A stretch of DNA of 46,552 nt from a virus: positions 1 to 46,552 of IMG/VR virus record IMGVR_UViG_3300038701_001423; one strand, written 5' to 3'. Below the pieces are notes generated by a model, which saw only the letters and a program-made list of their open reading frames with translations, did not search any database and was not told the DNA's origin. The position numbers were made by a program, and so were the translations under genes. Of the stretch, positions 1 to 46,552 are shown in pieces. How positions within the stretch are numbered: the first letter of the stretch is position 1; each line of letters opens with the position of its first letter.

Positions 1-253
1 ACGGAGCTTCTGAGCTTCGGCCTCTTCAAGCTCGCGCCTGCGGTCTTGGATCTTCTCGATGATCCGCGCAGCAGCGCCCTTGCGATAGGATACAGCCCAA
101 CGAGAGAAGCGCATATTGTTCTGGTCACCCAGACGTCCCATGACGAGGCGCTCGATTGTCTGCTCAAGGTACTCAGCCATAGCCTCGGTGCTACGCACAT
201 TGACTTGGCGCCCAACGACCCGGTGCTGGTGACGCAGACCATAGACGATCTCA
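1..253. repeat. Terminal overlap, left copy
   Basis: This stretch repeats at 46300-46552. I aligned the two copies by eye and found one difference: c at 128 against t at 46427. The repeat lies inside one reading frame on the minus strand and the frame is kept across the join. This marks a circular or circularly permuted genome of about 46,299 bp. An end inside a gene argues against a fixed functional terminus, but a true short direct terminal repeat cannot be excluded from sequence alone. Confidence 0.95.
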
Positions 254-594
254 GTGTACTTGCCGAGGTAATCCTTGCGCGTCACTTCACGCTTGTGATA
301 GTAACTGTGCGTCCAGTACATGCAGAAGTTGAGCTCAGCCACAGCCTGCCACAGGTCGCGCTGGTACAGGTAGGCACCGCCTTTCTTCTTAGCCTGTTCA
401 CGCTTGCCGCTGTTGGAGGAGCCTTGCTCAATGATAGCCATATCGATGTTATAGGCTGTCAGCATCTCCTGCGCACGCGCGGCTGCGTTGGCTGCTTCCT
501 CTTCATTGCCTTTCTTGCGACTGGCGAGAGCAAGCAGCTTCTCAACCTTCCGCACGATGGCCTGTTGTTCGTCGTCTAGTTCTTGGTGAGTCAT
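1..594 (-). CDS. DUF2786 family protein, N-terminal part (continues at 46299)
   Basis: The start is the ATG at 594-592, preceded by the leader GGAGACGAACG. The N-terminal 60 residues carry the DUF2786 pattern: a lysine-leucine helix (VEKLLALAS), an EEEAANAAARAQEML helix and a YNID motif. The rest is rich in charged and aromatic residues. The frame runs off the left edge and continues in frame through the terminal overlap to a stop at 45901, giving about 330 residues in total with an alanine/glutamate/arginine-rich coiled-coil C-terminus. Codon 128 reads GGT (Gly) here and GAT (Asp) in the right copy. DUF2786 proteins are common in phages and plasmids and have no firm function. It heads the next step of the leftward early arm. 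Confidence 0.85.
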   Translation of the reverse strand, partial: MTHQELDDEQQAIVRKVEKLLALASRKKGNEEEAANAAARAQEMLTAYNIDMAIIEQGSSNSGKREQAKKKGGAYLYQRDLWQAVAELNFCMYWTHSYYHKREVTRKDYLGKYTEIVYGLRHQHRVVGRQVNVRSTEAMAEYLEQTIERLVMGRLGDQNNMRFSRWAVSYRKGAAARIIEKIQDRRRELEEAEAQKLR

Positions 595-621
595 CGTTCG
601 TCTCCGTTGGTTGAATTCAGA

Positions 622-798
622 TCACGCGAAAGCTGGATCGATGCAGCGCTTGAAGCCCTCAGGGGTCGCAAGAACGTAACACCATACAGTCTCGTGACCT
701 GCAAAGCAAGTGATCCCGTAAGAGACCACAGGCCAACAGGATGAAATGTATGAATGAAGGGTTGGAGTAGTAAGGCGTTGGATGCTTTTATGTGACAT
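622..798 (-). CDS. Small hypothetical protein, 58 aa
   Basis: An ATG at 798-796 follows AAGGA with about 8 bases spacing, and the frame stays open to TGA at 622. The product is rich in cysteine and aromatic residues (for example SSCWPVVSYGITCF and HETVWCYV) and has no family I recognise. It lies between the DUF2786 gene and another small gene on the same strand, within the early leftward unit that starts at the motif at 1005-1028. Confidence 0.55.
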   Translation of the reverse strand: MSHKSIQRLTTPTLHSYISSCWPVVSYGITCFAGHETVWCYVLATPEGFKRCIDPAFA

Positions 799-809
799 TA
801 TCGGCGTCC

Positions 810-947
810 TTATTTAGCTGGGACTGCAATCGCGCAGATACCATCGTTTGAATATTGGCGAACGATGGCGGCAGCTTCGCCCATTGTCGCGACTGTGTGC
901 TTAACTTTGAAGCCTCTCATCGTCTTGATTTTAACTTGATATCCCAT
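810..947 (-). CDS. Small hypothetical protein, 45 aa
   Basis: The ATG at 947-945 follows the phage-wide leader GGAGACGAATT, which is what identifies the gene. The product is basic at its N-terminus (GYQVKIKTMRGFKVKHTV) and then forms a short alanine-rich helix. It looks like a compact single-domain protein of unknown function. It is the first gene after the hairpin at 968-981 and the promoter-like motif at 1005-1028. Confidence 0.6.
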   Translation of the reverse strand: MGYQVKIKTMRGFKVKHTVATMGEAAAIVRQYSNDGICAIAVPAK

Positions 948-967
948 AATTCGTCTCCTAAGCTTGC

Positions 968-981
968 GAGGCCCTCGCCTC
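968..981 (-). promoter_or_regulatory. Leader hairpin upstream of the 45-aa gene
   Basis: GAGGC pairs with GCCTC across a 4-base loop, just upstream of the GGAGACGAAT ribosome site on the minus strand. The same arrangement of motif, hairpin and GGAGACG occurs at 28687-28745. Confidence 0.5.
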
Positions 982-1004
982 ATAAGTTACTTATGCCTGA
1001 AGAT

Positions 1005-1028
1005 GTAACAGAAGGCACGCGTTATTAT
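1005..1028 (-). promoter_or_regulatory. Conserved intergenic motif C (putative promoter)
   Basis: On the minus strand it reads AATAACGCGTGCCTTCTG, matching five other intergenic sites (consensus AAATAGTTnGTGCTTCTGCG). It begins at the stop codon of the preceding gene and lies about 60 bases before the ATG at 947. It is the most diverged of the six copies. No clear sigma-70 boxes are visible. Confidence 0.6.
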
Positions 1029-1399
1029 CAAGCTTCTTGATTTCTTTCAGTCTTGGTCAGGGGGATGGTGGCGACCTTATCCAGTTGAACGAACTCTGGC
1101 GCTGGCACAACCTTCATATTCACGATGTCAACTTCCATGCAAACAACCTCGTAGAGAAGTAGATCTTGCGCGCGGAAGTCCTTCCAAGACAACTCACGCC
1201 ATGGCCAATCTCCCTCGGTGAAGTAAGGAGTAGAACATAACTTGCGCAGATTCATTGCCACCCCCTCGGGTGTCCTGAGGAGTGTCCCAAGCTTGTCTGT
1301 CCACTCAGTCTTGTCTTGACCTGAGTGGATTGAGTAGTGTGGGTTGGTCTTACGAAGATAAAGTCCATCGCTCTTGCGTCGGATGATATATAATCTCAT
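1028..1399 (-). CDS. Hypothetical protein, 123 aa
   Basis: I chose the ATG at 1399-1397. A TTG two codons upstream overlaps the previous stop and is an alternative. The N-terminus (MRLYIIRRKSDGLYLRK) forms a beta-hairpin pattern seen in small phage proteins that display a host-derived or phage-derived beta fold, but I cannot name a family. The middle is rich in tryptophan (TEGDWPWRELSWKDF). It is co-directional and nearly overlapping with its upstream neighbour, so the two are probably translated together. Confidence 0.7.
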   Translation of the reverse strand: MRLYIIRRKSDGLYLRKTNPHYSIHSGQDKTEWTDKLGTLLRTPEGVAMNLRKLCSTPYFTEGDWPWRELSWKDFRAQDLLLYEVVCMEVDIVNMKVVPAPEFVQLDKVATIPLTKTERNQEA

Positions 1400-1401
1400 G
1401 A

Positions 1402-1650
1402 TCAAGATCTTCCAAGACCGCCAGAACCTCCAAAGCCTGTCGTAACTGTTTGGACATTATAATTTCGATGATTGATGTCTCCGCCGCAGATTATATGCGC
1501 GCTGTGGTCTCTTGTTCTCAAATGGTGCTGGACCTGAGTGACCACGTATCTACTTTCCTCAATGATGATATGTTCGCCTTCACGAGGCAAGCTCTGCATT
1601 CTGGTCTTGAGTTCATCTCTTCCAATGAAGCTGATAATGACTTCGATCAT
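1402..1650 (-). CDS. Hypothetical protein, 82 aa
   Basis: The ATG at 1650 follows GAGGGG at good spacing. The protein begins with a hydrophobic strand (MIEVIISFIG) followed by a mixed region with a repeated H/R pattern, and ends in a glycine-rich tail (TTGFGGSGGLGRS). No family is recognised. It lies in a tight string of small early genes on the leftward strand. Confidence 0.65.
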   Translation of the reverse strand: MIEVIISFIGRDELKTRMQSLPREGEHIIIEESRYVVTQVQHHLRTRDHSAHIICGGDINHRNYNVQTVTTGFGGSGGLGRS

Positions 1651-1651
1651 G

Positions 1652-1888
1652 TCAATATCCCCTCTGCATACAAGCTTTAACTATGCGGTTGAAGTTCTGT
1701 TGAGCGTATTCCTTGAGCTCTTCGAACTGATCTTCGTAGCCTTTAGACTTAGGCATCGCTGACGCGAGCCCAGCAAGCCAACAACCGCTGGTGTCAGTCA
1801 CGATCTTGTAAGTCCCTATAGGTGTCACAGCCTCTAAGATATTCTTGTTCGTATATTGGCTACGAGAAATCTTCCAATCGAGAGTCAT
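1652..1888 (-). CDS. Hypothetical protein, 78 aa (start uncertain)
   Basis: The ATG at 1888-1886 gives 78 residues, with GGAG only three bases upstream. A TTG at 1915 would give 87. The frame stays protein-like back to about 1957 (GYKLGWYQGQVDL) without an ATG, so a longer product from a non-standard start, or a small sequence error, is possible. The C-terminal half is helical and charged (GYEDQFEELKEYAQQNF). Function unknown. The gap at 1916-1997 holds no other convincing gene. Confidence 0.55.
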   Translation of the reverse strand: MTLDWKISRSQYTNKNILEAVTPIGTYKIVTDTSGCWLAGLASAMPKSKGYEDQFEELKEYAQQNFNRIVKACMQRGY

Positions 1889-1997
1889 AGGCTCCGAGGA
1901 ATATCTGTCGCACAAGTCAACTTGGCCTTGGTACCAACCAAGCTTGTATCCTTCCTCTTACCCTTCAGGGCATTGAGATCCAGCGGTTTCGATCTTT

Positions 1998-2315
1998 CTA
2001 GGAATCATCTTCTTGTTCCAATCTTGCATCTGTGACTAAGACGTTGATTAACTCGCCCATCTTCAATCCAAGCTTCTTTGCCTCTGAAGTCACCCAAGTG
2101 TTGTTGGCGCGCTCGAGATGGACGACGACGGGCTTCGCAGAAGACTCAAGGAGAAGCCCTGCATTTTGGCGGACAATGTATACGTAGCTCCTGTTTGAAC
2201 CGACAATGTCCGCGATCTTCTGATGGCCATAATCAGGGTTTGCCTCAGCAATATCTCTTATGCGCCTAGCTAGCGATGGCTTACCTAAGCGCACTTCGTA
2301 AGTTTTACGGCTCAT
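1998..2315 (-). CDS. Small helix-turn-helix protein, 105 aa
   Basis: The start overlaps the upstream stop (ATGA). Residues about 15-50 (SLARRIRDIAEANPDYGHQK followed by IADIVGSNRSYVYIVRQNAG) have the spacing of a helix-turn-helix with a recognition helix near SNRSYVYIVR, so DNA binding is likely. The rest holds a second helical segment that could mediate dimerisation. It could be an early regulator. This is an inference from pattern, not a family match. Confidence 0.65.
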   Translation of the reverse strand: MSRKTYEVRLGKPSLARRIRDIAEANPDYGHQKIADIVGSNRSYVYIVRQNAGLLLESSAKPVVVHLERANNTWVTSEAKKLGLKMGELINVLVTDARLEQEDDS

Positions 2316-2542
2316 GCTTCCGGCTCCATTAAATTACGTTCAGTCATCGGCCATTCATCAACGACGACATGTACCGGGTTTAATGCGCATATCTCTATCG
2401 GAACAGGCTTTGCCAACACGTCATAGCCAGCTTCAGCCATCACCCTTGATACGAACTGTTGGCGCAGGCTTGGCCCTTTTTGCGGGCAGAATACAACTAG
2501 AACAGTGCTGCCTTTTGAACCCTTATCAAATCCTGTGATCAT
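2312..2542 (-). CDS. Hypothetical protein, 76 aa
   Basis: The ATG at 2542 overlaps the upstream stop (ATGA) and the gene overlaps the next start in the same way. The protein has a beta-rich core (STVLVVFCPQKG, then VPIEICALNPVHVVVDEW) suggesting a small alpha/beta fold. No family recognised. Confidence 0.65.
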   Translation of the reverse strand: MITGFDKGSKGSTVLVVFCPQKGPSLRQQFVSRVMAEAGYDVLAKPVPIEICALNPVHVVVDEWPMTERNLMEPEA

Positions 2543-3048
2543 GCTTCTGGCTCCTCAATAATAGGTTTCCAAACTAGGTCACGCGTTCGCGCTGCCCACT
2601 CCTTCTTACTCAGGCTTTCGAGTGACCTTATGAACCGGGGGTGGTTCAGTTCCGGGTGAGTCTTGAGATCTGACAATGCCACCCCCCTGAGGCTGATCTC
2701 ATCCTCGAACTCTTGCTGGTTGTTCCAGACCGTGCGCTGCAGCTCGCCAAGCATGCTCAAGCGCTTGGCTACGAACAAGCCTAGGTGGTTCTCTAGCGCG
2801 TCTAGCACGATCACGCGTCGCGCTCTGTTCTGCTGTTTAGGCGTCATGCTCGCGCACATGAGAGTGTAAGCTCGCTCCTTCTTAACGACGAGCGTCACTT
2901 TGTGGCACATAGAGACCAATTCATTGAGAAGCGCAAAACGTCCCTGAGGGAGCTGGCCATCGACGTTCATCATAAGCCATATGCGCGAGTGTTGAATGAA
3001 GGGTTGCCATGAGGGGTCTTCCTGGAGGCTCTGAATAGATAGGTTCAT
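2539..3048 (-). CDS. Hypothetical protein, 169 aa
   Basis: The ATG at 3048 is preceded by GGGAG at six bases. A GTG directly before it is an alternative that overlaps the upstream stop. The protein is predominantly helical, with a tryptophan-rich N-terminus and a charged C-terminus (SLSKKEWAARTRDLVWK). I recognise no domain. It sits in the same overlapping run as its neighbours, which suggests one polycistronic early message. Confidence 0.65.
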   Translation of the reverse strand: MNLSIQSLQEDPSWQPFIQHSRIWLMMNVDGQLPQGRFALLNELVSMCHKVTLVVKKERAYTLMCASMTPKQQNRARRVIVLDALENHLGLFVAKRLSMLGELQRTVWNNQQEFEDEISLRGVALSDLKTHPELNHPRFIRSLESLSKKEWAARTRDLVWKPIIEEPEA

Positions 3049-3458
3049 CACAGACTCCCATTCTCTCTTGCCTGCTTGATTTCTGCAATCCGGTCGAACC
3101 TTGATTGGGTTGTGAAAGATAGGAAAGAATTGTAATCTTCACCCAACAATCGTTGAGGGTCGCTGACGAGAGTATCATCCCAGCTAGACACTGGAGATTT
3201 AGATATGTCAACTAACAACCGTTCAGCCCTGAGCACATTGATGGCCTTGACACCGTAACCTTGGTTCAACAGTTGCCGGATTTGCTTCTTCTGGACCTCG
3301 ATCAGAATCCCTTCTCTGTGCTCAATGAAGAGCTTACAAGAGGACTGGAGCGCCTCGCACAACAACAAGCATCGGGGGTTGGTGTCAGGCAATGAACCGT
3401 GGAAGAGCTTGTGAGATAGCTCTGATAAGGTCACTGTTGAATTTCGCTTAGTCGACAT
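3048..3458 (-). CDS. Hypothetical protein, 136 aa, first gene of the left early operon
   Basis: The ATG at 3458 follows AGGA. It is the first leftward gene after the divergent intergenic region and lies about 50 bases from the motif at 3506-3529. The protein is mostly helical and charged (IEVQKKQIRQLLNQGYGVKA, RFDRIAEIKQAREN). No family is recognised. First genes after a divergent control region are often regulators or host-takeover proteins, but nothing in this sequence decides that. Confidence 0.7.
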   Translation of the reverse strand: MSTKRNSTVTLSELSHKLFHGSLPDTNPRCLLLCEALQSSCKLFIEHREGILIEVQKKQIRQLLNQGYGVKAINVLRAERLLVDISKSPVSSWDDTLVSDPQRLLGEDYNSFLSFTTQSRFDRIAEIKQARENGSL

Positions 3459-3505
3459 ATTAAAATCCTACGAATCGTTGCATTGGTTTGTTTATTTATC
3501 ATATG

Positions 3506-3529
3506 GAGCGCATAAGCACCAACTATTTC
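3506..3529 (-). promoter_or_regulatory. Conserved intergenic motif D (putative leftward promoter)
   Basis: On the minus strand it reads GAAATAGTTGGTGCTTATGC, a close match to the six-site consensus. It faces the leftward early genes and sits beside the GCAAACTACT repeat region. Confidence 0.65.
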
Positions 3530-3551
3530 AGAAAGGTTGCCATTTTACCAA

Positions 3552-3880
3552 GCAAACTACTTTGAATGAGATCGTAGTAGTTTGCCAGCGTATGGTGTTT
3601 ATCGCGTTATTACAGTGCTTTAAAGCAAACTACTATGAAAAGCGTTCTTTGTCCAGTTGGCAGGGCTAAAATTGGAAAGAACAGGATGTAAAAGCTTTTG
3701 ATTAAACAAAGTGGAAAATAATAAGAGATCAAAGTAGTTTGCTTATAAGCCCTTGTTCTTTAACAATAAAACATCATACCTTGGCAAAATACTATGAATG
3801 AAATGGTTATGAATCGGAGCTGACGATGCAGGTAACATACTGTTAATGCTCGGTTATTCATCTACTATGAGCAAACTACT
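3552..3880. repeat. Iteron-like repeats GCAAACTACT in the divergent region
   Basis: Exact copies of GCAAACTACT are at 3552-3561, 3625-3634 and 3871-3880 on the plus strand and at 3576-3585 and 3733-3742 on the minus strand. A one-mismatch copy is at 3784-3793. The first two form an inverted pair with 14 bases between. Most copies continue as TWTGA or a similar sequence. The surrounding 480 bases are AT-rich and hold no convincing gene. Such arrays serve as replication-initiator iterons or as repressor/activator operators; sequence alone cannot tell which. Confidence 0.8.
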
Positions 3881-3935
3881 ATGGTTGGACAGATCCGGGG
3901 GTGTGTTCGCGTGGTCAAATAAGTGCCTGCTGGGG

Positions 3936-3960
3936 GTAATAGTTGATGCTTCTGCGTTTC
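3936..3960 (+). promoter_or_regulatory. Conserved intergenic motif F (putative rightward promoter)
   Basis: It reads GTAATAGTTGATGCTTCTGC and matches the six-site consensus. It lies about 70 bases before the ATG at 4027, opposite in direction to motif D. Confidence 0.65.
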
Positions 3961-4026
3961 AGTTCAGGCATACGTACAGGGCTATGTAGAGCAATCACGC
4001 TCAGTCACTATAACGGGAGAACAATC

Positions 4027-4254
4027 ATGGCTGATGAACAAGATAACAAGGGCAAGCGCTTCGACGACGAGACTATCAAAGAGATCCGCGCCAAGCGTGC
4101 AGAGGTCGATGAAGAGACAGGCAAACCCGTCTACACTCACGGCGCATTAGCGAAGGAATTCGGAACATCTGCGGGACGCATCTCGCATATCGTTCGCAAC
4201 ATGACTTACAAAGATCCGGATTACACACCCGTCAACGACACCGTCAAGGAATAG
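4027..4254 (+). CDS. Small HTH DNA-binding protein, 75 aa
   Basis: The ATG at 4027 follows GGGAGA at seven bases; an upstream in-frame extension lacks a ribosome site. Residues about 38-60 (HGALAKEFGTSAGRISHIVR) form a classic helix-turn-helix. The rest is highly charged. It is the first gene of the rightward arm, so a role as regulator of late genes or of the adjacent repeats is plausible but unproven. The frame remains open after its TAG stop, running straight into the nuclease gene that follows. Confidence 0.75.
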   Translation: MADEQDNKGKRFDDETIKEIRAKRAEVDEETGKPVYTHGALAKEFGTSAGRISHIVRNMTYKDPDYTPVNDTVKE

Positions 4255-4296
4255 CAAGTCATTCCTCGCGAACTTGAATCTGACCTACGCTCTGCA

Positions 4297-4647
4297 TTGC
4301 GCGATGAGCGTAGGTTCCCTCTTGGGACTATCACCTTCACAGAGTATGCGCTTGGTGGAGATGCTGGCGCACCTGATTGCTGGTTTGCTGGCAACGGAAG
4401 ATGGAACCCTATCGAGCTCAAGAAGGGCTCCAATCCCAGACCTAAGCTAAGGCCATCACAAGTGCGCTGGCACAAGGACAGCCTGACTATGGGCATACCT
4501 ACTTACTTGGCAACCCTTCACGAGGGCAGAGTGATCCAGTTCAGAATGAAGCTGATCAACTCTCAACTGATGTGTGACCCTGTTTCTTCTGCCCCTCTCG
4601 ACAGCTACGACATTGAAGGCATGCGCCAGTTGCTGCAATCAGTCTAA
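4297..4647 (+). CDS. VRR-NUC-like PD-(D/E)xK nuclease (start uncertain)
   Basis: The motif order G-A-P-D, then I-E-L-K, then RPSQVRWH matches small VRR-NUC/restriction-like nucleases, in which D and the E-x-K residues bind metal. This start is a TTG at 4297 with no clear ribosome site. The same frame is open and protein-like back to the TAG that ends the HTH gene (4252-4254), reading IPRELESDLRSAL. A non-standard start (for example ATT at 4261, ten bases after AAGGA) or readthrough of the TAG would explain this. Phage nucleases next to terminase often trim or resolve DNA for packaging. Confidence 0.7.
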   Translation: MRDERRFPLGTITFTEYALGGDAGAPDCWFAGNGRWNPIELKKGSNPRPKLRPSQVRWHKDSLTMGIPTYLATLHEGRVIQFRMKLINSQLMCDPVSSAPLDSYDIEGMRQLLQSV

Positions 4648-4666
4648 CTATCTGTTCCATCTACGC

Positions 4667-4690
4667 AAAATAGTCCGTGCTTCTGCGCTT
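4667..4690 (+). promoter_or_regulatory. Conserved intergenic motif E (putative late promoter)
   Basis: It reads AAAATAGTCCGTGCTTCTGC and lies about 40 bases before the small terminase start. It would drive the packaging and structural genes. Confidence 0.65.
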
Positions 4691-4728
4691 GTTATCAGGC
4701 TTCTTTACTGCGACTGGTACGAGGCACA

Positions 4729-5217
4729 ATGAGTAAAACCCCAAAGCTTACGAAGCAACAAGCTTCCCTCAAAGGCAACTCCTACTGGAGACTTGCTGGC
4801 AGACAAGTGCGCTTTGACCGTGCCTTCAACACCCCTGAAGAGTTGATTGAGAAGGCTTGCGAGTGGTTCAAGTGGCTTGAAGACAACCCTATCGAGGAGG
4901 AGAAGCTCTTCGCTTTCCAAGGTGAAATAACTCGCACAACAGTCCAGCACCCACGTCCACCAACACTCGCAAGCTTGATCCCTTTCCTTGGCATCTCTCG
5001 CAGCACATGGGGCAGATGGCGCAAGGAGCAGGACAACGTCGTCCTCAAGCCTGCGGTTGACTGGGTCGAGGAGATGATCTACGCTATCAAGTTCGAGGGT
5101 GCGTCAGCAGGGGTCATGAATCCTAGCGTCATCATCCGAGATCTTGGCCTCGCAGAGACTACCAACGTCAAAGCAGACACCACTGTCCGCATCGGAGACG
5201 ATGATGCTGGACTTTAG
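4729..5217 (+). CDS. terS: Terminase small subunit (P22 gp3-like)
   Basis: The 162-residue protein has the P22 gp3-family layout: KGNSYW near the start, a TPEELIEKACEWFKWLEDNP helix, a KLFAFQGEITR segment, LIPFLGISRSTWGRWR, and IKFEGASAG followed by NPSVIIRDLGLAETTN. P22 gp3 forms a ring that recognises the pac site and hands DNA to the large subunit for headful packaging. The ATG at 4729 follows GAGG at six bases. The gene overlaps the large-subunit start. Headful packaging agrees with the circularly permuted ends of this window. Confidence 0.88.
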   Translation: MSKTPKLTKQQASLKGNSYWRLAGRQVRFDRAFNTPEELIEKACEWFKWLEDNPIEEEKLFAFQGEITRTTVQHPRPPTLASLIPFLGISRSTWGRWRKEQDNVVLKPAVDWVEEMIYAIKFEGASAGVMNPSVIIRDLGLAETTNVKADTTVRIGDDDAGL

Positions 5218-6538
5218 CCCCGAAGCAAACACCAAGCCTTTTGAACTGACTGAGAAGCAGGCGCTGCAGAGAGACTTGGCAGCCAGCCCAGCGCGCCACA
5301 TCTTAGCCTATGGAGGGTCACGCTCTGGCAAGACCTTTGGGTTCGTTCGCTGCATCGTCGCTCGTGCGTTCATGGCACCCAAGTCTCGTCATGGCATCTT
5401 CCGCCTTCACAATGTGGATGTGAAGCAAGCGGTCATGATGGATACCTTCCCTAAGGTCATGGACGTTTGCTGGCCCGGTGTGCCTTACCACGTCAACAAG
5501 TCTGATCAATACGTATCTCTAGGTCAGGATTCTGAGATCTGGTTCGCTGGGCTGGACGACAAAGAGCGTGTTGAGAAGGTGCTCGGCAAGGAGTTTGCGA
5601 CTGTCTATCCTAACGAATGCTCTCAGATCCCTTACTCATCAATCCTCGCCATGCGCACACGACTAGCGCAGAACTGCGTCAAGATCAACGGTGAACGTCT
5701 GGCGCTCAAGGCCTACTATGACTTGAACCCTACTGGTCGCAAGCATTGGACCTATTCAGAGTTCGTCGAGGGTGTCAACCCCGTAGACAAGCAGCCCATG
5801 CCTGAAGGCGTGCGTGCAGTGCTACAGATGAACCCTGCAGACAACCCTCACCTCGACCAAGAGTATCACGACGAGCTTGAAGCTCTGCCTCTCGCAGAAC
5901 GTATACGTTACAAGGAAGGCAACTATGCGTCGGACTTGCCCAACAGCTTGTGGCCCACGTCCCGGATTGACGAGACGCGTGTAAACCCATCACAGGTGCC
6001 TCCACTTGTGCGCGTTGTCGTTGGCTGTGACCCATCAGGCTCAACAAGCTCAGGGGGTGATTCTCAAGGTATCGTTGTCGCAGGGCTTGGCACAGATGGC
6101 CATTGCTACATTCTAGCGGATGACAGCGTCAACCTATCTCCCGCAGGCTGGGGCAAGCAATGCGTTGATTCATATGAAGAGCATGAGGCCGATTGCATCG
6201 TGGCAGAGGCTAACTATGGCGGTGCCATGGTCGAGTCAACAATCAAGGTGTCCAATGACAAGGTCAAAGTCAAGCTGGTCCATGCTAGCCGGGGCAAGCA
6301 TGTTCGTGCTGAGCCTGTGGCTGCGCTGTACGAGCGGACCAAGGTTAGTGAGCCACGCGTCCATCACGTTGGCGTGTTCGAGGATCTCGAGGACCAGATG
6401 TCCCAGTTCAACAATGAAGGATACCAAGGTGGCGGCTCACCAGACAGGGCTGACGCTCTCGTGTGGGCAGTGACAGATCTCATGCTGGGCAAGCCTAAGA
6501 AAGCTGGCATGCTGGTCAAGTCTGCGAGTAGGAGCTGA
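5201..6538 (+). CDS. terL: Terminase large subunit
   Basis: The packaging ATPase/nuclease. The Walker A motif GGSRSGKT is at residues 38-45, and VYPNECSQ has the position of the Walker B segment. The C-terminal nuclease shows VVGCDPSGSTSSGGDSQG (first metal aspartate), EANYGGAMV and SPDRADALVWA (last aspartate). Tandem ATGs at 5201 and 5204 follow CGGAG, and both lie inside the end of the small-subunit gene. I report the first; the frame is also open further upstream to 5144 but without a ribosome site. About 445 residues, normal for the family. Confidence 0.93.
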   Translation: MMLDFSPEANTKPFELTEKQALQRDLAASPARHILAYGGSRSGKTFGFVRCIVARAFMAPKSRHGIFRLHNVDVKQAVMMDTFPKVMDVCWPGVPYHVNKSDQYVSLGQDSEIWFAGLDDKERVEKVLGKEFATVYPNECSQIPYSSILAMRTRLAQNCVKINGERLALKAYYDLNPTGRKHWTYSEFVEGVNPVDKQPMPEGVRAVLQMNPADNPHLDQEYHDELEALPLAERIRYKEGNYASDLPNSLWPTSRIDETRVNPSQVPPLVRVVVGCDPSGSTSSGGDSQGIVVAGLGTDGHCYILADDSVNLSPAGWGKQCVDSYEEHEADCIVAEANYGGAMVESTIKVSNDKVKVKLVHASRGKHVRAEPVAALYERTKVSEPRVHHVGVFEDLEDQMSQFNNEGYQGGGSPDRADALVWAVTDLMLGKPKKAGMLVKSASRS

Positions 6539-6540
6539 CA

Positions 6541-7923
6541 ATGAATGTGCAATTGACCGCCAACCAGCGCAAAGGCATTCAGATCCTCCAAGGCAGGATC
6601 CCTGCGACCAATGCTTATTCTGGCATAGGCCCTCTCATTGGCGTTGAAGGACGCAGCTCGACCTTCAAGCACGACATTGAATACGACTTCGGTTATCCAC
6701 GCTCAACAGAGCTAGGCTTTACCAACTTCCACAACATGTGGAAGCGCAGAGGCATTGCTCATGGCTTGGTAGGCAAGACAGCCAACAAGACTTGGCAGGA
6801 AGCCCCTGTGATCGTTGAAGACCCAGAGGAGCACAAGGAAACCAACCTCGAGAAGGCTATCCGGACCCATCTCCAGAAGATTCGCTTCTGGCAACAGATG
6901 CAAGAGACGGATCTTCGCTCTATGGTCGGCAAATACTCTGCCTTGATCTTCAGGCTTGGAGATGGCAAAGCGTTCGACCAGCCAGTTGAGCGTGTTCCAG
7001 GTAAGATCAAGGGCCTGCTCTCAGTCATCCCTGCATGGGAAGGACAGCTGCAGCCAGCGGACTGGGACAATAACTCTGAGTCCCCGACCTATGGCCAACC
7101 TCTCATGTACACATTCAACGAGAGCAAGGTTGACGCAAAGGATGGCTCTACGCGTTCCTTCTCTGTGCACCCTGACCGCGTTCTCATCTGGTCTCGGGAC
7201 GGAACAGTGTTCGGAGACTCAAAGCTTGAGCCATGTTACAATGCTCTCATGGACGTGGACAAGATCCGTGGTGGCGGCGCAGAAGGCTTCTGGAAGAACG
7301 CCAAGGCTCAACCAGTGTTGACTGCGACAGAGGAGGTCGACTTCAATCAACTGGCGTCTATGCTCGGGACGGATCTTGAGGGTCTACCTGACGCGTTGGA
7401 CGGTGTCGTTCGCCGCTGGTCCAAGGGCTTCGATGAGAGCTTGATGCTCCAAGGCATGAAGGCAGAGACGTTGTCTGTTACCATGATTCAACCTGAACAG
7501 TTCTTCAACATTGCAGTCCAAGAGATCTCAGCCAGTTGGCCAATTCCTCAGAAGGTGTTGACAGGCATGCAGACGGGGGAGCGTGCATCGACTGAGGACA
7601 GCAAAGAATGGGCTCAGATCAACGCTAATCGCAGGAATGCTATCGTCATCCCAAACATTATGGATGCTCTCGACAGGTTCGTCTCTTGGGGCATGATCCC
7701 TGACCAAGACTGGCATGTCTCTTGGGCAGACTTGACTGCGCCTACGATCGTGCAGAAGATGGAGATCTCAGAGAAGATGGCTAAGGTCAATCAGGCTATG
7801 TTCGCTACTGGCGAAGCTGTGTTCACAGACGACGAGATCCGGGCAGCGGCAGGCTACGACCCAATGGAAGTTGCAGACTTCTCTGAGCCCGATGACATGC
7901 TTGAGGAGGATGTAGATGGCTAA
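6541..7923 (+). CDS. Portal protein (DUF1073 type)
   Basis: A 460-residue protein directly after terminase, in the usual portal position. The sequence has DUF1073-type features: NMWKRRGIAHGLVGKTANKT, the HPDRVLIWSRDG segment, a GTVFGDSKLEPCYNAL wing-to-stem helix, and PQKVLTGMQTGERASTEDSK before the C-terminal helical region. The portal is the dodecameric ring at one capsid vertex through which DNA enters and leaves. The gene starts two bases after the terminase stop and overlaps the next gene by 8 bases. Confidence 0.85.
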   Translation: MNVQLTANQRKGIQILQGRIPATNAYSGIGPLIGVEGRSSTFKHDIEYDFGYPRSTELGFTNFHNMWKRRGIAHGLVGKTANKTWQEAPVIVEDPEEHKETNLEKAIRTHLQKIRFWQQMQETDLRSMVGKYSALIFRLGDGKAFDQPVERVPGKIKGLLSVIPAWEGQLQPADWDNNSESPTYGQPLMYTFNESKVDAKDGSTRSFSVHPDRVLIWSRDGTVFGDSKLEPCYNALMDVDKIRGGGAEGFWKNAKAQPVLTATEEVDFNQLASMLGTDLEGLPDALDGVVRRWSKGFDESLMLQGMKAETLSVTMIQPEQFFNIAVQEISASWPIPQKVLTGMQTGERASTEDSKEWAQINANRRNAIVIPNIMDALDRFVSWGMIPDQDWHVSWADLTAPTIVQKMEISEKMAKVNQAMFATGEAVFTDDEIRAAAGYDPMEVADFSEPDDMLEEDVDG

Positions 7924-8824
7924 GTCTCCAACGATACCTCGCTCAAAGACCAACCCTGTTGGCCAGACTCAACGCATTCAGAAGTCTGTCGTCGCAATGA
8001 ACAAGGATCTCAACGACATGAGAGACTTTGTGCTGCAGCAGATTGGCGCTTGGCAAGTGACCGTGGCCAATGAGCTGCAAGCCAATGCCTTCTACGACTA
8101 CGGCGTGAGCGTGGATGAGATTGTGCGTCTAGTGTCTGTCATCCGTCAGGCTCTGGCCAATGGCGGAGGACCAGAGCAGGTTAGAGAAGCAGTGAGAGCA
8201 GCATATAGCGAGGGGGTGGCTCGTGCTTCTGGCAACATCTCCGGCCTCTCGGATGATTACCCATGGACCCCCCAGATGCGGCTTCAAGATAGGCTCGTGC
8301 TTCAGAGGTCTGTCATGGCAGGGTCGAGGGCGCTTGAGCAGCTCAAAGGCTTCAATGCCCAGACAGCTTCCGATCTATCTCGTCTGCTCTTTGAGGCGGT
8401 CCAGAGCGGAGAGAATCCTCGTAGTCTGGCAAGGAAGATCCGCAAGCGCTTCAACGTAAGCAAATCTCGCGCAGAACGCATTGCTCGCACCGAGATCACC
8501 ATGGCTCATCGGCGCGGTCGGTGGGATGAGGCACGTGAAGCCGAAGAGAAGTTCAACATCAAGACTAAGCTGCTGCATAACTCAGCTCTCATCGCAGGAA
8601 GGACCAGACGTTCGCATGCGGTGCGCCACGGCAAGCTCTTTACGCGCGAAGAGGAAGCAGCGTGGTACTCGATCAACGGCAACGGGATCAACTGTCTGTG
8701 TTCGCAGACCGAGGTCACTGTTGGACCGGACGGAGAGCCTCTGTTCGGTGACAAACTCATAGCCCGCATGGAAGAGCAGCGCGCTCGCTTCATTGCGTCT
8801 GGCGCAGATGGAGGTAAAGTATGA
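7916..8824 (+). CDS. MuF-like minor head protein
   Basis: A 302-residue protein of the Mu F / SPP1 gp7 family. The helical N-terminus is followed by the conserved RIARTEITMAHRRGRW segment at about residues 185-205 and a terminal cysteine pair, GNGINCLCSQTEV, near 255-270, the usual signature. These proteins sit near the portal inside the head and take part in early morphogenesis. The start has GGAGG upstream, within the portal gene, and the stop overlaps the next start (ATGA). Confidence 0.87.
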   Translation: MAKSPTIPRSKTNPVGQTQRIQKSVVAMNKDLNDMRDFVLQQIGAWQVTVANELQANAFYDYGVSVDEIVRLVSVIRQALANGGGPEQVREAVRAAYSEGVARASGNISGLSDDYPWTPQMRLQDRLVLQRSVMAGSRALEQLKGFNAQTASDLSRLLFEAVQSGENPRSLARKIRKRFNVSKSRAERIARTEITMAHRRGRWDEAREAEEKFNIKTKLLHNSALIAGRTRRSHAVRHGKLFTREEEAAWYSINGNGINCLCSQTEVTVGPDGEPLFGDKLIARMEEQRARFIASGADGGKV

Positions 8825-9987
8825 AGACCAACCCTGTATTCGTAGTCAACAAGACTGCGGTCCACAACTTCTCGCAAGGTGATTCTATCCGGGCGAACAT
8901 CAAGACCGCAGTCAACGCTGCAGAGATCAAGCATGAGCAGCGCGATGGACGAGACGTCATCGTCGTGCCAAGCTACACTCTGCCAGACAACATCGTGATG
9001 AACAACATCTTCTATCCTGCGGAAGAAATCGAGAAGAGCTACCAGACGCTGGAAGGCACTCCTGCTCCGTTGGGCCATCCGACAGTCAACGACATGTTCG
9101 TCCCTGCAGCATCTCCTCTGGGACTTAACCTTGGATACTTCGGTGCTTGGAACAGCAACGTCGAACGTCGAGGCAACCGAGTGTTCGTGGAGAAGGTAAT
9201 CGACGTAGAGCGCGCCAATGAGAGCGATATGGGACGTCGCGTGATCGAGGCTATCAATGAAGGCAAGCCTATCCACACCTCGACAGGGTTGTTGATGCAT
9301 ATGCGTGAATGCACCAATGGCCTTGCTGACTGGGAAGGCTACGACATGGAGTTTGACCACGATGCAATCCTTCTGGATGAGGAAGGCGCTGCCAACCCAT
9401 CTCAGGGGGTGGGAATGATGGTTAATGATAAGAAGGTTGCAGTTGTCAACTCTTCTATCGAGCAAGATTTTGACCAAGAGGTCGAATGGGCAGTCGAGCA
9501 GATCGTTCGTGCTGCTGAACGCGCTGAAGAACGCGAGGACACCAACCCCCTCGTTCAGCGCATCAAGTCCGCAATTATGAAGGCCATAGGTCTTGAGCGG
9601 GAAACTGAAACTGTAGAAGGGAATTCTGAGATGACTGACGTCACCAAAGAACAATTCGACGAACTTTCCGCCAAGGTGAATGCGCTGGCGGAAGTCGACC
9701 ACACGGAGACAATCACGTCTGCTGTGAATGATGCTATGGCTCCGATGAACGAGTTCATTGCCTCGCAGAAAGCAGCTGCCAACGCAGAGCATGAGGCTCT
9801 CGTGGCGAAGGCTGTTGAAGCTGAGCTGTTGTCCGAGGACGATGCCAAGGCGACCCCAATGAACGCTCTCAAAGCACTCATCGAGGCCAGCACTGAGGAG
9901 CAACCTCTTCCTGCTCCGGGCATCATCAACGGCTTCAACTCCAACGCCGAGAAAATCTCTCTGGCATCTGATTGGGAGAACGAATAA
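8821..9987 (+). CDS. DUF2213 prohead protease with fused scaffold-like C-terminus
   Basis: The N-terminal 200 residues match DUF2213: SYTLPDNIVMNNIFYPAEEI, GTPAPLGHPTV, and IHTSTGLLMHM followed by the FDHDAIL segment. In this family the histidine and serine of these motifs are thought to serve a prohead protease. The C-terminal 120 residues are acidic, alanine-rich and coiled-coil-like, as expected of scaffold. An in-frame ATG at 9631, preceded by GAAGGG nine bases upstream, could make the 118-residue scaffold separately. The stop overlaps the decoration gene start. Confidence 0.8.
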   Translation: MKTNPVFVVNKTAVHNFSQGDSIRANIKTAVNAAEIKHEQRDGRDVIVVPSYTLPDNIVMNNIFYPAEEIEKSYQTLEGTPAPLGHPTVNDMFVPAASPLGLNLGYFGAWNSNVERRGNRVFVEKVIDVERANESDMGRRVIEAINEGKPIHTSTGLLMHMRECTNGLADWEGYDMEFDHDAILLDEEGAANPSQGVGMMVNDKKVAVVNSSIEQDFDQEVEWAVEQIVRAAERAEEREDTNPLVQRIKSAIMKAIGLERETETVEGNSEMTDVTKEQFDELSAKVNALAEVDHTETITSAVNDAMAPMNEFIASQKAAANAEHEALVAKAVEAELLSEDDAKATPMNALKALIEASTEEQPLPAPGIINGFNSNAEKISLASDWENE

Positions 9988-10445
9988 TGACCACTGCAAA
10001 CGTCGTCTTCTCGGGTCCTGCCACAAAGCGTGACCCTATCACTCGCAGCAAGCTCATCGCTTCTGGCCAGACAATCTTGCCCGGCCATCTGGTCGTGCTC
10101 AACGGTTCAGGCGAGTTCGTTGCCAACACGACCCAAGGCGTTGTCGAGGGCGTGATGATCGCAGACATGAATGTTATTGAACAGAAGTCTGTGACCGAAG
10201 CTCTGACTGCCGGAGACATGGCCAAAGCCTTTGTCCCCGAAGTCGGTTGCACATACAATCTGGTTCTGGCCGCAAGCCAGACTATCGCAGAAGGTGATGG
10301 CCTTACGCCTGACGCTACTGCGGGTCAGGTTGAAGCTGCAGCATCTGGCGATGAAGTTATGTTCGTCGCTGAAGAAGCAGTCACCACGACAGGTGCCACA
10401 GGCCGCATTCGCGTCCGTTGTGTCGCCACATCGACAACAGCATAA
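9987..10445 (+). CDS. Head decoration protein
   Basis: A 152-residue beta-rich protein between scaffold and major capsid. The ATG at 9987 overlaps the previous stop (TAATG) and follows GGGAG. The sequence has the pattern of DUF2190/lambda D-like capsid decoration proteins: SGQTILPGHLVVLNGSGEF, then EGDGLTPDATAGQV and a closing RIRVRCVAT strand. Such proteins cap the capsid surface and stabilise it. The assignment rests mostly on position and fold-like pattern. Confidence 0.7.
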   Translation: MTTANVVFSGPATKRDPITRSKLIASGQTILPGHLVVLNGSGEFVANTTQGVVEGVMIADMNVIEQKSVTEALTAGDMAKAFVPEVGCTYNLVLAASQTIAEGDGLTPDATAGQVEAAASGDEVMFVAEEAVTTTGATGRIRVRCVATSTTA

Positions 10446-10460
10446 AGGAGAACTGACAAA

Positions 10461-11519
10461 ATGTTCTACTTCGACAAAGAGTTCGCGACAGATACGCGTT
10501 CTGGCCTCAATCACAAGCTGCAGAAGCGCCACGTCACTCGTCAGCGTGAACACTTCGCCGCTCACAACGCTCAGTTCTTGGGTGCCAACGGCACTTTCAC
10601 TGGCAACGCTGCTGCGATCATCCCTCAGGATGTCTATCGTGAGTTTGAGTCTGTCACCAAGCAACTGATGCGATCACCCAACCTGACGTTCATGAATGAC
10701 CTGATGGCCCTCTCCAAAGGCCTTCCCGTCGGCAAGATCGAACACGTCTACCGTCAGGTCTCTGACAACGGCATCGTGGTCTCGGATCTTGAGGGTGCAT
10801 CTCCGGTTGAGATCGACAAGGCCGATTACACCTACGACTCAAGCATCAAAGTCGTACACAAGACTGGTTTCGGCCGCTCTTGGATGGAGATGGAAGGTCA
10901 ATCGAGCGAAGGCTTTGACGGCCTGATCGACGACCAAGCCAACTCTGTGCGCAAGATGCAAGAGACAATCGCTGGCCATATCTACAACGGCGTCGATATC
11001 ACGTTCAAAGGCACATCTGCGACTGGTGTGAAGACCAGTTCAAAGACTGCGTCTGTAGACCTCGACGCTGATGGTCTGAACATTGACTTCACGTCTGCTG
11101 CAGCTACGGCTGAAAACATTCGTGCAGCTTTCATCGCCCTCGTCGATGCTCTGCGCATCACGAACAATGTCGGTGAAGACGTCACGTTCTACGTCTCTCG
11201 CGAGATCATGTCCAACTTCCAGCGCTACTACAGCACTTCGGATGTTGGCTTCGGCACCATCATGAAGAACCTGTTGGAGCTGAATGGCGTTGCTGCGATC
11301 AAGGAAGATGCCCAACTGTCTGGCAACGAACTCATCGGCGTCGCTCTGAACTCAGAGCACATCCGTCCGCTCGTCGGCATGGCCGTGACGACTGTTCCTC
11401 TGGTTCGCACAGACCCCTTCTCGAACTACAACTTCATCACGTGGTCGAACATTGGTCTTGAGCAGAAGGCTGATTACAATGGCCTTGTTGGAGCTCTGTA
11501 CGCTCGCGAGATCGCCTAA
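10461..11519 (+). CDS. Major capsid protein
   Basis: A 352-residue protein following scaffold and decoration genes, with a strong AAAGGAG ribosome site. The sequence fits an HK97-fold shell protein: a charged N-terminal arm, the P-domain segment GKIEHVYRQVSDNGIVVSDL, a GRSWMEMEGQSSEGFDGLID helix region, and late beta segments (IGVALNSEHIRPLVGMAVTT). It resembles the capsid group annotated as DUF6260, from memory. It would assemble into the icosahedral shell. Confidence 0.85.
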   Translation: MFYFDKEFATDTRSGLNHKLQKRHVTRQREHFAAHNAQFLGANGTFTGNAAAIIPQDVYREFESVTKQLMRSPNLTFMNDLMALSKGLPVGKIEHVYRQVSDNGIVVSDLEGASPVEIDKADYTYDSSIKVVHKTGFGRSWMEMEGQSSEGFDGLIDDQANSVRKMQETIAGHIYNGVDITFKGTSATGVKTSSKTASVDLDADGLNIDFTSAAATAENIRAAFIALVDALRITNNVGEDVTFYVSREIMSNFQRYYSTSDVGFGTIMKNLLELNGVAAIKEDAQLSGNELIGVALNSEHIRPLVGMAVTTVPLVRTDPFSNYNFITWSNIGLEQKADYNGLVGALYAREIA

Positions 11520-11526
11520 CCAACAG

Positions 11527-11553
11527 AGCTCAGGGGGATGGTCTCTCTGAGCT
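11527..11553 (+). terminator. Hairpin after the capsid gene
   Basis: AGCTCAG and CTGAGCT form a 7-bp stem with a 13-base loop immediately after the capsid stop. There is no T-run, so it is more likely a weak terminator or an mRNA-stabilising hairpin that keeps capsid expression high. Confidence 0.4.
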
Positions 11554-11580
11554 TCAACCAACAGTTTCGGGAGAAGAAAC

Positions 11581-11901
11581 ATGAAAGTCAAGTGCGTAAG
11601 CAACCGTTTGAATCACATCACTTATGACGTCGATGGCAATGGCAAGAAAACCCCCCGCAAGGTGCTTCCGGGGATGACGTTCAACGTCAAGAATATCCCT
11701 AAGGCTTGGGAAGGCCTCGTGGTCCCTCTTGAAGGTGACCTCGAAGGCACCACCTCAGATGCAGATGAAAAGACTGCAGTTGTGAACCCCGCAGACAACG
11801 ATGACGCAGCTAAGGCTGCTGAAGCGAAAGCTGCCGAAGCGAAAGCTTCCGAAGAAGCTAAGGCTGCTGAAGAGGCCAAAGCTAAAGCTGCGAAGAAGTA
11901 G
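11581..11901 (+). CDS. Small structural protein with Ala/Lys/Glu tail, 106 aa
   Basis: The first 55 residues form a small beta domain (RKVLPGMTFNVKNIPKAWEG) typical of proteins encoded right after major capsid genes. The last 45 residues are acidic, then a low-complexity helix of AAKAAEAKAAEAK-type repeats ending in KAAKK. The ATG follows GGGAG. It may be a head-associated protein; the exact role is not known. Confidence 0.65.
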   Translation: MKVKCVSNRLNHITYDVDGNGKKTPRKVLPGMTFNVKNIPKAWEGLVVPLEGDLEGTTSDADEKTAVVNPADNDDAAKAAEAKAAEAKASEEAKAAEEAKAKAAKK

Positions 11902-11921
11902 GGTTCGGCTAACGACCCTTC

Positions 11922-11966
11922 CTACCGACCATTCCGAGATTATCCTCCCTTTGGTCTGGTCGGTAG
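11922..11966 (+). terminator. Inverted repeat between head genes
   Basis: CTACCGACCA pairs with TGGTCGGTAG (10-bp perfect arms, 25-base loop). No T-run follows. It fills most of the 94-base gap before the gene at 11996 and could act as a partial terminator or RNA-processing hairpin. Confidence 0.45.
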
Positions 11967-11995
11967 CCCTATAACCTTACTGAAAGGCAAATATA

Positions 11996-12439
11996 ATGGC
12001 CACATTTACCAAAATCAACGATTGGCTTGAGTATCTTGCCAATGACGCAGACCTCAATTCGGACACATTCCGGCTGGCTCTGTCCAACACTGCACCGGGG
12101 GCTGAGTCTTCAAACCCTACTGCAGACGACAACGGGATTCTGGCGAACGTTACGCAGATCTCTTATGCGAACTATTCCGATGACTTGACTTCGGATCGTG
12201 TTCTAGAAGCTGTCACATCTACTCAGACAGGTGGGACGTTGACGTTAGACTTCGGTGACATCGTGATCACAGCGTCAGGTGGCGCTATTGCGGATTTCCG
12301 TTACATTTACGTCTATGATGACACAGTCGCAGGTGATCCGCTGGTCGCAGTCTGGGATCACGGTTCTACCGTTTCCTTGGCTGATGGTTCAAGCGCAACT
12401 CTAACAGTCAATGCTTCTGGCGCATTCACGATCGCGTAA
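11996..12439 (+). CDS. Head-associated structural protein, 147 aa
   Basis: A beta-rich, serine/threonine/aspartate-rich protein (TFRLALSNTAPGAE, then ADFRYIYVYDDTVAGDPLVA) of a type often found between capsid and connector genes in long-tailed phages and annotated only as structural. The start has AAAGG upstream. The gene ends three bases before the next start, so the two are co-translated. The role is inferred from position. Confidence 0.6.
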   Translation: MATFTKINDWLEYLANDADLNSDTFRLALSNTAPGAESSNPTADDNGILANVTQISYANYSDDLTSDRVLEAVTSTQTGGTLTLDFGDIVITASGGAIADFRYIYVYDDTVAGDPLVAVWDHGSTVSLADGSSATLTVNASGAFTIA

Positions 12440-12442
12440 AAT

Positions 12443-14143
12443 ATGCCCACCGTAAGCGCTACCACAGGCGCACCCACAAATATCACTGTTGACGGCGACG
12501 AGCTTTATGAGTTCGCCGCTGATGGCAGCATTACGTTCTCCGCAGGAGGAACGGTTGAGTATTTGGTGGTTGCTGGTGGCGGTGGCGGCGGTGGCCAACA
12601 CTCAGGTGGCGGCGGTGGTGCTGGTGGCGTGCTCAGCGGCACATTCACTGCTACAGCTTCTACTTACACAATTGACATTGGCGCAGGTGGCTCCGGCCAC
12701 TCCTTCGGGACCATCGGGACCAACGGCGAAAACTCTTCTATCACGGGCACCAATGCTCCTACCGCAGCAATCGGCGGTGGTCACGGTAACGATGAGAACA
12801 CTGCGACAGTAGGTTCTGGCGGCTCAGGTGGCGGTGGCGCTGGTGGCGCTAACGAAAAGTCGGGCGGCACCGGAACCTCTGGTCAAGGCAGTGATGGCGG
12901 AGCAGGTAACGCTGGAGCAGTGTCTGCATACGGCACTGGTGCTGGCGGTGGCGGCGCTGGAGGAGTTGGTGCAGATGGCAACGATGGCACAGGCGTTGGC
13001 CACGCAGGCGGCGTAGGCGTCTCCAACAGCATCACAGGCTCAGCTGTCTTCTATGGCGGCGGTGGCGGCTCAGGCGCTTGGGACTTCGACGGTGTGCGTG
13101 TCGGTTTCTATGCAGGCGGTGCGGGCGGCAATGGCGGCGGTGGCCAAGGCGCTGACAGTAACGATCCTGCAAGCGTAGGCAATGGCGTCGATGGCCTAGG
13201 CGGCGGCGGTGGTGGTAGCCAAGGCAACAGCGGCTTCATTCGCAACGGCGGCGATGGCGGCGATGGTGTAGTCTTCATCCGCTTCACTCCTGAATCTGCC
13301 GGGACAACAATCGAGCTTGACTCTGGATCATACTCCTTGTCAGGCAACGATGTTGGTGTCACTCTAGCAGAGAATATAGAACTGGATTCTGGGTCTTACA
13401 GCTCTGCCGGGTTCGATCTTGACGTCGCGACCAACACTCTTGTCGAGCTTGACTCTGGGTCATACTCTTTGAGCGGGCAAGCATTGCAAGTCGATACTGC
13501 GACGCAAGTCACGCTAGACTCAGGATCTTACGCTCTCACAGGGAACGATCTTGACGTCGGGGGGCAAGTCTCAATCTCTCTCGAGACAGGCTCATACAGC
13601 CTGAGCGGCTTCCCGCTCGCAGAGTCATTCAATACTGTTGTGCTTCTTGACTCTGGTTCATATTCTTCCTCTGGCTTTGACATCAGTATCGCCGAGAACC
13701 AATTGGTTGAGCTCGCTACAGGCTCTTACAACTTAACTGGCCAAACTCTTGCGGTTGATCTTGCAGGCCAGACGACAATAGTTCTCAACACGGGCGCATA
13801 TGAACTTGCTGGCAGAGACCTTGACTCAACTCAACAACTCATCATAGACTTAGCGTCCGGAACCTACTCTTCTGTTGGGTTCTCATTGGCTCTAGATGAG
13901 ACAACCCTAGTCAGCCTTGATTCAGGTAGCTACACGTTCTCTGGGAACGACTTGGCAGTCTCAGATGAGAGAGTCATTGCACTTGACTCAGGAGCTTACA
14001 TTCTAACAGGGATCGATGTGAGCATACTTAGCGACGAGTTCTCTTCTCGTCGTTGGGCCAACAGCCAGAATGGCGGCTCAGTGGCGAGGCCCTCAAACAG
14101 CGGTTCAGTAACAAGACCCTTCAACGGAGGATCAGTAAGTTGA
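12443..14143 (+). CDS. Glycine-rich protein with eleven 22-residue repeats, 566 aa
   Basis: Three parts can be seen. Residues 1-45 form a beta head domain (VEYLVVAGGGGGGG). Residues 45-285 are glycine-rich, with runs of GGGG and aromatic spacers, like polyglycine adhesin domains at the tips of phage fibres. Residues about 289-540 hold eleven tandem units near LDSGSYSLSGNDLxV, about 22 residues each. The C-terminal tail repeats GGSV. It lies among head genes rather than with tail fibres, so it may decorate the capsid or be a surface-exposed binding protein. The high-GC glycine codons stand out from neighbouring genes. Confidence 0.7.
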   Translation: MPTVSATTGAPTNITVDGDELYEFAADGSITFSAGGTVEYLVVAGGGGGGGQHSGGGGGAGGVLSGTFTATASTYTIDIGAGGSGHSFGTIGTNGENSSITGTNAPTAAIGGGHGNDENTATVGSGGSGGGGAGGANEKSGGTGTSGQGSDGGAGNAGAVSAYGTGAGGGGAGGVGADGNDGTGVGHAGGVGVSNSITGSAVFYGGGGGSGAWDFDGVRVGFYAGGAGGNGGGGQGADSNDPASVGNGVDGLGGGGGGSQGNSGFIRNGGDGGDGVVFIRFTPESAGTTIELDSGSYSLSGNDVGVTLAENIELDSGSYSSAGFDLDVATNTLVELDSGSYSLSGQALQVDTATQVTLDSGSYALTGNDLDVGGQVSISLETGSYSLSGFPLAESFNTVVLLDSGSYSSSGFDISIAENQLVELATGSYNLTGQTLAVDLAGQTTIVLNTGAYELAGRDLDSTQQLIIDLASGTYSSVGFSLALDETTLVSLDSGSYTFSGNDLAVSDERVIALDSGAYILTGIDVSILSDEFSSRRWANSQNGGSVARPSNSGSVTRPFNGGSVS

Positions 14144-14826
14144 CAGACTTCTATATCTACCAGAGCGACACATCCCCCGGTTTGGAATACACGCTGCCCC
14201 CCCTGACTGATCTGTCAGGAGCTTCTGTCACCTTCTCAATGAGAGACCGAGACGGGACAGTCATCATTGACGCGGAAGCGGCAACCATTGAGAACGCAGC
14301 ATCGGGGGTGGTTCGTTACGCTTTCACGGCTGCTGACACTGCAACTCAAGGAGAGTTCGTAGCTAACTTCAGAGTCGTCTATGGCGACGGCACCATTGAG
14401 ACCTTCCCGAACTCTGCAGACATCAATATCAGCATCAGAGGCGGCGGTGTCTATGCTGTGTCCGTCGCAGCGGTCTTGGATGGCTTCTCGACTGGAGCTT
14501 CCGCAGGAGATGTCGCTGGTTTCATATCGCTCATAGATCAAGCTGATGAGTGTCTTGAGGCCAATTCTGTTCCTGGAGCAGTGGCCAAGCAACTCAAGGT
14601 CTTGGGTGTGAGGCACCTAGTCTCAAACTCCACAGACCGAGGCTCAGTGACCCAAGAGAGATCTGCGTCTGGCGCTTCACGCTCCTACGGTTCTCGTCGC
14701 AAAGGAGACACAGGTTATCTCGAGACATTGAGAACGATCGACCAATACGGTTGCGTCACAAACATCATTTCTCGCAACGGCTCGGTTCAGTTGAGATCTG
14801 TCGGGAGGCGTTCAGATTATGAGTAA
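14140..14826 (+). CDS. BppU-like domain fused to head-tail connector domain, 228 aa
   Basis: The start is a TTG at 14140 that overlaps the previous stop and lies nine bases after GGAGG. Residues 1-105 resemble the BppU N-terminal domain: TSPGLEYTLPPLTDLSGASV, then a GVVRYAFTAADTATQGEF segment and TFPN. Residues 120-228 resemble gp6-type connector adaptors: a QADECLEANSVPGAVAKQL helix and an ERSASGASRSYGSRR loop. The adaptor half would join the portal to the tail. The added domain may face outward. The fusion is seen directly; the roles come from family resemblance. Confidence 0.65.
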   Translation: MTDFYIYQSDTSPGLEYTLPPLTDLSGASVTFSMRDRDGTVIIDAEAATIENAASGVVRYAFTAADTATQGEFVANFRVVYGDGTIETFPNSADINISIRGGGVYAVSVAAVLDGFSTGASAGDVAGFISLIDQADECLEANSVPGAVAKQLKVLGVRHLVSNSTDRGSVTQERSASGASRSYGSRRKGDTGYLETLRTIDQYGCVTNIISRNGSVQLRSVGRRSDYE

Positions 14827-15169
14827 GTTCTCTTCATGGTCATACACTGCCAAGTGCACCATCTGGAAGGCTACAGGCTTCGACGCCTATGACCAGCCTA
14901 CAGGTTACGAACGCACTGTGTTTGACTGCGACTTCAAAGCTGGCGGAGATCTGGTCCAAGACAGTGCAGGTGTGCAATTCACCGCTCAGAGCAACGTCTA
15001 TCTTGAGGCTGCTGACGCCGATGCGCCAGAGGTAGGATCTTTCTTGGTCATAGGGGTCAACACTGCGACAGATCCCCCAGCGAGTGCTGAGCAGATCCGC
15101 AGAGTGATGTCCTACAACGCCAACACCTTCGATGAGGGCTTGCCTGACAGGAGGTTGATCACGGGATGA
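14819..15169 (+). CDS. Head closure protein
   Basis: A 116-residue beta-barrel-like protein located between adaptor and tail-completion genes, the usual place of the head-closure (SPP1 gp16-like) ring. Features: a WSYTAKCTIWKATGFDAYDQ start and a VGSFLVIGVNTATDPPASAE segment, as in small phage closure proteins. It overlaps both neighbours. The assignment is based on gene order and pattern. Confidence 0.6.
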   Translation: MSKFSSWSYTAKCTIWKATGFDAYDQPTGYERTVFDCDFKAGGDLVQDSAGVQFTAQSNVYLEAADADAPEVGSFLVIGVNTATDPPASAEQIRRVMSYNANTFDEGLPDRRLITG

Positions 15170-15573
15170 GCAATAACATCAAAGTGAAAGGCATTCCTGG
15201 AGCCAAGAAGGCGCTCAAGAGGGCGCTCAATGAGATTGAGAATGTCACTGAGGAAATGCTTGTCGTCATGATGCAGGCAATCTCCGCCAACACAATGCCT
15301 TACGTCCCTGTTGACACTTCAGCGTTGATCAACAGTGAGTATCGGCGTTCTGGAGAAGGAGCCAAAGGCCCATGGGCTGTCATTGGTTATGGCGGAGCTT
15401 CTGAGCTGTCAGCCGGGGGTGGCACTCCTGTTAGTGAATACGCAGCTATCGTCCACGATGGCCCGCAGAAGAATTGGCAGAAGCCGGGTGCGTCAAACAA
15501 GTTCCTAGTCAAAGGCCTCAAAGACTTCATCCAGGACGACTTGTCCAGAATTATATCGGCGTACCAACCATGA
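15166..15573 (+). CDS. HK97 gp10-like neck protein
   Basis: A 135-residue protein with the HK97 gp10 pattern: a helical N-terminus, PYVPVDTSALINSEYR, YAAIVHDGPQKNW (the YA.yvH motif), and a KFLVKGLKDF C-terminal helix. These proteins help complete the tail before joining to the head. The start overlaps the previous stop. Confidence 0.75.
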   Translation: MSNNIKVKGIPGAKKALKRALNEIENVTEEMLVVMMQAISANTMPYVPVDTSALINSEYRRSGEGAKGPWAVIGYGGASELSAGGGTPVSEYAAIVHDGPQKNWQKPGASNKFLVKGLKDFIQDDLSRIISAYQP

Positions 15574-15959
15574 GTGACGTTCTCCTAAATAGAGTTAGTT
15601 CTCACATCGTAACAGACGGTAGTTTGCTTCCTGGGTACCAAGTTAAGTATTACAGATGGTCTGATCGAGATCTGAAGGGTTCAGCTGACGTTGCACTCTT
15701 CAGGATGTCAGGCACTTCTGGCCCTTCGGATCCAGAAGCTCAACAGCATGATGTATCTCTCAGCCTGTTGGTTGGCGCTGATCAAGTCAGAGCTGCCGAT
15801 TCTCACATGCTCTCCGTTCTCAGATATCTTCGCGATGACTTTGAGACAGAGGGAGTATTCGCAATGTCTCCACTCGGAGCTTACACTGGCCCCTCATACC
15901 TAGAGAACGACAGGGCTATATTTGAAATGGTAATCCGTTGCGGAACGGAAGACCACTAA
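15570..15959 (+). CDS. Tail terminator-like protein
   Basis: A 129-residue protein in the position of the tail terminator (lambda U-like). The ATG at 15570 overlaps the previous stop. A mixed alpha/beta pattern (HDVSLSLLVGADQVRAADSH, YLENDRAIFEMVIRC) fits this small fold. It would cap the tail tube. The call depends on gene order. Confidence 0.6.
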   Translation: MSDVLLNRVSSHIVTDGSLLPGYQVKYYRWSDRDLKGSADVALFRMSGTSGPSDPEAQQHDVSLSLLVGADQVRAADSHMLSVLRYLRDDFETEGVFAMSPLGAYTGPSYLENDRAIFEMVIRCGTEDH

Positions 15960-15974
15960 ACTGGAGGGCATGAA

Positions 15975-16388
15975 ATGCCAGCAGAAGCAGGAAGAAAATT
16001 ACGGATCCGCTATGACGATGGTGGTGGCATGGATGTCATCGCTGGTGCACGCACAGATTCGTTCACGATTGCAAACGAAATGATCGATATCACCGACAAA
16101 GATGATGCAGGCGTTCGCACTTTGCTTGATGACATCGGCAGCCAGATGCTGTCTATGTCTGTTGAGGGCGTTATGAAGGATGTCATCCTTATGCAGCTTG
16201 CAATCAACACTGGTGAGGATGCTGCATTGCACGACTTTGAGATCGACATCCTTGGTCTTGGAGCGGTGACTGCAGCAGATGGTTTCTTCATCACAAACTT
16301 CGCTCCTTCTGGAGTAGAAGGAACTGACCCAGCAACCTTTACTTGCGGGCTTGAGTCTTCGGGCGCAATCTCATTCACTCCGGTCTAA
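15975..16388 (+). CDS. Major tail tube protein
   Basis: A 137-residue protein of the TP901-1-type tail tube family: KLRIRYDDGGGMDVIAGART, DSFTIANEMIDITDKDDAGV, and a closing domain ending GAISFTPV. The motif 'N..iD.TdKdd.g.r.lL' is typical. It polymerises into the tube of a long non-contractile tail; no sheath gene follows, which supports a siphovirus. GGAGG lies upstream. Confidence 0.83.
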   Translation: MPAEAGRKLRIRYDDGGGMDVIAGARTDSFTIANEMIDITDKDDAGVRTLLDDIGSQMLSMSVEGVMKDVILMQLAINTGEDAALHDFEIDILGLGAVTAADGFFITNFAPSGVEGTDPATFTCGLESSGAISFTPV

Positions 16389-16392
16389 ACCA

Positions 16393-16764
16393 ATGAGTGT
16401 TTTTAGGGAGGTCAAAATTACTTGGGACAACAAAGAATATTCCTTTGTGCCGTCTCTCGCACTCATTCGCAAGATCGAACGAGGGGACTCAGAAGGTTCA
16501 GTCTCTGTAGTCCATCTCATTCATCAAGCGAGCGCTGGCAAGCCTCAACTTAGCTTCATGGCTTGGTTGGTTGCGCTTGTCATGAATCATGCAGGAGCTG
16601 AAGTTGACGAAGAAGAGTTGTATGCTCAGATGTACTCATTTGATAAAGAGGCTTTCACTCTTTATCAACAAGTCATCGAAGCCATCAGCCCTACTCCTTC
16701 AGCAAAAAAGCCTCAAGGCTCCGAAGAACCGCAATCGGAGCCAGAGGTGAAGTCGGAGGGATAG
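16393..16764 (+). CDS. Tail assembly chaperone, short form (GTA-like)
   Basis: A 123-residue protein between tail tube and tape measure, as expected of the lambda G / GTA-type chaperone. The N-terminus (REVKITWDNKEYSFVPSLAL, then IRKIERGDS) is typical of GTA tail chaperones. Near its end the in-frame heptamer A AAA AAG (16704-16710) allows a -1 slip that replaces its last 17 residues with the extension at 16710-16940. Expected to bind the tape measure protein and guide tube assembly. Confidence 0.8.
   Translation: MSVFREVKITWDNKEYSFVPSLALIRKIERGDSEGSVSVVHLIHQASAGKPQLSFMAWLVALVMNHAGAEVDEEELYAQMYSFDKEAFTLYQQVIEAISPTPSAKKPQGSEEPQSEPEVKSEG
16704..16710 (+). promoter_or_regulatory. Programmed -1 frameshift site A AAA AAG
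   Basis: The heptamer is phased exactly in the zero frame (GCA AAA AAG), and the -1 frame is open from here to 16940. It is the canonical X XXY YYZ form and lies where lambda-type G/GT frameshifts occur. Confidence 0.75.
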
Positions 16765-16940
16765 ACTGGAATGTAATGTATATGTCCGCCAGATCTTGGG
16801 GCATACAGCCTTCAGAGGTTTGGCAGATGACTATGGCTGAATGGTTCTGTGAATATGAATTCAACAAACCTCCAGATGACGGAAGATTTGCTGGAAACCT
16901 GACCGAAGAAGATGTTGATGAACTGATGGAGTTGCTCTAA
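16710..16940 (+). CDS. Tail assembly chaperone, frameshift extension
   Basis: This is the -1 frame entered by slippage at 16704-16710; it adds 76 residues for a fusion of about 182. The frame is protein-like before any start codon, reading GGIDWNVMYMSARSWGIQPS then EVWQMTMAEW. That is the C-terminal GTA chaperone pattern (fDW...lGlsPeeFW..TpaE). An internal ATG at 16776 could start a 54-residue stand-alone form, but the DW lies upstream of it, which favours the fusion. The stop overlaps the tape measure start (TAATG). Confidence 0.75.
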   Translation, partial: ASRLRRTAIGARGEVGGIDWNVMYMSARSWGIQPSEVWQMTMAEWFCEYEFNKPPDDGRFAGNLTEEDVDELMELL

Positions 16941-18682
16941 TGTTCCCTAAGATTGAAGTCCAAGTTGGCTCAAACACTGCTGAGGCTGAAGCAGGCCTTG
17001 ACAGGGTTGAGGCTGGCATGGATGCAGTAGCTGCCAAAGGGAAGAGGGTTGGCGGTGTTCTTGGAGGCGCTGCAGCTCCAGCCGCAAGCTTCGGCAACAA
17101 TATGAAGGTGTCCGCAAGCCATACAGCCAACCTGACTGCTCAGCTTAACGACGTCGGGGTCATGCTTCAAGCAGGGCAGTCCCCCCTCATCCTTGCTATG
17201 CAGCAAGGTACGCAGATCACTCAAGTGTTCCAGCAAATGGGCGGATCAGGCAAAGATGCTCTGAGGGGGATCATAGGCGGTCTCAAAGGCATGGTCTCTC
17301 CTATGGCTATCGTCACCATTGGTACCATTGCTGGCGTCGCAGCTCTAGTCAACTGGGCTAGGGCTGCAAATGATGCTAGAGACAGCGGCTCAGAGTTCGA
17401 TGACATCCTAGAAGAGATCAATGAATCTCTTGAGGAAGGCGAAGCCAGGATTGAAGCTTACAGGAGAGGCTTTGAGAACGTCAAGTCTCTTGCCGTCGAT
17501 GATGAGATCCAGAGGATAACCGAACAGATCAAGACGCTTGATGAGGCAATCAAGACTGTTGAGGAAATGGGTCCAGGATTGACACGATCAATTGCAAGAC
17601 AGCAAGAGCGCCTTGCAGGTATGAATGAAGAGCGCAACCTGTTAATCGAGAAGCTAGATCTTCTTGAATCGCAGAAGCGCAGAGAGGAAGAAGCTGCAGC
17701 GGCTTACGAACGCAACCTGAGAGCCAGAGAAGCAACAGTCGTAACTCTACAACACACAGTCTCAGGCCTCACAAATATCGTATCTCTATCCCAAGCTATG
17801 GCAGACAATGCTTGGAACGCAAGAGATGGATTTGCGGCGGCTCTGAAAGAGATGGCAGTAGCTAACTTGGCTGCAGAACAATCTCAACTTGGTCGAGGCA
17901 ATGCTGGTCCAGGAGGGCCAACGACTGCAGCTGGTCGGTTTGAAGCCAGCACCGGGGGGATCTTTGTAGAGCGCAAGAAGACTTCTTCTCGAGGCGGTGG
18001 CGGCAGATCTGCTTACGACGAACGCGCAAGCAGAATTGAGGCTCTTGTCGATAGCCTCAAGACTGAAGAAGAGACTATCAATGAATGGCGAGAGAAGTCT
18101 CTCGAGACGCTCCAGCAAGCTCAAGACCAAGAACTGACGATTCTCGGCGGTCATGCCGAAGCCAAACTTAGGATTGAGAAGGAATATCAAGAGCGGATCC
18201 AAGCTCTCAGAACTGGGTACCAAGGCAATGGTTTAGCACAAGCTCAAACGTTCTTCGGAGAGATGGAGAGCGCAATGGAGAACGGCACAGAGAAGATGCT
18301 CCGCATCGGTAAAGCTTTCGGCGCAGCTGAAGCCTTGATCAACTCCTACCGCGCTTACACTGCTGTGCTCGCAGACCCAACACTTCCTTGGTTCGCAAGG
18401 ATCCCAGCCGCCCTAGGCGTGCTTGGAGCGGGAATAGGCATGGTAAACGCCATCAAAGGAGTCAACGCTGGTGGCAGTGGTGGCTCTGCAGGCGGAGGAG
18501 GGTCTGTCGTTGGCGTCTCCAGCCAAGCGGAGCCAGCAGGCGCTCAGCGACCTCTCCTGTCTGTGTCTTTGCATGGCGAGATGTTCACGCGTGGCCAAGT
18601 CAATCAGCTGATTGGGCACATCAATGAGGCTGGAGATGATGGCCAAGAGGTTGTTCAGCTCCAAGGAGGACGTAGACGCTAA
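16940..18682 (+). CDS. Tail tape measure protein
   Basis: A 580-residue protein following the chaperones. It has a coiled-coil N-terminus and a segment matching the lambda-type tail length family: LTAQLNDVGVMLQAGQSPLI then LAMQQGTQITQVFQQMG. A hydrophobic stretch near residues 120-140 (MVSPMAIVTIGTIAGVAALV) and long charged coiled coils follow. Near residues 450-500 there is a glycine- and alanine-rich hydrophobic part (AALGVLGAGIGMVNAIKG). At 580 residues the tail would be fairly short, under about 100 nm by the usual scaling. Confidence 0.87.
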   Translation: MFPKIEVQVGSNTAEAEAGLDRVEAGMDAVAAKGKRVGGVLGGAAAPAASFGNNMKVSASHTANLTAQLNDVGVMLQAGQSPLILAMQQGTQITQVFQQMGGSGKDALRGIIGGLKGMVSPMAIVTIGTIAGVAALVNWARAANDARDSGSEFDDILEEINESLEEGEARIEAYRRGFENVKSLAVDDEIQRITEQIKTLDEAIKTVEEMGPGLTRSIARQQERLAGMNEERNLLIEKLDLLESQKRREEEAAAAYERNLRAREATVVTLQHTVSGLTNIVSLSQAMADNAWNARDGFAAALKEMAVANLAAEQSQLGRGNAGPGGPTTAAGRFEASTGGIFVERKKTSSRGGGGRSAYDERASRIEALVDSLKTEEETINEWREKSLETLQQAQDQELTILGGHAEAKLRIEKEYQERIQALRTGYQGNGLAQAQTFFGEMESAMENGTEKMLRIGKAFGAAEALINSYRAYTAVLADPTLPWFARIPAALGVLGAGIGMVNAIKGVNAGGSGGSAGGGGSVVGVSSQAEPAGAQRPLLSVSLHGEMFTRGQVNQLIGHINEAGDDGQEVVQLQGGRRR

Positions 18683-19914
18683 TGGCTATTGCAACTCAAT
18701 CAGGTTACGTCTGGACTAGCGGAAGAAAAGCTAGGATGGTCCACAACGGAAACTCAAAGAGAATTCGCAACGTTTCTGCTACGCAAGATTCAGGGACGAC
18801 AGCAGACCTAGTGCTCAATGGTCTAACTCAGGACCGATGGACACCCTTCTCTAACGAGTTGATCAAGCCCGAAGACTTCTCAGACACAGACAACTGGACT
18901 GCGACAGGTTTGACTGTGGGAGAAGACGGGCAAGAAGTTGATGAGGGTTCTTCCGCAGGGACTCACGAGCTTGAACAAGCCTTCACGTTTACAGCTTCAG
19001 ACTACGTTGCTGGCTTGAAGGTTGAGCTAGCTGATGGCCTCAGAACTATACGATTCAGCATCGACGATGGAACAACCGTTCAGACGTGCGACTTCGATCT
19101 CTCAGATCTATCTTCAGACGCAGGAGGAGAGATTGTAGATTTGGGCAGAGGGAAGTACCAGTTGAGATTCTACTTCACTGCTGCAGCAGGGACTGGGAGT
19201 TTCTCAATTCAGCTCTCCAATGGCTCAACTTCATACACCGGAGAAGACGAGAAGGTCAGGTTCCTCAAAGCCTCTCTCCACGAGAGTGAAGCCATTCTCC
19301 AGTTGAACTCATATGTAGCAGAAGCAGCTTCTTGCTTTGCCATAGCTGCTCACAACCTAGGATCAAGCGCTTGCAGAATCACTCTTGAGCACGATTCCAA
19401 CGAGGACGACACTTGGACTTCTCTCGGAGAAGTAACGCCTATTGACGACAGCCCCATCATGTTCTTCTTCAACGAAGTCACAAGTAGAAGGTGGAGGCTC
19501 AGGTTGGATCGGGGGGTGGATCCTCGAATAGGCGTTGTGAGGGTCTCTGATCCGCTCGTTCTCACTCAAGGCGTGTACTCTGGCTTCACTCCTGCTCGAA
19601 TGAACAGAACTACTGAGCTAGTCGGCAACATGTCAAGGTCTGGTGAGCTTCTGGGTCGCTCCAAACGGAGAACCAACCTAGCTGAAAGTTTCTCTTGGTC
19701 TCACCTAACCTATGATTGGGTTCGTGCGAACCTTGACGGAGTGAACGGAGTGATACAGTCTCTGGAAGCAGACAGCGCATTCATCGCTTGGCGACCAGAG
19801 TTGACTCAGGACGCTTCATACGTTATGCGTGCTCAGACTAGCCCCCCTGTGGCTATGGGTTTGAACAAGTTCTGGGAGTTCAGTATGTCTGCAGAGGTTC
19901 ACTCGTATGAGTAG
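18682..19914 (+). CDS. Tail tip protein, 410 aa
   Basis: A beta-rich protein directly after the tape measure, in the position of the distal tail protein. Residues about 55-200 include a carbohydrate-binding-like beta sandwich (DNWTATGLTVGEDGQEVDEG, TIRFSIDDGTTVQTCDFDLS) and the C-terminal half includes RRWRLRLDRGVDPRIGVVRV, found in tail proteins with a discoidin-type strand pattern. It overlaps both neighbours. It likely forms the tail-tip adaptor between tube and hub. The name is by position. Confidence 0.6.
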   Translation: MAIATQSGYVWTSGRKARMVHNGNSKRIRNVSATQDSGTTADLVLNGLTQDRWTPFSNELIKPEDFSDTDNWTATGLTVGEDGQEVDEGSSAGTHELEQAFTFTASDYVAGLKVELADGLRTIRFSIDDGTTVQTCDFDLSDLSSDAGGEIVDLGRGKYQLRFYFTAAAGTGSFSIQLSNGSTSYTGEDEKVRFLKASLHESEAILQLNSYVAEAASCFAIAAHNLGSSACRITLEHDSNEDDTWTSLGEVTPIDDSPIMFFFNEVTSRRWRLRLDRGVDPRIGVVRVSDPLVLTQGVYSGFTPARMNRTTELVGNMSRSGELLGRSKRRTNLAESFSWSHLTYDWVRANLDGVNGVIQSLEADSAFIAWRPELTQDASYVMRAQTSPPVAMGLNKFWEFSMSAEVHSYE

Positions 19915-22234
19915 AGTTGAAATAGTCAAGCTTCTGGACAGAGAGCCAGTCGAGCTGATTGAGGTGATAACCCCTCGGTGCGCCAACACCTTTGGCTCAG
20001 CGCCATGCACCGCGACAGCAGCAGCTGGGGGTGAGTGCTTTGAGACCAGAGCTACTTGCAGAGTTCTCGCTGCAGCAGACTTCCAAGCCAGACCTCTTGG
20101 CCATCTCGAGCCAGACAGGTTCCTCAACAACGGCGACACTGGAGCTACAGATTTCAATGGCGAGGCTGAGTACTTCATTGAAACAGATCTGTTCATTCCT
20201 CTAGACCCAGAGGGATGCGTCTTTGAAGTCGGCAGCGCGACGACAGGCCTCTACATAGGCTTCACCTCTGGCAATCTGGTTGTCCGGGCTGGCGATGCGG
20301 CTTCGGCAGACCCTGCTAACGCTTGCAAGCTGTCCGTGTCTTCTGAAGCTCTTCAGGGCAAATCTTTCACGCTCATAGCAAGGTTTGAATACAACACCGG
20401 GACAGACTGCACAGTGACAGTTTATCTGTTTGATCCTGTGGAGCTTGAGCTCACCCTTGTCGGCTCAGACACGAGCTCAGGAGACCCTACAACTCTGTTT
20501 GATGATGGAGACTACGCTGTCGGCCAGATCAGCTTGACTGGCAATTCTCCTGTCGGAGAGAGCGAAGAAGATTACAACGGGTCCGTGACTGAAGTCCGGG
20601 TGTACGACAACCAGACTGCGACACTCTTCCCTGACCAAGACAAGTATCGCCGCAGGTACTTCTTCAGTGATGGCCGCAAGGCAGCGCCTTCTGATGATAT
20701 CTACATAATGCCCAACTTGCTAAGCGTAAGCTCTGTCGGCAGCAGGATCAACATCTCTGGGACAGATCAGAGGTATGAGACGCTGGGCAGAAGAGCTTAT
20801 ATGGAATTCAGCTGCGCCGACAGCCCCCACAGTGATCATCCTTACGACCCTTACAGAGTCAATCGTAACTACGATCCTCTCGACCAAGGAACCTTCTGGC
20901 AGAAGTGGTTGGCAAGAGAGAAGTTTGGTAAGACCCGCTCCATCGTCCGTCGTTACACTGGCTACGACGGGCAGAAGCTCTCTGAGATGCGTCGCCAGAC
21001 ATATGTCCTTGACAGGACGAGCAGGGGGCAAGATCAGCTTAGCGTTAAGTCGAGAGACGTACTCTCTCTGACTGAGTTCAGAAGGGCTCAAGTCCCTGCT
21101 CCTACTTCTGGCCAGCTAGACGTTCTTCTAACCGAAGCTGAGGCCACTTCTATGGTTCTCGCAGGAGACGTCACAGACGCATACCCTGACAGCACTGCCA
21201 CAGTCAGGATCAACAACGAGACCATCATATACACTTCGAGGACGTACGACGGTGGCTTGGACCAGACGACCTTCACTGGCCTGACCAGAGGTTCTGATGG
21301 TTCAGAAGCTGCAGAGCACGAGGTTGAAGACAACGTCCAACTCTGCAGAAGGTACACTGATGCGAGAGTCAAGGACATTCTCCAAGAACTCTTTGTCAAC
21401 GACGCAAGGATTCCTGCGCAGCTGATTGATATATCCAAGATCATAACCGAGGATGATGAGAACCTAGGCGCGTACCAATTGACCACGCTCATCACAGAGC
21501 CTACTGGTGTAGATCAGCTCATTGGTGAGTTGGCAGAGAGTTGTGCGTTCTATGTGTGGTGGAATGAGCGCAACCAAGTCATCGACATGCAAGCTATCAA
21601 ACCTCTAAGCACTGTTGAGCGCGCTCTCACTGATGAGGAACATCTCATAGGCTCTGTGGCTGTGGAGGAGCGCCCTAAAGAGCGTGTCAGCACTCTAAGT
21701 TTGTATTACAACCCCCGCAACTTCGCTGGAGACTTGAACAAGCCTTCCAACTACAAGAATCAGCTGATTCCTATCACTGGCGACAACAACGATCTGGACC
21801 AGTATGCGAAGCTACCTCAGATCAGAGAAGTGTTCTCTCGTTGGTTGACTAGCGAGGCTGAAGCCAACCAAACAGGAACCAGATATCTCATCCGGTATAA
21901 AGATGTTCCTGTTTACGTCGAGACTAGGCTAGATGCCAAGGACTCAGACTTGTGGCTTGGCAAGTTCGTATCACTCTCTACGGATCAGCTCCAAGATGAG
22001 TTCGGAGACAATGATGTGCGTCGATATGTCATCATTGAAGCTGAAGAGGTCGAAGCAGGACACAGCCAGAAGGTATGGCTAGCAGATGTGACTCTTGACG
22101 GCAGAATATTCTCCATCGGGGACAATGACGCTCCTCTTACCTACGACGAGGATGAATTTGAACAAGGAATAGCATTCATAACCGACAATGACGGCTTGAA
22201 TCCTGACGGAACAGAAGGAGCTACGATAGGCTAA
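19907..22234 (+). CDS. Tail hub protein with inserted lectin-like domain, 775 aa
   Basis: The N-terminus (VIEVITPRCANTFGSAPCTA type, then ETRATC) is a cysteine-containing pattern of alphaproteobacterial phage tail-tip proteins. Residues about 70-225 look like an inserted LamG/concanavalin-type beta sandwich (AEYFIETDLFIPLD, GLYIGFTSGNLVVRAGD, YNGSVTEVRVYDN). The hub sequence then resumes (IYIMPNLLSVSSVGSRINIS). The C-terminal 400 residues are baseplate-hub-like (QLIDISKIITEDDENLGAYQ; FYVWWNERNQVIDMQAI). It would form the hub at the tail tip and take part in cell binding or penetration. Confidence 0.65.
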   Translation: MSRVEIVKLLDREPVELIEVITPRCANTFGSAPCTATAAAGGECFETRATCRVLAAADFQARPLGHLEPDRFLNNGDTGATDFNGEAEYFIETDLFIPLDPEGCVFEVGSATTGLYIGFTSGNLVVRAGDAASADPANACKLSVSSEALQGKSFTLIARFEYNTGTDCTVTVYLFDPVELELTLVGSDTSSGDPTTLFDDGDYAVGQISLTGNSPVGESEEDYNGSVTEVRVYDNQTATLFPDQDKYRRRYFFSDGRKAAPSDDIYIMPNLLSVSSVGSRINISGTDQRYETLGRRAYMEFSCADSPHSDHPYDPYRVNRNYDPLDQGTFWQKWLAREKFGKTRSIVRRYTGYDGQKLSEMRRQTYVLDRTSRGQDQLSVKSRDVLSLTEFRRAQVPAPTSGQLDVLLTEAEATSMVLAGDVTDAYPDSTATVRINNETIIYTSRTYDGGLDQTTFTGLTRGSDGSEAAEHEVEDNVQLCRRYTDARVKDILQELFVNDARIPAQLIDISKIITEDDENLGAYQLTTLITEPTGVDQLIGELAESCAFYVWWNERNQVIDMQAIKPLSTVERALTDEEHLIGSVAVEERPKERVSTLSLYYNPRNFAGDLNKPSNYKNQLIPITGDNNDLDQYAKLPQIREVFSRWLTSEAEANQTGTRYLIRYKDVPVYVETRLDAKDSDLWLGKFVSLSTDQLQDEFGDNDVRRYVIIEAEEVEAGHSQKVWLADVTLDGRIFSIGDNDAPLTYDEDEFEQGIAFITDNDGLNPDGTEGATIG

Positions 22235-23058
22235 TGGCTTTCATAAGTATCACTAATGCAGCTGTTGCAGCTGGCGCAAAGATTACCACAGCTTTGATGA
22301 CAGCTCTGAGAGACAACCTAATAGAGACTATCGAGAGAGGGGACGATGCTCCAAAGATTCTCGGTGTGGCTTACGATTATCAAGAGTTTACGTCTGCCGG
22401 GACTTGGACTAAACCCGCTAATGCAGAGAGCGGTGACGTAGTCATTGTCCACGCGGTTGGCGGAGGCGGTGCTGGTTACAGAGAGTCCGTTGATCCTCAC
22501 GGCGGAGGCGGAGGCGGAGGCGCTCGTCAACGCTTTAATGATATTGACGATCTTCCGGCCACTGTGACTATTGCTGTAGGTTCTGGTGGAGCTGGCGGTT
22601 CTTCAAGCGGCTCTAACGGGTCAGCTTCTGTGTTTGGGTCAAGTGGTGACGATCACTATATGGTCGGCGGAGGCGGAGGCGCGGCTGGAGCGAGTTCAGC
22701 TGGGGCCGCTGGTGTCGTTCGCCTAGGAGATAGCGGTGCTGTAAACGCAAGAGGCGCAGGATTTGCTGGCGGTGAAGGTGGCAGTCCCTCAAACCGAGGC
22801 GGTGAATGTTCCGTCTACGGTGGTGGCGGTGGCGGTGCCGGGGCCGCCGATAATGATGGTTCTTCTGGCGGTTTGTCGGGGCACGCTGGGCGAGGCGGAA
22901 ACGGTTCAGGCTTAACTGGATCAATCTCTAACTATCCTATTGATGGAGCGTTTCCCGGCGGCGGCGGCGGTGGTGTTGATACGGGAACTAGCGGTGACTC
23001 TGTCGGCGGCTCAGGCGCTGACGGTGTTGTTCGCGTCTGGTGTATTAAGGAGGGCTAA
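22234..23058 (+). CDS. Glycine-rich tail adhesin, 274 aa
   Basis: The first 70 residues form an attachment domain (FTSAGTWTKPANAESGDVVI is the phage-fibre 'F..sGTWtkP' motif). The remaining 200 residues are a polyglycine sandwich with GGGGG blocks, as in glycine-rich receptor-binding tips. It ends in GVVRVWCIKEG. It is the best candidate for the host receptor-binding protein. The last gene of the tail module, it overlaps the hub stop. Confidence 0.78.
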   Translation: MAFISITNAAVAAGAKITTALMTALRDNLIETIERGDDAPKILGVAYDYQEFTSAGTWTKPANAESGDVVIVHAVGGGGAGYRESVDPHGGGGGGGARQRFNDIDDLPATVTIAVGSGGAGGSSSGSNGSASVFGSSGDDHYMVGGGGGAAGASSAGAAGVVRLGDSGAVNARGAGFAGGEGGSPSNRGGECSVYGGGGGGAGAADNDGSSGGLSGHAGRGGNGSGLTGSISNYPIDGAFPGGGGGGVDTGTSGDSVGGSGADGVVRVWCIKEG

Positions 23059-23060
23059 CT

Positions 23061-23720
23061 ATGACTCAAGAGGAAGACGAACATCTAGTGCAAAATCTTA
23101 AACAAAGCAGAAGATTCAACCCCAAAAGTCTGGCAGACTGGTTTGACCTCGGCATCAAATCTATCACTTTCGTTGCTATGTTGATCGCAGGCCTTAGCGC
23201 AGCCATTGCTTTCTTAATTCCAGCATTGGCTCCTGAGTGGGCTTCTTTGCCTGAGAAGGTTGAAGCCAACACGGAGATCGCTTTGGCAAGTGCTGAAGTT
23301 GGATCAGCGAACGCCACCACATTGGCTGAGATTCAATCAAGCTTAGCTACTGGTCGTCCACAACTGATTGACTTCAGGGGCAATCTCATAGTGCCTAATC
23401 CCGTAGTTGAAGCAGGAGGCGTTCTTGGTGTTGTCGCGTTGCTCCGTCGAAACGCAAGCTGTGACACGCGCATTCGCGTAAGGTTCTGGGACCACAATAA
23501 CAACACAATAGCCTCAAGATACACAAATACTATTGACGCCACGAAAGCGCCTGTTACTCAAATCTTTATACCTTTCGCGCTTCAAGTAAGCATACCCGCT
23601 AATATGCAGGAAGGAGTTTACAGTTACTTTGCTGAAGTCATTCCTATAAATTGCGGAGTATACGAACCCTTGCAAGCGCCAATGAGCGAGCCATTCAGGG
23701 TCGTTCAATCACCGCCGTAA
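23061..23720 (+). CDS. Membrane-anchored protein ahead of the endolysin, 219 aa
   Basis: One strong transmembrane segment near residues 34-58 (SITFVAMLIAGLSAAIAFLI) follows a charged N-terminus. The outer part has a short helix and then a beta domain with two or three cysteines (NASCDTRIRVRFWDHNNN; VIPINCGVYEP). Unknown function. Its position between the adhesin and the endolysin suggests a lysis accessory or a membrane-acting protein. It does not match holins I know. Confidence 0.6.
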   Translation: MTQEEDEHLVQNLKQSRRFNPKSLADWFDLGIKSITFVAMLIAGLSAAIAFLIPALAPEWASLPEKVEANTEIALASAEVGSANATTLAEIQSSLATGRPQLIDFRGNLIVPNPVVEAGGVLGVVALLRRNASCDTRIRVRFWDHNNNTIASRYTNTIDATKAPVTQIFIPFALQVSIPANMQEGVYSYFAEVIPINCGVYEPLQAPMSEPFRVVQSPP

Positions 23721-23730
23721 GGAGGAATAT

Positions 23731-24501
23731 ATGGCTATCGATAACTTCAAACCCTCGCTCAGGGAAACACTCAAGCATGAGGGGGGCTATGTTGACCACC
23801 CCCGTGATCCTGGAGGAGCGACCAACTATGGCATCACCCACAAGACTTTGGCTTCTTGGCTTGGCCGCCCAGTCACAAAGAGCGAAGTCAAGAACATCAG
23901 CATGTCTACGGTGCAAGCGATATACAAGCGCAAGTACTGGGATGTGGTCAAAGGAGACTCACTGCCTGCAGGCTTGGATTACGTCACCTTCGACGCAGGG
24001 GTCAACAGCGGTCCTTCACGTGGTGCACGCTGGACTCAGAGAGCTGTTGGAGCTGCAGCTGATGGAAAGATAGGGCGCAAAACAATCCAAGCTTCTCTAT
24101 CTGCTCCAACGATACCCGCAATCAAGAAAGCTTGCGCAAACCGCCTAGGTTTCGTGCGTAGCCTTAGGACCTTCGATGTCTTCGGTCGAGGCTGGACGCG
24201 ACGCATTGCTCACGTGGAAGCAGTTGCAGTTAAGATGGCTGCGGCTGGGTCTCAAGGCGATACAGGCCAATTGCTCACGGGCGAGAGAGACAAAGCTCGC
24301 CAAGCGGCCAAGAGAGCCACACAAGGAGCCACAGGCACCGTTGCTGCGGGTCCAGCGTCTGCTGTGGGTCTGGACTTGACCACGCTTGAGCTGTTTGGCC
24401 TGATAGGCATTATAGTCATCGTTGCCATCATCATCGCTTCAAAAGCGAAGCACAACAAAGACAGGGCTAAGGCCTATGACCAAGTGATAGGAGAATCATA
24501 A
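23731..24501 (+). CDS. Endolysin, GH108 family, membrane-anchored
   Basis: The N-terminal 90 residues carry the GH108 muramidase signature: LKHEGGYVDHPRDPGGATNY then GIT, with E17 as catalytic acid. Residues 90-175 resemble the partner peptidoglycan-binding domain 3 (FDAGVNSGPSRGARWTQRAV). An unusual C-terminal transmembrane segment (LFGLIGIIVIVAIIIASKAK) near 218-240 would tether the enzyme. It cuts the glycan of peptidoglycan. GGAGG lies upstream, and the stop overlaps the next gene. Confidence 0.9.
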   Translation: MAIDNFKPSLRETLKHEGGYVDHPRDPGGATNYGITHKTLASWLGRPVTKSEVKNISMSTVQAIYKRKYWDVVKGDSLPAGLDYVTFDAGVNSGPSRGARWTQRAVGAAADGKIGRKTIQASLSAPTIPAIKKACANRLGFVRSLRTFDVFGRGWTRRIAHVEAVAVKMAAAGSQGDTGQLLTGERDKARQAAKRATQGATGTVAAGPASAVGLDLTTLELFGLIGIIVIVAIIIASKAKHNKDRAKAYDQVIGES

Positions 24502-24710
24502 TGACAATCTTCAAAGGCTTCAAGACGCTTGCGTTCAACATTCTGGCGCTGCTCCCTCTGGCGTTCGAGATCGCTATGCAAATGCTCGTTGACCCAGAGT
24601 TCAGCTCTCTGATCCCTGAGCATCTCAAGGCTGAGTACGCTCTCGCTGTGGCGCTCATCAATATCTGGTTGCGCTCTGTGACAACCACACCGATTGGTAA
24701 GGCGCGATGA
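24501..24710 (+). CDS. Small membrane protein of the lysis cassette, 69 aa
   Basis: One or two hydrophobic segments (TLAFNILALLPLAFEIAMQM and EYALAVALINIWLRSV) between endolysin and holin. The start overlaps the endolysin stop and the stop overlaps the holin start, so all three are co-translated. It may be a second holin or an antiholin. Function is inferred from position. Confidence 0.65.
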   Translation: MTIFKGFKTLAFNILALLPLAFEIAMQMLVDPEFSSLIPEHLKAEYALAVALINIWLRSVTTTPIGKAR

Positions 24711-25069
24711 TAGCTCGCATCTTTCAATGGTTGGCCGGGGGCGCTCTGGATCGCGTCCTCAGCACTGTCGACACCAAGATCAAGTCTGATGTGGACAAAG
24801 AGAAGCTCAAGACAGATCTCATCATGAAGCACTACGAGACCAAGGCGAGCATCATGCGCGCGGGAGGTTTCTGGCTCATGCTTATCTTTGCTGCCCCTCT
24901 CGCTCTGTGGTGGGCCACCATCTGCATCTATTCAATCTTCTGGTGCGTAGGGTGCGCTTACCCTCAAGAGTGGTCTATCGCCGCTCTACCTGCACCCTTG
25001 GATGAGTGGGCAGGGATGATCATCTTGAGCATCTTCGGTGTAATAGGGGTCAGCAAGCTCAAGAGCTAG
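24707..25069 (+). CDS. Holin, GTA three-TM type
   Basis: A 120-residue protein with a charged N-terminus (DTKIKSDVDKEKLKTDLIMK), two close hydrophobic segments at about 54-82 and a third at 101-117. This layout is that of the GTA_holin_3TM family, which releases endolysin in alphaproteobacterial phages and gene transfer agents. It is the last gene of the rightward arm. Confidence 0.78.
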   Translation: MIARIFQWLAGGALDRVLSTVDTKIKSDVDKEKLKTDLIMKHYETKASIMRAGGFWLMLIFAAPLALWWATICIYSIFWCVGCAYPQEWSIAALPAPLDEWAGMIILSIFGVIGVSKLKS

Positions 25070-25153
25070 CAACCCTACAAACAGCATAACAAACAGGCTG
25101 GCGACACCAAGCACGTCGCCAGCAAACTCCTTCCAATCATTCCACAGTTCCAT
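24986..25153 (-). CDS. Small membrane protein, 55 aa, antisense to the holin end
   Basis: An ATG at 25153 follows GAGGAGA at good spacing inside the end of the helicase gene. Residues 13-35 form one transmembrane segment (VLGVASLFVMLFVGLLALEL), then an acidic tail. Its last 84 bases overlap the holin gene on the other strand, and the 25097-25123 hairpin lies inside it. The ribosome site and hydrophobic segment favour a gene; the antisense overlap counts against it. Confidence 0.45.
   Translation of the reverse strand: MELWNDWKEFAGDVLGVASLFVMLFVGLLALELADPYYTEDAQDDHPCPLIQGCR
25097..25123. terminator. Bidirectional terminator hairpin between converging arms
   Basis: GCTGGCGAC and GTCGCCAGC form a perfect 9-bp GC-rich stem with a 9-base loop, just past the holin stop and just past the helicase stop. 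A clear T-run is missing, though the minus side continues CTGTTTGTTATGCTGTTTG. The position favours a terminator for both arms. Confidence 0.65.
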
Positions 25154-26819
25154 AGAAGCTCTCCTCGAATTCTTCCAGTTCCATTTCATCGAGCATGCTT
25201 CTGAACTCTGCGATGCTCATGTCAGACACTTCTCTCTTGCGCCTTAGATTATTAAGCAGGCCTACGTTGGTCGTGGCTCTTGCTACGATGTCTGTGTAGA
25301 TGACATCCTTCACTGTGCCCATGCGGAAGGTCCGCATCTCGGACTGCCATCTCTGTCCTGCGTTGGCGCTGTTGCTGTGGTAGATGTTCCTGAAGCAACT
25401 GCCCTGTAGATTCAACCCTGTACCTGCTGCCCCGGTTGAGGCGAGCAAGTATTGAAGAGGATCGTCAAGATCTTTGAATCGTTGAACGATCTCTCTCCGT
25501 TCACTCTTCTTCGTTGAGCCGTTGAAGATCGCAGCTGAATCGCCAAGCATTTCTTTCTGCTTCTCATGGTCATAAGTGAACCTGCTCCAGACGATGAATT
25601 TATGATTGGGTTCGATATCGAGGAGCGTCTTAACGAGCTCATTCCTGTTGTTGTCAAACTCAACAGTCTCTCCTTCTCTGTTAGTGATGCGCCCACATGT
25701 TATCTCTTCCAGCTTCATGAGCTTAGGGAGGACGCTGCGGACTTGGTGGAACCTCTGCTCATCGATCTCTACAATGAGTTCAGTCAGCATCTGCCTGTAA
25801 GCTCTGCGAGCAGCTGGGGACAGATCAAACTTAGACGTATGATAGATCTTCTCTGCGTCAATGTCGGGCGCACCGACATGTACGTAAGGACTCATAAGCT
25901 TGTGCAGGTGTTCTTGGTTCTGGTAACCGACGATCTTGGTGTTCTGGAACCCACCCATGCGACAGAACATGCTCCTGAATGCTGTAAAGGTCCAAGCACC
26001 AATGATGTCTGGGTCAAGGAAGCAGAACTGTTGATAATAGTCTTGTATGCCGAGGGGGGTAGGTTCTCCTGACGCAATACATCTTGCCCCCCAGTCGTTG
26101 CGGTGGTCGACAGCCTTGATCCCTATCTGGCTCTCATGGCTCTTGATGCGATGACTCTCATCCACTGCTGCAGCCATGAGCCCTGAGTCCGCAAACTTCT
26201 TGGAGAAGGCGAAAGCCTTCGGGGACACGGCGTAGGACTCAAAGTTCATCGTAAGTACTCGGAACAGATCCTTGTCAGGCTCAAGGATGCTCTCATCATT
26301 CTTCTTGCCCGTCTGCCACGCATGAGCTTTGACTGGTATGCTCTCGTGCACGTGCTTCGGGATCTCATCGAGGACCCATTGCTCATGCACTGTAGCGAAA
26401 CTGAAGACGAACATGCCGTCGATCTTCCCTTCGCACCACAACCGGATAGCCCAGTCGAGGATCATCTTGGTCTTGCCTGCTCCTGGCTTCTCGAAGAATG
26501 CGAACAGCAGCTTGCCATCGCTTACTTGCATGGCCTCTTCCTGCAGCGCTTTAGGTGGCAACGCGGTGGCGAAGGGCATGCGAGGTCCATCAGCTAGTAA
26601 GCGGGTGCGCGAAGCTGACGGGTTGATGACCTCAGCCATTGGGAAGGCTGACAGAGCCTTAGATATGTTGCCGTCGGTAAGTTCAAAGTACATAACACGA
26701 TCCTTGAACTTCTTGCGGTCAGGTAAGGCTTTGGCCTTCTCCATCAGGCTCATGGTCCACGAGGGCGTCACACGGATCTGCCCTCGTGGCTCTCTCAAGT
26801 CTAGGACTACGCGCGCCAT
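25137..26819 (-). CDS. SNF2-like superfamily II helicase
   Basis: A 560-residue protein with motif I EKPGAGKTKMI (Walker A at 111-117), motif II DESH at 220-223, a motif III-like ASGEPTP, motif V STGAAGTGLNLQG and motif VI QRWQSEMRTFRMG. The order and the GxGLNLQ and Q..R..R..Q patterns are those of SNF2-type phage DNA helicases/translocases. It probably acts on replicating or recombining phage DNA. Last substantial gene of the leftward arm; it overlaps the preceding stop by one base. Confidence 0.87.
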   Translation of the reverse strand: MARVVLDLREPRGQIRVTPSWTMSLMEKAKALPDRKKFKDRVMYFELTDGNISKALSAFPMAEVINPSASRTRLLADGPRMPFATALPPKALQEEAMQVSDGKLLFAFFEKPGAGKTKMILDWAIRLWCEGKIDGMFVFSFATVHEQWVLDEIPKHVHESIPVKAHAWQTGKKNDESILEPDKDLFRVLTMNFESYAVSPKAFAFSKKFADSGLMAAAVDESHRIKSHESQIGIKAVDHRNDWGARCIASGEPTPLGIQDYYQQFCFLDPDIIGAWTFTAFRSMFCRMGGFQNTKIVGYQNQEHLHKLMSPYVHVGAPDIDAEKIYHTSKFDLSPAARRAYRQMLTELIVEIDEQRFHQVRSVLPKLMKLEEITCGRITNREGETVEFDNNRNELVKTLLDIEPNHKFIVWSRFTYDHEKQKEMLGDSAAIFNGSTKKSERREIVQRFKDLDDPLQYLLASTGAAGTGLNLQGSCFRNIYHSNSANAGQRWQSEMRTFRMGTVKDVIYTDIVARATTNVGLLNNLRRKREVSDMSIAEFRSMLDEMELEEFEESFYGTVE

Positions 26820-27010
26820 CAGCTAGCCTCTTGCAACTCATAGTGAAGTTCCTGCCCAAGATTTAGTATTTCATCAGCAGGGCATTCGCAAAACCAGAAC
26901 CAAGCTCCGTGTTTGTACCCAACAAAATGACTCCCATTCATTACACGCTTGGTAAGCGAGTCAGCATGTTCTTTGCTATCGCATTTTATCTCGATTGAAA
27001 TGGTTAGCAT
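26819..27010 (-). CDS. Hypothetical protein, 63 aa
   Basis: The ATG at 27010 follows the phage leader GGAGACGAACA, which sets the start. The small protein has a beta-alpha-beta pattern (MLTISIEIKCDSKEHADSLT; GAWFWFCECPADEIL) suggesting a ferredoxin-like fold. No family is recognised. Its leader, including a hairpin, is nearly identical to that of the next upstream gene. Confidence 0.7.
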   Translation of the reverse strand: MLTISIEIKCDSKEHADSLTKRVMNGSHFVGYKHGAWFWFCECPADEILNLGQELHYELQEAS

Positions 27011-27035
27011 TGTTCGTCTCCTTCGATATAGGTTG

Positions 27036-27062
27036 CCATCCCCTACGGAATTGCGGGGGTGG
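27036..27062 (-). promoter_or_regulatory. Intercistronic hairpin, copy 1
   Basis: CCATCCCC and GGGGGTGG form an 8-bp stem with one G-T pair, directly after the stop of the 69-aa gene and about 20 bases before GGAGACGAAC. The same module recurs at 27301-27328. Confidence 0.6.
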
Positions 27063-27065
27063 CCA

Positions 27066-27275
27066 TCAGGTGCTCTCGTGAAGCTTCTTGAGTTTCTCTC
27101 CGAGGCCAATGAGCCAATCTGCGACTTGCCCATTGGTGAATTCTTCTAGATCGTCAAGAATCGCATCTACGTCGTGATCAGAGAATTCGATCAGAGCTAA
27201 ACCAAGCTCTTCTGGATCCTCAATTAGTTTGGAAGCCAACTGGCCTCCAGTGAATGATGCTTCTAGGTATACCAT
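27066..27275 (-). CDS. Hypothetical acidic protein, 69 aa
   Basis: The ATG at 27275 follows GGAGACGAACA. The protein is acidic and helical (LASKLIEDPEELGLALIEFS; DVDAILDDLEEFTNGQVADW). Small acidic early proteins often bind host enzymes, but nothing here proves it. It is framed on both sides by the duplicated hairpin leader. Confidence 0.7.
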   Translation of the reverse strand: MVYLEASFTGGQLASKLIEDPEELGLALIEFSDHDVDAILDDLEEFTNGQVADWLIGLGEKLKKLHEST

Positions 27276-27300
27276 TGTTCGTCTCCTTCGATATAGGTTG

Positions 27301-27328
27301 CCACCCCCTATGATATGCAAGGGGGTGG
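27301..27328 (-). promoter_or_regulatory. Intercistronic hairpin, copy 2
   Basis: CCACCCCC and GGGGGTGG give a perfect 8-bp stem, then the minus strand runs CAACCTATATCGAAGGAGAC to the next start. Together with copy 1 this is a duplicated leader of about 50 bases. Confidence 0.65.
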
Positions 27329-27335
27329 TGTTGAG

Positions 27336-28415
27336 TCAAGCATTCTCCTTACGCTTCAAGTAGCTCTTGCGGCTTGAGAGCTTCTTGCGCTCCTCAGAGG
27401 TCAGAGCCTCACGCTCTTCATCTGTCACGCCGCAGATTTGATCGTAGGTGGCCAGCTCGAAGATCTCCTTGGCCCCGCGCGGCGCTGCCTTGGCCTTCTC
27501 TTCTGCAACCTCTTCCAGAGCCTGCATGTCCATCAGATCCGATGCCAAGTGAGGCATCTCCTTCTGCAGGAAGAGCTCAAGGCCTTGCCAGATCTTCTCA
27601 TTGGTGAGCACGTGAGCACGCGCTCCAGACAGTGGCCGCAGCTGCACGTTGCGCTGGCCCTCACGCTCGTGGACGATCGTCCGTGTGGTAAGGTTCTCTT
27701 GGATGACGTTGAAGGTCACCCATGCGCTCCGCATTCCTGCCGCGTCAAGCTCGTCTTCTTTGCGGTGGACCTCAAGCACGTGATGAGGCTCGACCCAGTC
27801 AGGCACGGCCCGCAGCTTCATGACGTGACGCGCCAAGCGGCGTTGTTCTGCCTGCGACAGCAAGATGCCATCCAACTTAGACAAGCGAGCGTCCAGCACC
27901 TGCAGCTTCTGAGCCATCTCTGTCAACACCTTGTTGAAGTTTGCGAAGGTGTTGTGCTCGCCGAAGTGGCGCAGCTTGATCTGGCCGAACGATTGTTCGC
28001 TGATCACCATGCCGTTGGAGCATACCATACGGAATACGCCTGCATAGGCGCGCACAGTTGAACGACCGTTGTGGCTGTTCATAATGACCAACTCAGGCAC
28101 GGAGTCGCGGATATGTTTGAAGCTGAGAGCTGTAGGCAAGCGGAACTTGAGGAAGTGCTCCTGACCTGAGGGGTCACGGCTGCGGCTGTTCTGCTGGCCA
28201 ATCTCAACCAGCTTGAGACCGAAGTCTTTGATCATGCGCTTGGCCATAGTATGCGTCGGCATGAACTGGTAGTTCTCGCTCATACCGACTGGGCGGTTTG
28301 CCATGACAGCAGGGAAGTGTTTCTTAGCCCATGCCTCCACTTCAGGGTTGGTAAGATCGATTGCGTCGCCTTCAGCTTCGCGATGGTTACCGATGTATGA
28401 AATATGTGTGCTCAT
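27336..28415 (-). CDS. DUF932 family protein
   Basis: A 359-residue protein with the DUF932 pattern: an N-terminal region with YQFMPTHTMAKRMIKDFGLK, a central NSHNGRSTVRAYAGVFRMVC and SNGMVI, typical of this family of phage/plasmid proteins. The C-terminus is charged and may form helices. DUF932 proteins are common in phages and mobile elements, of uncertain function, possibly DNA replication or protection. The ATG follows GGAGACGAACTA. Confidence 0.82.
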   Translation of the reverse strand: MSTHISYIGNHREAEGDAIDLTNPEVEAWAKKHFPAVMANRPVGMSENYQFMPTHTMAKRMIKDFGLKLVEIGQQNSRSRDPSGQEHFLKFRLPTALSFKHIRDSVPELVIMNSHNGRSTVRAYAGVFRMVCSNGMVISEQSFGQIKLRHFGEHNTFANFNKVLTEMAQKLQVLDARLSKLDGILLSQAEQRRLARHVMKLRAVPDWVEPHHVLEVHRKEDELDAAGMRSAWVTFNVIQENLTTRTIVHEREGQRNVQLRPLSGARAHVLTNEKIWQGLELFLQKEMPHLASDLMDMQALEEVAEEKAKAAPRGAKEIFELATYDQICGVTDEEREALTSEERKKLSSRKSYLKRKENA

Positions 28416-28439
28416 TAGTTCGTCTCCTTGGTTTAGATT

Positions 28440-28664
28440 TCAGTGTACAACTACTACATCTGCAACGCTCAAAGACCAGTCTTGGTGGCGGAACCAACGA
28501 ACGCCCAATACTTGCTGGTAAATATTGCGCTCGCCTTTGACTTTAGTCAGAACGCCGCAATCGATGTAATTGTCTGTGTTGAAACGGAAGTCTGTATCCT
28601 CCATGCAGAACATAACGTCTTTGTAGCCGTTGTAGTCTTTAGCTTTAACGAGGTGAAGTGCCAT
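28440..28664 (-). CDS. Hypothetical protein, 74 aa
   Basis: The ATG at 28664 follows GGAGACGGATTA. It is the first gene after motif B. The beta-rich sequence (KDVMFCMEDTDFRFNTDNYI) ends in a hydrophobic strand (LSVADVVVVH). No family recognised. Confidence 0.65.
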   Translation of the reverse strand: MALHLVKAKDYNGYKDVMFCMEDTDFRFNTDNYIDCGVLTKVKGERNIYQQVLGVRWFRHQDWSLSVADVVVVH

Positions 28665-28686
28665 TAATCCGTCTCCTAGAGTTGCA

Positions 28687-28698
28687 AGGCTCGCGCCT
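28687..28698 (-). promoter_or_regulatory. Leader hairpin
   Basis: AGGC and GCCT form a short stem around TCGC, between motif B and GGAGACGG. It is in the same place as the hairpin at 968-981, and the two leaders share much sequence. Confidence 0.4.
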
Positions 28699-28721
28699 CA
28701 TAACTTCTTATTTCTCGTCTT

Positions 28722-28745
28722 GAAGCAGAAGGCACGAACTATTTC
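28722..28745 (-). promoter_or_regulatory. Conserved intergenic motif B (putative promoter)
   Basis: On the minus strand it reads GAAATAGTTCGTGCCTTCTG. A small inverted repeat (TTCAC at 28743-28747 and GTGAA at 28754-28758) overlaps its upstream edge. It would drive the DUF932 and helicase genes. Confidence 0.65.
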
Positions 28746-28766
28746 ACTAATTTGTGAATTATTAAG

Positions 28767-30926
28767 TCACATAGATGAATCATCCTTAAATACATGAGAA
28801 GGTTCAGATAGACGAGAAGACTTGATCTTAGCTAAATCGGAAGCTGCAGCATCTTTGAGCGCATACGCTCTGCTCTCTTCGTTGCTCCAAGCCAGTATGC
28901 GTTCGCGAGAACCTATAGTCGCTGGTTCATCGACACAGTAACCTTTCTCAAGAAGCAAAGACTTGATCCGTTGAGGAGTGATGAAGGCTCTGCTCTTAGC
29001 TTCTTCTTGGACCCAGAGCCATATGTCTTTGATGTCCATGCAAGAACCCTCAGGCAACCGTTCCATGAGGATCACCACTAGACGTTCATCCGGTGGCATA
29101 GACTGATCAATGAGAGCCTTCTTAGAATCAGTCAGGGGGGCGTGCTCTCCAGCCTTGATGTAATCATCTCTGTTGAGGAACTCATTTGCGATAGCTCTCA
29201 ACCCCCCTGCAGCTATGAAAGCATAGAGCGAACCGTAGTTCTTATAAAGATAGTTCGGTAGCTTAGGGATTAACCATCTACGGTCATCGTTCTCAACTCG
29301 CAGAGCTTCCATAGAGTTGGATGCGGCAGCGTAGTGACTCCAGTTCGGCAGAGTGTAATTTACCATGTGCTTGTTGTTGGCTTCCACGAACTCGTCAGTC
29401 ATCAAGCTCTTGAGCCTGTTGTAGGTCTTCCAGTTCTGACCAGCGTAGATCTCGTGCACGACCACGAGGCGTTTGTTGACGACCCAACCATTGAAGTCTG
29501 ACTGGACCATCGCGTCTCCTGGAAAGCTAACATGCCTCTTCCCGATGAGCGACGCAATGATATCTAACAACGTTGACTTGCCTACACCTTGCATCTTGCT
29601 CAACAGAAGGATCCCGTAACCAATGCGGGTCTCTGGTTGGGCATAGAGTGTCGCCATCCACCGGATAATTTCAGTTCGCTCTCTCTCGTCTGGCAGAAGG
29701 TACTCCATGAAGTCCCAGAAGGGAGAAGTGTCGTTCAGTGCTAGAGGCTTCATGCGCCTATCAACATACTGGTTGAGGCAGTAGTCACCCTCTACAGTTA
29801 TGAGCCCTGATGGATGGTCAGGCATGAACGTAACCTTGTCGCATATGTTGCCAGAGGCTGTTGATAGCAGGCTGGCTGTATCTGCAACGTCGCTGTAAGG
29901 CCTCACCATGACGTTGAATTGTTCTTTATCCATAGTGAATTCAGGATTGTTGATATCTGCGTAATGGCGAAGGTTCTGAATGCGAACCCAATTCTCAGCG
30001 AATGCCTCTCTAATCCCGTATATCGTCTTGTTGCCTTCAACACCAACCACTTCTGTTGCTCTGCTGCAAGACTGGAGAAGCTCCTCGAATTCTGGTCCTT
30101 GGTACTGGCCATCACTAGAGAACATATTCTCTGGCAGAGGGTCAGCTGAGTCCCAAGACTTAGGCCAACGTGCATCAAACCTAGCGTAATAGGTCGCGCA
30201 CTGAAACTTCTTCGCAATCTGCTTGATCCTGAACTTGCCTACGAAGTCGTTGTCTGGAACGATGATGGCCTCTCCTGGAATGCCGCGCAGCTCACCCCAG
30301 AGGTTGCGGTGCAAGTGGTATACGCCACCGATCCATCCGACATGAACTCCGGTCGAGTAGTAGCTGCTCCAAGGGTGACCGCCATTGTCTGCTATATCCT
30401 GAGCTGCCCTAGCAGCCTTAGCACCCTCATGGATGAACACTCTGGCTCCCTTATACAGCAACTCTGCGTTGTAGAGAGGCAAGCCCTCTTCTGGCTCAGC
30501 TGCTCTCCAAACACCGTCCGACCAGTAGGTCTGAGGAACATACTTCTTGTCTCCATTCGGAAGCTCTATCCGGACCTGAATGAAGCGGATCTGTTTTTCT
30601 GAGTTCTTGAATATATACAAGTCCTCAGTCTTAGCTTCCTTGATGAGCGGGGGGAGTTCTGAACTAGGTAGAGCTCCAAGCATTACTTGCTCAGGGAAGT
30701 CTAAGCCCTCAGCTTCTTCTGCTATCGCCTTGATCTCTTCTTCGGTAGGGTTGTAGCCCTTTGTGGCAGACACGAAACCTCTGCGGTTGAACTTGACGAC
30801 GATAACATCGCGCTCGTATTGGTTCTCAACTATGACTTTGGATGCAGTGTAGATACTCTTGAATTGGACGTCAATCCTCTCGAGGTAGCTTCTGGCGGCT
30901 TTACTCTTCTCGAATGGGCTTATCAT
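28767..30926 (-). CDS. Primase-helicase (TOPRIM plus SF3-type helicase)
   Basis: A 719-residue protein. A TOPRIM-like primase core shows an EGAK motif at 167-170 and PDND at 224-227. Residues 430-600 form a virus-type helicase: Walker A KMQGVGKST at 444-452, then RLVVVHEIYAGQNW and a sensor-like ASNSMEALRVENDDRRW (DUF5906/D5-like family). It would unwind the fork and prime synthesis for the adjacent polymerase. The ATG at 30926 overlaps the polymerase stop. Confidence 0.85.
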   Translation of the reverse strand: MISPFEKSKAARSYLERIDVQFKSIYTASKVIVENQYERDVIVVKFNRRGFVSATKGYNPTEEEIKAIAEEAEGLDFPEQVMLGALPSSELPPLIKEAKTEDLYIFKNSEKQIRFIQVRIELPNGDKKYVPQTYWSDGVWRAAEPEEGLPLYNAELLYKGARVFIHEGAKAARAAQDIADNGGHPWSSYYSTGVHVGWIGGVYHLHRNLWGELRGIPGEAIIVPDNDFVGKFRIKQIAKKFQCATYYARFDARWPKSWDSADPLPENMFSSDGQYQGPEFEELLQSCSRATEVVGVEGNKTIYGIREAFAENWVRIQNLRHYADINNPEFTMDKEQFNVMVRPYSDVADTASLLSTASGNICDKVTFMPDHPSGLITVEGDYCLNQYVDRRMKPLALNDTSPFWDFMEYLLPDERERTEIIRWMATLYAQPETRIGYGILLLSKMQGVGKSTLLDIIASLIGKRHVSFPGDAMVQSDFNGWVVNKRLVVVHEIYAGQNWKTYNRLKSLMTDEFVEANNKHMVNYTLPNWSHYAAASNSMEALRVENDDRRWLIPKLPNYLYKNYGSLYAFIAAGGLRAIANEFLNRDDYIKAGEHAPLTDSKKALIDQSMPPDERLVVILMERLPEGSCMDIKDIWLWVQEEAKSRAFITPQRIKSLLLEKGYCVDEPATIGSRERILAWSNEESRAYALKDAAASDLAKIKSSRLSEPSHVFKDDSSM

Positions 30927-33661
30927 TCTTGGAATTCTCCTAGGAAGCGAACCCTGTCTGCGAAGATGATTCCGCCTCCATCTGGCGTTGAGCCTTTTAC
31001 GGCCCACAAGGTCTTGCCAACCTTGCCAGAGTCAAGCATCTTAGCTCCGAACTCTTCATACTTGCGGTTGTTGATGAAGAACTTGATGTCGCTCGTATCA
31101 TCTTCTAGGACACAGGTCATCTTGGTTCCACCAGACTTCTCATCCTTGCGTGGCGTAGCTTTGATCAAGCGCCCCATGATAAGAATGTCTCTGACCTTCT
31201 CTGCAGGCATCTCATCGATAGGTGTCGGTTCGGAGAAGATGTTGATGTCTTCTAGGTTCGGATGGTTGGTGGCTATGGCATTACGGATAGGAGTCAAGCT
31301 GTCGAGGGGGGTGGATGGTTCATTCAAGAGCTTGCTTGCACGCTTAGGAAGTTCTTCCCCCCTGTCGCGCGCTCTGAGGTACTCCAGAGCGGTTCTGTGG
31401 CCAAGACCCTTGACGATGGTGAGAGGCCCAACAAGGCCTGCAGGTGTCACGCGCCACTTCAAGGTAGAGGTCTCTGGATCCACAGGCTTGTAAGATATCC
31501 CTTCATCTTCCATCTCTCTGAGCATCATACGTTGGCGCTCAGGCTTGGCCTCGTGGTTAAGCATGGCAGCAGCGTACTCAAGCGGGTGGTGAGCCTTGAG
31601 GTAACAGCACCAATACGAGATCAAAGAGTAAGCCACTGCGTGAGAGCGGTTGAATGCGTATGAACCGTAAGTCAGCAAGTCATCCCAGAACCTAGTAGAG
31701 ACGCCTTCATCAATCCCTAAGCTGTTGGCTCCTTCCATGAACTCCTCACGGAACTCTTCCATGCCTTTAGCTCCACCGAAGTACTGGACAGCTTTGCGCA
31801 GCTTGGTGACTCTGTTCCAACTCATGCCGCCAATCTCTCGCCCAGCTTGCATGACCTGCTCTTGGTAGATGACGATCCCCTTGGTGCGCCCAAGGATTGG
31901 CTCAAAGGCTGGGTGCTCGATGGCAGCTGTAGCCTCGCCCCGACGGATGGCTGTCCACTTGTCTGTGCCGCCAGCGCCCAGCGGTCCGGGGCGAGCGAGA
32001 GAGGTCGTCGCGACCATGTCTTCAAACTCCTCAATGGTAAAGCTTGAACTAACCATTTGGACCGCACGACCGTTATACTGGAACACTCCAGAGAACAACT
32101 TCTTGTTGAGTACATCGAATGCAGCTGAGTCGTCAAGCGGAACCTTAACGAGCCAACTGCTAGGCTTGCCTATCAGCTCTAAGCAATCCTCAAAGATTGA
32201 CAATTGCTTCAGACCCAGAGCATCGATCTTAAGCATGCCAAGATCTTCAGCGTCGTGCTTGTCCACTTCGGCCGTGTTGGATCTGGCATCGACCGCAACA
32301 TACTCGCTGATTGGTTTGTCTGTAACGACAACACCTGCTGCGTGCGTTGAATGGAACCTTGGGTGGCCTTCAAGTCTACCTGCAATGCTTAGCTCTGGGT
32401 GCTCTCGCAGAAGCTTTGCACCGTCCTGAGTGTTCTGGAGCACGCTGGCAAGATCTGTGTTGCCTTCATTCTTCTCCACGTTCTGGATCACCGACTCAAA
32501 CTTGAACTGCGGGATCTGCAGAGCGCCAGAGAGGTCCTTAGCTAGCTGACGCTCTCGCATGAATGATACTGTCCCCAGTTTGGCTACGTGGTCCCTGCCG
32601 TACTTGTCCTGGAGGTATTCAAACACCTTGTGGCGATGCTGGTCACTGAAGTCAATGTCGATATCTGGAAGGTCTGATCGGCCTTCATCTAGGAAGCGCT
32701 CGAACAACAAGTCGTGAGTGATTGGGTCAACGCTTGTGATACCCATGAGGTAACACACCAACGAGCCACACGATGAGCCTCGGGCAGGGCCGACGAACAT
32801 CTTTGTCTTGGCGTAACGGATCAGGTCTGCGATGATAAGGAAGTAGTCATCGAAGCCTTGCTTGTGAATCACTTCAAGTTCACGCTCAAGACGCTTGAGA
32901 TAAACAGTATCATCGAGGTCGATGCCCATCTGCTTGGCTCCGGCAATGCACCATTGCTCAAGGTCCATCTCTGTCTCTGGGTGAACCAACGTCGGGTGCT
33001 GCATCTCCGCAACGCAGAGGTCTGCCAGATTATCCCTGTTCGTGAAAGCTTCTTCGTCTGCATATAAGCGAAGCTCATCATCTGTCAAGATGTGTTGAGG
33101 CCACGTCTGGGTTGAGGCTTGACGCCCAAGCATAAGCTGGTAAGCATGCAAGTCGTCGGGGGCGGGATACATGTTGTCTGAAGTCGCGATAGGCATCCAC
33201 CCCCTGTCGCTGGCTGCTTTGCGCATGAAGGGAATAGTGGACGGACCTTGAGCATAGAACCAATCTCGGGATTGATCTAGCAGGTCTGGGTTGATCCTGC
33301 GGCCTAGCATGATGTTGACGCTAGGGTCGACCCTGTTCAAATCATTGTATGTCAACAGAGGCTCGTAGCGAAACTTGCTGAATGCTAGTTCCAACGCCCT
33401 GTTGATTGGTCCTAGCGTCGTGGTCGGGAACAGAGTCACATGGTTGAAGCTCATCTGTTTCGCGTTGGGTGAGTCGGTGATCGCAATCTCCACGCCCAAC
33501 ACTGGACGCTTGCCTCGCTCCTTAGCAAGCTTGCTCCATGAGTTGAATGCGTAGGTTGAAGCTCTGTCGGTTAGTGGCGCATAAGGTGTCTCAACCCTAT
33601 CCATTACGTCTTCAAGGAAGCCATAAGCGGCCCCGAAGGAATATCCTGATCTGATTCTCAC
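30923..33661 (-). CDS. dnaE: DNA polymerase III alpha subunit-like (family C)
   Basis: A 912-residue replicative polymerase with a GTG start at 33661 after GGAGACGAAC. Palm motifs are clear: GPARGSSCGS at 291-300 and PDIDIDFSD at 332-340, whose aspartates bind metal. The finger region includes VIYQEQVMQAGREIGGMSWN. An OB-fold (ILIMGRLIKATPRKD) lies near the C-terminus. The N-terminal PHP region starts RIRSGYSFG where active PHP domains have HxHSxYS, so its metal site is probably lost. It is shorter than the cellular enzyme (about 1160 residues). A separate exonuclease follows. Confidence 0.92.
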   Translation of the reverse strand: MRIRSGYSFGAAYGFLEDVMDRVETPYAPLTDRASTYAFNSWSKLAKERGKRPVLGVEIAITDSPNAKQMSFNHVTLFPTTTLGPINRALELAFSKFRYEPLLTYNDLNRVDPSVNIMLGRRINPDLLDQSRDWFYAQGPSTIPFMRKAASDRGWMPIATSDNMYPAPDDLHAYQLMLGRQASTQTWPQHILTDDELRLYADEEAFTNRDNLADLCVAEMQHPTLVHPETEMDLEQWCIAGAKQMGIDLDDTVYLKRLERELEVIHKQGFDDYFLIIADLIRYAKTKMFVGPARGSSCGSLVCYLMGITSVDPITHDLLFERFLDEGRSDLPDIDIDFSDQHRHKVFEYLQDKYGRDHVAKLGTVSFMRERQLAKDLSGALQIPQFKFESVIQNVEKNEGNTDLASVLQNTQDGAKLLREHPELSIAGRLEGHPRFHSTHAAGVVVTDKPISEYVAVDARSNTAEVDKHDAEDLGMLKIDALGLKQLSIFEDCLELIGKPSSWLVKVPLDDSAAFDVLNKKLFSGVFQYNGRAVQMVSSSFTIEEFEDMVATTSLARPGPLGAGGTDKWTAIRRGEATAAIEHPAFEPILGRTKGIVIYQEQVMQAGREIGGMSWNRVTKLRKAVQYFGGAKGMEEFREEFMEGANSLGIDEGVSTRFWDDLLTYGSYAFNRSHAVAYSLISYWCCYLKAHHPLEYAAAMLNHEAKPERQRMMLREMEDEGISYKPVDPETSTLKWRVTPAGLVGPLTIVKGLGHRTALEYLRARDRGEELPKRASKLLNEPSTPLDSLTPIRNAIATNHPNLEDINIFSEPTPIDEMPAEKVRDILIMGRLIKATPRKDEKSGGTKMTCVLEDDTSDIKFFINNRKYEEFGAKMLDSGKVGKTLWAVKGSTPDGGGIIFADRVRFLGEFQE

Positions 33662-33673
33662 GTTCGTCTCCTA

Positions 33674-33689
33674 GTGGCGCTGCGGCCAC
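33674..33689 (-). promoter_or_regulatory. Leader hairpin of the polymerase gene
   Basis: GTGGC and GCCAC form a 5-bp stem around a 6-base loop, directly upstream of TAGGAGACGAAC and the GTG start. The 70-base gap before the exonuclease stop otherwise holds no gene. Confidence 0.45.
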
Positions 33690-33731
33690 CCGTCCTTCTT
33701 CGCCCGGATGGATGGCAGACGCACGCTCTTT

Positions 33732-34280
33732 TTACACTAATTCAGGGATGTCGCCAAGCTCGTTCATAAGTTTAACGCAAGTGTACGTCGCCATGACATC
33801 AGCCTTGGCTCTGTGGGCGTCGTCGAAGCCTTCGCCAGTGAGGCGCTTGTGCAGATCTATGAGCTTCAGCCTGCGGCCCTCGTAGTGCTCTGAGGCCTCA
33901 ACCGTGCACAGCTGGTTCATGGTCCAAGGGAACTTGTGTTGCAGCCCTAGACGCTTGAGCTCTGCCAGAAGCATGTCGACGTCGAACCGAATGTTGTGCC
34001 CGCAACTCCACTTCTCACCTAGCCAGAACTCAGCTATGGCTTTGGCGTGCAGAGCGAAGGCTCCTTTGCCTCGGACCATGTCGTCTGTGATGCTCGTGAT
34101 CTTGGTTATCTCTTCAGTGATGGGTTCTTGAGGGTCTATGAGCAAGTCAAGCTCGCAAAGCGGCTCAAGCGTCTCATCACAAATCTTGAGGGCGAACAGT
34201 TCGATGATTTTGGGTTGCTTGTCTAGCGGCGTATCGACCGCTCGCACAAGGTCTGTCGTCTCTGTGTCGAAAATGATCAT
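33732..34280 (-). CDS. DnaQ-like 3'-5' exonuclease
   Basis: A 182-residue DEDDh exonuclease: FDTETTD (D5, E7), the HNIRFDVDMLL segment with the third aspartate, and DDAHRAKADVMATY holding the histidine and last aspartate. It matches the epsilon proofreading subunit fold, and its location next to the polymerase gene suggests it proofreads for it. It overlaps the next gene's start. Confidence 0.9.
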   Translation of the reverse strand: MIIFDTETTDLVRAVDTPLDKQPKIIELFALKICDETLEPLCELDLLIDPQEPITEEITKITSITDDMVRGKGAFALHAKAIAEFWLGEKWSCGHNIRFDVDMLLAELKRLGLQHKFPWTMNQLCTVEASEHYEGRRLKLIDLHKRLTGEGFDDAHRAKADVMATYTCVKLMNELGDIPELV

Positions 34281-34483
34281 TTCAGCTCCTTCACTCTTTT
34301 TGATATATTCTCAAAACGACCATCCAAGAATTCATCCATATCTCTAGCCCAAACGACACTCTCATCTTCTATTGAAGTGTATAGGTAAGCTGGAGCATTA
34401 GTTGCTTCAAGCCTGCACATGCCAATTATGACATATTTCTTGCCAGACTTAAGATGAAGCCATATCGTTCCTTTGCTATTCAT
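34277..34483 (-). CDS. DUF1653-like small protein, 68 aa
   Basis: The sequence runs from a beta strand (YVIIGMCRLEATNAPAYLYT) to SVVWARDMDEFLDGRF, resembling DUF1653 domains (y.vig.a.h.e....vvY....g..WaR....F). Function unknown. The start overlaps the HNH gene stop (TAATG). Confidence 0.65.
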   Translation of the reverse strand: MNSKGTIWLHLKSGKKYVIIGMCRLEATNAPAYLYTSIEDESVVWARDMDEFLDGRFENISKRVKELK

Positions 34484-34869
34484 TATTCAAAGCCCTTTAT
34501 CAGTTCATCAAGCGGCGTCACTCGCCGCTTCTGGTTAACCCTGTGCGTCACCATCTCCAAGTGAAGAGGGTTGCAACACATGCGGTTCTTGCAAAGGTGA
34601 TCTATCTGCTTGCGCGGGGGGATGTAGCCATACTCATTAGTAAACATCACTCGGTGAACTGCCACAGTCCCCCCGTTCAATGACATGCGGGGATATCCAC
34701 CGCCACGTCCTGATCCTGAATCGCCCCCCTGCCAAACCCAGCATGGAGTGGGCAAGGGGCCTTCGACCTCTTCAATTTTGCTCCGGATCTTATCAAATAT
34801 CGTTGTGCGTCTACACTGATACCTAAGAAGGTCTTGAGCTCCTAGGTCATCAGGATCCGCTATTCGCAT
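34483..34869 (-). CDS. HNH endonuclease
   Basis: A 128-residue protein with PCWVWQGGDS then VHRVMFTNEYGYIPPRKQID, HLCKNRMCCNPLHLEMVTH and RVNQKRR. The H-D-H order with two cysteines is a zinc-supported HNH nuclease (HNH_3 type), common in phage genomes as homing or packaging-linked enzymes. Placed within replication genes, a free-standing homing nuclease is likely. The start overlaps the previous gene's end. Confidence 0.85.
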   Translation of the reverse strand: MRIADPDDLGAQDLLRYQCRRTTIFDKIRSKIEEVEGPLPTPCWVWQGGDSGSGRGGGYPRMSLNGGTVAVHRVMFTNEYGYIPPRKQIDHLCKNRMCCNPLHLEMVTHRVNQKRRVTPLDELIKGFE

Positions 34870-35371
34870 TGTCGATCCCTGCCACCATAGCCATGTACAC
34901 GATCAGGTCCTCAAGGCTGTCCATGTGGCCTTCTTCGTACTGGTTCGCATAGCGCGTTAGCTTGACTATGGCCAACTCGAACAGGTGCCACTTGTTGAAG
35001 TCTTCCGCAGTCTTCAAGACCTTGCCCTCTGGGAACATGGCCACCATGACAGCGCCAACCTTCTTGTAGTTGTCCTTGTAGACTGCGTTGCGTTCAGCAT
35101 AGAGCTCAGCCATCCGGTTGAGCATCTCGGTGACGTAAGGATCTTTGTGGTCGACATTCAAAGCTTTGGCAATACTCTCAGCCATCATCCCGCCCACTTC
35201 AAGGCTTCCGCCAATCCCAGCGTCTCCCTTATGATCTTGCCCCATGTGCGCGCGCCCTTCTGCAGTAACTTTTATCTTCGTAGAAGCTTCAGGGTGCGGA
35301 TGGCCAGCTAGAACATCTGCAACCTCTTCATCAGTAAGAGGTTCAGGATTAGGTTCAACGCCCTTGTTCAT
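34850..35371 (-). CDS. DUF6378/Nmad1-like protein
   Basis: A 173-residue protein. The C-terminal 90 residues (LYAERNAVYKDNYKKVGAVM, KWHLFELAIVKLTRYANQYE, EDLIVYMAMVAG) fit the phage family known as DUF6378 and resemble nucleotide-modification-associated domain 1, from memory. It sits between nucleotide-handling and replication genes. Function is not established. Confidence 0.65.
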   Translation of the reverse strand: MNKGVEPNPEPLTDEEVADVLAGHPHPEASTKIKVTAEGRAHMGQDHKGDAGIGGSLEVGGMMAESIAKALNVDHKDPYVTEMLNRMAELYAERNAVYKDNYKKVGAVMVAMFPEGKVLKTAEDFNKWHLFELAIVKLTRYANQYEEGHMDSLEDLIVYMAMVAGIDNANSGS

Positions 35372-35919
35372 GACTTGCTCTCCAGACGCTCGATGACTTT
35401 GAAGTATACACCGAGAAGTTCCTTGGTGTCGTAGATCGTGTAGCGGTACTTTCGCCCAGTCTCCTTCAAGAAAGGATTGGTGTGGGATTGAGTCTCAACC
35501 TGTTGGATCATTGGACTGGCGACAGTCCAAGACTGAAGGCCTTCAGGAAGAGCCATACCCTTCTCAACGTGAGCGCCGATGTGACAGAGCGTGCAACTCT
35601 TGACGTTGCCAACATCACCATAGTTAGGGCCATCAGTGTACCGGAGGATCTCGACTTCAAGGCCAAGGTCATAGTTGAAGAGGAGTTTGGCAGTGTTCTC
35701 AGATTCACGCCTGCCACTGTTCTCGCCAAGGTGCTTTCCGCGAACGTAGCCTCTTGCGACAACCTCGTCCTCGACCCATTCAGCGTCAGCCAGACGGAGT
35801 TGCTTCTTGATCGCAGCCTCATCTTCATCGGACCGCGCCAAGAACGCCAGTTGGTCAATCTTGAGCAAACCCATCAGGGGGGAGTTTGCTGCTTCTTTAG
35901 TCATTAGTTCAGGGTACAT
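35368..35919 (-). CDS. VOC-like (glyoxalase-fold) protein, tentative
   Basis: A 183-residue protein with two halves: an N-terminal segment KIDQLAFLARSDEDEAAIKK and a second half with LEVEILRYTDGPNYG and LCHIGAHVEKGM, resembling the metal-binding pattern of vicinal-oxygen-chelate proteins. Cysteine and histidine at CTLCHIGAH could bind metal. The start follows ACGGAG. The family call is uncertain. Confidence 0.5.
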   Translation of the reverse strand: MYPELMTKEAANSPLMGLLKIDQLAFLARSDEDEAAIKKQLRLADAEWVEDEVVARGYVRGKHLGENSGRRESENTAKLLFNYDLGLEVEILRYTDGPNYGDVGNVKSCTLCHIGAHVEKGMALPEGLQSWTVASPMIQQVETQSHTNPFLKETGRKYRYTIYDTKELLGVYFKVIERLESKS

Positions 35920-35921
35920 GT

Positions 35922-36722
35922 TTACGCTCCGTATGGGATGATAGTGTTGGCGAGAAACTTGTGGTTCTCTGGTCGCTCAACGAGGTAAGCTATGAGGCCA
36001 GCGACAGCCTCAGGAGTGGTCTCCTCGCCAGCGGCGAGTGAGGACAGTTGGTAAGCTTCAGCCTCTTCAGGCGTCCACCCCCGCAGCTCTGGAACCCGGC
36101 CTTCGATGTAGGAAGACATACCAGTGCCTTTGAGTTTGTTGGGACTCACACCGAAGACTGTCAGGTTGTGAGTCTTCTTGAGCTCGCGCCCTAGGGCTAG
36201 CGTAGCGATGTGCTGAGCACCCTTGGTGGCGTTGTAGATGACAGAGTTGGTCATAGGCATGTGGCTCGCGTTGCTGATGATCTCGCACAAGGCTCCAGTA
36301 TCGCGGAACCAGTTGTTGTAGTCGTCGGCAACAGAACTCAGCGGAGGATTAGCGCCAATGAGTTCTTGGACCAGCAGCAAGTGCGACTGCACATTGAGCA
36401 TCATCAGTTCGTTGAACTTGTGCATGTCAAGCTTAGGGAACCACTCGATATAGTTCACTCCGACAGTGTTGATCAACACAGGATAGTACTCTGGGTCGAG
36501 CTTGCCTTCACCGATCAACAGGTCAGTTTTGGCGCGGATCTCCTCTGAAGCTTGGTAAACATCTTCAGTATGACGGAAGTCGTGGCTGTCGCTGCCATTG
36601 CCAAGGTGCGCGGGTCCACAGATCTCGATGATCTGAGAACTTCCACGAGCCATTATGGCGTCATGCAGAGCCATGCCAAGCCCTCCATCTGCGCCAATTA
36701 TCACTATTAGATTCTTGTCCAT
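35922..36722 (-). CDS. Short-chain dehydrogenase/reductase
   Basis: A 266-residue NAD(P)-binding enzyme. The Rossmann motif IIGADGGLG is at 8-16, NTVGV at 85-89 takes the place of NNAG, N110 is conserved, and the catalytic residues are S150 or S153 with Y163 and K167 (YNATK). AAGGAG precedes the ATG at 36722, which overlaps the HAD gene stop. The substrate is unknown. Being flanked by ThyX, HAD and VOC genes suggests a role in a nucleotide-related pathway. Confidence 0.85.
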   Translation of the reverse strand: MDKNLIVIIGADGGLGMALHDAIMARGSSQIIEICGPAHLGNGSDSHDFRHTEDVYQASEEIRAKTDLLIGEGKLDPEYYPVLINTVGVNYIEWFPKLDMHKFNELMMLNVQSHLLLVQELIGANPPLSSVADDYNNWFRDTGALCEIISNASHMPMTNSVIYNATKGAQHIATLALGRELKKTHNLTVFGVSPNKLKGTGMSSYIEGRVPELRGWTPEEAEAYQLSSLAAGEETTPEAVAGLIAYLVERPENHKFLANTIIPYGA

Positions 36723-37204
36723 CAGAATGCTCCTTGAGCTGTTTGGAAGCAGGTGTAACCTTTGTCCCGCCACATTGTTACCACAGACTCACGGTCCTCA
36801 AGAATGAGGATGTCCGTCTGCGCCCATTTGTTGTCGTTGTCGCTCAGCCACTGGTCTAGCAGCTGAGGCTTTAGGTCTACATCCCGAGTGTAGTCATCCT
36901 TGGGCCGCATGATCAGCTCAGCATAGTCATCCTCTTCGAATAGGAAAGCTACGTCATTGATCCACTCTGTGGTCTCAGAGCGATAGTCCTCTGGGCGACC
37001 AGTTAGGAAGATCAACGTCGCAGGCTCGGAACCATGCTCATTCAATCTGCTCTCAATCAGAGCCAACAAGACGTCGTGGACTCGAATGAACAAACCATCA
37101 TCAGAGATCCCGGCGTGGAACGCGTCCCAGTCGCCAGCGAGATGTTGCCTGTGCCGACAGTCACAGAGCGTACCATCCAAATCGCATACGATAAGCAAGC
37201 CCAT
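36722..37204 (-). CDS. HAD-family polynucleotide 3'-phosphatase-like protein
   Basis: A 160-residue HAD hydrolase: CDLDGTLCD near the N-terminus (catalytic aspartates), then CRHRQHLAGDWDAFHAG, FLTGRPEDYR and ILILEDRESVVTMWRDKG. It resembles the phosphatase half of T4 polynucleotide kinase and phage HAD proteins. It probably removes 3'-phosphates from nucleic acid ends or dephosphorylates nucleotides. It overlaps both neighbours. Confidence 0.85.
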   Translation of the reverse strand: MGLLIVCDLDGTLCDCRHRQHLAGDWDAFHAGISDDGLFIRVHDVLLALIESRLNEHGSEPATLIFLTGRPEDYRSETTEWINDVAFLFEEDDYAELIMRPKDDYTRDVDLKPQLLDQWLSDNDNKWAQTDILILEDRESVVTMWRDKGYTCFQTAQGAF

Positions 37205-37407
37205 CAGATCATCTCCTTCTCGAGGAAGAGGTTCTCTGGGCCAGAGATGGTGATCGCTGTTCCAGGATATTCCTCGCCCTCAATCTCGATCTTGGATCGG
37301 GGGAACCAGACCGGATTTTTATCTCCTTCCTCTCGCTTGACGAGAATGGCCTTCTCTGTCCCATGCTCAAAGATGCATTCAACATCAGCAATGCCGCTGT
37401 CAGCCAT
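37204..37407 (-). CDS. Hypothetical protein, 67 aa
   Basis: The ATG at 37407 overlaps just past the ThyX stop and follows a G-rich stretch (GGGGGGCAAG). The small beta-rich protein (VECIFEHGTEKAILVKREEG; KNPVWFPRSKIEIEGEEYPG) probably forms a small barrel. No family recognised. Confidence 0.7.
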   Translation of the reverse strand: MADSGIADVECIFEHGTEKAILVKREEGDKNPVWFPRSKIEIEGEEYPGTAITISGPENLFLEKEMI

Positions 37408-37408
37408 A

Positions 37409-38209
37409 TCACTTGCCCCCCTGCACGAGGTCGTTGAGCTTGGCCAGAGCAATGCGTAGGGGGTGAGTGTCTTGACCGCTCAAGCCCTCGTTATCAGCCA
37501 TGATGTCCAACTGATTAAGAACGTCAGCGTAGGCTTCAGCAGCCAGCTCATTCTTCGGTCGGAAGAACATCTCAGCCCATGGCCACATCTCGACCACAGC
37601 CTCGTACATCTGGACTGCCAGCACGTTGAACTCGCCCTGAGCACGGTAGCTCATGCGCGCCTGCACGAGGTCGCTCAACATGCGAAGGTTGTACTTGGCA
37701 ATGAGATTGCAGTGCAGATTGACTGGCAGCAGGCCTCGTGCATCTTCGAGGGCCATGCCTTCTGCGACAGCGACTTTGTACTGAGAAATGTTCTCCATTA
37801 TTTTGTCGTCGTAATCTTGCTCAGCTTCAATATCACCGCGCCCAAACATAGGGTTGTGCCACGTAGCCTCAGACATGTCCGTAACGCGTTGGCTCTGCAT
37901 GGCGTAGGACCCGAAGAGGTCTCCATCGATAGGCGTGAAGCGTGTCCGAGTGATCTGTTGTGCGCAGGCGCGGCTGACGTCACGGATGCTGAAGGTAATG
38001 TCGAGGAACTCCCAGCTCGACCGGATGGTCTTGGACATGTAGTCCAACTGGTTGTGCATCCAGTCTGGTTCCGCTTGGCACTTGGCCTCGATCTCTTCAA
38101 GCAGAGACCCATTCATAGACAGGCGTGTTGACTTGGTGAAGATGAGCAAGGCAGCAGCCTTGATTGGGTCCCGCTCTGAAGCGGCGACGATCGTTACGTG
38201 TCGAGTCAT
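37409..38209 (-). CDS. thyX: ThyX-like flavin-dependent thymidylate synthase
   Basis: A 266-residue protein with DVSRACAQQITRTRFTPIDG then SYAMQSQR, and NLIAKYNLRMLSDLVQARMS then AQGEFNVLAVQMYE. The ThyX signature is R-H-R-x7-S. Here it is R88-T-R90, then an insertion of about 8 residues before SYAMQSQR. The rest of the fold is well kept. It makes dTMP from dUMP with FAD and methylene-tetrahydrofolate, or a variant of that chemistry. The start overlaps the FAD enzyme stop (ATGA). Confidence 0.85.
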   Translation of the reverse strand: MTRHVTIVAASERDPIKAAALLIFTKSTRLSMNGSLLEEIEAKCQAEPDWMHNQLDYMSKTIRSSWEFLDITFSIRDVSRACAQQITRTRFTPIDGDLFGSYAMQSQRVTDMSEATWHNPMFGRGDIEAEQDYDDKIMENISQYKVAVAEGMALEDARGLLPVNLHCNLIAKYNLRMLSDLVQARMSYRAQGEFNVLAVQMYEAVVEMWPWAEMFFRPKNELAAEAYADVLNQLDIMADNEGLSGQDTHPLRIALAKLNDLVQGGK

Positions 38210-39126
38210 GATTCTATCCTTTGGTTGTAGTCTACATGTCCATCGATCAAGCGTGCGATCACTTGAACGTCGTTAGGAATGTCATCCAGCAGAAGCTTGG
38301 GTCGCCAAGTCGCAAATCGCCCTAGAGAGTGGATGTTATGCTTGTCGCTGAGCCACATAATGAAGCGCTTGGCGCTCTCGCGTTCAGCAGAAGTCAGCTC
38401 CGAGATCTTCTGGTACTTGGACTGCTTGTAGCGTGCAGAGCAGAAGTCATGATGATGCATACCTATAGCAGAAACTGCTTGCTGAAGAACTTCGTATTCA
38501 TTAAAGTCTTCATGCTCACCGAGGCCTTCGACCATGAGAGATCTTGCTGTCACTGAGGCGCGGTAGAAGGGTTCGTCTCCTGGAAAGTAGACCGTAGCAT
38601 TCAAGTTGCATTGAAGGTGAGGAACGACTTCAGCCTTCAGGGTCCAACCTTCAAGCACATTGAACTCAGGCTTGTCCTTCCATTTGAACAGGTCCATCAT
38701 GTAAGGCAATGGCATCGTAGAGATGACCGGGGGGTGTTCCTTGATCAGGTTGGGTGTCCACTCCTCGAAGTCCTGCCCCAACTTGAACTCAGCAGTCTTA
38801 CTGAGGCGCTGAATGAAGTCTTGGGGAGCGATGTAGCGTTCAACTGGAGCAAGATCAGAGATTGAGCGGTTGGAATATCCCCCCGTCACCTTGCGACTGT
38901 AACGCACAGCGTCAGAGACAGGGTTCATTGAGCCAGAAACACCTTTGATAACCTTCACCCGTTGAAAGGGTATGTTGGTAGCTAAGCTGACTTCATCGCT
39001 GCGGAAGCGAAGGAGTGCTGCGTGGTTGTTAGGCAGTTTCTCTTGCCTCTCCATGATGAGAGGCTTCCGGTCAGAGAGCATCTTGGCGGCGATGAGCCCT
39101 GCCAATCCTGCGCCGAATATTATCAC
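38206..39126 (-). CDS. FAD/NAD-binding oxidoreductase-like protein
   Basis: The GTG at 39126 follows AGGA and places the Rossmann motif IIFGAGLAGLIAAKML at the N-terminus, as in this family; the frame is open further upstream but without support. The 306-residue protein also has the NNHAALLRFRSDEVSLAT segment and a C-terminal GRFATWRPKLLLDDIPNDVQ, typical of flavoproteins found in marine phages. It may supply or use the flavin redox step next to ThyX. The substrate is unknown. Confidence 0.78.
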   Translation of the reverse strand: MIIFGAGLAGLIAAKMLSDRKPLIMERQEKLPNNHAALLRFRSDEVSLATNIPFQRVKVIKGVSGSMNPVSDAVRYSRKVTGGYSNRSISDLAPVERYIAPQDFIQRLSKTAEFKLGQDFEEWTPNLIKEHPPVISTMPLPYMMDLFKWKDKPEFNVLEGWTLKAEVVPHLQCNLNATVYFPGDEPFYRASVTARSLMVEGLGEHEDFNEYEVLQQAVSAIGMHHHDFCSARYKQSKYQKISELTSAERESAKRFIMWLSDKHNIHSLGRFATWRPKLLLDDIPNDVQVIARLIDGHVDYNQRIES

Positions 39127-39130
39127 TTCA

Positions 39131-39709
39131 TTATCCTGCAAAGCGGTCTCCTTTGATCTCATGGTAACGGCGCATGAACATCTCCTTGGCGCGGTGCGGT
39201 TCGTAAGGATGGATGCGGAGACCGAGGGCTTGGTCAGAAGGGTACATCCAAGGAAAACTTTCATCGTTATTGGTGAAGAGTTGCTTACGTTCATCGACAG
39301 TGATTCGGTTATCAATGCTCTTGACAATCGGAGGCATTGAGGGTCGAAGGTCGAACTGTGTCGCGATAGCTTCCTCTGTCTTGCGTTCAATTGTCGCATA
39401 CAGGCCACCCATCATACGTTTGAGTGGACGGGTCACATCGCCAATGTATGCTTCAGATGCGTCGTGCAATAGAGCGTCCATGGCAAAGTGGTCAGGAACG
39501 TTGTGCGAAACAATCACCGAGTGCTGAGCAACAGAGTAGAAGTTATCTACGTGCCCGGCCCAACGGCAGACGTGGCTGAGGCCATGAGCAATATCCTCGA
39601 TGGTGAAGTCTTCTGGACGTGGATCCAAGGGCCAGTAGCGCTTGCCTGAATTGAGCAAGATCCAATCACCCTTTCGTCCTGTCTCTGGGTCGATTTGAAG
39701 CCCCATCAT
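39131..39709 (-). CDS. HD-domain phosphohydrolase (YfbR-like)
   Basis: A 192-residue HD hydrolase: SHVCRWAGHVDNFYSVAQHS, then LLHDASEAYIGDVTRPLK holding the HD pair and the D in the third motif. These enzymes dephosphorylate nucleotides such as dNMPs. Tandem ATGs at 39709 and 39706 follow AAGGA. The gene ends at the FAD gene start, so the two are coupled. Confidence 0.85.
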   Translation of the reverse strand: MMGLQIDPETGRKGDWILLNSGKRYWPLDPRPEDFTIEDIAHGLSHVCRWAGHVDNFYSVAQHSVIVSHNVPDHFAMDALLHDASEAYIGDVTRPLKRMMGGLYATIERKTEEAIATQFDLRPSMPPIVKSIDNRITVDERKQLFTNNDESFPWMYPSDQALGLRIHPYEPHRAKEMFMRRYHEIKGDRFAG

Positions 39710-39710
39710 G

Positions 39711-39893
39711 TTATCCTTGGTTGGGCAGCGGCTTGTAGGAGATACTGCGCTTTGCTGCCGGGTGAGTGAACTTGCCTCTGAAGTTGCCAGATCGTAAGTT
39801 CGCAATGTAATCACTGTAACCTTTGCCAGCACCTTTATGCCAAGCTTTGCGTTGCTCAGGCGTATGGCTCATAGTTGGTTTCTTCTTGGGCAT
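39711..39893 (-). CDS. Hypothetical basic protein, 60 aa
   Basis: The ATG at 39893 overlaps the upstream stop (TAATG). The protein is highly basic (PKKKPTMSHTPEQRKAWHKG; FRGKFTHPAAKRS), suggesting nucleic acid binding. No family recognised. Confidence 0.6.
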   Translation of the reverse strand: MPKKKPTMSHTPEQRKAWHKGAGKGYSDYIANLRSGNFRGKFTHPAAKRSISYKPLPNQG

Positions 39894-40576
39894 TACTTCA
39901 CCCCCTTCGGTTTCTTGATCTTGGCGTGCTTGCCGTGCCAGATCCCTGCGTCGTCAATAGCTTGAGTGATTTCAGCATCGCCTTTGGCGAGCAGCTCACG
40001 GAGGAACTTCTTCAAGGTCGCTGGGTGACAACCAAGCTTCTCTCCGGCTGGCAAAGCGCCCAGCTCAAGCTCCTCGCGCACCGTATGCACCAGATCGAGC
40101 TGAGAATTGGTTAAACGGTGGTCTTCCTCATCGTCTTCAAGGACGCTGGTCTGAGGGTCGAGGCCAAGAATGGCACGGATGGCATGAGACCGCTTATCGT
40201 TGGGCATGAAGTTCACAATGAACTCTTCAGCCATGATCTGTTCAATACCAACTGGGCGTAGAGCTTCAAGCATCTCGTTGCGCTTCTCGATGTCCTTTGG
40301 CAAGCTCGCATTGACTGCCGTCTCCAGCTCTACAATGATGCCTGTCTCTGGGTCCTTCCAGAGTTCCGTGCCCATCTCCTTGAGCAGATCAGGAAGCGTC
40401 TTGGTCTTGAGTTCACGGATGGCCTTGTTCTCGCCTTCAAGTTGAGCTGCCAGAACCTCTGCGTTTGATTCCGCTTCACGCAACTCATTGAAGGCCTTGA
40501 TAACCTCTGAAGTGTTGTCGTTGGTTGAAGTGTCTTCGATTGCGTCACCGAAGAAGTCGTCGTCATATGTTGACAT
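39893..40576 (-). CDS. Replication-associated hypothetical protein, 227 aa
   Basis: The ATG at 40576 follows CAGGAG at six bases. After an acidic N-terminus comes a coiled coil (AFNELREAESNAEVLAAQLE) and then KTLPDLLKEMGTELWKDPET, a pattern I recall from phage proteins beside ssDNA-binding or recombination genes. The C-terminal end is basic (GKHAKIKKPKG). Function unknown. Confidence 0.65.
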   Translation of the reverse strand: MSTYDDDFFGDAIEDTSTNDNTSEVIKAFNELREAESNAEVLAAQLEGENKAIRELKTKTLPDLLKEMGTELWKDPETGIIVELETAVNASLPKDIEKRNEMLEALRPVGIEQIMAEEFIVNFMPNDKRSHAIRAILGLDPQTSVLEDDEEDHRLTNSQLDLVHTVREELELGALPAGEKLGCHPATLKKFLRELLAKGDAEITQAIDDAGIWHGKHAKIKKPKGVK

Positions 40577-40592
40577 GTTCATCTCCTGTTGA

Positions 40593-40856
40593 TTAAGTTC
40601 TTGGATCTGGAAGATCAAAAGCTCCAGGAGCTTTTCGGGTATAGGTAATAGGTTTCACTACGCCTGCATCTTCCACATCTAGAAGGTCAATGTCGAACCA
40701 ACGACCTTCCGTGAATTTTCCATCATCACTAACCCTTGGCTCAACATAAAGTCTATCGCAACCAGCAAGATGTTTGGAATAAGAAATTACGATCCCTTTG
40801 AACCCTGTGACTTTATCGGACACAAGATCTCCAAGCTTAGGAATGTTGTTAGACAT
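40593..40856 (-). CDS. Small beta-barrel protein, 87 aa
   Basis: The ATG at 40856 follows GGAGATGAAC. The sequence LGDLVSDKVTGFKGIVISYS, then GCDRLYVEPRV and RWFDIDLLDVEDAGV, matches a common small phage family with a KOW/Tudor-like look ('DkvTgf.Giv'). Function unknown. It follows the structured intergenic stretch. Confidence 0.7.
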   Translation of the reverse strand: MSNNIPKLGDLVSDKVTGFKGIVISYSKHLAGCDRLYVEPRVSDDGKFTEGRWFDIDLLDVEDAGVVKPITYTRKAPGAFDLPDPRT

Positions 40857-41095
40857 GTTCATCTCCTTGTTTTATAGGCGGAGGATTTTCACCTCACTGT
40901 AGATCGCACAACTGATCCTCTGCGGCTTTCGGCCACTGAAAGGCGCTCCACTACGCCCACGCCCCGAAGGGCAAGTCATCATCAGCTCAAACGTGGAACA
41001 TCGCTGATGATGATCACTGAGATCCCTGCGCACGTGGTTCGGCAGGCGTCGTGAGGATTGCGACTCATTTCTAAGTACCTCACACCGTCAGATCT
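40857..41095 (-). other. Structured non-coding region, about 240 bases
   Basis: No gene fits. Three inverted repeats are visible: TCATCATCAGC at 40976-40986 with GCTGATGATGA at 41003-41013; GTGAGG at 41051-41056 with CCTCAC at 41078-41083; and GAGG-TGAAAAT-CCTC (minus strand) close to the next ribosome site. A terminator after the 41096 gene, a promoter, or a structured RNA are possible. I tested for a tRNA by eye and rejected it. Confidence 0.55.
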
Positions 41096-41929
41096 CTACA
41101 TACGCGCGTCGTCGCCCGTAGATGTCGCGTCCACTTCGCCAACTGTCACGTCGATGGTAGCCTCGTCACGGTTCACTGTCTCGATCATCTCCTTGCAGAG
41201 CTCAAGGATCTCACGACCGTTCTCGTGCTCTTGGAGCTTGAATGAAGGCTTGTGGTTCCACACGAACCATTCGTTACCGTCATATTCACGAAGACGAGAG
41301 CTCAGCTCCCATGCACGGTAATAGAGCGGCGCAGGACGGATACCCTTGCTGGTCCGGATCTTCTCATCGCGGATACCAGCCATGAGCTTCTTGGACGACG
41401 TGAACTGAGTCTTGCCCATAGCCATGAAGCCGAAGGACAAGGTCTCTGGGTCTAGGACGTACCACGTGCCAGTAACAACCAGCTCATTGCCACGGGGGGT
41501 CCAGAGCGAACCGTTCTCGGGGTTCTCAGTGCACTCGCCGACGATGCTGTCATCTGTGCCATAGTCCTTGAAGAGGCCACCCCCGGTCACCTTCGGGAAG
41601 CCTTCGAGAGGGCAGGGCTTGTCGCGTGGGACCCACTCGATGTAGCGGCGCTGGTAAGCCACCATGATGAGTGTTGCTGATTCCATAACCTTGTTGGACG
41701 CAGTATTCAGGACCATGCCCATCTTGGCACCCTCGATGTATTCGTCCTTGCGTTCGTTGCACTGTGGGCTCAAGCCCTGCAGCAGCGTGAAGCGCGGAAG
41801 CGTGACGTCTTCATTGTCGACGTCCTCCATGCCTGTAGGTAAGTCAAAGAAGTCGTCGTCTGTCATTGCGACTTCTGTGCCCTTGGTCTGCGCGACCTCG
41901 GTCTTGTTCTTCTTCTCCGCTTCAGCCAT
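41096..41929 (-). CDS. Putative phage ssDNA-binding protein
   Basis: A 277-residue acidic protein: EDVTLPRFTLLQGLSPQCNE, then EGAKMGMVLNTASNKV, VAYQRRYIEWVPRDKP and SSRLREYDGNEWFVWNHKPS. I recall this pattern in a group of phage proteins beside replication genes and annotated as ssDNA-binding or replication proteins. It would coat single-stranded DNA during replication. AAGGAG precedes the ATG. A long structured gap follows it. Confidence 0.65.
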   Translation of the reverse strand: MAEAEKKNKTEVAQTKGTEVAMTDDDFFDLPTGMEDVDNEDVTLPRFTLLQGLSPQCNERKDEYIEGAKMGMVLNTASNKVMESATLIMVAYQRRYIEWVPRDKPCPLEGFPKVTGGGLFKDYGTDDSIVGECTENPENGSLWTPRGNELVVTGTWYVLDPETLSFGFMAMGKTQFTSSKKLMAGIRDEKIRTSKGIRPAPLYYRAWELSSRLREYDGNEWFVWNHKPSFKLQEHENGREILELCKEMIETVNRDEATIDVTVGEVDATSTGDDARM

Positions 41930-42161
41930 TGGTTAACTCCTTGTTTGACTGTTCGACCTGAGCTTTCAGATCTTCGTATGTTTGGTTTCCGGTCATCTCG
42001 CAGGCATTGGCCCGCGCTTCCTTGGCGCTGTTCAAGAGGCCCTCGTTAAAGATTTGTTCTGCGATGAGCCTACAGCTCTCGTTCCAAGTGACTGGGTTAT
42101 TCTCCCAGTACTTGCGAATGCGTTCCAAGAGAACGTCCTTGCCTGCATAGGGTTCTGACAT
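41922..42161 (-). CDS. Hypothetical helical protein, 79 aa
   Basis: An acidic, helix-rich protein (LLERIRKYWENNPVTWNESC; YEDLKAQVEQSNKELTNG). It overlaps the stops and starts of both neighbours, so it is translated with them. No family recognised. Confidence 0.65.
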   Translation of the reverse strand: MSEPYAGKDVLLERIRKYWENNPVTWNESCRLIAEQIFNEGLLNSAKEARANACEMTGNQTYEDLKAQVEQSNKELTNG

Positions 42162-42454
42162 CAGTGGCGGCAGTCAGTAGTCTGGTTGCCGTACTTATCA
42201 ATGCAGAATTCTGGATCAACGTCAGGGCGAGAACTGTCTTGCGCTGGTGGCTCATTGTTGAGCAGATGAGGAATAAGGATCAGGGCTCCGATCACTGCGA
42301 CCACGGCAAACGGGTCAATGCCGCCAGAGCTTGATGGCTCTTCGCGTGTTGGAGGCTCAGGTGTCGGGGGCGTCGGTGGCTCCTCAATCACGAGTGCGAA
42401 AGACTGCGTTGCGAGCATGGCTGCAATGCAAGTTGTAGAGATAAATTTCTTCAT
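42161..42454 (-). CDS. Small exported or membrane protein, 97 aa
   Basis: The ATG at 42454 follows GGAGACGAACG. The N-terminus looks like a signal peptide (MKKFISTTCIAAMLATQSFA), then a proline-rich linker (PPTPPTPEPPTREE), a transmembrane-like segment (VVAVIGALILIPHLL) and a C-terminal pair of cysteines. It probably lies in or across the envelope; it might be a spanin-like or superinfection-related protein. Unproven. Confidence 0.65.
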   Translation of the reverse strand: MKKFISTTCIAAMLATQSFALVIEEPPTPPTPEPPTREEPSSSGGIDPFAVVAVIGALILIPHLLNNEPPAQDSSRPDVDPEFCIDKYGNQTTDCRH

Positions 42455-42490
42455 CGTTCGTCTCCTTGGCACGATAGACTTACAGATATG

Positions 42491-42564
42491 AGAGAGCTAG
42501 CTTAAACTCGTTACCAACAAAACAAGTGAACTGGTAAAACTCGTCAAACGTTAGCTAGCTCTCT
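42491..42564. repeat. 12-bp inverted repeat upstream of the exported protein
   Basis: AGAGAGCTAGCT (42491-42502) and AGCTAGCTCTCT (42553-42564) are perfect 12-bp arms with 50 bases between, which themselves contain AAACTCGT twice. It lies between two leftward genes. It could be a terminator, a leader hairpin or a protein-binding operator. Confidence 0.65.
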
Positions 42565-42590
42565 GAACAAGGCAGATTGCCTCGTATGGG

Positions 42591-42971
42591 TTACCAGCCG
42601 CCGTTGACTGCTTTGTCAACAGTGCCGACTTGCTCGAGGCCGATGATGTTGCCTGCGGCGTCAAAGACCTGAGCGAATACGCGCTCAGAACCTTCGAGGC
42701 GGTATTCAACACCCGGTTCAATATCAGCGAGGTAAGCTTGGACCTCGTCGAGATCGAATGGGTGCACATCGGCAGGCAGTTCAACAGTGCCAGCGGGGCA
42801 GGCCGAGACGTCTGTACCGTGGATGGCGTAGAAATCGATTGTGCCTGACTGGACCATGAAGCCGGGAACAGAGCCACCGTCGCATGGGACGTTGGAACGA
42901 ATTGCTTCTGCGGCGAATGATGTGCTTGAGATTACTGCGAACGTCGCAGCAATTGAGATTGCTTTAAGCAT
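42591..42971 (-). CDS. Exported protein with signal peptide, 126 aa
   Basis: The ATG at 42971 follows GGAGACTAATC. The N-terminus (MLKAISIAATFAVISSTSFA, then AEA) is a clear signal peptide with a cleavage site near AFA/AEA-type residues. The mature part is a small acidic domain with two cysteines (VPCDGGSVPGF; VSACPAGTVE), which may form a disulphide. A periplasmic role is likely. No family recognised. It overlaps the next upstream gene by 8 bases. Confidence 0.7.
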   Translation of the reverse strand: MLKAISIAATFAVISSTSFAAEAIRSNVPCDGGSVPGFMVQSGTIDFYAIHGTDVSACPAGTVELPADVHPFDLDEVQAYLADIEPGVEYRLEGSERVFAQVFDAAGNIIGLEQVGTVDKAVNGGW

Positions 42972-43119
42972 GATTAGTCTCCTTTGTAGATGCGACATTG
43001 CATCGGCATACGGAGCACTTAATAGGCTCTCCGGATAGGGCTGCAATGTACTTGGGATCCGTCAGGATGAGTGCTGCGGCTAGGCCGTACTTACGCACTA
43101 GGGGGTGGTCTTGTATCAT
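42964..43119 (-). CDS. Hypothetical small Cys-rich protein, 51 aa
   Basis: An ATG at 43119 follows AGAGA (weak). The C-terminus holds CSVCRCN, half of a zinc-binding site, after a helix (KYGLAAALILTDPKYIAALS). It is the first gene after motif A. It may bind metal, but the evidence is slight. It overlaps the next gene's start. Confidence 0.5.
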   Translation of the reverse strand: MIQDHPLVRKYGLAAALILTDPKYIAALSGEPIKCSVCRCNVASTKETNHA

Positions 43120-43252
43120 CTTGTTTCTCTCTACATGTTTAGGGACCAAGGGTCCGGTTGCGGTAGTCCAGTTACAGGCCCCAGGATGATACCGTGAGGG
43201 GTTTGAGACCGGGGGCAAATCTGCCTGAGGCCTGTAGACGGAGACGAACCGA

Positions 43253-43308
43253 CAAGAACCTTTTCTACTGTCTGAAGCGCAGAAGCACTAACTATTTCAA
43301 GGTTCTTG
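43253..43308. repeat. Inverted repeat flanking motif A
   Basis: CAAGAACCTT (43253-43262) and AAGGTTCTTG (43299-43308) are perfect 10-bp arms around the motif at 43274-43298. The rest of the 195-base gap (43120-43314) holds no gene that I can support. Confidence 0.65.
43274..43298 (-). promoter_or_regulatory. Conserved intergenic motif A (putative promoter)
   Basis: On the minus strand it reads GAAATAGTTAGTGCTTCTGC, the best match to the consensus. It lies about 155 bases before the next start (43119), framed by a 10-bp inverted repeat. Confidence 0.65.
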
Positions 43309-43314
43309 CAATTA

Positions 43315-43542
43315 TTATTCACTGCGTTGCAAAGCGTTAGAGATTGCGTCGAGAAAGTCAACAGTCCACCCCCACAGGGCCCAAAGAAAGAAGCATAAGA
43401 TTGCCGCGATGGCATAGGTGATGACCCGTTCGAAGTTGTTGTCTTCCTTGTAAGCTTGCATTCGAGCTTCGCACTCAAGGCACAAGTCTTCGTCTTCGGG
43501 GGCGTAGTTGTATCTGCAACGCCTGCAGGTTGTAGTCTTCAT
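43315..43542 (-). CDS. Zinc-ribbon membrane protein, 75 aa
   Basis: The ATG at 43542 follows GGAGGAG. Two CxxC pairs (CRRCRYNYAPEDEDLCLECE) form a zinc ribbon, followed by one transmembrane segment (VITYAIAAILCFFLWALWGW). It lies between MazG and the gap with motif A. The start is set by the ribosome site; longer frames upstream lack one. Function unknown; possibly a membrane regulator. Confidence 0.7.
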   Translation of the reverse strand: MKTTTCRRCRYNYAPEDEDLCLECEARMQAYKEDNNFERVITYAIAAILCFFLWALWGWTVDFLDAISNALQRSE

Positions 43543-43558
43543 AACAAATCTCCTCCAC

Positions 43559-44017
43559 TCATCGTTCATCTCCTGATCCAGATAGCTTATCGCGGTCTGT
43601 CCGGTCCTTGAGCTTCCGCAGATTAGTCGTGGCCGCTTCCGCCAAGGTGATGCCAAGCTCGTTGCAAATCGCAGAGAGATACCACAGGTTGTCTCCGACC
43701 TCTTTGATGATCAACGCACGGCGCTCTGGGGTGAGAGGTTTGGCTGGGCCCAACTGAGCGTAGATAGCTGTACAAGTCCCATCAGATTCGACCTGCTCTC
43801 CGACTTCAATGAGTTCGTCATCTCTCATAGCCTTGCCCACGTGCTCAGCCAACTCGCCAGCCTCGCCATTGAGTTTGAGCGCTACGTAGATGAGTCCCAA
43901 CGCTGTGCCTTGGCCCGGATAGAACGCACTCTTGGTCGCGGCTTGTTGGTAGTCATTCAGGTTGCCAGTGAGCCGGATCAGGTCCACGTCTGTCTGGGTG
44001 ATTCGATTGATAGTCAT
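43559..44017 (-). CDS. mazG: MazG-like nucleotide pyrophosphohydrolase
   Basis: A 152-residue protein with the MazG pattern: GLIYVALKLNGEAGELAEHV, ALIIKEVGDNLWYLSAICNE and EAATTNLRKLKDR. E-x-x-E and E/D pairs bind metal. The enzyme cleaves nucleoside triphosphates and may alter host stress nucleotide levels, as suggested for other marine phages. It overlaps the preceding gene's stop. Confidence 0.87.
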   Translation of the reverse strand: MTINRITQTDVDLIRLTGNLNDYQQAATKSAFYPGQGTALGLIYVALKLNGEAGELAEHVGKAMRDDELIEVGEQVESDGTCTAIYAQLGPAKPLTPERRALIIKEVGDNLWYLSAICNELGITLAEAATTNLRKLKDRTDRDKLSGSGDER

Positions 44018-44358
44018 TCTTGATGTCCCTTTGATAAGTCAAATATGGAATAGGTTCCGGTGTATATTTCTACGCAATCGATAGAGATGATCTTGCCTGT
44101 TCTGATCATTTCAGGTATAAAATGATCACACGTCGCTGAACCCACTGCAAACCGATTATTCATGTCTATCTCTCTTCCTTCATCATCTTTAATTTCACCA
44201 GATTTAATCTGATTTAGTATTGATCTATGAACCGTCTCGAAGACAGTCTCGTCTAAAGCTTCCATAGCTATGAAGTGCCCTTCAAAGCAATAGTCGCTGA
44301 ATTCCCCATGAGTGAACATGAGTAGGCCTCCAACTGGCACATTAAGAGCTTGTGGCAT
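44014..44358 (-). CDS. Hypothetical protein, 114 aa
   Basis: The ATG at 44358 follows AGAGGA. A mixed alpha/beta protein (GGLLMFTHGEFSDYCFEGHF; ISIDCVEIYTGTYSIFDLSK). No family recognised. It is coupled to MazG through an overlap. Confidence 0.65.
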   Translation of the reverse strand: MPQALNVPVGGLLMFTHGEFSDYCFEGHFIAMEALDETVFETVHRSILNQIKSGEIKDDEGREIDMNNRFAVGSATCDHFIPEMIRTGKIISIDCVEIYTGTYSIFDLSKGHQE

Positions 44359-44401
44359 GATATCCTCTAACGGTTAGTGTTCAAGGCTTCAATCTTTATG
44401 C

Positions 44402-45289
44402 TCATTCTAGATTCTCCATTGCGTGTTCAATCATTTCCTTGTCTTCCTCTTCGCGCAGCAGGGACTGGTCCCAGACATCCTCATCGCGGATCACAGACAC
44501 ATTGCGCTCAATGAGCTTGGATATGTAGTCTGGGTCGAGTGCGTCAAGCTCCCAAGACACATCTCCGAACTCAGCACGGTAGCTCTCGAAGCGAGCATCC
44601 GTCGACTTGGCAGGGTTTGGCGGTGGCGTTAGTTCCTCTATCTGGTCCATGTTGAGAGCGATGCGCTGCACCATGATGGGCGTCCCAGCGAACATGGTCA
44701 GTCTCTCAAGGTTGTCACGCGTCATATCGATGCCGCTGGGATCGTGGTCACCGAGATGCAGCACGAGGGGGCGTTGGCCCTTAGATATGTAATTCGCAAA
44801 ACGTTGCCCTGCACGCCACTGCTCGCTCTGCGAGTTGTAGCCCTTGCAAGCGAAGAAGTCAACGCGAAGCTTTGAGCAGATCTGCCCAACCACCCCCGCA
44901 AGGGCTTCTTTCTCTACCCATACCTCTGGGCGCCATTCTTGGTCGGCCCACAGATCCCGCTTGTAGCTGGCGAGCACTGAGCTCATGGCCTCGTTGGGGT
45001 GAGCGTAGGTGCGGTGGCCCATCAGGTTGCGCGTCCTGTCCTCGATGGCGGACCAACTGACCAGCCCGGCCAAGCGCCCTTGGCTCAGGGCATCCTTTAT
45101 GCGGTTGTACTCTGAGAGCTTGTTGGGAACGATGCCACGCGCCACGAACTGATAGTAGATTTGACGCAGAGTCAGACTGTAGCCGCGTGCTTGGTAGTCC
45201 TCGATGATGCCGTTGATGGCTTCAATGAGCTTGATCTTCGCTGGCTGGAAGTTGAAGCTCTCGTACTGGCGATATGTTCCGTTTTCCAT
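44402..45289 (-). CDS. Spo11/TopoVI-A-like TOPRIM protein
   Basis: A 295-residue protein. Residues 40-46, TLRQIYY, match the catalytic tyrosine motif of Spo11 and TopoVI-A (T.RdIYY). A TOPRIM domain follows: VEKEAL with E126, an ACKGYNSQS segment at 147-155 matching the TopoVI-A 'KG.P' step, and LGDHDPSGID at 179-188 with D181 and D183. Both modules in the right order make a shortened TopoVI A-type subunit. No B (GHKL ATPase) subunit is seen in the window. It may cut or relax DNA during replication or recombination. Confidence 0.8.
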   Translation of the reverse strand: MENGTYRQYESFNFQPAKIKLIEAINGIIEDYQARGYSLTLRQIYYQFVARGIVPNKLSEYNRIKDALSQGRLAGLVSWSAIEDRTRNLMGHRTYAHPNEAMSSVLASYKRDLWADQEWRPEVWVEKEALAGVVGQICSKLRVDFFACKGYNSQSEQWRAGQRFANYISKGQRPLVLHLGDHDPSGIDMTRDNLERLTMFAGTPIMVQRIALNMDQIEELTPPPNPAKSTDARFESYRAEFGDVSWELDALDPDYISKLIERNVSVIRDEDVWDQSLLREEEDKEMIEHAMENLE

Positions 45290-45477
45290 CAGAACCGATC
45301 CTTGACTATTATGAAAAGAACTGCGAGAGCAGAAACAGGCCAGAACACAGTCAAGAGGATTATGCCTGTTGGTCTGATGTCGAGGTCAGGCCTATCTTTA
45401 AGCGTCATCAGCAGCAAGAACAAGAACATTTGCGAGCCAGCCCAGTAATAGAACATTGCCATTTGATATTGAGTCAT
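45289..45477 (-). CDS. Small two-TM membrane protein, 62 aa
   Basis: The ATG at 45477 follows GGAGG. Two hydrophobic segments (MAMFYYWAGSQMFLFLLLMT and TGIILLTVFWPVSALAVLFI) joined by a short loop with two aspartates. The stop overlaps the Spo11-like gene start (ATGA). Function unknown. Confidence 0.65.
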   Translation of the reverse strand: MTQYQMAMFYYWAGSQMFLFLLLMTLKDRPDLDIRPTGIILLTVFWPVSALAVLFIIVKDRF

Positions 45478-45722
45478 GCCATTTCCTCCAGTTTGGTTTG
45501 TTTGGTTGAGCGAGATTGGTCGAGGGCGTAGCGCCAACGCAAGGCAACCCAGTTGCTAGTCATTTTAGGCAACTCCCCAACGAACCAACAGCAACCATTC
45601 AGGCAACCTTCGATCACTCCTTGTTCCATCTTTGTCTGGGATGTGTGTTCATGCTGACACTCGACTTGCACAAGAACGCCAACTTCAGGAATGCCTTCGT
45701 ATTGCCATGGTCCCCAGCTCAT
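45474..45722 (-). CDS. Hypothetical protein, 82 aa
   Basis: A beta-rich protein (VGVLVQVECQHEHTSQTKME; GCLNGCCWFVGELPKMTSNW) with several cysteines and tryptophans. It overlaps both neighbours by four bases. No family recognised, though its 'p.vG..V...' opening resembles small phage beta-barrel proteins. Confidence 0.65.
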   Translation of the reverse strand: MSWGPWQYEGIPEVGVLVQVECQHEHTSQTKMEQGVIEGCLNGCCWFVGELPKMTSNWVALRWRYALDQSRSTKQTKLEEMA

Positions 45723-45904
45723 AGACCTATCCTCCTTAGCTCTTCTCCAAGCTTCTGAAGCCTAGATATTGTAGCTCCATATAATTCAAGTTCTAAAGCA
45801 GCAGCCAATACAGGTTGCACTTGTTCGAGGATAATTAGATTCCCCTTAGGGTCTTCAAGTAATTCTCCAGAAACTCTTGTTGATTTGTATGTGAATCTTC
45901 TCAT
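45719..45904 (-). CDS. Hypothetical helical protein, 61 aa
   Basis: A short protein (NLIILEQVQPVLAAALELEL; ATISRLQKLGEELRRIGL), helical after an N-terminal basic stretch. The start overlaps the end of the DUF2786 gene and its stop overlaps the next gene. No family recognised. Confidence 0.6.
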   Translation of the reverse strand: MRRFTYKSTRVSGELLEDPKGNLIILEQVQPVLAAALELELYGATISRLQKLGEELRRIGL

Positions 45905-46552
45905 CCGATCAGTGCTCCAGTCTTGGTGCGATCTGACGTCTGGGGGTCGATCCCTACGTCATTAGCCTTGTCGTAGCCTTCCCAGTAGGCTCCGCTGTCA
46001 ACGTTGTCAGCCTTGGTGCGGCGCTTGGAGTAGCGAGCCCATTGCTTCTCTTCTCGCTTACGGCGCTTATCTTCTTCCTTGCGTGCTTCCTCAGGATTGG
46101 CAGCAGCCCACTGAGCGTACTCAGCATCAGCCTTGGCAGCGGCCTCAGCAGCCTTGCGGCGTTGTTCGGCCCAACGCGCACTAGTGCCTTCGCCGAAGCG
46201 ATGATCAATGTTGGCTTCACGCTCAGTCTTACGAACATCTGCGATGGTCACTGAAGTTGAAGTCGACACCCCCGCACGCTCAGCGCGGTGTTGCGCTTCA
46301 CGGAGCTTCTGAGCTTCGGCCTCTTCAAGCTCGCGCCTGCGGTCTTGGATCTTCTCGATGATCCGCGCAGCAGCGCCCTTGCGATAGGATACAGCCCAAC
46401 GAGAGAAGCGCATATTGTTCTGGTCATCCAGACGTCCCATGACGAGGCGCTCGATTGTCTGCTCAAGGTACTCAGCCATAGCCTCGGTGCTACGCACATT
46501 GACTTGGCGCCCAACGACCCGGTGCTGGTGACGCAGACCATAGACGATCTCA
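45901..46552 (-). CDS. DUF2786 family protein, C-terminal part (start at 594 across the junction)
   Basis: This frame is open to the right edge. Through the terminal overlap it joins the part at 1-594 and makes one protein of about 330 residues. The part seen only here is a long, charged, alanine- and glutamate-rich coiled coil (RRKAAEAAAKADAEYAQWAA, EDKRRKREEKQWARYSKRRT). The internal ATG at 46497 is not the real start. The C-terminus ends TKTGALIG. Confidence 0.85.
   Translation of the reverse strand, partial: EIVYGLRHQHRVVGRQVNVRSTEAMAEYLEQTIERLVMGRLDDQNNMRFSRWAVSYRKGAAARIIEKIQDRRRELEEAEAQKLREAQHRAERAGVSTSTSVTIADVRKTEREANIDHRFGEGTSARWAEQRRKAAEAAAKADAEYAQWAAANPEEARKEEDKRRKREEKQWARYSKRRTKADNVDSGAYWEGYDKANDVGIDPQTSDRTKTGALIG
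46300..46552. repeat. Terminal overlap, right copy
   Basis: Identical to 1-253 except t at 46427 for c at 128, which changes Gly to Asp in the DUF2786 protein. Confidence 0.95.

Follow-up and report, generated by a model that had tools for sequence, protein, structure and literature searches.

A B-less Mini-A protein of the Top6A/Spo11 group in a virus genome and its linkage to a DUF2786+DUF7168 gene

The 46,552-nucleotide stretch of viral DNA analysed here, hereafter called the window, encodes a protein that is almost certainly a Mini-A, a protein of the Top6A/Spo11 group with a shortened N-terminus and no B subunit. The family is already known and the window protein adds one further member to it; the linkage of a DUF2786+DUF7168 gene to Mini-A in the clade of the window protein is a new observation of this work. 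The best explanation of the data as a whole, to which we give a probability of roughly 0.6, is that Mini-A would be a DNA cutter working as a homodimer without a B subunit, with a role in replication or recombination, and that in this clade the DUF2786+DUF7168 protein would be its partner or controller.

The positions of the gene, of its motifs and of the neighbouring features are given in Table 1. The reading frame is a real protein-coding gene, since its divergence from the five nearest relatives falls mostly on the third codon position (about 0.55–0.61, against about 0.24–0.29 at the first and 0.20–0.24 at the second) and since 131 distinct proteins show virtually no variation at the motif residues, far above chance expectation. 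The protein consists of a short winged-helix part, bearing the predicted catalytic tyrosine, followed by a TOPRIM domain. The motifs listed in a preliminary description of the same DNA, T.RQIYY (residues 40–46), VEKEAL, CKGYNSQS (C148–S155) and GDHDPSGID, were all found in a protein of the length given there and in the TopoVI-A order.

Table 1. Location of the features discussed, numbered from the first nucleotide of the window.
Feature	Position	Strand	Remarks
Terminal direct repeat, left copy	1..253		252/253 identical to the right copy
DUF2786+DUF7168 gene, N-terminal part	1..594	minus	PF10979 match at 439-558 (minus), E 2.1e-13; 68% identity to the L002 copy
MazG-like pyrophosphatase	43559..44017	minus	Downstream of Mini-A in the same gene run; phrog_229, E 2.1e-32
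Mini-A (Top6A/Spo11-like) gene	44402..45289	minus	ATG start, TGA stop, 295 aa
E247 codon within WELDAL	44549..44551	minus	Likely counterpart of Top6A E342 (clasp), from motif order
GDHDPSGID codons (G180-D188)	44726..44752	minus	D181 and D183, predicted TOPRIM metal ligands
VEKEAL codons (V125-L130)	44900..44917	minus	E126, predicted TOPRIM metal ligand
TLRQIYY codons (T40-Y46)	45152..45172	minus	Y46, predicted catalytic tyrosine; R42, predicted clasp arginine
62-aa hydrophobic small ORF	45289..45477	minus	4-nt overlap with the 82-aa ORF; stop shares 1 nt with the Mini-A start codon
82-aa ORF	45474..45722	minus	Overlaps the 61-aa ORF by 4 nt
61-aa ORF	45719..45904	minus	Between the DUF2786 gene and Mini-A; 4-nt overlap with the DUF2786 gene stop
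DUF2786+DUF7168 gene, C-terminal part	45901..46551	minus	Upstream of Mini-A, same strand
Terminal direct repeat, right copy	46300..46552		One mismatch to the left copy

The window protein matches phrog_6247, annotated as "DNA topoisomerase", with an E-value of 9.6e-105, and the "DNA topoisomerase" of Pseudomonas phage NP1 is 44% identical to it at 91% coverage (E = 5e-70). This NP1 protein, gp49, is shown as the type example of Mini-A in a review (PMC7614492), and in reviews the family is presented as homologues of Top6A in truncated form, from phages and archaeal viruses. The short 'mini-A' relatives that the preliminary description had mentioned fit this published family. The window protein shares with gp49 its size, the order of the Tyr and TOPRIM motifs and the lack of a B subunit; it carries both motifs within the roughly 300 residues of a truncated Top6A, and its gene lies on a mobile element, as do the published members, whose carriers are phages, an archaeal virus and plasmids. 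Searches with tblastn found relatives in 76 of 50,697 phage records and in 42 of 72,556 plasmid records, with Streptomyces accounting for 33 of these 42, and a profile-guided scan found at least 581 viral contigs with a confirmed Mini-A relative. Archaeal plasmid proteins deposited as "Topo Mini-A" were among the matches to the window protein. The relatives further include the topoisomerase encoded by HCIV-1, a tailless virus of archaea.

The single sequence of the window protein gave no direct match in Pfam or the PDB. The profile match to the Top6A structure 1d3y was weak (E = 0.92), as were the matches to the Pfam family TOP6A-Spo11_Toprim, which were obtained for 2 of 20 Mini-A members with a best E-value of 0.009. 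The case for homology of Mini-A and Top6A is based on motif order, invariant residues, the top structural match and the published classification taken together.

Three of the relatives have peculiarities of their own. The 15-kb Paenibacillus durus plasmid L070, perhaps an extrachromosomal phage, carries a Mini-A at 50% identity together with a protein with a zonular-occludens-toxin domain. Around VEKEAL, the Mini-A of Clavibacter phage 33 (L064:5989-6975) has about 37 residues duplicated internally, through either a true tandem duplication or a faulty sequence assembly. For Roseobacter phage RDJL Phi 1 (L066:2962-3911) the match comes in two pieces, and the annotated protein, shortened at its N-terminus, has no Tyr region; the match in RDJL Phi 2 is in one piece, and the split in RDJL Phi 1 represents a broken frame or a sequencing error.

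The AlphaFold2 model of Mini-A, built with 48 sequences, had a mean pLDDT of 93.5 and a pTM of 0.86. Its top match among PDB structures was topo VI-A, and nothing else matched at E < 0.001 (M. mazei A subunits, E = 2.7e-4, probability 1.00). The modelled domains match those of topo VI-A but superpose poorly in their relative arrangement, which may differ; taken over the whole chain, the TM-score is no higher than 0.37. Mini-A and Top6A have the residues R, Y, E, D, D and E in the same order, and differ in that Mini-A is about 60 residues shorter ahead of the tyrosine (45 residues, against 105 in Top6A) and has no Top6B.

The conservation of single residues was counted over 131 distinct relatives, of which 130 rows reach Y45, Y46 and R42. 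The glutamate E126 and the aspartate D181 are kept in all 131, D183 and E247 in 130 of the 131, and R42 in 129 of the 130. The sole exception for D183 is the Mini-A of HCIV-1 (L067:3920-4948), which has Asn at this place (GDFNPSG). Homologues lacking the tyrosine, which had been named beforehand as evidence against the assignment, were not found, Y46 being present in every one of the 130 rows; Y45 is a tyrosine in 122 of them. The preliminary description had proposed Y45/Y46, E126, D181 and D183 as the residues to be conserved, and this holds for all of them except Y45. As Y45 is less conserved, Y46 is the predicted catalytic tyrosine, in agreement with mouse SPO11, in which the second of the two tyrosines is catalytic (PMC11922746). 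The order of R42, Y46, E126, D181, D183 and E247 follows that of R102, Y106, E202, D254, D256 and E342 in M. mazei Top6A (PMC13040014), with a spacing of four between the arginine and the tyrosine and of two between the aspartates in both proteins. By this alignment of motifs, E247 is the likely counterpart of Top6A E342.

Five actinobacterial plasmid Mini-A proteins, from Streptomyces and Rubrobacter (L069, L167, L168, L169 and L170), all have Gln at the position of E247, and the same five have lost K127. The change E342Q makes M. mazei Top6 prone to cleavage (PMC13040014), and in these plasmid proteins what appears to be the counterpart of this change occurs naturally.

Mini-A has no detectable B subunit. 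The direct repeat of 253 bp at its two ends shows that the window is an essentially complete genome of about 46.3 kb, circular or terminally redundant, though the record is listed as linear, and for this reason the absence of a GHKL or Top6B gene from it is informative. The ATPase domain HATPase_c (PF02518) and the Top6B transducer domain (PF09239) were searched for in 52 Mini-A records, namely the window and 51 others, among them 18 from phages or archaeal viruses and two from plasmids that were deposited as complete genomes; neither was found in any of them, while the positive controls were detected, although a highly divergent ATPase partner could escape such an HMM search. The earlier remark that the window has no GHKL ATPase thus stands, and a hidden Top6B gene was rejected. 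In lacking a Top6B subunit with GHKL and transducer domains, the window protein departs from topoisomerase VI. It resembles Topoisomerase VIII in being a type IIB relative on mobile elements, but Topoisomerase VIII has a B-type ATPase part, which is absent from both the window's Mini-A and its genome.

How such a protein might act is suggested by mouse SPO11, a dimer with hybrid active sites that cuts DNA in the absence of any B subunit and is also able to reseal nicks (PMC11922746). With this precedent, we infer a homodimer mechanism for Mini-A. A homodimer would assemble on phage DNA, and Y46 of one subunit would combine with the metal site of the other, formed by E126, D181 and D183, to give two hybrid active sites. 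These would nick or break the duplex independently of ATP, leaving a 5'-phosphotyrosine link, and the breaks would be resealable until the dimer comes apart. Placed in an early module, the enzyme would introduce programmed nicks or breaks into phage DNA during its replication, leading to recombination-coupled replication or to the release of entanglement. Mini-A probably cleaves DNA in a tyrosine-dependent way; the residues needed for double-strand cutting with a covalent 5'-tyrosine link, as in Spo11, are conserved in it. Mini-A would share with Spo11 the nature of a Tyr/TOPRIM cutter able to act as a dimer without a B subunit, a feature established for Spo11 and predicted for Mini-A; it differs from Spo11 in being phage-borne and shorter and in having no meiotic partners, and their relation is drawn via Top6A. 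No biochemical study of any Mini-A was found in the literature covered, and a 2021 review lists no such work on the archaeal proteins. Should Mini-A cut DNA unaided, it would provide a very compact model system for the Spo11/Top6A reaction, as well as a phage-made source of programmed breaks.

The main rival reading is that of a resealing and relaxing enzyme: Mini-A would be mainly a stand-alone topoisomerase, which nicks or cuts DNA, lets it swivel and reseals it, so that supercoils ahead of replication are relaxed without ATP and no lasting breaks are left. SPO11 dimers relax plasmids through swivelling and reseal nicks (PMC11922746), the Topo VIII enzyme from M. marina needs no ATP to relax DNA (PMC7614492), and Mini-A keeps the clasp pair R42/E247, which in Top6A holds cleavage low (PMC13040014). 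We nevertheless consider this reading possible but doubtful, as no ATPase for strand passage is encoded and as the Top6A latch (residues 44–67), which Top6 requires for the relaxation of supercoils, lies 39–62 residues ahead of the tyrosine and has no room in the 45 residues available in Mini-A. The lack of a B subunit and the lack of room for a latch both count against ATP-driven strand passage.

The TOPRIM domain also recalls the JetD and MksG proteins of the Wadjet and MksBEFG systems, whose TOPRIM-dimer fold is related to that of Top6A and whose dimers are endonucleases. Mini-A could accordingly be a hydrolytic nuclease of this type, the tyrosine not being the nucleophile, and weak matches to DUF2399 were in fact obtained for 2 of 20 Mini-A members (best E = 1.6e-4). 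This is very improbable, since the 5Y-CAP-like domain of MksG has no tyrosine candidate, whereas Y46 of Mini-A is invariant, and no PADLOC model was matched. Moreover, JetD and MksG have no winged-helix tyrosine and act with SMC complexes. A role as a defence system was also rejected because of the lack of a PADLOC match.

For the B-less homodimer that we prefer, the gene order around Mini-A provides a candidate partner. Over 132 Mini-A loci the commonest neighbouring gene encodes some 350 residues and combines a DUF2786 with a DUF7168 domain; in the window it spans both ends of the contig. The window protein sits in a tree clade of 19 proteins (support 99%), and in 19/19 of them this gene lies upstream on the same strand; 18 of these came from automatic clustering and the nineteenth, L006, from a PF10979 search with ORF inspection. 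The next most shared neighbour was found in 4 of the 18, and in many members the end of the DUF2786 gene overlaps the start of Mini-A by 1–8 nt. No report of this linkage, or of the Gln variant, was found in the literature covered, which did not include the original Mini-A paper (Takahashi et al. 2020). The linked gene is the first concrete partner candidate for a Mini-A, and whether it replaces the B subunit is now directly testable. In the clade of the window, Mini-A and the DUF2786+DUF7168 protein are inherited together, the latter probably serving as a functional partner or controller.

The same linkage could be taken to mean that Mini-A needs a substitute for the B subunit, which in this clade would be the DUF2786+DUF7168 protein, and the constancy of the arrangement, the clade support and the frequent overlaps speak for it. 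This reading is unlikely. The other Mini-A clades are without the gene, so it is not generally required for Mini-A, and three phages in the phage records have the gene with no Mini-A beside it, so it can stand alone; in the window itself, three small genes separate the two. In addition, the model of the protein (pLDDT 81.5) matched no solved structure (best E = 0.25) and has no ATPase fold, so that a remote GHKL or TopoVI-B was rejected. Quite improbable, too, is the bolder proposal that Mini-A and the DUF2786+DUF7168 protein represent a new two-part, ATP-independent phage machine for breaking DNA, in which the latter would replace the B subunit and gather Mini-A monomers on DNA by a logic like that of Spo11 and its accessory proteins. 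Profile comparison of the DUF2786 protein with Mini-A showed no similarity. When the DUF2786 protein was searched against viral contigs, nothing but two very close copies turned up, so that the cases of this gene lacking Mini-A are drawn from phage records.

The window protein falls in a clade separate from that of NP1, where a DNA ligase gene lies upstream of Mini-A and a Sak4-like gene is next downstream, instead of the upstream DUF2786+DUF7168 gene. Helicases, primase/helicase, DNA polymerases, an HNH nuclease and terminase recur among the neighbours of Mini-A, and the Mini-A of Microbacterium phage Fizzles lies close to a gene for a Cas4-type exonuclease. From these neighbour genes alone, we infer that Mini-A belongs to a replication/recombination module; a role in recombination-coupled replication in particular has about an even chance. 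Packaging, which the preliminary description had offered next to replication and recombination, is disfavoured, since a role specific to it would hardly fit relatives that reside on circular plasmids or in an archaeal virus without a tail.

A link to the hypermodification of thymidine, suggested by the aGPT-Pplase genes of Pam3, was also rejected. In the window, thymidylate synthase is represented by ThyX, and what is labelled "polynucleotide kinase" is a phosphatase of the PNKP type; other Mini-A carriers show either deazaguanine genes or no recognisable set of modification genes. The HAD-type PNKP phosphatase and ThyX adjoin the gene at 38206-39408 of the window, which encodes a phrog_4828 protein with a nucleotide-binding start of the GAGLAGLIAAK type.
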